From assembly GCA_903920695.1 (NCBI GenBank), contig CAIXNB010000164.1:1-40212 (forward strand): a stretch of DNA of 40,212 bases, read 5' to 3'. The stretch's first letter is position 1, and every line of letters starts with the position of its first letter. The notes beneath the pieces are model-generated. The model saw nothing but the letters and a program-made list of their open reading frames with translations. It was not told the DNA's origin and did not search any database. The stretch comes from an uncultured beta proteobacterium. Lineage in GTDB: Bacteria; Pseudomonadota; Gammaproteobacteria; Burkholderiales; Burkholderiaceae_C. Of this stretch, positions 1 through 40,212 are shown piece after piece. Made by a program: the position numbers and the translations under genes.

Positions 1-163
1 CCCCACCCCCGCCTCGGGCTGTTGGTTGAAGCCCGTGTTTGCTCGCTGGACTTGTCGAATCGGAGATTTGGGAATCGGCATTCATTCCTTAGATTCCACT
101 GACACGGTAGCTTGGTCACAAAATCTACTCGCCGTACACCCAATGACTCTGTAAGAGAAATAA

Positions 164-208
164 TATTCTTATTCTTAATTGACGCAAGAGTATTCTTAAC
201 TCAAGAAT
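164..208. repeat. ATTCTT direct and inverted repeats before the SeqA-N/RAMA gene
   Basis: The hexamer ATTCTT occurs at 165-170, 171-176 and 192-197. The last copy pairs with AAGAAT at 203-208 to form an inverted repeat that ends at the start of the gene at 219. This AT-rich cluster stands out from the rest of the window. Its position suggests an operator for self-regulation by the ribbon-helix-helix-like N-terminus of the downstream protein. That role is inferred from position and symmetry only. Bases 1-163 hold no gene that I can support. Confidence 0.4.
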
Positions 209-218
209 GGAACTCGCA

Positions 219-725
219 ATGAAATCAATCAGCGTTGATGATGAAGTTTTTTCTCATCTTGAAAAGCATGCCAAACCATTTGTTGACACACCAAATGCAA
301 CATTACGACGATTGCTTGGCCTTGCTGACTTACAAACGCCCTCCAAGCAGGTGACAACTACAGACAAAGTTGACAGCGAATTGGATGCTTTGTATGCCCA
401 AGCCAAAGCTTCACTTGGTCGAACTAAAGCTCCAAAAGCCGATTTGAGATCATTGGTGAAATCTGGTTACCTTAAGGACGGAGAGAGGTTAATTCTCTTG
501 GACTATCAAGGCAACGTAGTTCGTAAGTTTTCTGCTGTTGTTTCGGGTGGCGATCTGATCTATGGCGGTCAACGATATGCAATGAGCAACTTGGCCCAAG
601 AACTTTTGGGGAAATTGGGCTTTACGAGTAAGTCGGTTCGGGGACCAGCACACTGGGTTAACGAATCTGGAAAGTCTGTGAGAGATCTTTGGCAACTCAA
701 TCTTGACAAGACCTCGAAGAAGTGA
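219..725 (+). CDS. Small protein with SeqA-N-like N-terminus and RAMA-like C-terminus
   Basis: The function is unknown; it is probably a DNA-binding protein. The first 35 residues (MKSISVDDEVFSHL..., ...LRRLLGL) resemble the dimerising ribbon-helix-helix end of SeqA, which begins with a similar VDDE/LRRML pattern. After a polar linker, residues from about 75 to the end (GYLKDGERL, YGGQRYAMSNLAQELL, AHWVNESGKSVRDLW) look like a RAMA or DUF4357-type domain, a module often attached to restriction or methylation enzymes. I chose the ATG at 219 over the in-frame ATG at 207 because GGAA lies six bases before it and the SeqA-like pattern begins there. The gene stands alone, is visibly AT-richer than its neighbours, and is followed by a long hairpin, which points to horizontal acquisition. 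The coding call is firm; the domain calls are from memory. Confidence 0.75.
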   Translation: MKSISVDDEVFSHLEKHAKPFVDTPNATLRRLLGLADLQTPSKQVTTTDKVDSELDALYAQAKASLGRTKAPKADLRSLVKSGYLKDGERLILLDYQGNVVRKFSAVVSGGDLIYGGQRYAMSNLAQELLGKLGFTSKSVRGPAHWVNESGKSVRDLWQLNLDKTSKK

Positions 726-880
726 GGACGTTCACACGTCCCCTCTCATGTAAAACGGAACAATTGATGCAAGAGGATCATCGTATGCCGGGATGTTCTT
801 CGCGACAGTCCATCAATAGGAGAATACTGCCGCCACCATAATTGGGCACCGAACCACAGTATTGCGCTGAAAGCCGCTCC

Positions 881-962
881 GGGATGCGGGCGGGGCGGAT
901 GCTGGGGGCGATTTCAAAAAGCGCAGCGTATGAGCCCCCGGCGTCCGCCCCGCTCGCATCCC
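881..962. repeat. 82-base GC-rich imperfect hairpin between convergent genes
   Basis: Two 29-base arms (881-909 and 934-962) are reverse complements at 26 of 29 positions and enclose a 24-base loop. The hairpin lies 30 bases beyond the aroG stop and about 155 bases beyond the stop of the gene at 219. No T-tract follows on either strand, so a standard intrinsic terminator is not clear. It could stop convergent transcription or be a dispersed palindromic repeat. The rest of 726-992 holds no supported gene. Confidence 0.6.
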
Positions 963-992
963 TGAGAGGTTGGATCCAGGGAAGAGGCGCAG

Positions 993-2048
993 TCAGGGCC
1001 GCGCACGCAGACGAGCCGCGGCCTCGCGCAGCGCCTCGGCGGTCGTGTCCCAGCCCAGGCAGGCATCGGTGATGGAAACACCGTAGCGCAGGTCTTCGAG
1101 ACGGCCGAGCTTCTGGTTGCCTTCGAACAGGTTGGACTCCAGCATCACGCCCTTGATCGCGCGGTTGCCGTCGGCGATCTGATGCACCACGTCTTTGAGC
1201 ACCAGGGTCTGCAGCGCGTGGTTCTTGCGCGAGTTGGCGTGGCTGCAGTCGACAACGATGTTGACCGGGAGTTTGGCCGCCGTCAGCGCGGCCTCGGCCT
1301 CCGAAACCGCAACCGAGTCATAGTTCGGCACGCTGCCGCCGCGCAGGATCAGGTGCCCGAAGACATTGCCGCGCGTCTGCGTCACCGCCACCTGGCCGTC
1401 GCCGTTGATCCCGAGAAAAGCGTGCGGCTGCGCCGCTGACAGCATGGCGTTGAGCGCCACGTCGAGGTTGCCGTCGGTGCCGTTCTTGAAGCCGACCGGG
1501 CTCGACAGACCGCTGGCCAGCTCGCGGTGCGTCTGGCTCTCGGTCGTGCGCGCGCCGATCGCGCTCCAGGCGATCAGGTCGCCCAGGTAGTGCGGCGTGA
1601 TCGGGTCCAGCGCTTCGGTGCCGCAGGGCAGGCCCATCTCGTTGAGGTCCACCAGCAGGCGGCGCGCCACATGAAGTCCTTCGTCGATGCGAAAGCTGTC
1701 ATCCATGCGCGGGTCGTTGATCAGGCCTTTCCAGCCGACCGTGGTGCGCGGCTTCTCGAAGTAGACCCGCATCACGATGAAGAGCTGTTCTTTCAGCTCG
1801 TCGGCCAGCGCCTTGAGCTTGCGCGCGTATTCCATCGCCGCCTTGATGTCGTGGATCGAGCACGGGCCGACCACCACGAACAGACGCGGGTCTTGCCCGC
1901 TCAGGATGGCCGCCAGCGTGCGCCGAGCCTCACTGACGGTGCGGGTAGCCTGCGTATTGACCGGAATGTCATCGTGCAGTTGCGAGGGTGGCAGCAGCGT
2001 GAGCTGCGAAACCACGTTCAGATTTTCAAGGGCGGTGGGAAAGGGCAT
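993..2048 (-). CDS. aroG: 3-deoxy-7-phosphoheptulonate (DAHP) synthase, class I
   Basis: This enzyme condenses phosphoenolpyruvate and erythrose 4-phosphate, the first step of the shikimate pathway, in the cytoplasm. The 351 residues fit the AroF/AroG/AroH family (about 350). Family signatures visible are VVGPCSIHD near residue 59, MRVYFEKPRTTVGWKG with the substrate-binding basic residues, GARTTESQTHRE, GFKNGTDG, LRGG, the metal-ligand stretch VDCSHANS, and ESNLFEGNQ near the end. The gene is transcribed leftward and stands alone; the next gene, glcF, ends 18 bases upstream of it. Which aromatic amino acid inhibits it cannot be told from inspection, so the symbol aroG is a family label. Confidence 0.95.
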   Translation of the reverse strand: MPFPTALENLNVVSQLTLLPPSQLHDDIPVNTQATRTVSEARRTLAAILSGQDPRLFVVVGPCSIHDIKAAMEYARKLKALADELKEQLFIVMRVYFEKPRTTVGWKGLINDPRMDDSFRIDEGLHVARRLLVDLNEMGLPCGTEALDPITPHYLGDLIAWSAIGARTTESQTHRELASGLSSPVGFKNGTDGNLDVALNAMLSAAQPHAFLGINGDGQVAVTQTRGNVFGHLILRGGSVPNYDSVAVSEAEAALTAAKLPVNIVVDCSHANSRKNHALQTLVLKDVVHQIADGNRAIKGVMLESNLFEGNQKLGRLEDLRYGVSITDACLGWDTTAEALREAAARLRARP

Positions 2049-2066
2049 GGCCCGATTTTAGTTTGC

Positions 2067-3299
2067 TCAGCTGAGTGCTTCGTCCAGAACTTCGACCCAG
2101 TGCCGCACTGGTGTGCGCGTGCCGCTTTGCAGATGCGTGATGCAGCCCATGTTGGCCGAGACGATCAGGTCCGGTTTGCGTGCGCCAAAAGTGGTGTTGA
2201 GGTGGCCGAGCTTGCGCTCGCGCAACTGGTGCGACAAGTCCGGATGAAGCACCGAGTAAGTGCCGGCGGAGCCGCAGCACAGATGCGCTTCGGCGCCCGT
2301 GATCTTGATGTCAAAACCGAGTTGACCGAGCCAGTGCTCAACCCCGCCGCGCAGTTGTTGCCCGTGCTGCAATGTGCAGGGCGGGTGAAAGGCCAGTGTG
2401 CGCGCATCCACCTGTACCTTGCCGCGCAGGGCAGCGACCAGATCCGGTAGCAGCTCACTCAGGTCGCGCGTCAGCGCGCTGATGCTTGCCGCGCGTTCAG
2501 CGTAGACCGGATCGTCCTGCAGCAGGTGACCGTATTCCTTGACCGTGACGCCGCAGCCCGAGGCGTTCATGACGATGGCCTCGACACCTGCTTGTACATG
2601 GGGCCACCAGGCGTCAATGTTGGCGCGCATCTGCACCTTGCCGCCCTCTTGGTCGTTCAGGTGAAACTTGACGGCGCCGCAGCAACCGGCATCCGGCGCG
2701 ATCACGCTCTGGATGCCGGCGGCGTCAAGCACGCGCGCCGTGGCAAAGTTGATGTTGGGCGTCATGGCTGGCTGCACGCAGCCGGCGAGCAGCAGCACCT
2801 TGCGTGCATGCGTGGCCTTCGGCCATACGCCGGCGTTCTGCTTTGCCGGTACTTTGTCCTTGAGGGCCGTGGGCAGCAGCGGGCGCAGCATCTGACCGAG
2901 CTTCATCGCCGGGCCAAATGCTGGCGATGTCAATCCTTCCTTAAGCGCCCAGCGCAAGGCGCGCTCGGCCGGCGCTCGCGCCACCTGGGCATCGACCAGC
3001 TTGCGCCCGATGTCAATCAGGTGGCCATAGGCGACACCCGATGGACAGGTGCTCTCGCAACTGCGGCAGGTCAGGCAGCGATCCAGATGCGCCTGCGTCT
3101 TGCGCGTCGGCGTCTGGCCTTCGAGCACCTGCTTGACCAGGTAGATGCGGCCGCGCGGCCCGTCGAGTTCATCACCGAGCAACTGATAGGTCGGGCAGGT
3201 CGCGGTGCAGAAGCCACAGTGCACGCACTTGCGCAAAATGGCGGCTGCCGCTTTGGCGTCGGCGCTGTCCTGGTAGGCGGGAGCGAGATGAGTATGCAT
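2067..3299 (-). CDS. glcF: Glycolate oxidase iron-sulfur subunit
   Basis: This is the electron-transfer subunit of the GlcDEF glycolate oxidase, which oxidises glycolate to glyoxylate at the inner face of the membrane. Two 4Fe-4S motifs are visible near the N-terminus, CVHCGFCTATCP (from about residue 26) and CLTCRSCESTCP (from about residue 75). The two cysteine-rich CCG-type domains follow (DAGCCGAVKFH and CCGSAGTYSV). The 410 residues are the usual length, and the opening MHTHLAP matches the family, so the start at 3299 is credible. No Shine-Dalgarno sequence is visible: a palindromic repeat ends eight bases before the start codon. It follows glcE on the same strand with a 91-base gap holding that repeat. 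Confidence 0.95.
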   Translation of the reverse strand: MHTHLAPAYQDSADAKAAAAILRKCVHCGFCTATCPTYQLLGDELDGPRGRIYLVKQVLEGQTPTRKTQAHLDRCLTCRSCESTCPSGVAYGHLIDIGRKLVDAQVARAPAERALRWALKEGLTSPAFGPAMKLGQMLRPLLPTALKDKVPAKQNAGVWPKATHARKVLLLAGCVQPAMTPNINFATARVLDAAGIQSVIAPDAGCCGAVKFHLNDQEGGKVQMRANIDAWWPHVQAGVEAIVMNASGCGVTVKEYGHLLQDDPVYAERAASISALTRDLSELLPDLVAALRGKVQVDARTLAFHPPCTLQHGQQLRGGVEHWLGQLGFDIKITGAEAHLCCGSAGTYSVLHPDLSHQLRERKLGHLNTTFGARKPDLIVSANMGCITHLQSGTRTPVRHWVEVLDEALS

Positions 3300-3306
3300 A
3301 TACGTG

Positions 3307-3383
3307 TTGTCATTGCGGCCCTGAGCCGCAATCCAGCTTGTTAGTGGGTCTTGGTGGATCCCGGCTCAAGGCCGGGATGACAA
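3307..3383. repeat. REPIN-like inverted pair of palindromic units (copy A)
   Basis: Unit 1 (3307-3335, TTGTCATTGCGG...GCAATCCA) and unit 2 (3355-3383, TGGATCCCGG...GATGACAA) are 29 bases each. Unit 2 reversed matches unit 1 closely, so the element is the same palindrome twice in opposite orientation. Its outer ends are TTGTCAT and ATGACAA. It lies between glcE and glcF, directly against the glcF start codon. Related copies are at 20753-20826 and 26431-26503, with a single unit at 5303-5331. Confidence 0.8.
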
Positions 3384-3390
3384 ATTTCCT

Positions 3391-4533
3391 CTATAGGTCT
3401 GTGTACATCCGGCCGCGGTTGAAGATGCCAGCCGGGTCGAATTCGGCCTTCAGGCGCCGGTGAATCTGTGCCAGCGGCGCGCTCAAGGGGCTGAAGCGGT
3501 CGATTGCCGGTGTGCTGGCAAGTTGCGGCGCGCGAAACAAGGTGGCTGTGCCGCCCACCGATGCTGCCGCCTGGCGCAGCGGCGCCTGGGCCGCGAGGGG
3601 CGCCCACAGCCAACGCTGCGCACCATGCCATTCGATCAACTGGGCATAGGGCAGGTCCAGCGCTGGTGTCGACTGTGGCAGTGACAGCCGCCACAGGCCC
3701 AAGTCAGGTGCCGGGGCCTGAAAAAAGGGCAGGGTTTGATCGCGGCAGGCGTCCCAGTCGGCGCCCGCCTGCGCCCGGTCCATGCGGCTGGCTTCGGCGC
3801 CGAGTGAACGCAGGTCGGCCAGCAGGCGCGGGCAGGCGGCCTCTACCGCCGCCACAGCGCCGCGCAGGCGCACAAACAGGCAGTCGCGCGCCGGGCTCAG
3901 GCTGTCGTCGCGAACCCAGCAACTGGCGTTCAGCGGCAAGGGCAAGCCGCCCCAGCGATTGAGCAGATCGAGCGCGGCCTGCTGTGTGACACCGCTCGCC
4001 ATCAGCGTGGCTTCAGCCACGACAGCGGGCAGAATCTTGAGCGAAATTTCGGTCAACACGCCGAGCGTACCCAGTGCACCGACCATCAAGCGCGAGACGT
4101 CGTAGCCGGCGACGTTTTTGATAACCTGGCCGCCAAAGGTCAGCAATTCACCGCGGCCATTGAGCAGCGTGACCCCGAGCACGTAATCGCGCACGGCGCC
4201 AGCACTGGCGCGCGCCGGGCCACTCAAACCCGCTGCCACCATGCCACCACAGGTCGCACCAATGACGAAGCGCGGCGGCTCGAACGCCAGGCACTGGCCT
4301 TTTTCGGCCAGCGCCGTCTCCAGTTCTGCCAGCGGCGTGCCGGCCCGCACCGTGACGACGAGCTCGGTCGGCTCGTAGCTGCTGATGCCGCACAGGCTGC
4401 CGAGTTCCAGCAGTTCGCCTTGCAGCGATTCGCCGTAGAAGTCCTTTGAGCCGGAGCCGCGCAGGCGCAGCGGCGCGCGGTCGGCGGCCGCGGCGCGGAC
4501 GCGGTCGGTGATCTGGGCGAGCGAAGAGTCCAT
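3391..4533 (-). CDS. glcE: Glycolate oxidase FAD-binding subunit
   Basis: This is the second flavin-binding subunit of glycolate oxidase. It has an FAD_binding_4 (VAO-type) fold in the first half: LRLRGSGSKDFYG, VTVRAGTPLAELE, PPRFVIGATCGGMVAAGLSGPAR, and GGQVIKNVAGYDVSRL, which is highly characteristic of GlcE. The C-terminus (FDPAGIFNRGRMY) is also typical. The 380 residues are slightly longer than the family norm. It is the first gene of a leftward pair with glcF. The usual upstream partner glcD is absent: the next gene upstream is pssA on the opposite strand, with 124 bases between the starts. GlcD must therefore be encoded elsewhere or have been lost. Confidence 0.93.
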   Translation of the reverse strand: MDSSLAQITDRVRAAAADRAPLRLRGSGSKDFYGESLQGELLELGSLCGISSYEPTELVVTVRAGTPLAELETALAEKGQCLAFEPPRFVIGATCGGMVAAGLSGPARASAGAVRDYVLGVTLLNGRGELLTFGGQVIKNVAGYDVSRLMVGALGTLGVLTEISLKILPAVVAEATLMASGVTQQAALDLLNRWGGLPLPLNASCWVRDDSLSPARDCLFVRLRGAVAAVEAACPRLLADLRSLGAEASRMDRAQAGADWDACRDQTLPFFQAPAPDLGLWRLSLPQSTPALDLPYAQLIEWHGAQRWLWAPLAAQAPLRQAAASVGGTATLFRAPQLASTPAIDRFSPLSAPLAQIHRRLKAEFDPAGIFNRGRMYTDL

Positions 4534-4657
4534 GATGTGTCTGTGCTACTGTTGCGTCCGATGGTAAAGGGCATCCGGGCTAACCTTGCCCTCGACCGTC
4601 AAGCGGGCGATACTAGCTCCAGCAGTGGCCTACAAGGTTGCCGAAAGGGATTCTGAC

Positions 4658-5284
4658 ATGACAAGCAACAAAACCAGCAAGCCATTCTCGATGATTCGGG
4701 AGTTTCAACTGGCAGACTGGTTCACGTTGGGAAATGCCATCTGCGGCACGGGGGCTATTTTTTCCACCTTGAGTTACCTGCAAAGCGATGATCGCCAGCA
4801 TGTCTACTATGCCGCTGCTCTGGTGCTACTGGCCCTGATTTTTGACGTGCTCGACGGCCGCATCGCGCGCTGGCGGCAAAAAACTTCCATCCTTGGGCGT
4901 GAACTTGATTCGCTGGCCGACGTCATCTCCTTTGGTGTGGCGCCGGCCGTCATCGCCTATGGCTGTGGCATGCAGGGCCTGTATGACCGCGTCGTGCTGG
5001 CCTACTTTGTGGCCTGCGGCGTATCAAGGCTGGCGCGTTACAACGTCACGGCCGAGACCCTGTCCGAGGGCTCAGACAAGGTCAAGTACTTCGAGGGCAC
5101 GCCGATTCCGACCTCGATTCTGCTGGTCGGCCTGCTCGCGCTGGCTGCCTGGTTCGACGCGCTCGGGCCGAACCTGTGGTTCGGAGAACTCATGCTGGCG
5201 GGATTCAAGCTGCACCCGCTGGTGCTGCTGTTCGCCCTGTCGGGTTCGCTCATGATCAGCCGCATCCGCATTCCCAAGCTGTAA
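4658..5284 (+). CDS. pssA: CDP-diacylglycerol-serine O-phosphatidyltransferase
   Basis: This membrane enzyme makes phosphatidylserine from CDP-diacylglycerol and serine, the precursor of phosphatidylethanolamine. The CDP-alcohol phosphotransferase motif DG-x2-AR-x8-G-x3-D-x3-D is complete: DG at 66-67, AR at 70-71, G80, D84 and D88. Several hydrophobic segments follow, and the C-terminus (SGSLMISRIRIPKL) is a typical PssA ending. I place the start at 4658 (208 residues) because GAAAGGGA lies at the right distance before it. An in-frame ATG at 4586 would add 24 residues of no known domain. The gene is monocistronic and convergent with the SMP-30-like gene, with a single palindromic unit between them. 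Substrate is assigned by family. Confidence 0.9.
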   Translation: MTSNKTSKPFSMIREFQLADWFTLGNAICGTGAIFSTLSYLQSDDRQHVYYAAALVLLALIFDVLDGRIARWRQKTSILGRELDSLADVISFGVAPAVIAYGCGMQGLYDRVVLAYFVACGVSRLARYNVTAETLSEGSDKVKYFEGTPIPTSILLVGLLALAAWFDALGPNLWFGELMLAGFKLHPLVLLFALSGSLMISRIRIPKL

Positions 5285-5302
5285 CGCGCCAAGACGCCAG
5301 AA

Positions 5303-5331
5303 CTGTCATGCCGGTCCTGATCCGGCACCCA
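5303..5331. repeat. Single palindromic REP-like unit (copy D)
   Basis: CTGTCATGCCGG...CCGGCACCCA is one 29-base unit of the same family as the paired elements at 3307, 20753 and 26431. It lies between the convergent ends of pssA and the SMP-30-like gene. The stem could help end transcription, although no T-tract is present. Confidence 0.65.
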
Positions 5332-5349
5332 CGAAGTTCAGAAACGTCG

Positions 5350-6348
5350 CTAATCGACGAAGCAGTTGGCCGGCAAGCCCGGCACGGTCACGCGCATGGC
5401 GAACACGCAGCCCGACAAGGGCAGGGCCAACAACTCGGCCGCACTGCGTTTCTGGCGCGCGCTGGTCAGGTACAGGGTTTGCAGGTCTGCGCCGCCAAAG
5501 CAGGGCATAGTCGGGCATTGCGCCGGCGTGACCCAGGCCGCCAACAAAACACCGGCCGGTGAGAACTGGCACAGGCGCCGGCCTTCGTACATGGCGATGT
5601 AGTAGTTGCCCTGCACGTCGACGGTGGCGCCGTCGGGCCGGCCACCGTAGCTCGGGGCTGCATCGGGCAAGGCTTGCGAATCCGGCTGCCAGCCCTGTGG
5701 CTTGGGCTCAAACTGCAAGAACACGCGCTGCGCGCTCAAGCTGTTGTCGATTGCGTTGAAGTCCCAGGCATGGACGCGGTGGCTCGCGGTGTCGGCCCAG
5801 TACAGCGTGCGCCCATCGGGACTCCAGGCCAGGCCGTTGCCAGTCGTGGCGGGCAAGATAGTGGGATCGGTCTTGCGCTCGACCACGGCGCGGCCGGCGC
5901 GGCAATCGAGACAATACAGCGCTGCGTTGCCCTTGACACGGGTCTCGTCGAGCGTGCCGATCCAGAAGCGGCCGAGCGGATCGCACTTGCCGTCATTGGC
6001 GCGCATTTGCGCCGGGTCGTAATCGAGCGTGGCGATTCGCTCAAGTGGCCCGCGCCAGTGCCGGACACGGTAGACGCCGTCGCGCAGCGCGATCACCAGG
6101 CCACCGCTGGCGGCCGGCGCCATGCAACCGGGCTCGGATGGCATGTCCCAATACTCAAGCATTCCCGTGCTGTTATCGACGCGCAGAATCTGCCGGCGCG
6201 CAATGTTCAACCAGTACAGCCTTTGCTCTAGCGGATGCCAGAACGGCGACTCGCCCAGTTCGCAGGGCTGTGGATTGACAAGCTGCCAGTCGGCGGGCTG
6301 GGAAACGGCTGCAAATGCTGCGGCGTTTGGCATGGTCGGAAAGCTCAT
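5350..6348 (-). CDS. SMP-30/gluconolactonase-family sugar lactone hydrolase
   Basis: This is a six-bladed beta-propeller enzyme that probably hydrolyses a sugar lactone with a divalent metal. The four metal-site positions typical of the SMP-30/RGN family are visible: E33 in GESPFWHP, N118 in RANDGK, N171 in GNGLAWSPDG, and D239 in RPDGATVD. The 332 residues are somewhat longer than the usual 290-300 because of a 20-residue insertion after residue 210 (QPDSQALPDAAPSYGG) and a short N-terminal extension. There is no signal peptide, so it is cytoplasmic. It stands alone on the minus strand, about 20 kb from the carbohydrate locus, and context does not reveal its substrate. An in-frame ATG five codons downstream is an alternative start. 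Confidence 0.88.
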   Translation of the reverse strand: MSFPTMPNAAAFAAVSQPADWQLVNPQPCELGESPFWHPLEQRLYWLNIARRQILRVDNSTGMLEYWDMPSEPGCMAPAASGGLVIALRDGVYRVRHWRGPLERIATLDYDPAQMRANDGKCDPLGRFWIGTLDETRVKGNAALYCLDCRAGRAVVERKTDPTILPATTGNGLAWSPDGRTLYWADTASHRVHAWDFNAIDNSLSAQRVFLQFEPKPQGWQPDSQALPDAAPSYGGRPDGATVDVQGNYYIAMYEGRRLCQFSPAGVLLAAWVTPAQCPTMPCFGGADLQTLYLTSARQKRSAAELLALPLSGCVFAMRVTVPGLPANCFVD

Positions 6349-6401
6349 TGAGTGCCATTGTGCACCGCCATGCGTCGCGTTTGCGCCGGCAAATGTTGCT
6401 C

Positions 6402-6848
6402 TCAGGCATCGAAGCCCGGATCACAGGCGCGGCGGTTGCGCGCGCGCTTTAGCAGAACGGTGATCAGAAGCGCAGCGGCCGCCGAGCGCGTCATCGGCGG
6501 TGAGGCGGCGAGCAATTCAGCCAGACCGTCTACCACCTGAACACTTATCTGCTGCACGCGCGTGACTAGCGCGATCACGTCGCTCGACTGCACGTTCTGC
6601 AAATCCTCGACCTGCACACGCAGATCCGGCCAGCCGGCGCGAAAGCGGATTTTGGCGAAGACGCCGTTGGCCAAGGCGACCAGCGAAAGCACACCCAGTG
6701 GCTTGAGCAGGTGCGCAATCAGGCGGCTGCGCTCGGTCGCGGGCGCCGCCTCGTAGACCTGTCCGACCAGTTGCGCAATCGCGCCGTCGGATGCCTGGCC
6801 GGGCAAGGTATTCAAGGGCTCAAAAGCTTGCGTGGTGTCGGGATTCAT
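6402..6848 (-). CDS. Conserved-looking hypothetical protein, 148 residues
   Basis: I do not recognise this protein. I chose the ATG at 6848 (MNPDTTQAFEP) because AAGAAAGG lies seven to eight bases before it; an upstream in-frame start at 6935 has no such site. The sequence is helical and alanine- and leucine-rich, with one or two weakly hydrophobic stretches (LGVLSLVALANGVFAKI and AAAALLITVLLK) and a basic, cysteine-containing tail (KRARNRRACDPGF). Its 3' end lies 53 bases from the SMP-30-like start and its 5' end faces the ureG stop, 136 bases away. It could be a small membrane-associated protein. Codon use matches the neighbours, which supports coding. Confidence 0.6.
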   Translation of the reverse strand: MNPDTTQAFEPLNTLPGQASDGAIAQLVGQVYEAAPATERSRLIAHLLKPLGVLSLVALANGVFAKIRFRAGWPDLRVQVEDLQNVQSSDVIALVTRVQQISVQVVDGLAELLAASPPMTRSAAAALLITVLLKRARNRRACDPGFDA

Positions 6849-6984
6849 GTCGCGCCTTTCTTGTTTGACAAGTGCATCGGACTGGCTTGTCCTGCCAGCA
6901 TGAACCCCACTGTGCGCTCGCTGCATGTCAACCAAATGTCAAGATGCGACCAGATGTAAGCATCGGTTGCAGGCGCGACGTCGC

Positions 6985-7638
6985 TCAGGCGCGCAGCATG
7001 CCGCGCTGCTCGATGAAGGTCACGACCTCGGCGAGACCGGCGCGCGTTTTCAGATTGGTCATTACAAACGGTTTCAAGCCTTTGGCCGTTGTGCGCATGC
7101 GTGTGGTATCGGCGCGCATGACTTCCAGATTGGCGCCGACATAGGGCGCCAGGTCGGTCTTGTTGATGACGAACAGATCGCTCTTGGTGATGCCAGGCCC
7201 GCCCTTGCGCGGGATCTTTTCGCCAGCCGCCACGTCGATGACATAGATCGTCAGGTCCGACAGCTCGGGGCTGAAGGTGGCGGCCAAGTTGTCGCCGCCG
7301 CTCTCGATGAAGACGATGTCGGCGTTGGGAAACTCGACCAGCATGCGGTCGATCGCTTCCAGATTGATGGAGGCGTCCTCGCGGATCGCGGTGTGCGGGC
7401 AGCCACCGGTCTCGACGCCCATGATGCGCTCGGCCGGCAGCGCGCCGCTATCGGTCAGGATGCGCTGGTCTTCCTTGGTGTAGATGTCGTTGGTTATGGC
7501 TACCAGGTCATACTGGTCACGCATGGTCTTGCACAGCATTTCCAGTAGCGTGGTCTTGCCGGAGCCGACTGGCCCGCCGATGCCCACGCGCAGGGGAGGC
7601 AGTTTCTTGCTTCGGTTGGGGATGTGGTGAAGCGTCAT
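6985..7638 (-). CDS. ureG: Urease accessory GTPase UreG
   Basis: UreG is the GTPase that drives nickel delivery into apo-urease with UreE, UreF and UreD/H. Visible signatures are the P-loop GPVGSGKTT near residue 22, [10 protein letters not shown], the metal-binding Cys-Pro-His motif in [28 protein letters not shown], and the guanine-specificity motif NKTDLA. The 217 residues are a normal length. Its start overlaps the ureF stop by four bases, so it is the last gene of a coupled ureE-ureF-ureG unit transcribed leftward. The urease structural genes are not in the window. Confidence 0.97.
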
Positions 7639-8312
7639 GATCGGAACAGGCGTGAGTACTGGATTTCATGCTGGGCGCTGAGGATCGCCAGCATCGGTGA
7701 AAAGGCCTGACGCGCGTCGGTGCCGAGCTTCAGGGCGTGATCGATGGCAGCCGGGATTTCGGCGCTCAGTTGCGAGAGGATGCGCTGGCCCGCACTCTGG
7801 CCCAGCGGCACCGATTTGATCGCCGCTTGCACCATGTTCTCGGCCCAGCCGAAGGCGTAGCTCAGCAGGCACTCGCGCAGCGGCGCAGCGGTGCTCGAAG
7901 CGGCCAGCGCAAAAGCCAGCGGGTAGGTTGGCTGCAGCGCGGCCAGCACGGCGATCTGCGCGGAGCTGGCGGTCGTGTGATTGCGCAGCCACTCCAGCAG
8001 CGAGCGCCCCATCTGCTCGGTCTGCGCGCGCAGTTCGCTGCTCTCACGCGTCTGCAGCACCCAGGCGTTGAGGGCGGCGATGCGCGCGTGATCGTTGCTC
8101 CGCCAGGCCGGAACGGCCTGCGCGATCACGGCCAGATCGGCGCGCGCCAGGCTCAGGTGCAACTGGTCGCGCAGCCAGTGCGCGGCATCTTGCTCGGTCG
8201 CCACCTTGCCGGTATCGACAGCGGCCTCCAGACACTCGGAGTAAGCGAAGCCGCCGATCGGCAACGCTGGCGAGGCCAGCCACATCAGTTGCAACAGACT
8301 GGCGTCACGCAT
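7635..8312 (-). CDS. ureF: Urease accessory protein UreF
   Basis: UreF is the helical adaptor that bridges the UreD/H-urease complex and UreG and gates GTP hydrolysis during nickel insertion. The opening [24 protein letters not shown] is family-typical (short form: [13 protein letters not shown]). Further signatures are the central DLAVIAQ segment and [21 protein letters not shown]. The 225 residues match the family. Its start overlaps the ureE stop at 8312, and its stop overlaps the ureG start, so translation of the three genes is probably coupled. Confidence 0.95.
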
Positions 8313-8884
8313 CAGTGGCTGTGCCCATGGTCGTGCCCGCAGCCGGGCCCGTGCACATGCGGCGCGGCGGCCACGATCGGAATGGCGATGCGTTTGACCG
8401 GCGCTGCCGCGTGTTCATGGCCGTGCGCGCCGCGGGCATAGGCGCCGCCTTCGGGCTCGAAAGCCTCGGTCGTCTCCTGCACCGTCAGGTGCATCGCGCG
8501 CAGCATGTCGGCCAGCACATGATCGGGCTCGATCTTGAGGTGATCGGGCTGGAGTTCAATCGGCACGTGGCGATTGCCCAGGTGGTAAGCAGCGCGCGTC
8601 AGGTCGAAGGCGCTGCCGTGCTCGCTGCAGGCCGTGATGCGCAGCAGCGGCTGCGGCGCTGCGATCACGCGCAGCAGCGAACCATCTTCCGCCACCAGCA
8701 CGTCGCCGCCGCGCACCAGCGTGCCTCGCGGCAGGAACACACCGAGCGCGCGGCCGGTGGAATCAAGCGCGTCAAAGCGGCTCTTCTGGCGCACGTCCCA
8801 GTCCAGTTCGACGGTGGCGGCGCGTTTGATCAATACCGGCGCCAGCCCGGCGCCTTGGGGCATGAGTTTGTTGAGGGTCAGCAT
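8312..8884 (-). CDS. ureE: Urease nickel metallochaperone UreE with His-rich tail
   Basis: UreE carries nickel to the urease activation complex. The N-terminal domain ([36 protein letters not shown]) and the metal-binding core ([12 protein letters not shown], with the conserved HxxNRH-type pattern) are clear. The C-terminus ends [15 protein letters not shown], a histidine-rich nickel-storage tail like that of Klebsiella UreE. The 190 residues fit a UreE with a tail. It is the first gene of the ureEFG unit and starts 65 bases from the divergent antitoxin gene at 8950. Any ureE promoter must lie in that gap, beside the TATAACG palindrome. Confidence 0.95.
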
Positions 8885-8918
8885 GTTGGGATTGAAATAG
8901 GGACAGGGCGGCGATAAT

Positions 8919-8934
8919 ATAACGAACGTTATAA
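8919..8934. promoter_or_regulatory. Palindromic operator candidate before the Doc antitoxin gene
   Basis: Perfect 7-base arms TATAACG (8919-8925) and CGTTATA (8928-8934) flank two A bases. The site is 16 bases upstream of the antitoxin start codon and within the 65-base gap shared with divergent ureE. Antitoxins usually repress their own operons at such sites, so autoregulation is the likely role, with a possible side effect on ureE. Confidence 0.55.
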
Positions 8935-8949
8935 CCTGAAAGCTTCGCT

Positions 8950-9174
8950 ATGTCAGCACTCAAATTGACGCAAATCGGTAACTCGGTAGGCATTATCCTG
9001 CCCAAGGAGGTGCTGGCCCGGCTCAAGCTTGTCAAGGGTGATACGGTCTATTTGACCGATTCTGCCGGTGGCGTGAATCTGACCGCTTACGACCCTGAGT
9101 TTGACGCCCAGATGACCGAGGCGCGGCGAATCATGAAGAAGCGGCGTGAAGTTCTGCGTGAGTTGGCCAAATGA
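8950..9174 (+). CDS. AbrB/MazE-type antitoxin, Doc partner
   Basis: This is a 74-residue antitoxin with a swapped-hairpin AbrB-type DNA-binding end: LKLTQIGNSVGIILPKEVLA is the classic pattern, followed by LKLVKGDTVYL. The charged C-terminal helix (RRIMKKRREVLRELAK) would bind and neutralise the toxin. It resembles the family of predicted partners of Doc toxins rather than the Phd antitoxin of phage P1. Its stop codon overlaps the toxin start by four bases (ATGA), a normal toxin-antitoxin arrangement. It sits just downstream of a perfect palindrome that it probably binds. Confidence 0.88.
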   Translation: MSALKLTQIGNSVGIILPKEVLARLKLVKGDTVYLTDSAGGVNLTAYDPEFDAQMTEARRIMKKRREVLRELAK

Positions 9175-9575
9175 CCATCCGGGCCAAGCCTTGGACCTGG
9201 CTTGGGCCGAGCTTGATCCACGCCGTTCACGACGAGCAATTGGCTGAACATGGGGGTAGCGCTGGTGTGCGGGACGCCAACTTGCTTGCATCAGCCTTGG
9301 CCCGTCCCCAAAAACTTGCCCATTGCGGCATGCCTGATGCCGCTGAATTGGCGGCAAGCTACGGGTTTGGCATTTCACGCAACCATCCTTTTGTTGATGG
9401 CAACAAACGTACAGCGTTTGTGGCGATGGAACTGTTCCTCGCGCTCAACGGCTTTGAATTGATAGCGTCCGACGCTGAGTGTGTAATCGACATGCTTGAC
9501 CTCGCCGCAGGTAAGTTGCCGGAAAGCGAGTTCGCGAACTGGATTCGAAATCATATCGATCCAAAAAAATCATAG
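9171..9575 (+). CDS. doc: Death-on-curing (Doc/Fic) toxin
   Basis: Doc toxins of the Fic fold inactivate elongation factor EF-Tu by phosphorylation. The signature HPFVDGNKR spans residues 72-80, matching the HxFxDxNKR form of Doc rather than the HPFxxGNGR form of AMP-transferring Fic proteins. The N-terminal HAVHDEQLAEHGG and GVRDANLLASALARPQ are also Doc-typical. The 134 residues match the family (about 126-135). It is coupled by a 4-base overlap to the AbrB-type antitoxin. All key residues are present, so it looks active. Confidence 0.92.
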   Translation: MTIRAKPWTWLGPSLIHAVHDEQLAEHGGSAGVRDANLLASALARPQKLAHCGMPDAAELAASYGFGISRNHPFVDGNKRTAFVAMELFLALNGFELIASDAECVIDMLDLAAGKLPESEFANWIRNHIDPKKS

Positions 9576-9854
9576 GCAGTGAAACTGTTCAGGCAAACCT
9601 GCAAGGCGAACAGGCAAATCCAGTGGCAACACGCGACAGCCGCAGAAGACACTCAAGCGACATTCAACTTTCCGAACTGCCGCCTCCAATCCGGTCACTC
9701 AGGCTCAAGGCCAGGTTCATTGCCGGGTGTCGAAGCTAAAGGCAATTGCTACGCCTCAAAGTGCGCGCCGCATAGCTCACCTCTGCAAATCAAGGCTATG
9801 ATCTTCACGTACCGCAGGGGCCGGCAATGAGCCCGATGGTCCGTCGTAGATCGC
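9576..9854. other. Intergenic stretch with no supported gene
   Basis: These 279 bases lie between the Doc toxin and the GGDEF-EAL gene. An open frame from 9579 to 9830 has no family resemblance and starts two bases after the toxin stop with no clear ribosome site, so I do not call it. Any promoter for the GGDEF-EAL gene must lie here, but I could not pick one with confidence. Confidence 0.5.
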
Positions 9855-12377
9855 ATGGATCAGGATTCATTGGGCACCATGCCGATTGCGGTTACATCCA
9901 TGAATACGATCGCCTTGACCAATCCAGATCCGCTTAGTGGCCTGTACGCCGAAGTTGTCGAGCACTCGATTAGCGGTGTTGCGTATTGCAGGATGCTATT
10001 CAAGGATGATGTTCCTCATGACTTCGTCTACCTCTATACAAATCCGGCATTTCATGTGCAGACCGGCTTGCCACAGGTAACGGGGAAGAAAGTCAGCGAG
10101 GTCGTTCCCGGGATTCAGGATTCCGATCGTGTGTTATTGGAGACATACGGTCGGGTTGCATCGGGCGGCGTCCCAGAACAGTTCGAGATCTTTGTCGAAG
10201 CACTTCAGCAGTGGTTTTCGGTACAAGTCTTCAGTCCGAAACTGGGGCATTTTGTTGCCTGGTTCGATGTCATCACGGAGCGCAAGCGGCAAGAGCTTAG
10301 CCTTCGCAGCGCACAAGAGCGACTGGCTTTGGCCCAGCGTGCGTCTCGATCAGGAACTTGGGACTGGGACATGCTGTCAGGCGAGCTCGCGTGGTCCAAC
10401 GAACTATTCCTCCTGTTCGGACTCTCGCCGGCAACGAATGGTGCAAGTTTTGAGGTGTGGCGTCAGGTGATCCATCCGGAAGACCTGCAGAAGGCCGAGA
10501 CAAACATCGGCAATGCCATTAGAGACCACCAGGCGCTGTTTAATGAGTACCGGGTTGTCCTGCCTGATGGAACGCAGCGCTGGATTGCCGCATACGGAGA
10601 CACCGTCTACGACGCCAATAATCAGCCACTTCGCATGATCGGGCTGTGTCTTGATGTCACCGACACCAAGAAGCGTGAAGAATTGCTTCGGCAGAGCGAA
10701 GAGCGCAGCCATGCGCGGGCCAACCTGTCGGCGGACTGGTACTGGGAGCAGGATGAACATTTACGATTCATCAGTTTTTCCAAGCAGGGCCCTGGGCAAC
10801 ATGACATGGAATCGAGAAACGCTCTGGGATATACGCGTCGCGAGATACCAGGTATCGTCTGGGATGAACCCGGACTGACACAGCTTGAATCACTCACCGA
10901 AGCTCGAATGCCGATTCGCGACTTTGAGATCGGGCGCGGCGACAGCAACGGTGATAAGCACTATGTGAGGATAAGCGCCGAGCCGATATTCGACGCCTCT
11001 GGGGCCTTCAAGGGCTATCGAGGTGTTGGATCAGACATCACCGAACGCAAGGTGTCAGAGGAAAAGATCCAGCATCTGGTCTACGCTGACACCCTGACCA
11101 GTCTACCCAACCGAAGGCTGCTGATGGACCACCTCGAACAAGCAATGATCGCAACCGCTCGTCACGGGCACCAAGCGGCGCTCATGTTTGTTGATTTGGA
11201 TGACTTCAAAACCCTCAACGACACCCTGGGTCATGACAAGGGTGACCTGCTGCTCAAACAGATCGCCCAACGGCTACTTGCCTGTGTGCGTGAAGGTGAC
11301 ACGGTGGCGCGCCTGAGCGGCGACGAATTCATTGTTTTGCTCGAAGATCTGAGCGAGGACGCACAGGATGCCGCCGCACAAGCCGAAACCGTGAGTGGGA
11401 AGATCCTTGACGCGTTGGGTCGACCTTATCAACTTGACGGCCTCGGGCATCACAGCAGCGCCAGCATCGGCGTCACCCTGTTTGGCGGCAATGTGCGCGA
11501 AGACATCGACGAGCCTCTAAAGCGCGCTGAACTGGCGATGTACCAGGCCAAGAGAGCCGGACGGGGTACGCTGCGCTTCTTCGAGCCCGAGATGCGAACT
11601 GCTGTCAATACCCGGGCAACGCTGGAAGCGGATTTGCGTGATGCCGTAACCCGAGGTCAGTTCCTTCTGTACTACCAGCCCCAGAGCGGCGGTGACAGGA
11701 GCTTGGTTGGGGTCGAAGCGTTGGTGCGCTGGCAGCATCCCGAGCGTGGGATGGTGGCTCCTGTTGAATTCATTCCAGTTGCCGAGACTAGCGGCCTGAT
11801 TCTGCACTTGGGTCGGTGGGTCTTGAAGGCCGCTTGCCAACAACTTGCAACTTGGGCTGCTCGCCCAGGGATGGCAGACCTCACGATGTCCGTGAATGTC
11901 AGCGCCCGCGAGTTCAGACAACCGGACTTTGTTGACGAGGTGGTGACGATCCTGGAGGTGACGGGGGCTAATCCGAATCGACTTAAGCTCGAACTCACAG
12001 AGAGCGTGCTGGTTGACAATGTGGAAGACATCATTTTCAAGATGAACGCGCTCAAGGCCAAGGGAGTGTGCTTCTCGCTCGATGACTTCGGCACCGGCTA
12101 CTCCTCGCTTTCCTACTTGAAGCGTCTGCCGCTGGACCAACTCAAGATTGACCAGAGTTTTGTCAGCGACATCCTCACCGACCCCAATGACGCTGCTATT
12201 GCCAAGATGGTGATCGTGCTGGCCGCCACCTTGGGTCTGGCGGTTATTGCCGAGGGCGTGGAAACGGAGGCGCAGCGCTGGTTCCTGGCGTCCATGGGCT
12301 GCGATAATTACCAGGGCTATCTATTCAGCAGGCCATTGCCGATCCAAGAGTTTGAGGAGTTTGCACGGGATCGTTGA
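9855..12377 (+). CDS. Triple-PAS GGDEF-EAL cyclic-di-GMP protein
   Basis: This 840-residue protein makes or breaks the second messenger cyclic di-GMP in response to a signal. Three PAS regions are visible at about 28-145, 155-275 and 283-400; the first and third end in the ITERK linker and the second in VTDTKK. The GGDEF domain (about 405-575) has the active-site variant SGDEF at 488-492, with the inhibitory RxxD site R479-D482 exactly five residues upstream. The EAL domain (about 590-835) keeps EAL at 621-623, LTES at 714-717, DDFGTGYSS at 743-751, K764 and AEGVE at 799-803, so both activities look possible. No membrane segment is seen, so it is cytoplasmic. The gene is monocistronic. ATG codons nine and sixteen codons in are alternative starts. 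Confidence 0.93.
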   Translation: MDQDSLGTMPIAVTSMNTIALTNPDPLSGLYAEVVEHSISGVAYCRMLFKDDVPHDFVYLYTNPAFHVQTGLPQVTGKKVSEVVPGIQDSDRVLLETYGRVASGGVPEQFEIFVEALQQWFSVQVFSPKLGHFVAWFDVITERKRQELSLRSAQERLALAQRASRSGTWDWDMLSGELAWSNELFLLFGLSPATNGASFEVWRQVIHPEDLQKAETNIGNAIRDHQALFNEYRVVLPDGTQRWIAAYGDTVYDANNQPLRMIGLCLDVTDTKKREELLRQSEERSHARANLSADWYWEQDEHLRFISFSKQGPGQHDMESRNALGYTRREIPGIVWDEPGLTQLESLTEARMPIRDFEIGRGDSNGDKHYVRISAEPIFDASGAFKGYRGVGSDITERKVSEEKIQHLVYADTLTSLPNRRLLMDHLEQAMIATARHGHQAALMFVDLDDFKTLNDTLGHDKGDLLLKQIAQRLLACVREGDTVARLSGDEFIVLLEDLSEDAQDAAAQAETVSGKILDALGRPYQLDGLGHHSSASIGVTLFGGNVREDIDEPLKRAELAMYQAKRAGRGTLRFFEPEMRTAVNTRATLEADLRDAVTRGQFLLYYQPQSGGDRSLVGVEALVRWQHPERGMVAPVEFIPVAETSGLILHLGRWVLKAACQQLATWAARPGMADLTMSVNVSAREFRQPDFVDEVVTILEVTGANPNRLKLELTESVLVDNVEDIIFKMNALKAKGVCFSLDDFGTGYSSLSYLKRLPLDQLKIDQSFVSDILTDPNDAAIAKMVIVLAATLGLAVIAEGVETEAQRWFLASMGCDNYQGYLFSRPLPIQEFEEFARDR

Positions 12378-12476
12378 AGAGACTCTGGCACTAGATGTCC
12401 AATGACGGGCGGGTACAACGATCAATGCAAATGGACCGCCGGAAAGCGGGTGGTCACCAACGGCTGGTTACGCTGC

Positions 12477-12496
12477 TTATGGAAATTTTTCCATAA
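12477..12496. repeat. Perfect 9-base inverted repeat in a convergent gap
   Basis: TTATGGAAA (12477-12485) and TTTCCATAA (12488-12496) form a perfect palindrome with a TT centre, between the convergent ends of the GGDEF-EAL gene and the thiamine-diphosphate enzyme gene. It could be a weak terminator stem or a protein-binding site. No T-run follows on either strand. Confidence 0.45.
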
Positions 12497-12572
12497 AGAC
12501 ACGTAGGAGCCGTCCACGACCGACATCTTTCCGGTTGCCCAGTCTGACTCCATTGAGAAGGCGTACGTGACG

Positions 12573-12600
12573 CCAGATGATGCAAACAAGAAGCATCTGG
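12573..12600. terminator. Weak stem-loop downstream of the thiamine-diphosphate enzyme gene
   Basis: CCAGATG (12573-12579) pairs with CATCTGG (12594-12600) around a 14-base loop, 15 bases beyond the stop of the minus-strand gene. There is no T-tract, so it is only a possible transcription end. The rest of 12378-12614 contains no gene I can support. Confidence 0.25.
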
Positions 12601-12614
12601 CTTCTGAAAAAGCG

Positions 12615-14216
12615 TCAACGCAACCGGTGGATATTCTCTACTAATGTAGGCCAGGCCTTCGGGTACGCAACCTGGCATTCAATGAGTTGAGGCCCCTTTT
12701 TGGCAAGCGCGTCGCCAAATTGTTGATGAAACTCCTCGGCCGTTCGCGCCTTGGTCGCGGGCACACCAAGGCCCACTGAGATGCTCGCCCAATCGATCGA
12801 TGGATTGCCAAGACCGAACATCGATTTCATCTTGGCATTGGCTTCTTTTTCGCGAACACGTGCCAATTCCAATTCGAGAATGGCATAGGCATCGTTCTTG
12901 AGAACGACGACGACCACATCTGCGTGCTCCCTTGCCAACGACCATAGCGTCTGGACCGTGTACATCCCACTTCCGTCCGCCTGTAGCAGGATCGTCTTGC
13001 GATCGGGGCAGGCGATCGCGGCACCCAGCGCTATAGGCAAGCCGCCGCCGATCGCTCCACCGCCGTCTGCGCTGAGATAGTCGTGCGCGCGGGCTCCCTG
13101 TGTGATTGCAAAAATTTGCGGCGCACTGGTCACCGATTCATCGATGAGAATGGCGTTTTCCGGCATGAGCATGCAGATCGTCTGGCCCATCGCGATCGCG
13201 TTCAGCTCGCCAGTAGGCGGGGCGAACTTTGCAGAAAGTTGGCGCGGCGTCTTGAGGCTATTCGCGCCGGCTTCTTCCGCCAGCGATTTCAATGCGACGG
13301 CCAAGTCCTGGTCCGCCGAAGCCATCGTAAACAGATCACCGCTCACCTGGCTCTTGAGAGCCTGCTTGTCCTTGTACGCGAATGTGGAAACCGGCAGCCC
13401 TGCGCCGACGAAGATCATTTGCTCGAATGGCTTCAGGAAAGCGAGGCAGACTTCGTAGAAGTAGGGAATCAGGGCGATAGGAGGCCGTCCTTCGCCACGC
13501 GCAAGTCGCGATGGAATGCTTTCTGCGAGAAGAACCGCGCCAGACTTGGCACAGATGCGCCCTGCGGCTTCCAGCGCCTCGCCCCCCAAGGCCAGGTTTC
13601 CCAGCATCAGCACAGTTTTCTTGCCGCTGGAAAGCATCTGTGCAGCGTGCTTGATCGCTTGCGCTGACGCTTTGGACCGGGCAGCGGCCGGTTGGAGAGC
13701 CGGTGGCGGATTGGCGGTCTCCCATTGACGATCCGTCGGCGCGACCACGGTGCAGATCTTGCATCGCTTGGCAAGTCCCGCCGCCTTCACGCCAAGTTCT
13801 CCAAGCTCTGAAGCGCTGCGAGCTTCCTGCGACCAGTGTGAAACGGCATGAACCAGATCCACCACCCGCCCGTTGATCAACTCATGCTCCGGATAGTTGG
13901 ACTGGTGGTAGGACGCGTTGGCACCGACGACGTTCACGATGGGCGTGTTGGCCCGCCCCGCGTTGTGCAGCATCGCAATACCATTGGCGAAGCCGCTACC
14001 CACATGCAGGAGCGTGAAGGCCGGCGTTCCCTTCATGCGCCCGTAACCGTCCGCAGCACCGGTGACGATGTTTTCCTGAAGGCACAAGACGGGACGCACC
14101 TTGTCGGTCAGACCGATCTCGTGGACCAGGTGCATTTCGGATGTGCCGGGGTTGCCGAAGCAGGTTGTGATGCCGGCATCCACCAGCGCCTTCAGCAACG
14201 ACTGGGCACCGTTCAT
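12615..14216 (-). CDS. Thiamine-diphosphate-dependent enzyme, acetolactate synthase-like
   Basis: This belongs to the acetolactate synthase/benzoylformate decarboxylase superfamily. The N-terminal Pyr domain shows CFGNPGTSEM and the cofactor-activating glutamate E48 in LQENIVTGAADGYGRM. The middle domain is less conserved. The C-terminal PP domain carries the cofactor/magnesium motif ADG (413-415) through N441 (VLKNDAY). At 533 residues it is slightly short of anabolic IlvB, and no small subunit gene is near, so a decarboxylase or carboligase role is as likely as branched-chain synthesis. The ATG at 14216 has only a weak ribosome site. The same frame continues upstream through a single TAG codon (14238-14240) into a Tat-like leader (14372), so this gene may be the body of a split ancestral gene. 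Confidence 0.85.
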   Translation of the reverse strand: MNGAQSLLKALVDAGITTCFGNPGTSEMHLVHEIGLTDKVRPVLCLQENIVTGAADGYGRMKGTPAFTLLHVGSGFANGIAMLHNAGRANTPIVNVVGANASYHQSNYPEHELINGRVVDLVHAVSHWSQEARSASELGELGVKAAGLAKRCKICTVVAPTDRQWETANPPPALQPAAARSKASAQAIKHAAQMLSSGKKTVLMLGNLALGGEALEAAGRICAKSGAVLLAESIPSRLARGEGRPPIALIPYFYEVCLAFLKPFEQMIFVGAGLPVSTFAYKDKQALKSQVSGDLFTMASADQDLAVALKSLAEEAGANSLKTPRQLSAKFAPPTGELNAIAMGQTICMLMPENAILIDESVTSAPQIFAITQGARAHDYLSADGGGAIGGGLPIALGAAIACPDRKTILLQADGSGMYTVQTLWSLAREHADVVVVVLKNDAYAILELELARVREKEANAKMKSMFGLGNPSIDWASISVGLGVPATKARTAEEFHQQFGDALAKKGPQLIECQVAYPKAWPTLVENIHRLR

Positions 14217-14237
14217 CGCGCCGTGATCCAGAACGCG

Positions 14238-14372
14238 CTATTGACCAAGCTCTGTTGACACAGCAGGGGCGACAGTGGGACCTTTTTCTTCAGTTGCCGC
14301 CAGGGCGGGCCCGGTGACTGCGCTTACGGCGGCCACGCGTGTAACCGAGTCGATAAATTCGCGGCGATCCAT
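14238..14372 (-). pseudogene. Tat-type leader cut by an in-frame amber before the thiamine-diphosphate enzyme
   Basis: A 44-residue reading frame starts at 14372 behind a strong ribosome site (AGGGAG, six bases spacing). It encodes MDRREFIDSVTRVAAVSAVT followed by GPALAATEEKG: twin arginine, a short hydrophobic stretch and an A-L-A cleavage site. It ends at TAG (14238-14240). The next seven codons are open and lead, in the same frame, to the ATG of the enzyme at 14216. The simplest reading is an export leader once joined to the enzyme and now split by one nonsense mutation. Alternatives are a tiny independent peptide gene or a sequencing error at the TAG. An in-frame ATG at 14474 would extend it upstream but has no export-signal pattern. 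Confidence 0.6.
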
Positions 14373-15035
14373 GTCTGTCTCCCTGAGTTGCGCACTAAGC
14401 GCTGCCCCGTTGTCGAGAGGCATCAGGCTCCGCCGGAACACACATGAGTCGGATGTCTGTCGTCCGCAACCCACCAGCGAAAAGCTTTCGGGTTAACTGC
14501 GGCTTTGTTGTTCCGCCAGCATATGCCTGCCTTTGATAAATATCGATGTCTTTGTTGGCAATGCCAGGGTAAGTACTAGCCGATCGACCGATGGCCGAAC
14601 TCTGATAAATGACACAAGCCTGAATCGCCACTTTTGCGGTCCAGTCGCTGGTGTGGGTCCCGTACGGACCTCAGAGGTTGACGATCCCGCAGACACCAAG
14701 GGGTGCGCCCAGCAAGCGATCTGGTGTTCTCGCGCAAGGTGAGCAAAATTCTCCGCTCCTCCAAACTGATCGCTCACGACGGACTCCCTCTGGTCGAAAA
14801 CGAGCGCAGTGATTGTCGAAATCCACACCATATTGCTGACGGGCCGGAACTCGTATGAATGTCGGGTATCGAGCAAGCATTTCGGGAAACCCTATGTCGG
14901 CTCCCGCTGCTAATTTGTCACAGAACTTTGACGCCCTGCGATTATGGGCGCAGCGCGGGGATCCATGAATTCAAACTGCATGGATTGCCGCGTCGCTTAC
15001 GCTCCTTGCAATGACGAGTTGGACCTGCCCCTTCC
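14373..15035. other. 663-base stretch without a recognisable gene
   Basis: Open frames on the minus strand (14493-14876, 14576-14764, 14671-14880) overlap one another in different frames. None shows a domain pattern or a ribosome site. The base composition is more mixed than in the neighbouring genes, which fits decayed sequence. The right end contains a palindromic repeat (14981-15015). The promoter of the Tat-leader/enzyme unit should lie in the left part. Confidence 0.5.
14981..15015. repeat. Palindromic repeat of the TGGATTGC/GCAATGAC type
   Basis: TGGATTGCCGCGTCGC (14981-14996) to CCTTGCAATGACG (15003-15015) has ends that pair (ATTGC with GCAAT). The ends resemble the outer sequences of the REPIN-like units elsewhere in the window (GTCATTGC and GCAATCCA), but the centre is longer and different. 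It may be a relative of that family. It lies just beyond the enoyl-CoA hydratase stop on the minus strand. Confidence 0.45.
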
Positions 15036-15815
15036 TCAGCGCCCACTCCAGACCGGACGACGCTTTTCGTTGAACGAGGCCAGGCCTTCACGCGCGTCTT
15101 CGGTCATGGCCAGCAGGGCGATCTGGCCTTCGGTGTAGGCGATGGCCTGATCAAACGACATGGCCTCCATGGCGCGCATCGCGTACTTGCCGCGCCGGAT
15201 CGCGGTTGGCGACTTGTCGGTGATGCGCGCGAGCAGCCAGTTCACGCGTTCGTCGAGTTTGTCGGCGGGCACGATGTGGTTGAGCAGGCCGGCTTGCAGC
15301 GCTTCCTGCGCCGGGAACGGCTCGCCACTGATGGTCCATTCGCGCAGCACGCGCTTGGGCACGATGTCCTTGAGCAGGCTCAGCACCTGCATCGGGAACA
15401 AGCCGATCTTGACCTCGGGCAGTCCAAACAGCACATGCTCGGCCGCGATTGCGAAATCGGTCATGCACAACAGACCCATGCCGCCGGCCATGCAAGTGCC
15501 GTTGACGCGCGCGATGCTGGGCAGGGTGGCGTTGCTGGCCTCGCGCAACAGGTCGGCGTAGTCGATGTTGGGGCGCGCCAGGTCGAAGGCGAAGCCGGCG
15601 CCGGGTTGCAGATCGCCGCCGGCGCTGAAGGCCTTGTCACCAGCGCCGGTCAGGACGATGGCGCGCACCTGCGCGTCGGCATGGGCCTGGCGAAAACCGT
15701 CACGAATACCGTCAACGACGGCCTGGTTGATGGCGTTGCGCTTGTCGGCGCGGTTGATCGTGATCCAGAAGACGCTGTCGCGCCGCTCCAGCAGAACCGC
15801 CGGCTGCTCGCTCAT
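15036..15815 (-). CDS. Enoyl-CoA hydratase, last gene of the acyl-CoA operon
   Basis: This crotonase-fold enzyme hydrates an unsaturated acyl-CoA, probably a 3-methylglutaconyl-CoA or isohexenylglutaconyl-CoA-type product of the carboxylase encoded just upstream. Visible features are NRADKRNAIN, the oxyanion-hole segment GDKAFSAGGDL near residue 60, and a second oxyanion stretch VNGTCMAGGMGLLCMTDFAIA with the following glutamate in LPEVKIGLFP. The 259 residues are a normal length. Its ATG overlaps the biotin carboxylase stop by four bases, so the two are translationally coupled. Substrate is inferred from operon content. Confidence 0.88.
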   Translation of the reverse strand: MSEQPAVLLERRDSVFWITINRADKRNAINQAVVDGIRDGFRQAHADAQVRAIVLTGAGDKAFSAGGDLQPGAGFAFDLARPNIDYADLLREASNATLPSIARVNGTCMAGGMGLLCMTDFAIAAEHVLFGLPEVKIGLFPMQVLSLLKDIVPKRVLREWTISGEPFPAQEALQAGLLNHIVPADKLDERVNWLLARITDKSPTAIRRGKYAMRAMEAMSFDQAIAYTEGQIALLAMTEDAREGLASFNEKRRPVWSGR

Positions 15816-17794
15816 GGCGCCACCACCGCGTCGGGCTGCACCTCAACCAGAATGCGGTGGCTCTGCACCTGGTCGCCGCAGATCGCGTGCAGCGCCAGCA
15901 CGGTGCCGGCCACCGGCGAGAAGTGCACGTGTTCCATCTTCATGGCTTCGAGCGTCACCAGGGCCTGGCCCGCTTCCACGCGCTGGCCGACGGCCACCGC
16001 CACGGCCACGACGCGCCCGTTCATGGATGAGCGCACCTTGCCGTCGCCGCCGGCCTCGTTCTGGCGCGTCGATGCCGTGCGCGTTTGGTCCTCCACCGCG
16101 AACGATTGGCCACGGTAGTGCAGCAGCACGCGCCCGGCCTGGCAGCTATAGACCGCCGGCTCGGAGATGCCGTCCATGATGACGCGCACGCTGTGTGCCG
16201 TGATCTCGGCGAGTTCGACTTCCCGATTCTGTTCGCCAAACTGCACGGCAAAGCGGCGCAGCCCAAGCTGCGTCAGCATGGCCGAGCATTTGACATCGTC
16301 GATCTCGAAATGCAGGCCGGTCGGCAGCGTGTGCGTCAGGCGCCGCTGCGGCGTGCGGTGACCGGCGCTCGGCGCGTTCACCAGCAGCAGACAGGCGGCT
16401 ATTGCCGTGGCGCGGTTCTGCAACTCGACGTCCGCTGCCAGCAAGGCCGCCTTGTTCTGTTCGATGAAAGCGGTGGTGGCGCCACCCTCGGCAAAGACCG
16501 GATGCGCCAGGCAGCGCGTCAGAAACAGCTGGTTCGTGGTGACGCCCAGCAGCACCGTGTCTTCAAGGCCGCGGATCAGCTTGCGCCGGGCTTCGTCGCG
16601 GGTGCGGCCGTGGCTGATGATCTTGGCAATCATCGAGTCGTAATAGGGCGGAATCTCGGTGCCCGATTCAAGCGCGTGCTCGACGCGCAAATGGCTCGGC
16701 GCCTGCCACAGCGAGACGTTGCCGCTGCGCGGCATGAAGCCCTTGTCGGTGTCCTCGGCACAGAGGCGGACCTCGATTGCGTGGCCCGAATATTTCACGT
16801 CAGCCTGCGTTAGCGGCAGCGCCTCGCCAGCGGCCACGCGCAGTTGCAGTTCGACCAGATCGAGGCCGGTGATGGCCTCGGTGACCGGGTGCTCCACCTG
16901 CAGCCGCGTGTTCATCTCCATGAAGAAGAAGTTGCCCTCGCGGTCCAGCAAAAATTCCAGCGTACCGGCGCCTTCGTAGCGGATCGCCTTGACCGCCGCC
17001 ACGGTGGTTGCACCCATGCGCTCGCGCAAGGCAGCGTTGACGGCTGGCGAAGGCGACTCCTCGACCACCTTCTGGTGCCGGCGCTGCACCGAACAGTCAC
17101 GCTCGCCGAGGTGGATGGCATTGCCCTGGCGGTCGGCAAAGATCTGGATCTCAATGTGGCGCGGCTCGATGATGGCGCGCTCCAGAATGACGTGCGGATC
17201 ACCAAAGGAATTTTGTGCTTCGGACTGGGCGCTGCGCAGCAGGTCCTTGAACTCGGCCGCTGACGGCACGAGCCGCATGCCACGTCCGCCGCCACCAGCG
17301 GTGGCCTTGATCATGACCGGGTAGCCGACCAGCGCCGCTTCCTTTGTGAGGCGTGCCTCGGTCTGGTCCTCGCCCTGGTAGCCGGGGATGCAGGGCACGC
17401 CGGCATCGATCATCAGGCGCTTGGCGCCGGCCTTGTTGCCCATGGCCGTGATGGCCTCGGGCGAGGGGCCGATGAAGATCAGGCCGGCATCGCGACAAGC
17501 CTGGGCAAAGGCCGCGTTCTCGGCCAGAAAGCCGTAGCCCGGATGGATCGCATCGGCGCCGGTTTTCTTGGCGGCTTCGATGATGGCCGGGATGCAGAGA
17601 TATGACTGGGCCGGCAACGGCTCGCCGATGCAGACGGCCTGATCGGCTTCGTGCACATGGCGCGCATGGGCGTCGGCCGTCGAGTAGACCGCGACCGTGC
17701 GGTAGCCCAGGGCGCGCGCGCTGCGCATCACGCGCAAGGCGATTTCGCCGCGGTTGGCGATCAGGATTTTTTTGAACGGTGTTGGGCGTGTCAT
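15812..17794 (-). CDS. Acyl-CoA carboxylase alpha subunit (biotin carboxylase-BCCP)
   Basis: This is the ATP-dependent biotin-carboxylating subunit of a methylcrotonyl- or geranyl-CoA-type carboxylase. The N-terminal biotin carboxylase domain shows KKILIANRGEIALRV, HPGYGFLAENA, the ATP-grasp glycine loop GGGGRGMRLV, the ERDCSVQRRHQKVVEE segment, and FFMEMNTRLQVEHPVTE. A linker region follows. The C-terminal biotinyl domain has EAMKMEH with the biotin-accepting lysine at 619. At 660 residues it matches the methylcrotonyl/geranyl-CoA carboxylase alpha type and is longer than acetyl-CoA carboxylase AccC. It lies between the acyl-CoA dehydrogenase (32-base gap) and the hydratase (overlap). The exact acyl-CoA substrate cannot be fixed by eye. 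Confidence 0.9.
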   Translation of the reverse strand: MTRPTPFKKILIANRGEIALRVMRSARALGYRTVAVYSTADAHARHVHEADQAVCIGEPLPAQSYLCIPAIIEAAKKTGADAIHPGYGFLAENAAFAQACRDAGLIFIGPSPEAITAMGNKAGAKRLMIDAGVPCIPGYQGEDQTEARLTKEAALVGYPVMIKATAGGGGRGMRLVPSAAEFKDLLRSAQSEAQNSFGDPHVILERAIIEPRHIEIQIFADRQGNAIHLGERDCSVQRRHQKVVEESPSPAVNAALRERMGATTVAAVKAIRYEGAGTLEFLLDREGNFFFMEMNTRLQVEHPVTEAITGLDLVELQLRVAAGEALPLTQADVKYSGHAIEVRLCAEDTDKGFMPRSGNVSLWQAPSHLRVEHALESGTEIPPYYDSMIAKIISHGRTRDEARRKLIRGLEDTVLLGVTTNQLFLTRCLAHPVFAEGGATTAFIEQNKAALLAADVELQNRATAIAACLLLVNAPSAGHRTPQRRLTHTLPTGLHFEIDDVKCSAMLTQLGLRRFAVQFGEQNREVELAEITAHSVRVIMDGISEPAVYSCQAGRVLLHYRGQSFAVEDQTRTASTRQNEAGGDGKVRSSMNGRVVAVAVAVGQRVEAGQALVTLEAMKMEHVHFSPVAGTVLALHAICGDQVQSHRILVEVQPDAVVAP

Positions 17795-17826
17795 GGTGTT
17801 TCTTGTGGAAGGTGGGGCCAGGCGGT

Positions 17827-18978
17827 TCAGGCTTGCTTGGGGAAGATGCCCATGTATTTCGACAGGATTTGCAGCATCACCTCGTCGGCACCGCCGCCGA
17901 TTGAGGCCAGGCGGCCGTCGCGGAAACCGCGCGAGATGCGGCTATCGGCAAAGCCCATGCCGCCCCAGAACTGCACGCAGGTGTCGGTCAACTGGCGCAT
18001 CAAACGCCCGGCCTTGAGCTTGGCCATGGTCGCGAGTTCAGTTGCGTCCTGCCCTGCCACCACTTTCTCGACACCGAGCCAGGCCAGCGCGCTCAGCGCT
18101 TCGAGTTCGGCTTTGAGTTCGGCCAGCTTGAAGTGCACCCACTGGTTGTCGAGCAGCGACTTGCCAAAGACCTGGCGCTGACGCGTGTAGTCGATGGTGG
18201 CGTCGAGCAGGTAGCGCATGGCGCCGATGCCGTTGAGCGAGCCCCACAGGCGCTCGATCTGGAACTGCTCCATCTGGTAGATGAAGCCCATGCCCTCCTC
18301 GCCGATGCGGTGCCACTGCGGCACGCGCACGTCGTCGAAGTAGAGCTGCGCCGTGTCGGAGGAGTGCATGCCCATCTTCTCGATCTTGGCCGCCACCTGG
18401 ACGCCCTTGGCCGCCATGGGCACGATGATCAGCGACTTGTTGCGGTGCGTCGAACCGTCGGAGGTGTTGGCCAGCACGACGCAGAAGTCGGCCTGCGTGC
18501 CATTGGTGGTCCACATCTTGCCGCCGTTGATGATGTAGTCGTCGCCGTCCTTGCGCGCCGTGGTCTTGATGGAGGCGACGTCCGAGCCGCTGCCGACTTC
18601 CGAGACGCCGAGGCAGGCGACCAGATCGCCGCTGATGGCGCCGGCCAGGAACTCGCGGCACAGGCGCTCGCTGCCGTGCTCAGCCAGGGCCGGTGTGGCC
18701 ATGTCGGTCTGCACGCCGATGGCCATCGGCACGCCGCCGCAGTTGATGCGGCCCAGGGTTTCGGCCATCAGTGCGCCGTAGGAGTAGTCGAGGCCAAGGC
18801 CGCCGTACTCGACTGGCTTGCAGACGCCCAGCATTCCCAGTGTGCCAAGCTTCTTGAAGATGTCGTGCGCCGGAAAGGTGCCGGCGCGCTCCCAGGCGTC
18901 GACATGCGGATTGACTTCGGCGTCGATCAGGCGCTCGAGCGTGCGGCGCATGTCCTCGTGTTCGGGTGTGAACTGCAT
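17827..18978 (-). CDS. Acyl-CoA dehydrogenase (citronellyl- or isovaleryl-CoA-type)
   Basis: This FAD enzyme introduces the alpha-beta double bond needed before biotin-dependent carboxylation. The N-terminal helical domain (MQFTPEHEDMRRTL), the substrate/FAD loop CLGVSEVGSGSDVASIKTTA, the beta domain INGGKMWTTNGTQAD, and the C-terminal QFWGGMGF and GGADEVMLQIL are all present in 383 residues, the normal length. From memory, VPMAIGVQTDMATPALAEHG is close to the AtuD citronellyl-CoA dehydrogenase type. AAGGA lies seven bases before the ATG at 18978. It is sandwiched between carboxylase beta and alpha genes with gaps of 28 and 32 bases, so it clearly belongs to that pathway. Confidence 0.9.
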   Translation of the reverse strand: MQFTPEHEDMRRTLERLIDAEVNPHVDAWERAGTFPAHDIFKKLGTLGMLGVCKPVEYGGLGLDYSYGALMAETLGRINCGGVPMAIGVQTDMATPALAEHGSERLCREFLAGAISGDLVACLGVSEVGSGSDVASIKTTARKDGDDYIINGGKMWTTNGTQADFCVVLANTSDGSTHRNKSLIIVPMAAKGVQVAAKIEKMGMHSSDTAQLYFDDVRVPQWHRIGEEGMGFIYQMEQFQIERLWGSLNGIGAMRYLLDATIDYTRQRQVFGKSLLDNQWVHFKLAELKAELEALSALAWLGVEKVVAGQDATELATMAKLKAGRLMRQLTDTCVQFWGGMGFADSRISRGFRDGRLASIGGGADEVMLQILSKYMGIFPKQA

Positions 18979-19006
18979 GATGTCGTCCTTGAATCAAAGG
19001 TTTGGA

Positions 19007-20629
19007 TCAGGGCCGCGCGACGGCGAACTGGATCGCCTGCGGCTTGCGCGCCTCGGCTTCGCGGCAGACCGAAAACACCTCGCTGAGCACGGCACGCGTG
19101 TCGCGTGGGTCGATAACACCGTCGTCGAGCAACAGCGCGCTGGTCGTGAAGACGCTCATCTGGCGGTCGAAGCGGTCGATGATGCGCGCCTTGAGCGCGT
19201 CGAGCTGGGCGTGGTTGACCTCCTCGCCCTTGCGCAGCATCGCAGCCTCGGTCACGATGGCCATGGTGCCGGCGGCCTGCTCGCCGCCCATGACGGCGGT
19301 CCTGGCGTTCGGCCATGAGAAGCAGAAGCGTGGATGAAAACCGCGCCCACACATGCCGTAGTTGCCGGCGCCGAAGGAGGCGCCGCAGTAGATCGTGATT
19401 TGCGGCACGGTGGCGTTGGAGACGGCCTGAATCATCTTGGAGCCATGCTTGATGATGCCTGCCTCTTCGTACAAGCGCCCGACCATGAAGCCGGTCGTGT
19501 TGTTGAGGTAGAGCAGCGGCGTCTTGCTCTGGCAGCAGGCCTGGATGAAGTGGGTCGCCTTGGCTGCCCCGTCCGGATCGATCGGTCCGTTGTTGGTAAT
19601 GACACCAACCGGCCAGCCTTCGATTTTGATGTGGCCGCAGACCGTGGCGCTGCCATAGTTCTCACTGAACTCCAGGAAGTTCGAGTCGTCGGCAATGCGC
19701 GCAATGACTTCGCGCATGTCGACCGGGCGCTTGTAGTCGGCCGGCACGATGCCGAGCAGTTCTTCAGCGTCGTAGCGCGGCGGCTTGAAGCTGCGCGGCG
19801 GGTCGGCCGGCATGCCGTGGTTCCAGTCGATCTGCGCCATGATTTCGCGCGCCAGGCGGATCGCATCGCGGTCATCCTCGGCCAGATAGTCGCCCAGGCC
19901 CGAGATTGAGGTGTGCATGACGGCGCCGCCGAGTTCCTCCTCGGTTGCAATTTCGCCGGTGGCGGCTTTGAGCAGGGGCGGTCCGGCCAGGAAAGCGCGC
20001 GAGCGACCGCGCACCAGGATGATGTAGTCCGCCAGGCCGGTCTGGTAGGCGCCGCCGGCGGTCGAGGAGCCGTGCGTCACGGTCAGCACCGGCTGCCCGG
20101 CGGCCGACATCAGCGCCAGGTTGCGGAATGAGTTGCCGCCGCGTATGAAGTCCTCGACCTTGTAGGTCATCAGGTTGGCGCCGGCGCTCTCAACCAGTTG
20201 CACATAGGGCAGCTTGTTTTCGAGCGCGAGCTCCTGCACCCGCAGCACCTTGTCCAGGCCCATTGGCTGCAGGGCACCGGCGTCAATACCGGAGTCCGAC
20301 GCCAGCACCATGCAGCGGATGCCGCTGACAAAGCCGATGCCGGCAATGGCGCCGCCACCGGGCACACTTTTTTCAAGGTCAGACGTGTCGAGACCGAGTC
20401 CGGCCAGCGTCGAGAGTTCCAGAAACGGCGTGCCGGAATCGAGCAGCAGCGAGAGGCGTTCGCGCGGCAGCAACTGGCCGCGCTTCTCGAAGCGCTTGCG
20501 CGAGGCGGTGGACTTAGCGCGCGTACGTTCCTCGTAGACATGCACACGGTCGATCAGCGCCAGCATGGCAGCGCGGTTTGCCTTGAATTCTTCGCTGCTG
20601 CTGGAGATAGGGGATTCAATGTTGGCCAT
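19007..20629 (-). CDS. Acyl-CoA carboxylase beta subunit (carboxyltransferase)
   Basis: This subunit moves the carboxyl group from biotin to the gamma carbon of an unsaturated acyl-CoA. Visible family features are RKRFEKRGQLLPRERL, the oxyanion stretch SAGANLM, HGSSTAGGAYQTGLAD, NNTTGFMVGRLYEEAG, and GASFGAGNYGMCGRGF followed by SWPNARTAVMGGEQAAGTM. The 540 residues fit the methylcrotonyl/geranyl-CoA carboxylase class. The dehydrogenase next to it looks AtuD-like, so a geranyl-CoA carboxylase role (acyclic terpene use) is possible, with leucine-type methylcrotonyl-CoA as the main alternative. Only a weak AAGA precedes the start. The upstream DUF2156-like gene ends 79 bases away. Confidence 0.9.
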   Translation of the reverse strand: MANIESPISSSSEEFKANRAAMLALIDRVHVYEERTRAKSTASRKRFEKRGQLLPRERLSLLLDSGTPFLELSTLAGLGLDTSDLEKSVPGGGAIAGIGFVSGIRCMVLASDSGIDAGALQPMGLDKVLRVQELALENKLPYVQLVESAGANLMTYKVEDFIRGGNSFRNLALMSAAGQPVLTVTHGSSTAGGAYQTGLADYIILVRGRSRAFLAGPPLLKAATGEIATEEELGGAVMHTSISGLGDYLAEDDRDAIRLAREIMAQIDWNHGMPADPPRSFKPPRYDAEELLGIVPADYKRPVDMREVIARIADDSNFLEFSENYGSATVCGHIKIEGWPVGVITNNGPIDPDGAAKATHFIQACCQSKTPLLYLNNTTGFMVGRLYEEAGIIKHGSKMIQAVSNATVPQITIYCGASFGAGNYGMCGRGFHPRFCFSWPNARTAVMGGEQAAGTMAIVTEAAMLRKGEEVNHAQLDALKARIIDRFDRQMSVFTTSALLLDDGVIDPRDTRAVLSEVFSVCREAEARKPQAIQFAVARP

Positions 20630-20708
20630 GAATGTCTTGGGCGAAAAGCGCCATCCTTGTCAAAATTCAACAGGTAATTGGCCCCGGGTTCGGGACTGTT
20701 TTGGCAGT

Positions 20709-21728
20709 TTAGGCAGGGCCTTGCGGCGGGTCTTGCGAAAACTGGCTGTCAGCTGTCATTGCTGGCCCCGACCCGCAATCCATGTTACGCAGACCAATGG
20801 ATGCCGGATCAGGTCCGGCATGACAACCGCGGGCGCGCAAACGCACTCGGTACTTGTCAATCAGCGCAGCGGGTTGGTAGGACAGTTTGGTGCGGCGGAA
20901 GTTGGCCAGCCCCATGTCCTGCTCGAAGTTAAGCCACTGCACCGGCTGCTTGGATGCCGTCACAAAGTGGTGAAACATGTACTGCGCAATGCCCTTGTAG
21001 CGCGCCAGGCCCTTGGCAAAGCGCATGACGAAGACGCCGCTGCCAATCTCCTGCGCCAGCACAAAGCCAGCCGGTTCATCGTCGGCGTAATGCACGAAAC
21101 CCTGCAGGCCGAATTCGTCGAGGTGGGCCAGCGCTTCCAGGCAGGGTTGCTCGTCAGCCTCACCGCTGGCCTTGCCTTTGTCGGCCATCCAGAGCGCCAA
21201 CACGCGGCGCGCGTCGTCGAGCCCGGCGGCGTCCAGCGGCGTGCTGCGCACGACGTGGCTGGACAGAAACTGCTTCATCAGATTGCGCTTCTTCAACAAT
21301 TTGGCGCCACGGTAAAAGCGAAAGTGATCAGCCGGGTAGAGGTAGTCAGCGTCGTCGCGCGCGGCGACCGCTTCGAAGGCGGCGCTGTCAAACTGCGCCA
21401 CCTGCTGGCGTGAGAGCGGGTACAGGCAGTCGTATTGCGACAGCAACTGCGTCAGCTGCACCAGACTGGCCTGGCCCACATCAAACAGCGGGATCGCGTG
21501 GCGTGTGCCGTCGTAGGTACGACCGGAAATGAGCGGCCAGTCGCCCTCGACCAGGCGGTACTCGTGCGCGGCGCGAAACAGATAAAGGTTGGAGAAGACC
21601 AGGTCCGATAGCCGGTCCCGGCCAGCTCCGGCATGGCGGGCGGCCAGTGCCGCTTCGATGCGCGCACGCTGTGCCAGCGCCAGCGGCACGCCCGCTGCCA
21701 CGGGCGCGGCGGGCGTGCTTGGAATCAC
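20709..21728 (-). CDS. DUF2156-like (LPG-synthase C-terminal type) protein with REPIN-derived tail
   Basis: The sequence resembles the GNAT-like C-terminal domain of phosphatidylglycerol lysyltransferases (DUF2156): FSNLYLFRAAHEYRLVEGDW, DADYLYPADHFRFYRGAKLL, KKRNLMKQF, DEFGLQGFVHYADDEPAGFV and LNFEQDMGLANFRRTKLSYQP. I place the start at GTG 21728, overlapping the stop of the upstream gene by four bases; the frame upstream of that is the shadow of that gene. The protein would have 339 residues. About residues 302-326 (ARGCHAGPDPASIG...) are translated from the palindromic element at 20753-20826, so the natural C-terminus was probably near residue 300. Its role in the acyl-CoA operon is unknown. 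Confidence 0.75.
   Translation of the reverse strand: MIPSTPAAPVAAGVPLALAQRARIEAALAARHAGAGRDRLSDLVFSNLYLFRAAHEYRLVEGDWPLISGRTYDGTRHAIPLFDVGQASLVQLTQLLSQYDCLYPLSRQQVAQFDSAAFEAVAARDDADYLYPADHFRFYRGAKLLKKRNLMKQFLSSHVVRSTPLDAAGLDDARRVLALWMADKGKASGEADEQPCLEALAHLDEFGLQGFVHYADDEPAGFVLAQEIGSGVFVMRFAKGLARYKGIAQYMFHHFVTASKQPVQWLNFEQDMGLANFRRTKLSYQPAALIDKYRVRLRARGCHAGPDPASIGLRNMDCGSGPAMTADSQFSQDPPQGPA
20753..20826. repeat. REPIN-like inverted pair inside a coding 3' end (copy B)
   Basis: Unit 1 (20753-20782, CTGTCATTGCTGG...GCAATCCA) and unit 2 (20798-20826, TGGATGCCGG...CATGACAA) face each other as in the copies at 3307 and 26431. Here the element lies within the last 120 bases of the DUF2156-like reading frame and is translated on the minus strand. 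Confidence 0.75.
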
Positions 21729-22525
21729 TTTTCCGGGCCGAACGCGCCCGGCGCGGGTGCATCGGCCGGTGGGCCGGCAAAGCACTGGGCGATGGCCAGC
21801 CATTGATCGGCTGGCGCACCCTGCCAGGTCAGGGCAGTGTCGGCGCGGTTGCGCCGCTGCGTGACCAGCAGACAGAAGTCTTCGGCGCTGCCGCGCACCC
21901 AGTCGGTATCGGAGGGCTCGCCCCAGGTCCAGAGTTCGCCGTCGGGCGCGCGCAGCGCGATGCAGGGCACAGGGGCCGGCACCGGCAGCTTGCGGTTGAC
22001 GAAGCTCCAACCAAAGGTGGTGACACCAATGTGCGCGATGTGTTTGAGCCGCGCTGTGGCGGGACGCTTACGCCCGATCACGTCCCAGATATCCTGGCCG
22101 TGGGCCCAGCTTTCCATCAAGCGCGCTGTCGCAAACGAGCGCGCGCTCATGGACGGGCCATACCAGGGCAGGCGCGCCTTCGGGTCCAGGCCGGCGAGCG
22201 CCGCCACCAGGCGCTCGTGCAGGCCGCGCCAGTGCTGCGTCAGTGCCGCACCGTCGAAGGCACCGTACTTGAGGCGGGCAATGGCGCTGATCGGTTCGCC
22301 CGCTGCCATCTTGGGGCCGAGTTCCATCATGCCTTTAACAAAGGCTTCGGGTTCGGTGGCCGATTGCAGCGCGGTTTCGTCAAAGTAGCACAGGTGCGCA
22401 ATCTCGTCCCACGGCGTCCAGCCGAAGAAAGTGCTGCGCGTCTGCCACTGAGCCGGCGTCAGCGTTTCGCAAAGATCGGCCAGTGCCTGGTATTCGGCCA
22501 GCAGGTCGCGACAGGTGTCTTGCAT
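21725..22525 (-). CDS. DinB/maleylpyruvate-isomerase-like protein (TIGR03084 type)
   Basis: This protein has the N-terminal four-helix DinB-like domain of mycothiol-dependent isomerases (LLAEYQALADLCETLTPAQW, FFGWTPWDEIAHLCYFDE) and histidines placed for a metal site (H44 region, H125-140 region: LMESWAHGQDIWDVIG). It ends in a small alpha-beta domain (WTWGEPSDTDWVRGSAEDFCLLVTQRRN). Members of this family occur beside acyl-CoA degradation genes in many proteobacteria; their reaction is not established. The 266 residues are typical. GGAAGAC lies before the ATG. It overlaps the next gene by four bases and follows the acyl-CoA dehydrogenase by 23 bases. Confidence 0.82.
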   Translation of the reverse strand: MQDTCRDLLAEYQALADLCETLTPAQWQTRSTFFGWTPWDEIAHLCYFDETALQSATEPEAFVKGMMELGPKMAAGEPISAIARLKYGAFDGAALTQHWRGLHERLVAALAGLDPKARLPWYGPSMSARSFATARLMESWAHGQDIWDVIGRKRPATARLKHIAHIGVTTFGWSFVNRKLPVPAPVPCIALRAPDGELWTWGEPSDTDWVRGSAEDFCLLVTQRRNRADTALTWQGAPADQWLAIAQCFAGPPADAPAPGAFGPEK

Positions 22526-22548
22526 GGTTGTGTCTTCCCGTGTTTGCG

Positions 22549-23718
22549 TCAGATTCCAAGTTGGCGCGCAGCCAGGTCTTTGAGAATTTCCTCGGAGCCG
22601 CCGCCAATCATCATGACTTTAACCTCGCGGTAAATGCGCTCGCTCTTGGTGCCGCGCATATAGCCCATGCCGCCCAGAATCTGGATAGCCTGGTCAGCGC
22701 AGAACTGCATGGCTTGCGTGGCCAGCACCTTGGCCATGCAGATGCGCGCCACCAGTTGCGCCGGGTCGCCGGCCTGGTGCTTGATGCGGTAGGCCAGTTC
22801 ATAGATCAGGCAGCGTGCGGCGTCGATGCGCAGCGCCATGTCCATCATCTTGTGGCGCATCACCTGGCGCTCTGACAGCGGCTGGCCGAAGGTCTGGCGC
22901 TGGCGCGCCCAGTCCAGCGCTTCTTCCAGACAGACCTGTGCGTAGGCGCAGGCGGAGGCCGCCATGCCCAAGCGCTCGGAATTGAAGTTGCTCATGAAGG
23001 TCTTGAAGCCCTTGTTCTCGACGCCGATCAGGTTCTGCACCGGCACGCGGCAGTTGTCGAAATGCAGGTGCGCGGTGTCGGATGACCACCAGCCCATTTT
23101 TTTCAGTTCGGTGCGCGTCAGGCCCGGCGTATTGCCTTCGATCAGCAGCGCTGAAATGCCGCCAGCGCCCTTGTTGGCCGGGTCGGTGCGCACCGCCACG
23201 GTGAAAAAATCGGCGCGCATGCCCGAGGTGATGAAGGTCTTCTCGCCGTTGACGATGTAGTGGTCGCCATCACGGATGGCCGTGGTCCGCAGGGCCGCCA
23301 CGTCAGAGCCACCCGAAGGTTCGGTCACCGCCAGCGCGGCAATCGCGTCACCGGCCAGCACGCTGGGGATGACGCGCTGCTTGAGTTCATCCGAGCCGTG
23401 GTTCAGGATCGGCGGCAGGCCGATGGTGTGTGAATTGAGCGAGGCCGAGACGCCGCCGCCGCCCGAGCGTGCAAACTCTTCGGCCGCCACCAGATGGTAG
23501 AAAACATCAACCGGCGTGCCGCCGAATTCCTCCGGGTAACCGAGGCTGGCGATGCCGAGCTCGGCGGCGCGCTTATAGAGCGAGCGCGGGAAGGTGCCGG
23601 CTTCGTCCCATTCGTTGACAAAGGGTGTGATCTCGCGTGCGACGAAGTCGCGCAGCGTAGCCCTGAACTGCTCATGTTCAGGCGAGAAGTAGTGGGGCAG
23701 GGGTTGAAAATCAAACAT
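22549..23718 (-). CDS. Acyl-CoA dehydrogenase, first gene of the acyl-CoA operon
   Basis: This is an FAD-dependent dehydrogenase of 389 residues starting MFDFQPLPHYFSPEHEQFRA. Visible features are ALAVTEPSGGSDVAALRTTA, IVNGEKTFITSGMRADFFTV, the C-terminal catalytic and FAD region CADQAIQILGGMGYMRGTKSERIYREVK (short form: QILGGMGYMRGTKSERIY), and the ending GGGSEEILKDLAARQLGI. It resembles long- or branched-chain acyl-CoA dehydrogenases. The true start is the ATG at 23718; an open frame runs 91 codons further upstream without any domain. The ribosome site is weak. It is the promoter-proximal gene of a seven-gene leftward unit ending at 15036 and is divergent from the SDR gene at 23997. Confidence 0.9.
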   Translation of the reverse strand: MFDFQPLPHYFSPEHEQFRATLRDFVAREITPFVNEWDEAGTFPRSLYKRAAELGIASLGYPEEFGGTPVDVFYHLVAAEEFARSGGGGVSASLNSHTIGLPPILNHGSDELKQRVIPSVLAGDAIAALAVTEPSGGSDVAALRTTAIRDGDHYIVNGEKTFITSGMRADFFTVAVRTDPANKGAGGISALLIEGNTPGLTRTELKKMGWWSSDTAHLHFDNCRVPVQNLIGVENKGFKTFMSNFNSERLGMAASACAYAQVCLEEALDWARQRQTFGQPLSERQVMRHKMMDMALRIDAARCLIYELAYRIKHQAGDPAQLVARICMAKVLATQAMQFCADQAIQILGGMGYMRGTKSERIYREVKVMMIGGGSEEILKDLAARQLGI

Positions 23719-23996
23719 GGGTGCGTACCAATCATGAGTTCGGGTTGACTGAAGCTGACCGTGCTTGTGCCAGCGTAGCTTAAAGGCCCAGCTTACGGCA
23801 GGCGCCGGGGCTGGTCTTGCGTCAATTGGCTGAGCTTGATCCAGAGCCCTTTGCCACGCCATTGTGCGCAGACCGGGCCAGCGCGACCAGTTCGCGCAAG
23901 ACAATTTTGTTGCCCAGGCTAAAGTCCACGACTGGCCGGCACAGCCGTGTGGCACGCGAAGCCATGAACCAACGATTTGAAACGAGGCCATCCCCC
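23719..23996. other. Divergent control region of the acyl-CoA operon and the SDR gene
   Basis: These 278 bases separate the divergent starts of the acyl-CoA dehydrogenase and the SDR gene and should hold both promoters. I see no convincing -35/-10 pair or operator palindrome. No regulator gene for the acyl-CoA operon lies beside it. Confidence 0.45.
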
Positions 23997-24764
23997 ATGA
24001 TTGCGCAAACCATTTTCAGCCTGCAAGGCCGCACCGCTTTGATTACCGGGGCCTCCAGCGGCATTGGCCTGCACATTGCCGGCGTTTACGCCCGCGCCGG
24101 CGCCCGGGTCGTGCTGGCAGCGCGCCGGCATGACCGCATCGAGGCCGCAGTGGACGAGCTGCGCCGCTCCGGCCACCAGGCATCGGGCGTCTACCTCGAT
24201 GTGACACAGACCGACAGCATTAGCGCCGCTTTCGATACGGTCGAGCAGGAGCTCGGCGCGCCACTCGACATCCTGTTCAACAACTCGGGCGTGCTTTATT
24301 CCAAAAGCTTTCTGGAGCAGGAGGAGCGCGAAATCAGCCGCATCTTTGACACCAACCTCAAAGGCGCCATGCTGGTGGCGCAGCAGGCGGCGCGGCGCAT
24401 GAGCGCGGCAGGCCACGGCGTCATCATCAATATCGCGTCGACCGCGGGCTTGCGCGCTGGCGGCTCGCTGTCGAGTTACTGCGCCTCGAAAGCCGCCCTG
24501 ATCCATCTGGGCAATGTGATGGCGCTGGAACTGGCGTCCAAAGGCATCCGCGTCAACACCATTTGCCCAGGCAATATCGAAACCGACATGCAGGCTTCGC
24601 TCAAGGATTTCGAGAAAGCCCTGATCAAGCGAACGCCGCTGCGGCGCTTTGGCAAGCCGGAGGATCTCGATGGCGTTGCGCTGCTGCTGGCGTCCGATGC
24701 GGGCCGCTACATGACGGGCACGGCGATTGCCGTAGACGGTGGGCAGACCCTGACCTGGATGTAA
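23997..24764 (+). CDS. Short-chain dehydrogenase/reductase (SDR)
   Basis: This is a classical NAD(P)-dependent SDR of 255 residues. The cofactor loop TGASSGIG is at 17-24, NNSG at 95-98, and the catalytic S148, Y161 and K165 (YCASK) are intact. It ends with the usual FGKPEDLDGVALLLASDAG and a GxAIAVDGGQT tail. The substrate is unknown. The gene is divergent from the acyl-CoA operon, where a 3-hydroxyacyl- or terpenol-type reaction would fit. It also lies 103 bases upstream of the UlaE-like gene on the same strand, where polyol or ketose oxidation would fit. I chose the ATG at 23997, preceded by GAGG; an in-frame ATG at 23964 is possible. Confidence 0.88.
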   Translation: MIAQTIFSLQGRTALITGASSGIGLHIAGVYARAGARVVLAARRHDRIEAAVDELRRSGHQASGVYLDVTQTDSISAAFDTVEQELGAPLDILFNNSGVLYSKSFLEQEEREISRIFDTNLKGAMLVAQQAARRMSAAGHGVIINIASTAGLRAGGSLSSYCASKAALIHLGNVMALELASKGIRVNTICPGNIETDMQASLKDFEKALIKRTPLRRFGKPEDLDGVALLLASDAGRYMTGTAIAVDGGQTLTWM

Positions 24765-24867
24765 GCAATTCCATTTCCAAACCATCCCTGACCTTGTTGC
24801 TTCGCCTTGAGCGTGGCGCGGCTTAGCGGTGTGCTCAACTACAATTCCACGAAGGATGAAAGCCGTC

Positions 24868-25722
24868 ATGCACAACCCCGTTGGAATCTACGAAAAAGCC
24901 CTGCCAAAAGACCTGAGTTGGGCACAACGTTTCGAAGCAGCCAGCGCGGCCGGCTACGACTTTCTGGAGATGTCGGTCGACGAAACACCCGAGCGCATGG
25001 CGCGCTTGGATTGGTCGCTGGCCGAGCGCCTTGACTTCTTTCGCGCCTCGCGCCAAGCCGGTGTTCCCGTGCCTTCGATGTGCCTGTCCGGGCACCGCAA
25101 GATTCCGTTTGGCAGTGCCGATCCGGCGCTTCGCGCGCAAGCCGCCGACTTCATGGAAAAGGCCATTTGTTTCGCCGGCGATACCGGTATCCGCGTGATC
25201 CAGTTGGCTGGCTATGACGTGTATTACGAACCGACCACGCTTGAATCACGCCAGCGCTATTACGAGGGCATGGAACGCGCCCTGGAAGTGGCGGCACAGC
25301 ACCAGGTGATGCTGGCGCTGGAAATCATGGACACGCCCTTCCTGAACTCGATCAGCAAGTACCTCAAGCTCAAAGAGCGCCTGCCCTCGCCCTGGTTCAA
25401 GGTCTATCCGGATCTGGGCAATCTCACAGCCTGGGGCAACGATGTCGGCGAGGAGTTGACGGCGGGCATTCACCACATCGTCGGCGTTCACGTCAAGGAA
25501 ACGAAACCGGTCGGCCCCGGTTTTGCCGGTGCCTTTCGCGATGTGCCGTTCGGCGACGGCACGGTCGATTTTGTCCGTTGTTTCAAAACGCTGCGCGAAC
25601 TCAAATACGCGGGGCCGTTTCTGGTCGAGATGTGGACCGAGAAGGCCGCCGATCCGCTGCTGGAGATCGCCCAGGCGCGCCAGTGGGTGGGCGATCGCAT
25701 GAAACTCGGAGGCTATGCATGA
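24868..25722 (+). CDS. ulaE: L-ribulose/L-xylulose-5-phosphate 3-epimerase (UlaE/SgbU-like)
   Basis: This TIM-barrel enzyme interconverts L-xylulose 5-phosphate and L-ribulose 5-phosphate. It opens [15 protein letters not shown] and has 284 residues, the length I recall for E. coli UlaE. The four metal ligands fit the family at E152 (ALEIMDTP), D182 (VYPDLGNL), H208 (GVHVKET) and E254 (FLVEMW). RDVPFGDG at 224-231 is also family-typical. I chose the ATG at 24868 over 24856 because AAGGA precedes it by eleven bases but touches the earlier ATG, and because the family sequence begins there. Its stop overlaps the start of the 4-epimerase gene (ATGA). It is part of the ula-like locus, although no UlaD-type decarboxylase is nearby. 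Confidence 0.9.
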
Positions 25723-26417
25723 TGCTGGAATTGCTCAAACATCAGGTGCTGCAAGCCAATCTGGAATTGCCCAAACTCGGTCTGGTCGATTTCACCTGGG
25801 GCAACGTCAGCGGCAAGGACGCCAAGAGCGGTGCCATCGTCATCAAGCCCAGTGGCGTTCCCTACGAGTCCATGACGCAGGACGACATGGTGGTGGTCGA
25901 CTCAGAGGGCCGCGTGCTCGAAGGCAGGCTACGGCCCTCCTCCGATCTGGCCACGCATCTTGAGCTCTACCGCCACTTCCCGTCGATCGGCGGCATCGTG
26001 CACACGCACTCGACCTGGGCCACCGTGTGGGCGCAGGCCTGCCGTGGCATCCCGGCGCTGGGCACAACGCATGCCGATTATTTCTTCGGCGAGATTCCCT
26101 GCACGCCGACGCTGACGGCGGCGCAAGTCGGTGGCGAGTATGAGCTGCAAACCGGGCTGGCGATTGTCAATTGCTTCCGGGATGCAGGGCTCGACGCGAG
26201 CCGCATGCCGGCCGTGCTGGTGGCCAATCACGGGCCGTTCACCTGGGGTGCCGATGCCAGCGCCGCCGTTCACAATGCCGCCGTGCTCGAACTCACTGCG
26301 CGCATGGCGCTGCTGACCTTGCAACTCGACGGTGCGCAGCCGGCCATGCCGCAGTACCTGCTGGAAAAACACTTCCTGCGCAAGCATGGGCCGGGTGCCT
26401 ATTACGGGCAGAAATAA
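25719..26417 (+). CDS. ulaF: L-ribulose-5-phosphate 4-epimerase (UlaF/AraD/SgbE-like)
   Basis: This class II aldolase-fold enzyme converts L-ribulose 5-phosphate to D-xylulose 5-phosphate, which enters the pentose phosphate pathway. The 232 residues can be numbered directly against E. coli AraD: zinc ligands H95 and H97 ([12 protein letters not shown]), H171 (ANHGPFTWG), the acid-base pair D120 and Y229 (GAYYGQK), and phosphate-binding [13 protein letters not shown] and SSD. All are intact. The start overlaps the 3-epimerase stop by four bases with GGAGG six bases upstream of it. The symbol ulaF is chosen for context; by sequence alone AraD or SgbE fits equally. A palindromic repeat follows 14 bases after the stop. 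Confidence 0.92.
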
Positions 26418-26430
26418 TTTCGCTGCCGGT

Positions 26431-26503
26431 TTGTCATTGCTGACTTGATCCGAAATCCATGGTGCGCGTGGCACTGGATCCCGGGTCAAGCCCGGGATGA
26501 CAA
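26431..26503. repeat. REPIN-like inverted pair between convergent genes (copy C)
   Basis: Unit 1 (26431-26459, TTGTCATTGC...GAAATCCA) and unit 2 (26475-26503, TGGATCCCGG...GATGACAA) repeat the inverted-pair structure seen at 3307-3383. The element fills the gap between the 4-epimerase and deoR 3' ends and may form strong hairpins in both transcripts. Confidence 0.8.
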
Positions 26504-26534
26504 CCGGGGGGCTTGCCCCGCTGCGCGCCGCCGC

Positions 26535-27329
26535 TCAACCTTCGTCGGGCACGCGTACCACGCTGACGCCGGCTTGCTCCAACTCCTCGCAGAAGGACAG
26601 CGGCGCCAGCCAGTCGGTAACGATCATGTCGATGCGGTCGAGCGCACAGGTCAGAAAACTCGATACGCAATTGAGCTTGGTGTGATCGGCGACGACGATC
26701 ACTTTGCCGCTTGAGTGGTCGATCATTTTCCGGTTGACGCTGGTCTCCTGATTGACCGCCGTCGTGCAACCCTTGGTGATGCTGACGCCATTGATGCCGA
26801 GCACGGTCAGGCTGGAAAACACGCCACTGAGGCCGGCAATGGTCAGGTCGCCGACCAAGGATTTGGACTGGGCGCGGTAGTCGCCACCGAGCAGAATCAA
26901 TTCCTGCTGCGGATCGAGCTCCAGCGTCAGACAGGCGGCGTTGTTGGTGACGACGCGCACCTTCTTGCCGTGCAGGTAATGGATGAACTCCAGCGTGGTC
27001 GAGCCGGCGTTGACAAAGATGGTTTCGTTGTCGTTGACCAGTGAGGCAACATAGCGCCCGATCAGGGCTTTCTCGCGCTTGGCCGTGTGGTCTTTTTCTT
27101 CGAACACTTCTTCGAGCCGCAGGCCCGAAACCGAGACCGCGCCGCCGCGCGTGCGGTCCAGCAGTTTGTCCTGCGCCAGGGCATCAAGGTCGCGCCGGAT
27201 CGTGATCTTGGAAACGCCGAATTCGGTCGCCAGTTCGTCGGCCGAGACCGATTGGCGCAGGCCCAGCATCTCCAGTATTTTCTTGTGCCGGTAGTTACTG
27301 ACCTTGGTCGGTGCGCGTGGACTGCTCAT
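26535..27329 (-). CDS. DeoR-family transcriptional repressor of the sugar locus
   Basis: This is a sugar-phosphate-responsive DNA-binding repressor. The N-terminal helix-turn-helix spans about residues 14-62 (RHKKILEMLGLRQSVSADEL, FGVSKITIRRDLDAL, RTRGGAV). The C-terminal effector domain has FVNAGSTTLEFI, TNNAACLTL, LLGGDYRAQSKSLVG, and VVADHTKLN, the usual DeoR-type sugar-phosphate site. The 264 residues are normal. It lies 17 bases downstream of the kinase gene on the same strand, so the two are cotranscribed. Its likely operators are the GATCAA-N-TTGATC palindromes at 28928-28940 and 30102-30115. The inducer may be a pathway sugar phosphate, by analogy with UlaR. Confidence 0.9.
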   Translation of the reverse strand: MSSPRAPTKVSNYRHKKILEMLGLRQSVSADELATEFGVSKITIRRDLDALAQDKLLDRTRGGAVSVSGLRLEEVFEEKDHTAKREKALIGRYVASLVNDNETIFVNAGSTTLEFIHYLHGKKVRVVTNNAACLTLELDPQQELILLGGDYRAQSKSLVGDLTIAGLSGVFSSLTVLGINGVSITKGCTTAVNQETSVNRKMIDHSSGKVIVVADHTKLNCVSSFLTCALDRIDMIVTDWLAPLSFCEELEQAGVSVVRVPDEG

Positions 27330-27346
27330 GGTGCTAAACCTTCTTG

Positions 27347-28855
27347 TTACTCGATGGCGGCTCTGAAGCCGGGTGCGGCGAGCGCCTGGTACAGCGCTTG
27401 CGAGTGCTGGCGCTTGCGCGCGTAAACCGCGTGCGTGTCGGGGTTGGACTGGTAGGCGATGGACGAACTTCTTTCCGTCAGACGTGCAAACGCGGCCGGG
27501 TAACTGGACTCGAGCCCGATGGCCACCGCGCCCGCCATCCAGGCGCCGCCGGAGGTGGCCTCGTTGTTGGCAAAGCGAACCACCGGGCGCTCGAAGATGT
27601 CGCTCTGAATCTGGTTGAACAGGTCGGACTTGGTCAAGCCACCCGAAACACTAACGCTCTTGACCGCGCCGCACAACTGCTCCACCCGTTCCAGGCTGGC
27701 CTTCATTTCGATGGCAATGCCTTCCAGGATCGCGCGCGCCATGTCGCCGCGCGAGGTGCTCAAACTCACGTTAAAGAAAACGCCTTTTGCCTGGGGGTCC
27801 CAGTAGGGTGAACCGCAGCCCTTGAAATGCGGCAACAGCAGCAAGCCGTTGGCGCCTGCTGGCACCAGCGCCGCCTCGGCATTGATGGCTTCGAACGCGG
27901 CGCCGGCAGCGTCAGTGCCGCGGCACACGGATTCGTTGAACCAGCGGTAGATGGTTCCCGAGGTCAGCACCGCCGCCTCCACAATGTAAGCGCCTGGGAC
28001 GGCCGAGACATTGCAGGCCAAGCCCATCGCCGGATCGAAAACCGGCTGCGCGGCGTGACCAATCAGATAAGAGCCGGTGCCGGTGTTGGAGACGGCGCGC
28101 TCGCCGCTAAACAGGCCCAGACCGAGGGCCGCGCATTGCTGGTCGCCGCCCGCTGACACCACGGGCATTCCGGCCATCAATCCGGTCGCACTGGCGGCCG
28201 ACGCGCTGAGTCCGCCGACCACCGATCCTGGCGCAACCAGATCGCACAGCATGGCAGGCTCGACCTCGAACAGATGCAGCAGTTCCGGGTCCCACTGGCG
28301 CGTTTGCAGGTTGAGCAGATTGGTGCGGCTGCCGAAGCTCTGATCGGTGACGAAGGCGCCGGTCAGGCTGTAAATGATCCAGTCCTGAATGCCCAGCAGC
28401 TTGTGCGTCTGGCGCCAGACCTCGGGGCGCTTGCGGCGCAGCCAGGTCATTTTCACGGCTGAGAACACCGGCGAGATGCGCAGCCCGGTCTTGCCGTAGA
28501 CCAGGGGGTTGAACGCGTCCATCTCCTGCGCCAGTTCGGCCGTGCGGCGGTCCTGCCACATGATCGCCGGATGCAGGCACTGGCCTTGTCGGTCGACCGC
28601 AATGACGGAGGAGCGCTGGGCGGCGATGGCAAGGCAGAGGGGTTCAATGCCTTTGGCCTTCGCCACCTCGGCGCAAGCCGTTAGCACTTCCAGCACGCGC
28701 GCTTGACAGGCAAGCGGGTCCTGCTCGACCCGGCCATCGTCAAAGAACAGCGGCACATTGTCCCGCTGCGCCATGTGAAGGAGCTCTGCATCAGCTCCGT
28801 AAAGGCAGGCTCTGACGCTGGTTGTTCCGACATCGACGCTGATGATCGCTTTCAT
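27347..28855 (-). CDS. FGGY-family carbohydrate kinase
   Basis: This is an ATP-dependent sugar kinase of 502 residues. The start at 28855 gives ISVDVGTTSVRACLYG, the first phosphate-binding loop (D8, G10-T12). Other features are MWQDRRTAE at about 99-107, the catalytic base D238 in SAGGDQQCAALG, and the C-terminal VSVSGGLTKSDLFNQIQSD (FGGY signature region). It resembles L-xylulose/3-keto-L-gulonate kinases (LyxK/YiaP) and xylulokinases; substrate cannot be settled by eye. In this locus it could replace the phosphorylation normally done by the ascorbate phosphotransferase system. It is divergent from the 344-residue unknown and cotranscribed with deoR. An in-frame ATG at 28933 lacks support. 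Confidence 0.88.
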   Translation of the reverse strand: MKAIISVDVGTTSVRACLYGADAELLHMAQRDNVPLFFDDGRVEQDPLACQARVLEVLTACAEVAKAKGIEPLCLAIAAQRSSVIAVDRQGQCLHPAIMWQDRRTAELAQEMDAFNPLVYGKTGLRISPVFSAVKMTWLRRKRPEVWRQTHKLLGIQDWIIYSLTGAFVTDQSFGSRTNLLNLQTRQWDPELLHLFEVEPAMLCDLVAPGSVVGGLSASAASATGLMAGMPVVSAGGDQQCAALGLGLFSGERAVSNTGTGSYLIGHAAQPVFDPAMGLACNVSAVPGAYIVEAAVLTSGTIYRWFNESVCRGTDAAGAAFEAINAEAALVPAGANGLLLLPHFKGCGSPYWDPQAKGVFFNVSLSTSRGDMARAILEGIAIEMKASLERVEQLCGAVKSVSVSGGLTKSDLFNQIQSDIFERPVVRFANNEATSGGAWMAGAVAIGLESSYPAAFARLTERSSSIAYQSNPDTHAVYARKRQHSQALYQALAAPGFRAAIE

Positions 28856-28927
28856 GACTCGCCACTTATTGCTTGAATCCCGGTTGAAGCATTTGGCTTC
28901 GATTGTAAAACCAATGATCCGGACTTG

Positions 28928-28940
28928 GATCAATTTGATT
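28928..28940. promoter_or_regulatory. DeoR operator candidate, kinase side
   Basis: GATCAATTTGATT is an almost perfect palindrome around a central T. It lies 73 bases upstream of the kinase start and matches the palindrome at 30102-30115. The surrounding 186-base divergent gap (28856-29041) must carry promoters for both the kinase-deoR unit and the 344-residue unknown. Confidence 0.5.
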
Positions 28941-28987
28941 CACTTTAGGCACCTTAATGATCGCTTGTCGCGCCGCAACCGGCATAG

Positions 28988-28996
28988 AATTGATCC
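28988..28996. promoter_or_regulatory. Second operator half-site in the divergent gap
   Basis: AATTGATCC, the reverse of GGATCAATT, repeats one arm plus flank of the palindrome at 28928. It is followed by TAACGC, as the site at 30072 is followed by TACGC. It lies 46 bases upstream of the start of the unknown gene. Confidence 0.4.
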
Positions 28997-29041
28997 TAAC
29001 GCGACTACTTTATTTCATTTTGACGTGCTGGGGTGATCTTT

Positions 29042-30076
29042 ATGAAATTTGAAAAACGGTTTTTGACCGAGATGAACCGCTGCTATTCGGCCAACAGCAT
29101 TGTGGTCGACGGCCAGACCCGGATTCTGCTGGCAACCGAGGGTGAAGGGCCGTGCCTGGCCTGGAGTGGCCCGGACTACGCGACCGCGCATGCGGTCTGG
29201 GACGGGCCCGGCGGAACCATGTCGATGGTGCCGATTCCCGGCACCAACGGCGAGTTTCTGGCGGTGCAGAAGTTCTTCAAAATGTTTCAGTGGGAAGAGG
29301 CCAAGGTGGTTCATGTGCGTCCACTCGCCAGCGGCGCCTATGAAGTCAGCGATGTGCTGCATCTGCCCTACATCCACCGCTTTGACCTGCTCTGCGTCGG
29401 CGAGCGGCTCTATTTCATCGGTTGCACCCTGGCCACCACCAAACAGTCCAAGGAAGACTGGTCCGACCCCGGCAAGATCTGGGTTGGCGAGTACGCGGTG
29501 GGCCAGCCATTGACGCTGACGGTTCTCAAGGACGGCCTGACGAAAAATCACGGCTACAGCCGCCTGACACGGGCGGCCGGCATGTCGAGCCTAGTCACCT
29601 GCGAGCAGGGTGCTTTCGAGGTCACGCCGCCGCCGACAGCGGGCGCCGCGTGGCAGTTAAGCCAATTGATGGACTGGCCGATCAGCGACATTTCGGCGAT
29701 CGATATGGATGGCGATGGTGAACTGGAGTTCGCCACCATCGAACCGTTTCATGGCTCGTATTTCCGCGTTTACAAGAAGATCGCCGGCAAGTTCTGCAAG
29801 GTGTTTGAGCACCCGGAAGTCAGCGAGTTCTACCACGTCGTCGTCGGCACGACGCTGGCCGGAAAACCGGTGTTCATCGGTGGCTGCCGCCGCGGCAAAC
29901 AGCAACTGTTCTATGTCCATGCGACGGCGGGCGCGGCGCTGCAACTCCAGGCTGAAGTGATCGAGGAGGGCGTCGGCCCGAGCAATGTCTATGTCCTGCA
30001 TGAGGCGGGCCGGGATATCCTGGTCGCGGCGAACCGGGAAAAAGCCGAGGCTGCGCTGTATTTCTTCAACTATTGA
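29042..30076 (+). CDS. Unrecognised 344-residue protein, propeller-like, with calcium-loop motif
   Basis: I do not recognise a named family. No signal peptide or membrane segment is visible, so it is cytoplasmic. The sequence alternates short beta-strand-like stretches and aromatic-glycine turns through its whole length (RILLATEGEG, TMSMVPIPGTNGEFLAVQKF, ERLYFIGCTL, KPVFIGGCRRGKQQLFYVHA, DILVAANREKAEAALYFFNY), which suggests a beta-propeller. SAIDMDGDGELEFATIEPFH (218-237) holds a DxDxD calcium-type loop (D221, D223, D225) like those in FG-GAP/VCBS repeats. I chose the ATG at 29042, with GGGGTG seven bases upstream; a GTG at 29033 is an alternative. It lies between the kinase and the UlaG gene, under the shared operators. 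The position suggests an enzyme or sugar-phosphate-binding protein of the pathway; this is inference. Confidence 0.85.
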   Translation: MKFEKRFLTEMNRCYSANSIVVDGQTRILLATEGEGPCLAWSGPDYATAHAVWDGPGGTMSMVPIPGTNGEFLAVQKFFKMFQWEEAKVVHVRPLASGAYEVSDVLHLPYIHRFDLLCVGERLYFIGCTLATTKQSKEDWSDPGKIWVGEYAVGQPLTLTVLKDGLTKNHGYSRLTRAAGMSSLVTCEQGAFEVTPPPTAGAAWQLSQLMDWPISDISAIDMDGDGELEFATIEPFHGSYFRVYKKIAGKFCKVFEHPEVSEFYHVVVGTTLAGKPVFIGGCRRGKQQLFYVHATAGAALQLQAEVIEEGVGPSNVYVLHEAGRDILVAANREKAEAALYFFNY

Positions 30077-30115
30077 TCCTACGCAAAGAAATAGGACCTA
30101 AGGATCAAATTGATC
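30072..30115. promoter_or_regulatory. DeoR operator candidates upstream of ulaG
   Basis: Two sites are present: ATTGATCCTA at 30072-30081, overlapping the end of the previous gene, and the palindrome GGATCAAATTGATC at 30102-30115. They repeat the pair seen in the divergent gap (28928 and 28988). An AT-rich stretch follows, with TTGTTT (30120) and TATTAT (30141) as a poor promoter candidate. The arrangement suggests that ulaG and the ABC genes start from their own regulated promoter. Confidence 0.5.
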
Positions 30116-30221
30116 TATTTTGTTTTTTAAACATTCATATTATTATCATCCAAGATAAAGTTTGTATCAAAACGATCATCTGTCGGAGAGTGCGCCTCGC
30201 CGACAGTCACAAGGCGGCAGC

Positions 30222-31286
30222 ATGGCAAAAGTAGATGAAATCACCAAGGAATCCTGGGTTCTGAGCACCTTCCCGCAATGGGGCACCTGGCTCAACGAAG
30301 AGATCGAACGCGAGGTCGTCAAGCCCGGCACCTTTGCCATGTGGTGGCTGGCCTGCACCGGCATCTGGGTCAAGAGCGAGGGCAATACCAACATCTGCAT
30401 CGACCTCTGGTGCGGCACCGGCAAGCGCAGCATGAAGAACCCGCTGATGGACGCACACCATCAGATGGCGCGCATGACCGGTTGCGTCAAACTTCAGCGC
30501 AACCTGCGCGTCTCGCCCTTTGTGATCGACCCGTTTGCGATCCGCCAGGTCGATGCCGTGCTGTCCTCGCACACGCACAACGACCACATCGACATCAACG
30601 TCGCTGCCGCCGTGCTGAAGAACTGCCCGGCCAGCGTGCCCTTCATCGGCCCGCAGTCGAGCACCGATGTCTGGCTGAAATGGGGTGTGCCGCGCGAGCG
30701 CATCACCACGGTGCGCCCGGGTGATGTGGTCAAGGTCGGCGACGTCGAGATCGTGGTGCTGGAAGCCTTCGACCGCACCATGGCGCTGACCATTCCCGCC
30801 GGCCAGACGGCCAAGGGCAAGCTGCCGCCAGACATGGACGAGGTGGCGGTGAACTACCTGATCAAGACACCGGGCGGCAGCGTCTACCACAGCGGTGATT
30901 CGCACTATGCCAACGGCTACGCCAAGCACGGCAACGAGCATGCGATCGACGTGGCGCTGGGCAGCTATGGCGAGAACCCGCGCGGCGTCACAGACAAGAT
31001 GACCTCGTCGGACATCCTGCGCATGGGCGAGGCCTTGAACTGCAAGGTCGTCATCGCCTACCACCACGACATCTGGTCCAACTTCATGGCCGATCCGATG
31101 GAGATCAACATGCTGTGGAACATGAAGAAAGACCGGCTCAAGTACAAGTTCAAGCCCTTCATCTGGCAGGTCGGCGGCAAGTTCATCTTCCCCGACAACA
31201 AGGATGACCTGGAATACCACTACGAGCGCGGCTTTGACGATGTCTTCACCAAAGACACCGACCTGCCGTTCCCGTCCTTCCTTTGA
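30222..31286 (+). CDS. ulaG: L-ascorbate-6-phosphate lactonase UlaG
   Basis: UlaG opens the lactone ring of L-ascorbate 6-phosphate to give 3-keto-L-gulonate 6-phosphate. It is a manganese-dependent metallo-beta-lactamase-fold enzyme in the cytoplasm. The 354 residues equal the E. coli length and match it closely from memory over the whole chain: [56 protein letters not shown] (metal motif H117, H119, D121, H122), [47 protein letters not shown] and the C-terminal LPFPSFL. The start at 30222 has AAGG eight bases upstream and matches the family start. The strong conservation implies that a phosphorylated ascorbate-like lactone is the real substrate. The ABC genes follow 39 bases later. Confidence 0.93.
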
Positions 31287-31325
31287 CCGGATGAGCCGGC
31301 AACCCCGAACCGCATAGGCCACAAC

Positions 31326-32414
31326 ATGACAGCCTCTGTCCACGGTCTGCAACTCAAGGGCGTGAGCAAGCGCTTTGGCGATGTCTCCGTGGTGCAGGAA
31401 CTCGACCTCACCGTGGAGCAAGGCGAATTCGTCGTGCTGCTGGGCGAATCCGGCTGCGGCAAGTCAACCGTGCTGCGCATGGTCGCCGGCCTGGAAGAGG
31501 TCAGCGCCGGGCGCATCTTCATCAAGGGCCGCGATGTGACCGATCTGCCGCCCAAGGCGCGCGATATCGCCATGGTGTTTCAGAACTATGCGCTGTACCC
31601 GCACATGGACGTGGCGCAGAACATGAGCTTTGCGCTCGATCTGTCCGGCAAACCGAAACCCGAGATCGAGAAGCGCGTCGCCGATGCGGCTGAAATCCTC
31701 AACATCACGCACCTGCTCAAGCGCAAGCCGAAGGAACTCTCGGGCGGCCAGCGCCAGCGGGTCGCCATCGGCCGCTGCATCGTGCGCGAGCCCGCAATCT
31801 TCCTGTTTGATGAACCGCTATCGAACCTCGACGCCAAGTTGCGCGGCCACATGCGCACCGAACTGGCGATGCTGCACGAGCGCCTGGGCAAGACCACGGT
31901 CTACGTCACGCATGATCAGGTCGAGGCCATGACGCTGGCCTCGCGCATTGTGATCTTTCACAAGGGCCATATCCAGCAGGTTGGCACACCGTCGGAAGTG
32001 TTCAACCGCCCCGCCAATCTGTTCGTCGCGGCCTTCATCGGCATGCCCAGCATGAACCTGCTCGAAGGCGTGCCGGTCACGGAAGGTACTCAGGTGTTTC
32101 TGCGCGGTCCGGGCTTTACCCTGGCCGTGCCGGGCCAGGGGCCGTGGCCGACGCAACTGGTGCTGGGCGTGCGGCCGCAAGCGCTGCGGCTTTCCAGCGG
32201 CGCGGGTATGTTGCAGTTGCAGGTGGATGTGGTTGAGTACCTCGGCACCGAATCGGTTCTGGTGGGCAAGTTGGCCGGTGGCAGCGATGCCCGCATCACG
32301 GCAGTGGTTAGCGGCCACCGCATTGACCTGCTGCACCAGACCGTGGCGCTCGATTTTGAGGCAGGCGAATTGCATGTCTTTGACAAGACCAGCGGTTTGC
32401 GGATTCACGTTTGA
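31326..32414 (+). CDS. ABC transporter ATPase, MalK/UgpC type
   Basis: This is the energising ATPase of the sugar importer encoded by the next three genes. Walker A GESGCGKST is at 40-48, the Q-loop is in MVFQNYAL, the signature LSGGQ is at 138-142, and Walker B LFDEP has D162 and E163, followed by the D-loop SNLDA. The switch histidine is in YVTHDQVEAM. A TOBE-type regulatory domain fills about residues 235-362. The length of 362 matches carbohydrate-uptake ATPases of the CUT1 group. It follows ulaG by 39 bases and precedes the binding-protein gene by 26 bases, so one operon is likely. Confidence 0.93.
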   Translation: MTASVHGLQLKGVSKRFGDVSVVQELDLTVEQGEFVVLLGESGCGKSTVLRMVAGLEEVSAGRIFIKGRDVTDLPPKARDIAMVFQNYALYPHMDVAQNMSFALDLSGKPKPEIEKRVADAAEILNITHLLKRKPKELSGGQRQRVAIGRCIVREPAIFLFDEPLSNLDAKLRGHMRTELAMLHERLGKTTVYVTHDQVEAMTLASRIVIFHKGHIQQVGTPSEVFNRPANLFVAAFIGMPSMNLLEGVPVTEGTQVFLRGPGFTLAVPGQGPWPTQLVLGVRPQALRLSSGAGMLQLQVDVVEYLGTESVLVGKLAGGSDARITAVVSGHRIDLLHQTVALDFEAGELHVFDKTSGLRIHV

Positions 32415-32440
32415 TGTTCGACAACTTTTAGGAGATGAAG

Positions 32441-33781
32441 ATGAAAAGACGCACCCTGATTCAAACCGCTGGCGGCGGCGCTCTCGGTCTGCTCGGCGCT
32501 GGCCTGCCCTTATTCGGCTACGCCCAGGACCGCTACGCCAAGTACAAGGGCCAGACGGTGGTGCTGAGCATCCCGGCGCACCCGCATTACGACGCCATGA
32601 TCAAGCTGCTGCCCGAGTTCACCAAGCAGACCGGCATCAAGGTCGAGGTCGACAAGCTCGCGATGGCGCGCATGAAGGACAAGCAGTTGCTGGAAATGGC
32701 CAAGCCCTCCGGTGATTACGACCTGGTCTGCTACGTCGTGATGTGGAAGAGTGAGTACGTCAAGAAGAACCTAATCCGCGAACTCGAACCCTTCTTCAAA
32801 AACCCGGCGCTGGCCGACCCCAACTACGACTTCAAGGACGTGGTGCCGCGCTATGTCGAAAACATGGGCCTGGTCGGCGGCCCCAAGGGTTATCTGGCGG
32901 GCCCGGGTGCCAAGCTCTACGGCATGCCCTATGGCGCCGAGACCTCTATCCTGGCCTACCGCCGCGACATTTTTGCCAAACACAACCTGAAGGCACCGGA
33001 CAACTACACCGAGTTCGAAAAGCTGCTGCCCATCCTCAAAGAGAAAGCCGGCATCGGCGCCCTGACCTCGCGCGGCCAAGCCGGTCACCAGTGCGTGCAC
33101 GCCTGGCTGCTGCACGTCAATCCGCTGGGTGGCCACATCTTTGACGACAAGTGGAAACCGATCTTCAACAACGAGGTCGGCGTCAAGGCGCTCAAGTTCC
33201 TCAAACTGGTCTCGGACACGGGCCCGGTCGGCATCCCCGGCTATGGCCAGGGCGAGATGATCACCTCCTTCCTGCAAGGGCAGGCCGCGATGTACCTCGA
33301 CTCCTCGCTGATCTTCGGCCAGGTGAACAACCCCTCGGTGTCGAAGATCGCCGGCCAGGTCAGCTATGTCGTGCATCCGAAAGGCGTGCGCTACTCATCG
33401 CAATCCGGCGGCCTGGGGCTGGCGATTCCGAAGAACGCGAAGAACGCCGACGCCGCCTTCCTGCTGATGCAGTGGCTGACCTCGAAGGAGCAGGACAAGG
33501 CGGTCTGCCGCATCGGCGGTGTGCCGAGCCGCAATTCGACCATGATGGACCAGGAGATGGTGCGCCAGTACCCCGAGTACATCACGCTGCGCCAGCAGCT
33601 CGAATACTCGGATCCGGATTGGCGCCCGATCATCGCCGAGTGGGACGAGATCAACATCCAGGCGCTCGGTGTCGCCGTCTCGGAAGCCCTGACCGGCAAG
33701 AAGTCGGCGCAGGAGGCCTTGAACGGCATGGTGCCCAAGGTCACCGACATCATGAAGCGTGGTGGCTACCTGAAGGCCTGA
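32441..33781 (+). CDS. ABC importer solute-binding protein with Tat-type signal
   Basis: This is a family 1 extracellular solute-binding protein of 446 residues that should capture the sugar in the periplasm. The N-terminus MKRRTLIQTAGGGALGLLG has twin arginines, a glycine-rich hydrophobic core and a likely cleavage after GYAQ near residue 29, so export by the Tat route is probable. The mature protein shows VVLSIPAHPHYDAMIKLLPE, KQTGIKVEVDKLAMARMKDK, YGMPYGAETSILAYRRDIFA and QGQAAMYLDSSLI. I chose the ATG at 32441: AGGAG is six bases before it, but it touches the other ATG at 32435. The ligand is not known; the locus points to ascorbate or a related sugar acid lactone. Confidence 0.92.
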   Translation: MKRRTLIQTAGGGALGLLGAGLPLFGYAQDRYAKYKGQTVVLSIPAHPHYDAMIKLLPEFTKQTGIKVEVDKLAMARMKDKQLLEMAKPSGDYDLVCYVVMWKSEYVKKNLIRELEPFFKNPALADPNYDFKDVVPRYVENMGLVGGPKGYLAGPGAKLYGMPYGAETSILAYRRDIFAKHNLKAPDNYTEFEKLLPILKEKAGIGALTSRGQAGHQCVHAWLLHVNPLGGHIFDDKWKPIFNNEVGVKALKFLKLVSDTGPVGIPGYGQGEMITSFLQGQAAMYLDSSLIFGQVNNPSVSKIAGQVSYVVHPKGVRYSSQSGGLGLAIPKNAKNADAAFLLMQWLTSKEQDKAVCRIGGVPSRNSTMMDQEMVRQYPEYITLRQQLEYSDPDWRPIIAEWDEINIQALGVAVSEALTGKKSAQEALNGMVPKVTDIMKRGGYLKA

Positions 33782-33784
33782 CCG

Positions 33785-34663
33785 ATGCGCACCCCGCGCT
33801 GGGTTCCCTGGCTCTATCTGGGGCCGGCCGTTGCCGTCATGGCAGTGGCCTGTCTCTACCCTTTGCTGTCGGCGCTGCAACTGGGGTTTTATGACTGGAG
33901 CATGGGAACACCGTGGGGTGAGGCGAAATGGGTTGGCATGGACGCCTTCAGCCGGGCCTTCCAGGACCCTGCGGTATGGCGCTCGCTGCGCACCACGTTG
34001 TTGTTTGCTTTTGTCTGCGTCGCCGCCGAAATGGTGCTCGGCATTGCGCTGGCGCTGGCCCTTGAGGGCCAGGTGCGCGGCATGGCGGTGTTTCGCACGC
34101 TGTTCATTTTGCCGATGATGATTGCGCCGATTGCCGTCGGCCTGACCTGGCGCTATTTGTTCGACGCGCAGTTCGGCCTGCTCAATGCCATCCTGGCCCT
34201 GTTTGGCGCGGCCCCGATTGGCTGGCTGGCGCAGGAGAACACGGCCTTCATCGCCATCATCATTGCCGACATCTGGCAATGGACGCCCTTTGTTTTCATC
34301 ATGATGATTGCGGCGCTGGCCAACGTTGATACCGCCGTGCTCGAAGCCGCGCGCGTTGACGGCGCCAACTGGTGGCAGACCACGTTTCGCGTCAAGCTGC
34401 CGATGGTGATGAACGTGATTGCCATCACGCTGCTGATGCGCCTGATCGACGCCTTCCGCGTGCTCGAAGTGATCTACATCCTGACCTTTGGCGGCCCGGG
34501 CGACAGCACCGAGATCCTGTCGCTGCACATTTACAAGACAGCGTTTGTCGGCCAGCGCATGGGCAGCGCCGCTGCCATTTCGCTGCTGCTGTTGATGGTG
34601 GTGGTGGTGCTGTCCTGGTTTGCGCTGCGATTGTCGAATCCGCTCAAGGATGAGGAGCGGTGA
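33785..34663 (+). CDS. ABC sugar importer permease, MalF type
   Basis: This is one of the two inner-membrane subunits of the importer. It has 292 residues with about six membrane segments (for example WLYLGPAVAVMAVACLYPLL, LLFAFVCVAAEMVLGIALAL, TLFILPMMIAPIAVGLTWRY). The EAA loop that contacts the ATPase is visible as EAARVDGANWWQTTFRVKLP. The typical MalF/UgpA-type ending LTFGGPGDSTEILSLHIYK is present. It starts three bases after the binding-protein stop and ends overlapping the next permease gene by one base, so translation is coupled. Confidence 0.92.
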   Translation: MRTPRWVPWLYLGPAVAVMAVACLYPLLSALQLGFYDWSMGTPWGEAKWVGMDAFSRAFQDPAVWRSLRTTLLFAFVCVAAEMVLGIALALALEGQVRGMAVFRTLFILPMMIAPIAVGLTWRYLFDAQFGLLNAILALFGAAPIGWLAQENTAFIAIIIADIWQWTPFVFIMMIAALANVDTAVLEAARVDGANWWQTTFRVKLPMVMNVIAITLLMRLIDAFRVLEVIYILTFGGPGDSTEILSLHIYKTAFVGQRMGSAAAISLLLLMVVVVLSWFALRLSNPLKDEER

Positions 34664-35493
34664 TGAGTGTGAAAAGACACCCGGCGCTGGTCGCTGCACA
34701 TTACGGCATATTGATTTTGCTGGCTGTTGTCTGTGTGGCGCCTATCATCCTGATGTTCGCCACCTCGCTGAAACTGCAGACGCAGATCTTCACCACCGGC
34801 ATCCACTTCATCTTCGCGCCCACGCTGGAGAACTACCGCGACGTGCTGGGCGAAGACAGCTTCAAGCGCTACCTCACCAACAGCCTGATCGTCGGCGTCG
34901 TCTCGACCGTCATCACGTTGGTGCTGGGCTGCATGGCAGCCTACGGCTTGGCGCGCTTTCGCTTTCCGGGACGCAAGAGTCTGGCCTACGTCACGCTGCT
35001 GCTGCGCACCGTGCCGCTGGCGGTGCTGGCGGTGCCGGTGTTCATGATCTGGAACCAGGTCGGCCTGATCAATTCGCTCTGGGGCCTGATCCTGCTCTAC
35101 GTGGCAGTGAACCTGCCGTTTGCGATCTGGCTGCTCTACGGCTTCATCCTGCAGGTGCCGCGGGAACTTGAAGAAGCGGCGGCCATTGACGGCTGCGGCC
35201 CGGTCAAGGTCTTCTACAAGGTGGTGCTGCCGCTGATCAAGCCGGGCATCGCGGCGGCGTCGATCTTCACCTTCCGCATCGCCTGGAACGAGTTCATCCT
35301 GGCCTTGGTGCTGACCGATCGTGCCACCCGCACGCTGCCGGTTGCGGCTTCACTCTATATCACCGACATCGGCGTCGACTGGGGCAAGATCATGGCACTG
35401 GGCAGCCTGATCGCGATCCCGCCGCTGATCTTCACCTTCATCGCAGCGCGGCAAATCATCACCGGGCTGACGGCAGGGGCGGTCAAGGGCTGA
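34663..35493 (+). CDS. ABC sugar importer permease, MalG type
   Basis: This is the second membrane subunit, 276 residues from the ATG at 34663 (TGATG overlap with the preceding stop; GAGGAG just upstream). The first membrane helix (YGILILLAVVCVAPIILMFA), the EAA loop EEAAAIDGCGPVKVFYKVVLP, and the CUT1-typical ending ITGLTAGAVKG are visible. It closes the ulaG-ABC operon. A related 22-codon ending survives as a remnant at 37064-37129. The next gene, an antitoxin on the opposite strand, ends seven bases further on. Confidence 0.92.
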   Translation: MSVKRHPALVAAHYGILILLAVVCVAPIILMFATSLKLQTQIFTTGIHFIFAPTLENYRDVLGEDSFKRYLTNSLIVGVVSTVITLVLGCMAAYGLARFRFPGRKSLAYVTLLLRTVPLAVLAVPVFMIWNQVGLINSLWGLILLYVAVNLPFAIWLLYGFILQVPRELEEAAAIDGCGPVKVFYKVVLPLIKPGIAAASIFTFRIAWNEFILALVLTDRATRTLPVAASLYITDIGVDWGKIMALGSLIAIPPLIFTFIAARQIITGLTAGAVKG

Positions 35494-35499
35494 TCCTGT

Positions 35500-35733
35500 T
35501 CAACTGGCATCCTGCTTCGCATCAAGCGAATCGAGCCGATCCAGCACAGCAAGCGCTTGCGCAACGTCGCCCGTGGCGGCTACGGCGCGGAAGTGGTTTT
35601 CTGTATCCCAGGCCGACAGCGCGTGCGCGCTCAATTGCTCCACCAGTTTGTTCATGCTCAGACCCCGGCTCTGCGCCAACGATTTCAATCGCTGCGCCGT
35701 GTCATCCGGTAGCCGTATCGTCAAAACGCTCAT
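35500..35733 (-). CDS. Ribbon-helix-helix antitoxin
   Basis: This 77-residue antitoxin starts MSVLTIRLPDDTAQRLKSLA, a standard ribbon-helix-helix beginning, followed by GLSMNKLVEQLSAHALSAWD. The acidic tail probably binds the toxin. GGAGGAAT eight bases upstream supports the ATG at 35733 over the one at 35751. It is the second gene of a pair: the PIN toxin gene comes first and its stop overlaps this start by one base. Toxin-before-antitoxin is the less common order. It presumably binds the inverted repeat at 36154-36177. Confidence 0.85.
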   Translation of the reverse strand: MSVLTIRLPDDTAQRLKSLAQSRGLSMNKLVEQLSAHALSAWDTENHFRAVAATGDVAQALAVLDRLDSLDAKQDAS

Positions 35734-36149
35734 TACCATTCCTCCAAACATTGCGCGGGCGTCAGTACCCGCAAGTGTCCCAAGCGCAACTCGCCAGCGC
35801 GAAGGTCGCGCAAATTGTGTGTCACGATGGCAGCAGCGCCACCGGCCAGTGCAAGCTCAATCAAGTGGTTGTCGCCTTCGTCGGGCAAATTGGGGCGCCA
35901 GCCGTAATACACCGTGACCCAGCGCCCCTGTCTGGCCAGAGCAGCCAACACCTGCTCGCGCTCGTTCGCGGTCGTTGTTTCACCCCAAACCGGGCGTCCC
36001 AGCAGATCGCGGTATTCCATCCACAGGGCGTTGCCGAAGAGCGGTTGGAAACCACCAAGCAGTGAGCGTCGCAACACCGCGCGTGAAGCGCCACCGGCAG
36101 AACGAAGTCCGGCGACGAAAACGTTGGTGTCGATGACAATCGGAATCAT
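35733..36149 (-). CDS. PIN-domain toxin (VapC-like ribonuclease)
   Basis: This is a 138-residue PIN protein of the type annotated as PIN-family toxin component. It has the N-terminal first acidic residue in VIDTNVFVAGL (D7), a central glutamate in EYRDLL (E46), and the late acidic pair in LPDEGDNHLIELAL (near residues 89-93), followed by IVTHNLRDL. All catalytic acids appear present, so magnesium-dependent RNase activity is expected. It is transcribed leftward, ahead of the antitoxin gene. The start at 36149 is just beside an inverted repeat. Confidence 0.87.
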   Translation of the reverse strand: MIPIVIDTNVFVAGLRSAGGASRAVLRRSLLGGFQPLFGNALWMEYRDLLGRPVWGETTTANEREQVLAALARQGRWVTVYYGWRPNLPDEGDNHLIELALAGGAAAIVTHNLRDLRAGELRLGHLRVLTPAQCLEEW

Positions 36150-36153
36150 GGTG

Positions 36154-36177
36154 ATAGCATATGTGCTGTCATGCTAT
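36154..36177. promoter_or_regulatory. Inverted-repeat operator candidate of the PIN toxin pair
   Basis: ATAGCAT (36154-36160) and ATGCTAT (36171-36177) form perfect 7-base arms with a 10-base spacer, ending five bases before the PIN toxin start codon. This is a typical position for repression by the paired ribbon-helix-helix antitoxin. Confidence 0.5.
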
Positions 36178-36212
36178 TTGACAAGTGCAAAATGGGAAGC
36201 TAGTCAACTTGC

Positions 36213-36240
36213 TTGACAGAGTGTAATTGGAAACTAAAAT
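36213..36240 (+). promoter_or_regulatory. Promoter of the second toxin-antitoxin pair
   Basis: TTGACA (36213-36218) and TAAAAT (36235-36240) are separated by 16 bases, close to the vegetative sigma-70 consensus, 44 bases upstream of the antitoxin start. The adjacent palindrome at 36243-36273 would cover the transcription start, which fits repression by the antitoxin. Confidence 0.55.
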
Positions 36241-36242
36241 AT

Positions 36243-36273
36243 TTGGTGCGGCACTAATTTAGTAAGGCACCAA
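36243..36273. promoter_or_regulatory. 31-base nested palindrome, operator candidate
   Basis: TTGGTGC (36243-36249) pairs with GCACCAA (36267-36273), and inside it ACTAA pairs with TTAGT around one base. The two 15-base arms agree at 12 positions. It lies between the promoter and the antitoxin ribosome site (AAGGAAA). Confidence 0.55.
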
Positions 36274-36283
36274 GGAAAACACC

Positions 36284-36562
36284 ATGCAAGTATTCGCGTC
36301 ACCCCTTACCGTCAAGGTCATCGGTGCCAATGGACAGATTTCGCTCGGCAAACAATTCGCGGGGCGCCAAGTTTTGGTTGAGGAACAGGAAGCGGGCGTT
36401 TGGCTAATACGCACTGCCACTGTCATTCCAGATAACGAACGGTGGCTGCATGAAGCACAAGCGGCCTCTGACTTGGCACGGGCTCTTGATTCGTCAACAC
36501 AACATCCTGCCTCGGACGTGCAGACTGACACGCTTCTGGCGGCTGCGGCCCAGAGCGAGTAA
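36284..36562 (+). CDS. AbrB-like antitoxin of an uncharacterised pair
   Basis: This is a 92-residue protein that looks like an antitoxin. The N-terminal half (VKVIGANGQISLGKQFAGRQ followed by VLVEEQEAGVWLIR) resembles a swapped-hairpin AbrB-type DNA-binding fold, and the rest is acidic and alanine-rich, suitable for toxin binding. AAGGAAA precedes the ATG. It lies five bases upstream of the toxin-like gene and behind a strong promoter with a nested palindrome. The pairing is inferred from size, order and operator; I cannot name the family with confidence. Confidence 0.75.
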   Translation: MQVFASPLTVKVIGANGQISLGKQFAGRQVLVEEQEAGVWLIRTATVIPDNERWLHEAQAASDLARALDSSTQHPASDVQTDTLLAAAAQSE

Positions 36563-36567
36563 ACCGG

Positions 36568-36888
36568 ATGGGTTCCAACGACACCCCTATTCGCCTTGAC
36601 TTGAACAACCCAGTTTTTCAGGAACACCTGTTCGGCCTGCAAAAGCCGGAACGCAACGCGGCCATTGATACCCTGCGAAAAATCCGGCTGTTGAGTTGGG
36701 GGCAGCTTTACCGTGACAACGGTTTGAAGTGGGGAAAAATCGTCAGCGTAAAACCACCGCAGGGAATTGATGCCGTCTACTCATTGAAAATCACACAGTC
36801 CCGCCGTTGCACCGCTTATCGCGACGGGGATTTCATGCGGTTTTTGACCGTGGCACCTGACCATGACAGTACCTATGGACGGAAGTAA
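36568..36888 (+). CDS. Putative RelE-like toxin of an uncharacterised pair
   Basis: This 106-residue basic protein follows the AbrB-like gene by five bases. The sequence (FGLQKPERNAAIDTLRKIRL, LSWGQLYRDNGLKWGKI, YSLKITQSRRCTAYRDGDFM, RFLTVAPDHDSTYGRK) has the size, the strand-rich C-terminal half and the terminal basic residues of the RelE/ParE fold. The central SLKITQSRRCTAYRDG would be the RelE-like sheet with its basic patch. No named family is recognised by eye. The pair could inhibit translation as mRNA-cleaving toxins do; this is inference. Confidence 0.7.
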   Translation: MGSNDTPIRLDLNNPVFQEHLFGLQKPERNAAIDTLRKIRLLSWGQLYRDNGLKWGKIVSVKPPQGIDAVYSLKITQSRRCTAYRDGDFMRFLTVAPDHDSTYGRK

Positions 36889-37436
36889 TCCCATTCGCGG
36901 GGATACTTCACTCAGCAAATAGGCTCATGGAAATACGGAATGTCAAAAGCGTAACTTCTGTCATTGCCATAAAGAATTGTCACGAGCGCATGAAGACTCA
37001 GACGCGTCAAATGCTTTTGCAGCCGGATGTCGCGCGTCCAAGCCGGGCACTGCAGCAGCGTCAATCTTCAGCTTTATCGCGGCCCACCAGATCATCACCG
37101 GGCTGACGGCGGGGGCGGTCAAGGGATAGAGTTAGGTTGCCCATTGCCGGCAGACGATTCCGGGAATCATCAGGCCGAATTGCAGCGTTTGCGGGTATTC
37201 GCCGCGAGCGAGGAATTTCTGTCAAGTTCTCATGACCGGTCATTCCCGTCGCAGATCCAATTCCATCATCCGACCACGTCGAAATCTCAGAAGCAGTCAT
37301 CCACCGGCGATTGAGAATATTTCGATCCGGCGGCGATGGTTTTCTCGTCAGCGGTCATTGGCTGCCTTGCGCTGGCCGGCAAGTCCCGACCACTACCAGC
37401 CGGTCACAAATGACTGATTTCTAGAAGCCAGACCAT
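36889..37436. other. 548-base scar between the toxin pair and the histidine kinase
   Basis: No intact gene is supported. The stretch holds the C-terminal remnant of a MalG-type permease gene (37064-37129), a perfect 12-base palindrome ATGACCGGTCAT at 37232-37243, and otherwise unassigned sequence with overlapping open frames on both strands (for example 37027-37314 and 37061-37300). It reads as a rearrangement or deletion junction. Confidence 0.55.
37064..37129 (+). pseudogene. 3' remnant of a second MalG-type permease gene
   Basis: Translated in frame, the 21 codons before TAG give IFSFIAAHQIITGLTAGAVKG. The intact permease ends IFTFIAARQIITGLTAGAVKG, so 19 of the 21 residues are the same. 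Third codon positions differ, so it is not a fresh copy of the gene at 34663-35493. It is more likely the tail of a different CUT1 sugar transporter whose body has been lost. No ribosome site or upstream frame continues it. Confidence 0.7.
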
Positions 37437-39389
37437 TCATTTCACAATCAAACACCTTGACTCTTCTTGGCACCGCACCTCAAGGCTTGACTGTCTCTTG
37501 ATCGGCAGATGCAAAGTCAGACTTGTGCCCGCAGCATTAGAATCCCAGCGTATTTCTGCACCGATGGATTCGGCCCTTCGAATTTGATTACCAAGCCCTT
37601 TGCCTGCACTGTTTATTCCCTGCTCAACAGAAAACCCCTGGCCATTGTCAATAATCATGACCGAAACGCAGACATCGGTAACACCGGTTACTACGCGGAT
37701 TTTGGATGCCTGGGTATGCTTGATGATGTTGGTAAATGCCTCCTGCAAAATGCGCAGAATATGCAATGCGTTTCGTGGATCTATCCAGTCCAACGCTGGC
37801 ACATTCGCAATTTCCCAACTGAGTTTTATCCCCGCACTCTCCAGACGTGGACCCAAACGAAATCTCAGAGTGGCCAATAAAAGAAGTAAATCCGCCTGCA
37901 CGGGCTCCATCGAATCGATGACCAGTTTTAGGTCGTCGATGCAGTCCTTAAGCACTTCAGCCACCATGGATGCCTCAAGATGGCCCTTCTCTACCGCAAG
38001 TAGTGCGGTGCGTAGTGACGAGCCCATCCCGTCGTGCATATCCTGCATCAGGCGTTGACGCTCATCGCTCAGCGTTTGGCGGTGCGCAATTTCGCGCAAG
38101 CGCTTATGGCTTTGCATTAGTTCGTCTTCGCGCACTTGTAAACGCATTTGAAGACTGTCATTGACCTGCTTGACTTCATCATTGGCCGCAATGTAGCGAC
38201 GAAAAATGATGTGCATGAAGATTAAAAATGCCCCAATATTGCTAAAAGGGCCGAGATAAAGACTCTCGATGTCAACGTAGTTGTTTTGTAATAGCCAGTC
38301 GTACCCACCAAACAGCATTCCCAGCAAGGCCCAGCTACTCAGTAATAAACCGTCGCGCGATTGAACGCGACGGGATTGATAAAACCCCATGCTTGCCACC
38401 AGCGTGCCCATGAGCAGCAATGCAATATAGGCAATTGGTGCAAGCGCCAACGCAGCAAGAAATGTGGAAAAAACTGGCAAGGTGATCATCACCATGCCGA
38501 TGGTGATCGCACTGACGATTCGATTCAACCAAGGTAAGGGCCGATGGTGCAGGTAATTCAGGAAAAAATGCACGAGGATTACCATCCAAAACAACGAGTT
38601 GATCGTCCACCAACTAAACCAGTCATCGGATATTGACAGTTCACTTTCCCCTACATAGAAATGCATCGTGCGTATAAACGATGCGAGAGAGATGTAGAAA
38701 AATAGCAGGTATTCTGTTTCGCTTCTCAGTTTTAACCACACAAACAGGGAAAACAATCCAATGGCCAAAAATGCTGCGCTGCTCATATAGGGCAGCTGAA
38801 CCTGTATCAGATATCGAACTCTGTAACGCCAATTCAAGCTAGAGCTATCCCCAAACCATACGGTTGAAATGCCGCCCCCGGAGGATCTTGGGCGTTCAAT
38901 TCTTACCAAAATCGTGTGGGGCCAACCTGCATCGCTGAGGTTATTCAATGCAATCCACAAAGGAATGTTCCAGCCGTTCCAGAATACGCTGGAATGCGAC
39001 TGGTAGAGCAAGCGACTGTCTCCATAAATCGCAATTTGTCCATCCGTCTTCCAGCGCGGTATATAGAGGTATTGCGGACTGACGGGGGCAGTCATTTCCG
39101 GCACTCGAATGCGGTACCAGGTCACAACCGTCGGCGGTCCGTACGCACCGTCCTCATCGTTGTTACGTATCAGTTGCCGAGGCAATGCATGAGGTAGCGC
39201 GAGTGTTTGCCATGTCCCTTGCAGATCCGCCTCGTTGACTTCATAGGGTGGCGCGGTATAGCCATGGCCTGGGACAATCAGCGTGTCTGCTGCCGTGATA
39301 TGCAGAGAGGTTTCTGCTTGCGCATGTGAATGGCACAGCGTGCAACACAGCAGGCTCATAAAGATGAGGCGGGCCCGCAACTTAGTCAT
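37437..39389 (-). CDS. 7TM-type sensor histidine kinase (NarL-group)
   Basis: This is a 650-residue membrane sensor kinase. The N-terminus has a signal peptide (RLIFMSLLCCTLCHSHAQA), then a periplasmic sensor domain of about 165 residues of the 7TM-DISM extracellular type. Membrane segments follow at about 203-222, 226-246, 259-279, 290-337, 347-366 and 380-399. A coiled-coil linker (about 403-440) leads to the HisKA_3 dimerisation box ERQRLMQDMHDGMGSSL with phospho-accepting H452. The ATPase domain has the N-box around N554 (LQEAFTNIIKHTQ), the G1 box DNGQGF and the G2 box GKGLG. The start overlaps the response-regulator stop by eight bases. The signal is unknown. The gene is AT-richer than its surroundings. 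Confidence 0.9.
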   Translation of the reverse strand: MTKLRARLIFMSLLCCTLCHSHAQAETSLHITAADTLIVPGHGYTAPPYEVNEADLQGTWQTLALPHALPRQLIRNNDEDGAYGPPTVVTWYRIRVPEMTAPVSPQYLYIPRWKTDGQIAIYGDSRLLYQSHSSVFWNGWNIPLWIALNNLSDAGWPHTILVRIERPRSSGGGISTVWFGDSSSLNWRYRVRYLIQVQLPYMSSAAFLAIGLFSLFVWLKLRSETEYLLFFYISLASFIRTMHFYVGESELSISDDWFSWWTINSLFWMVILVHFFLNYLHHRPLPWLNRIVSAITIGMVMITLPVFSTFLAALALAPIAYIALLLMGTLVASMGFYQSRRVQSRDGLLLSSWALLGMLFGGYDWLLQNNYVDIESLYLGPFSNIGAFLIFMHIIFRRYIAANDEVKQVNDSLQMRLQVREDELMQSHKRLREIAHRQTLSDERQRLMQDMHDGMGSSLRTALLAVEKGHLEASMVAEVLKDCIDDLKLVIDSMEPVQADLLLLLATLRFRLGPRLESAGIKLSWEIANVPALDWIDPRNALHILRILQEAFTNIIKHTQASKIRVVTGVTDVCVSVMIIDNGQGFSVEQGINSAGKGLGNQIRRAESIGAEIRWDSNAAGTSLTLHLPIKRQSSLEVRCQEESRCLIVK

Positions 39390-40071
39390 TCAGTAAACCC
39401 TGACTTCGTGCCTCGTAAATTGCCTCGGTTTTTGAATTTACATGAAGTTTGCTGTAAATGCGCCGCACGAAAGTCTGTATCGTGTGGCGTGACACCGACA
39501 TCAGTCCCGCGATTTCATCCGACGTGAAGCCTTTAGTAATGAACTCCAGTACCTCCTGCTCCCGTGCAGACAATACGACGTGGGCCTTTTCTGGTGCAAG
39601 TAGCGCTGCGCCGAGCTTTGGTTTCTCTGGTCCCCAAAAGCGCATCAATATCTGACGTGCGATGAGCGGGCTGATGGGGCTCCCGCCCTGATGGATGTTC
39701 CGAATCTCGGTCACCATGCTTTGTGCTGCACTGTCTTTGAGCAAGTAGCCTGCAGCCCCTGCTTCCAGCGATTGCATAACGTGCATCTCATCACCAAACG
39801 CCGTGCTCACCATAATGCCGCAATTCGGCCACTTGGTATGCGCAGCACGAATGACATCAATGCCAGAACCATCCGGCAAACCCAAGTCCACCAGCAGTAC
39901 ATCGGCCTGCTCTCCATCGAGCGCTTTCAAGCCTTGCGCACGGGTACTGGCCACAGACACCAACATCATGTCACCTGCATTAGTGATGTTGTCGCGCAGT
40001 ACCTGCTGAAAGTCCATATCGTCCTCCACAAGGGCCACGCGAATAGAAGAACTGTTAATAGGTGTTTGCAT
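39382..40071 (-). CDS. NarL/FixJ-type response regulator
   Basis: This is the partner of the kinase encoded immediately downstream. Counting from the ATG at 40071, it has 229 residues. The receiver domain has the acidic pair in VEDD, phosphorylatable D62 (LLVDLGLPDGSG), T90 and K112 (YLLKDS). The C-terminal LuxR-type DNA-binding domain starts at LSAREQEVLEFITKGFTSDE (168-187) and has the recognition helix in SVSRHTIQTFVRRIYSKLHV. An open frame continues 38 codons upstream, but those codons translate the repeat-like sequence at 40091 onward and are not part of the protein. The ribosome site is weak. The regulator gene is first, the kinase gene second. Confidence 0.9.
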   Translation of the reverse strand: MQTPINSSSIRVALVEDDMDFQQVLRDNITNAGDMMLVSVASTRAQGLKALDGEQADVLLVDLGLPDGSGIDVIRAAHTKWPNCGIMVSTAFGDEMHVMQSLEAGAAGYLLKDSAAQSMVTEIRNIHQGGSPISPLIARQILMRFWGPEKPKLGAALLAPEKAHVVLSAREQEVLEFITKGFTSDEIAGLMSVSRHTIQTFVRRIYSKLHVNSKTEAIYEARSQGLLND

Positions 40072-40090
40072 GCAGTGAAATTCTTTGGCG

Positions 40091-40212
40091 CTCACGGGAA
40101 TTGACCCACCCCTGCTCACCGGAATTGACCCGGCAGTGATTTCGTCGATGGACCTGGACGCGGCGTAGGTAATCGCGCCCGCCATGGACGACTGTCCTGA
40201 CCACAGGGCAAG
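40091..40212. mobile_element. Probable insertion-sequence end, truncated by the window
   Basis: CTCACGGGAATTGACCC (40091-40107) and CTCACCGGAATTGACCC (40115-40131) are near-identical direct repeats with a 24-base period. Tandem GGGTCAATTCC-type repeats like these occur at the ends of some transposable elements (IS21-like ends come to mind, from memory). The sequence beyond runs off the window and shows no identifiable transposase. The element end lies about 20 bases upstream of the response-regulator start codon. Confidence 0.4.

Follow-up and report, generated by a model that had tools for sequence, protein, structure and literature searches.

A predicted ula-type L-ascorbate locus with two gene exchanges: an ABC importer and an FGGY kinase for UlaABC, a beta-propeller protein for UlaD

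Introduction

How can L-ascorbate be degraded by a ula-type locus which carries neither the UlaABC phosphotransferase nor the UlaD decarboxylase? The question is raised by a window of 40,212 nucleotides, the whole stretch of DNA analysed here, from an uncultured beta proteobacterium. Judged from its sequence, the locus is rather likely a modular variant of the ula system for L-ascorbate, in which an ABC importer and an FGGY kinase would form the front end, and a predicted beta-propeller protein, called here PROP, would act at the step of UlaD, all substrates and activities being predicted. Among open-licence PubMed Central papers, no report was found of an ABC/FGGY route for ascorbate, or of a replacement of UlaD.

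Results

The preliminary description of this DNA listed UlaE, UlaF, UlaG, a DeoR regulator, an FGGY kinase and a complete CUT1 ABC importer, all of which are present, as is an SDR oxidoreductase, with intact frames at the positions given in Table 1. The list was incomplete, as it overlooked the gene encoding PROP. The first start of the PROP frame is a GTG at 29033, but the ATG at 29042 agrees with the relatives of the protein. The genome containing the window is 99.41% complete and is split into 231 contigs.

Table 1. Genes of the locus, with their positions in the window and the matches on which the assignments rest
Gene product	Position	Strand	Evidence
SDR oxidoreductase	23997..24764	+	Pfam adh_short_C2
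UlaE-type L-xylulose/L-ribulose 5-phosphate 3-epimerase	24868..25722	+	NF009689, 409 bits (cut-off 200); PDB 3cqh UlaE
UlaF/AraD-type L-ribulose 5-phosphate 4-epimerase	25719..26417	+	NF006047, 354.5 bits (cut-off 257)
DeoR-family regulator	26535..27329	-	PF00455/PF08220; UlaR model 107 bits (below cut-off 244)
FGGY kinase, putative L-ascorbate 6-kinase	27347..28855	-	Pfam FGGY_N/C
PROP, predicted beta-propeller, 344 aa	29042..30076	+	Between kinase and ulaG; no family above cut-off
UlaG, L-ascorbate 6-phosphate lactonase	30222..31286	+	NF008688, 631 bits (cut-off 306); E. coli UlaG 2wyl aligned over 1-354
CUT1 ABC importer ATPase, UgpC-type	31326..32414	+	NF008653, 459 bits (cut-off 432)
CUT1 solute-binding protein, twin-arginine N terminus	32435..33781	+	SBP_bac_1; nearest solved chains 5iai (sugar), 4rya (sorbitol)
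ABC permease 1	33785..34663	+	UgpA-like, 124 bits (below cut-off 335)
ABC permease 2	34660..35493	+	PF00528 (BPD_transp_1)

The assignment of UlaG rests, beside the model score, on 72.3% identity to its counterpart in E. coli (L090). The regulator holds its place in the DeoR family, but falls short of the UlaR model (Table 1). The SDR has been discarded as a core component, being unconserved among the loci compared: a close orthologue (93%) is found upstream of UlaE in L036 alone, some loci stopping before that position. The enzyme is probably accessory, and to be placed, from this comparison of loci, outside the conserved cluster.

PROP and UlaD exclude each other. Among 61 UlaG loci, the first of which were gathered with the UlaG of the window as query, and form a non-random sample with many close relatives, PROP is found in 36 and UlaD in 18; none has both, and the 7 which have neither are cut or damaged. 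The PROP-bearing loci span several phyla. When gene families were compared over the 36 PROP and 14 UlaD loci, PROP alone was distributed 36/0, and UlaD alone 0/14; searched genome-wide, PROP is missing in all 16 UlaD genomes. Mapped on a tree of UlaG sequences, repeated without undetermined rows, PROP and UlaD changed five times, at least four changes being forced by starred branches, and five to six being counted in bootstraps. Genomes were also sampled afresh from another class: PROP resides 20-5933 bp from ulaG in all 12 that carry UlaG, and was found in none of the 24 others searched.

The preliminary description had seen no UlaD-type decarboxylase in the window, and left open how decarboxylation is achieved. 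The gap is real: searched genome-wide, the genome of the window has one gene of the OMPdecase family, pyrF, and UlaD encoded elsewhere in it is thus ruled out. What had been missed is the neighbouring PROP gene. In this genome and the 31 other PROP genomes, the OMPdecase matches over cut-off are 27 PyrF, one hexulose-phosphate synthase and one protein like it, with no UlaD among the named matches. Second matches in L137 and L138 were considered as UlaD candidates and rejected, hexulose-phosphate synthase being the best model for both, and the L137 protein falling below the cut-off of that model too. The fresh sample yielded 11 PyrF, two epimerase-type proteins and no UlaD.

PROP cannot be assigned to a known family, as searches against NCBIfam, Pfam and PDB sequences gave nothing above cut-off; PF00215 and the UlaD models, which cover the OMP decarboxylase superfamily, were not matched. 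PF22301, the model of the aldos-2-ulose dehydratase propeller, has no match at E<=1 in the PROP of the window, and one at E=0.0029 in one of 28 PROP members; weak FG-GAP matches (best E 0.00019) are found in 21 of the 28. No signal peptide is visible, and the histidines H112, H170, H237 and H265 are invariant. Searched with the single sequence, plasmids and viral contigs gave no match. PROP is not a common protein of the order, the genome of the window being alone among 399 in a search with the single sequence, nor of the phylum, where 398 genomes gave the window's own and two weak matches of 54-56 residues. Paralogues of PROP adjoin genes for D-erythronate dehydrogenase, DAK-type kinases and TRAP importers, and L132 has by model a glycerate kinase and a 2-hydroxy-3-oxopropionate reductase.

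The AlphaFold model of PROP (pLDDT 92.9) is similar, by Foldseek, to beta-propellers. Among enzymes, aldos-2-ulose dehydratase (PDB 4a7k) comes nearest in fold; it shares the propeller (TMq 0.79) but is larger (879 residues, TMt 0.33), is about 12% identical to PROP in the structural alignment, and by its name dehydrates a keto-sugar. The dehydratase-like fold of the model, at such identity, is no demonstration of decarboxylation. The propeller of aldos-2-ulose dehydratase has been assigned to the VCBS group (PMC8023676), and a title cited in the same paper terms the enzyme a dehydratase/isomerase.

The second exchange concerns uptake. The phosphotransferase noted earlier as missing from the window is missing from the whole genome, in which no EIIC-GAT (UlaA-type EIIC) gene was matched, ruling out a PTS located elsewhere. 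The proposal that the ABC importer and the FGGY kinase replace UlaABC is supported indirectly, by gene content: of the 19 ABC-type UlaG loci 17 include FGGY, against one of 29 PTS-type loci, or two of 30 if L091, whose PTS permease is known by annotation alone, is counted. The two UlaD loci hosting both a PTS permease and FGGY are L072 and this L091. Of the 15 genomes searched whose UlaG locus includes FGGY, 13 lack EIIC-GAT genes altogether, and such genes occur in Hungatella (L065) and Bacillus (L072). In ten loci with PROP and FGGY, neither type of ABC binding protein was found; most of these loci are cut short, while L052, from Propionivibrio dicarboxylicus DSM 5885, is a full 21 kb. Because the UlaG of the PTS-type L050 is 92.5% and 93.8% identical to its counterparts in the ABC and kinase loci L085 and L051, the two routes very probably deliver the same substrate to UlaG.

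The FGGY kinase reached none of the NCBIfam specificity models, the best being XylB (272, cut-off 380). In a quick tree with long branches it groups with the other ula-locus FGGY kinases, apart from seven E. coli FGGY kinases (SH-aLRT 95). This separate position, and the 25% identity (110 bits) to E. coli LyxK, rule out that the enzyme is LyxK, the kinase of L-xylulose or 3-keto-L-gulonate. The binding protein starts with MKMKRRTLIQTAGG, judged by eye a plausible Tat signal with a twin-arginine motif.

Discussion

Two exchanges of gene content separate the locus from the E. coli ula regulon (ulaG, ulaABCDEF, ulaR): UlaABC is exchanged with an ABC importer plus FGGY, and UlaD with PROP. UlaG, UlaE, UlaF, a DeoR-family regulator and the predicted phosphorylated intermediates are shared. 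Non-PTS uptake, an FGGY kinase and the succession of 3- and 4-epimerases are instead shared with the E. coli yiaK-S/sgb operon (TRAP-type importer, LyxK, SgbH, SgbU, SgbE), which differs because, besides the distant LyxK, it includes no UlaG, has a decarboxylase, SgbH, annotated as of the UlaD type, and by annotation imports 2,3-diketo-L-gulonate. A propeller enzyme, WD40-like, reportedly takes part in ascorbate breakdown in Ralstonia eutropha H16, according to work of Stack et al. in 2020. That route is said to be unphosphorylated, and to proceed through cytochrome b561, a gluconolactonase and a benzilic acid rearrangement.

In the pathway proposed, unphosphorylated L-ascorbate would be brought into the cell by the ABC importer, and converted by the FGGY kinase into L-ascorbate 6-phosphate. 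UlaG would open the lactone to give 3-keto-L-gulonate 6-phosphate, the established activity of its family. PROP, in the role of UlaD, would decarboxylate this compound to L-xylulose 5-phosphate, as its replacement of UlaD suggests, and UlaE, then UlaF, would lead to D-xylulose 5-phosphate. The cluster is probably controlled by the DeoR regulator.

PROP might catalyze another reaction, such as isomerisation or epimerisation, or shield an unstable intermediate, CO2 being lost spontaneously or through an unrecognised enzyme encoded elsewhere. Beta-keto acids can decarboxylate spontaneously, the nearest enzyme fold is that of a dehydratase, and the paralogues have neighbours, among them D-erythronate dehydrogenase and DAK kinases, whose pathways could call for an isomerase, a role that would also fit these settings. 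Yet, in 36 loci and several phyla, PROP follows the absence of one gene, UlaD, the two never occur together, no other family behaves alike, and an additional step would be required in UlaD loci too. We regard this alternative as unlikely, though worth keeping in mind. It is hardly credible that UlaD is encoded elsewhere or was lost in assembly gaps, with PROP as an unrelated passenger. The genome of the window is fragmented, many of its relatives are MAGs, and 5 of the 31 other PROP genomes, incomplete because even PyrF is unseen, have no OMPdecase-family match at all. Against this stand the near completeness of the genome of the window, whose sole OMPdecase-family gene is pyrF; the matches over cut-off in the 31 other PROP and 12 fresh-sample genomes, all of PyrF, hexulose-phosphate-synthase or epimerase type; and the location of PROP less than 6 kb from UlaG in 12 of 12 fresh-sample genomes.

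The locus may otherwise serve another compound, such as a polyol or a pentulose: the ABC importer would admit it, the SDR oxidise it and the FGGY kinase phosphorylate it, and the same phosphates would be reached. FGGY kinases commonly phosphorylate ketoses and polyols, the binding protein is nearest to sugar- and sorbitol-binding chains, and an SDR gene lies upstream of ulaE. In a pentulose route, however, the lactonase would be superfluous. UlaG is close to the E. coli enzyme (72.3%), the copies in PTS- and ABC-linked loci reach 93.8% identity, and the SDR is unconserved. A substrate other than ascorbate seems to us decidedly improbable. Returning to the ascorbate reading, a bolder proposal appears evenly poised between right and wrong: PROP would be the founder of a new decarboxylase family, acting on keto-acid sugars (or their phosphates) and built on a metal-binding beta-propeller, would have replaced, or been replaced by, UlaD several times, and would have paralogues in other acid-sugar pathways, while the partner FGGY clade would include the first ATP-dependent L-ascorbate 6-kinases.

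For a propeller protein that had no annotation, the analysis yields a predicted enzymatic role specific enough to be tested. The data suggest that vitamin C breakdown includes two exchangeable modules, and genomes carrying UlaG, and lacking UlaD or a PTS, need not therefore be incomplete. If PROP is a decarboxylase, a second kind of protein would have come independently to catalyze a reaction for which the TIM-barrel enzyme UlaD is the best-known catalyst.

The ula-like locus and its propeller-like protein

The window is a single contig of 40,212 bases; the genome to which it belongs comprises 4.88 Mb in 231 contigs and is 99.41% complete. The ula-like gene set reported in the preliminary description is upheld by reading frames and family models: UlaG scores 631 bits with its NCBIfam model (cut-off 306), and E. 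coli UlaG (PDB 2wyl) can be aligned to it from end to end. The FGGY protein stayed below cut-off with all kinase-specificity models of NCBIfam. A gene unmentioned in that description, located between the kinase gene and ulaG, encodes a protein of 344 aa, hereafter PROP.

Features of the ula-like region of the window
Feature	Position	Strand	Remarks
SDR, UlaE, UlaF, DeoR regulator, FGGY kinase, PROP, UlaG, CUT1 ABC importer	23997-35493		
DeoR regulator and FGGY kinase	within 23997-35493	-	
PROP	frame 29033-30076	+	start ATG at 29042 agrees with relatives
Small PIN-domain (VapC-like) lookalike	35733-36149	-	directly downstream of the importer; called by eye

NCBIfam and Pfam searches with PROP gave no match at the thresholds used, and a sequence search for relatives of known structure found none. 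The alignment of 28 PROP relatives holds 40 invariant columns, among which H112, R113, D115, N169, H170, H237, H265 and R283, as well as D221, D223, D225 and G226. The latter four form a DxDxDG motif, which PMC8023676 describes as binding metal in the VCBS propeller group. The AlphaFold model is all-beta (pLDDT 92.9, pTM 0.91). Among the best 50 of 1426 Foldseek matches, the LGI1 EPTP propeller takes the top seven places in the E-value ranking (TMq 0.70-0.72), and the first enzyme, which has the highest TMq of the 50 (0.79, rmsd 6.2), is the aldos-2-ulose dehydratase 4a7k; the title of its sister entry, 4a7y, refers to a form depleted of the active-site metal. Because identity in the Foldseek alignments is about 12%, the propeller likeness of PROP is evidence at the fold level only.

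PROP and UlaD in UlaG loci

A scan with the window UlaG as query yielded 57 loci, which make 61 with the window, a piece from the gammaproteobacterial class (L002), an E. coli plasmid copy (L090) and a Levilactobacillus brevis locus (L091); two of the 61 (L076 and L089) are pieces of a single genome. Scored by tblastn at 80 bits or more, PROP is found in 36 loci, UlaD in 18, both in none and neither in 7. Of these seven, L039, L045, L047 and L089 come from cut contigs or are short, the UlaG of L086 is broken, and in L087 the ula operon is in fragments and UlaD leaves a weak trace of 79 bits. The 4-kb piece L002 belongs to a genome in which a UlaD-type gene (NF009832, 309 bits, cut-off 250) lies about 3 kb off. 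Searched genome-wide, the PROP profile has matches in 24 of 42 UlaG genomes, and in 0 of 16 UlaD-bearing ones.

The bootstrapped UlaG tree (52 rows, 34 PROP and 18 UlaD) requires 5 PROP/UlaD label changes; at least 4 are forced by starred branches, and 5-6 occur in the bootstrap trees. A quick tree of 56 rows likewise requires 5. Gene content was compared between two groups, 36 PROP loci (28 from the initial 36, the rest from 8 of 12 freshly sampled genomes) and 14 UlaD loci out of 18, families being single-linkage clusters of frames of at least 80 aa. PROP is the sole 36/0 family, and UlaD the sole 0/14 family. The 36/36 of PROP is built in by the selection of loci, and the informative part is thus that no other family matches 36/0.

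The fresh sample, 391 genomes in all, was taken from the class that includes Eubacterium multiforme (L064) and is presumably Clostridia. UlaG exceeded the cut-off in 12 genomes besides the centre, none of which, by handle, overlaps the first set. PROP was found in 12/12 of these versus 0/24 of the genomes searched among the other 378 (Fisher value 8e-10, which takes no account of relatedness), on the same contig as ulaG and 20-5933 bp away from it. One genome (G1272) has two ulaG genes, on contigs C424 and C465, with PROP near each.

The preliminary description had called for a genome-wide search for UlaD, and its outcome favors replacement. OMPdecase-family genes number none in 2, one in 19 and two in 3 of the 24 PROP genomes; in a second set of 7 PROP genomes, 4 have one and 3 none. 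All 16 UlaD genomes have at least two. Identity was assigned to every over-cut-off match in the window genome and these 31 PROP genomes, with L103 as UlaD control: 27 are PyrF, and hexulose-phosphate synthase best fits the second matches of the L050 genome (L137, yet below that cut-off) and of Hungatella (L138). A further match in G783, outside the named set, is below cut-off (21 bits). The fresh 12 have no match in 1 genome, one in 9 and two in 2; PyrF accounts for 11 of these matches, and both second ones are weak fragments closest to ribulose-phosphate 3-epimerase, under its cut-off.

Exchange of importer and kinase

The idea that an ABC importer and an FGGY kinase take the place of the ascorbate PTS gains indirect support. 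FGGY, scored at 200 bits or more, occurs in 17 of 19 loci whose binding protein is of the CUT1 or CUT2 type, against 1 of 29 with a UlaA-type EIIC (L072); the two binding-protein loci missing it, L045 and L047, are short or end early. Ten PROP loci with FGGY yielded neither a CUT1 nor a CUT2 binding protein; they are mostly cut short, L052 excepted, and two (L033, L038) carry a CUT1 ATPase. Among 8 fresh loci examined, 5 have EIIC without FGGY and 3 FGGY without EIIC, two of these with ABC genes. Genome-wide, EIIC-GAT was not found in 13 of 15 searched genomes with FGGY in the locus; the two that carry it are Hungatella (L065) and Bacillus (L072). In a quick 29-row tree with long branches, the ula-locus kinases form one group (SH-aLRT 95) separate from the seven E. 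coli FGGY kinases included. Read most simply, importer and kinase would deliver the same ascorbate 6-phosphate as the PTS. The main text of an FGGY survey (PMC3245297) has no word starting with "ascorb", and "ascorbate kinase" was not found among the matches listed from open-licence PubMed Central papers.

Other combinations occur. L072 (Bacillus sp.) and L091 are UlaD-type ula loci also carrying a kinase of the ula group; L091 has a PTS permease by annotation only. L057, from an Acidobacteriaceae MAG, holds pieces of UlaG, UlaD, UlaE and UlaF, with no UlaA-type PTS or FGGY in 21 kb and no EIIC-GAT match in the genome. L050 (604-11464) is a natural mosaic of PTS-type ula genes, no UlaD, and UlaG and PROP close to the ABC/FGGY type: its UlaG shares 92.5% and 93.8% identity with UlaG of the ABC and FGGY loci L085 and L051, respectively, versus 71.8-74.0% with the two other PTS-type UlaG compared.

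Role of PROP

The preliminary description saw no decarboxylase of UlaD type at the locus, which stands; its suggestion that the step is completed elsewhere or done differently narrows, given 36 PROP loci, 18 UlaD loci and none with both, to PROP, very probably the stand-in within the locus. We consider it likely that PROP fills the UlaD step, and lean, with less assurance, towards PROP decarboxylating by itself. The Ralstonia eutropha ascorbate pathway reportedly includes a WD40-like enzyme. The PROP profile had no full-length match in the 397 other genomes sampled from the phylum of the window, which, if the R. eutropha enzyme is common, speaks against its being PROP; the sample may, however, not include it.

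The neighbourhoods of PROP paralogues would also be compatible with an isomerase role of the family. In the first set, extra copies (L132-L136) occur in three of the PROP genomes. Neighbours include a D-erythronate dehydrogenase (over cut-off), a DAK kinase and a TRAP importer at L134, and a dehydrogenase of the 2-hydroxy-3-oxopropionate reductase type with DAK subunits at both L132, along with a glycerate kinase, and L135, along with TRAP genes seen by eye. By-eye inspection also revealed TRAP genes at L133, with a dehydrogenase resembling that of L134, and at L136; no UlaD- or OtnC-like gene was seen by eye in these gene lists. These paralogues probably serve other acid-sugar pathways, and their surroundings suit a family whose substrates would be keto sugar acids or the corresponding phosphates.
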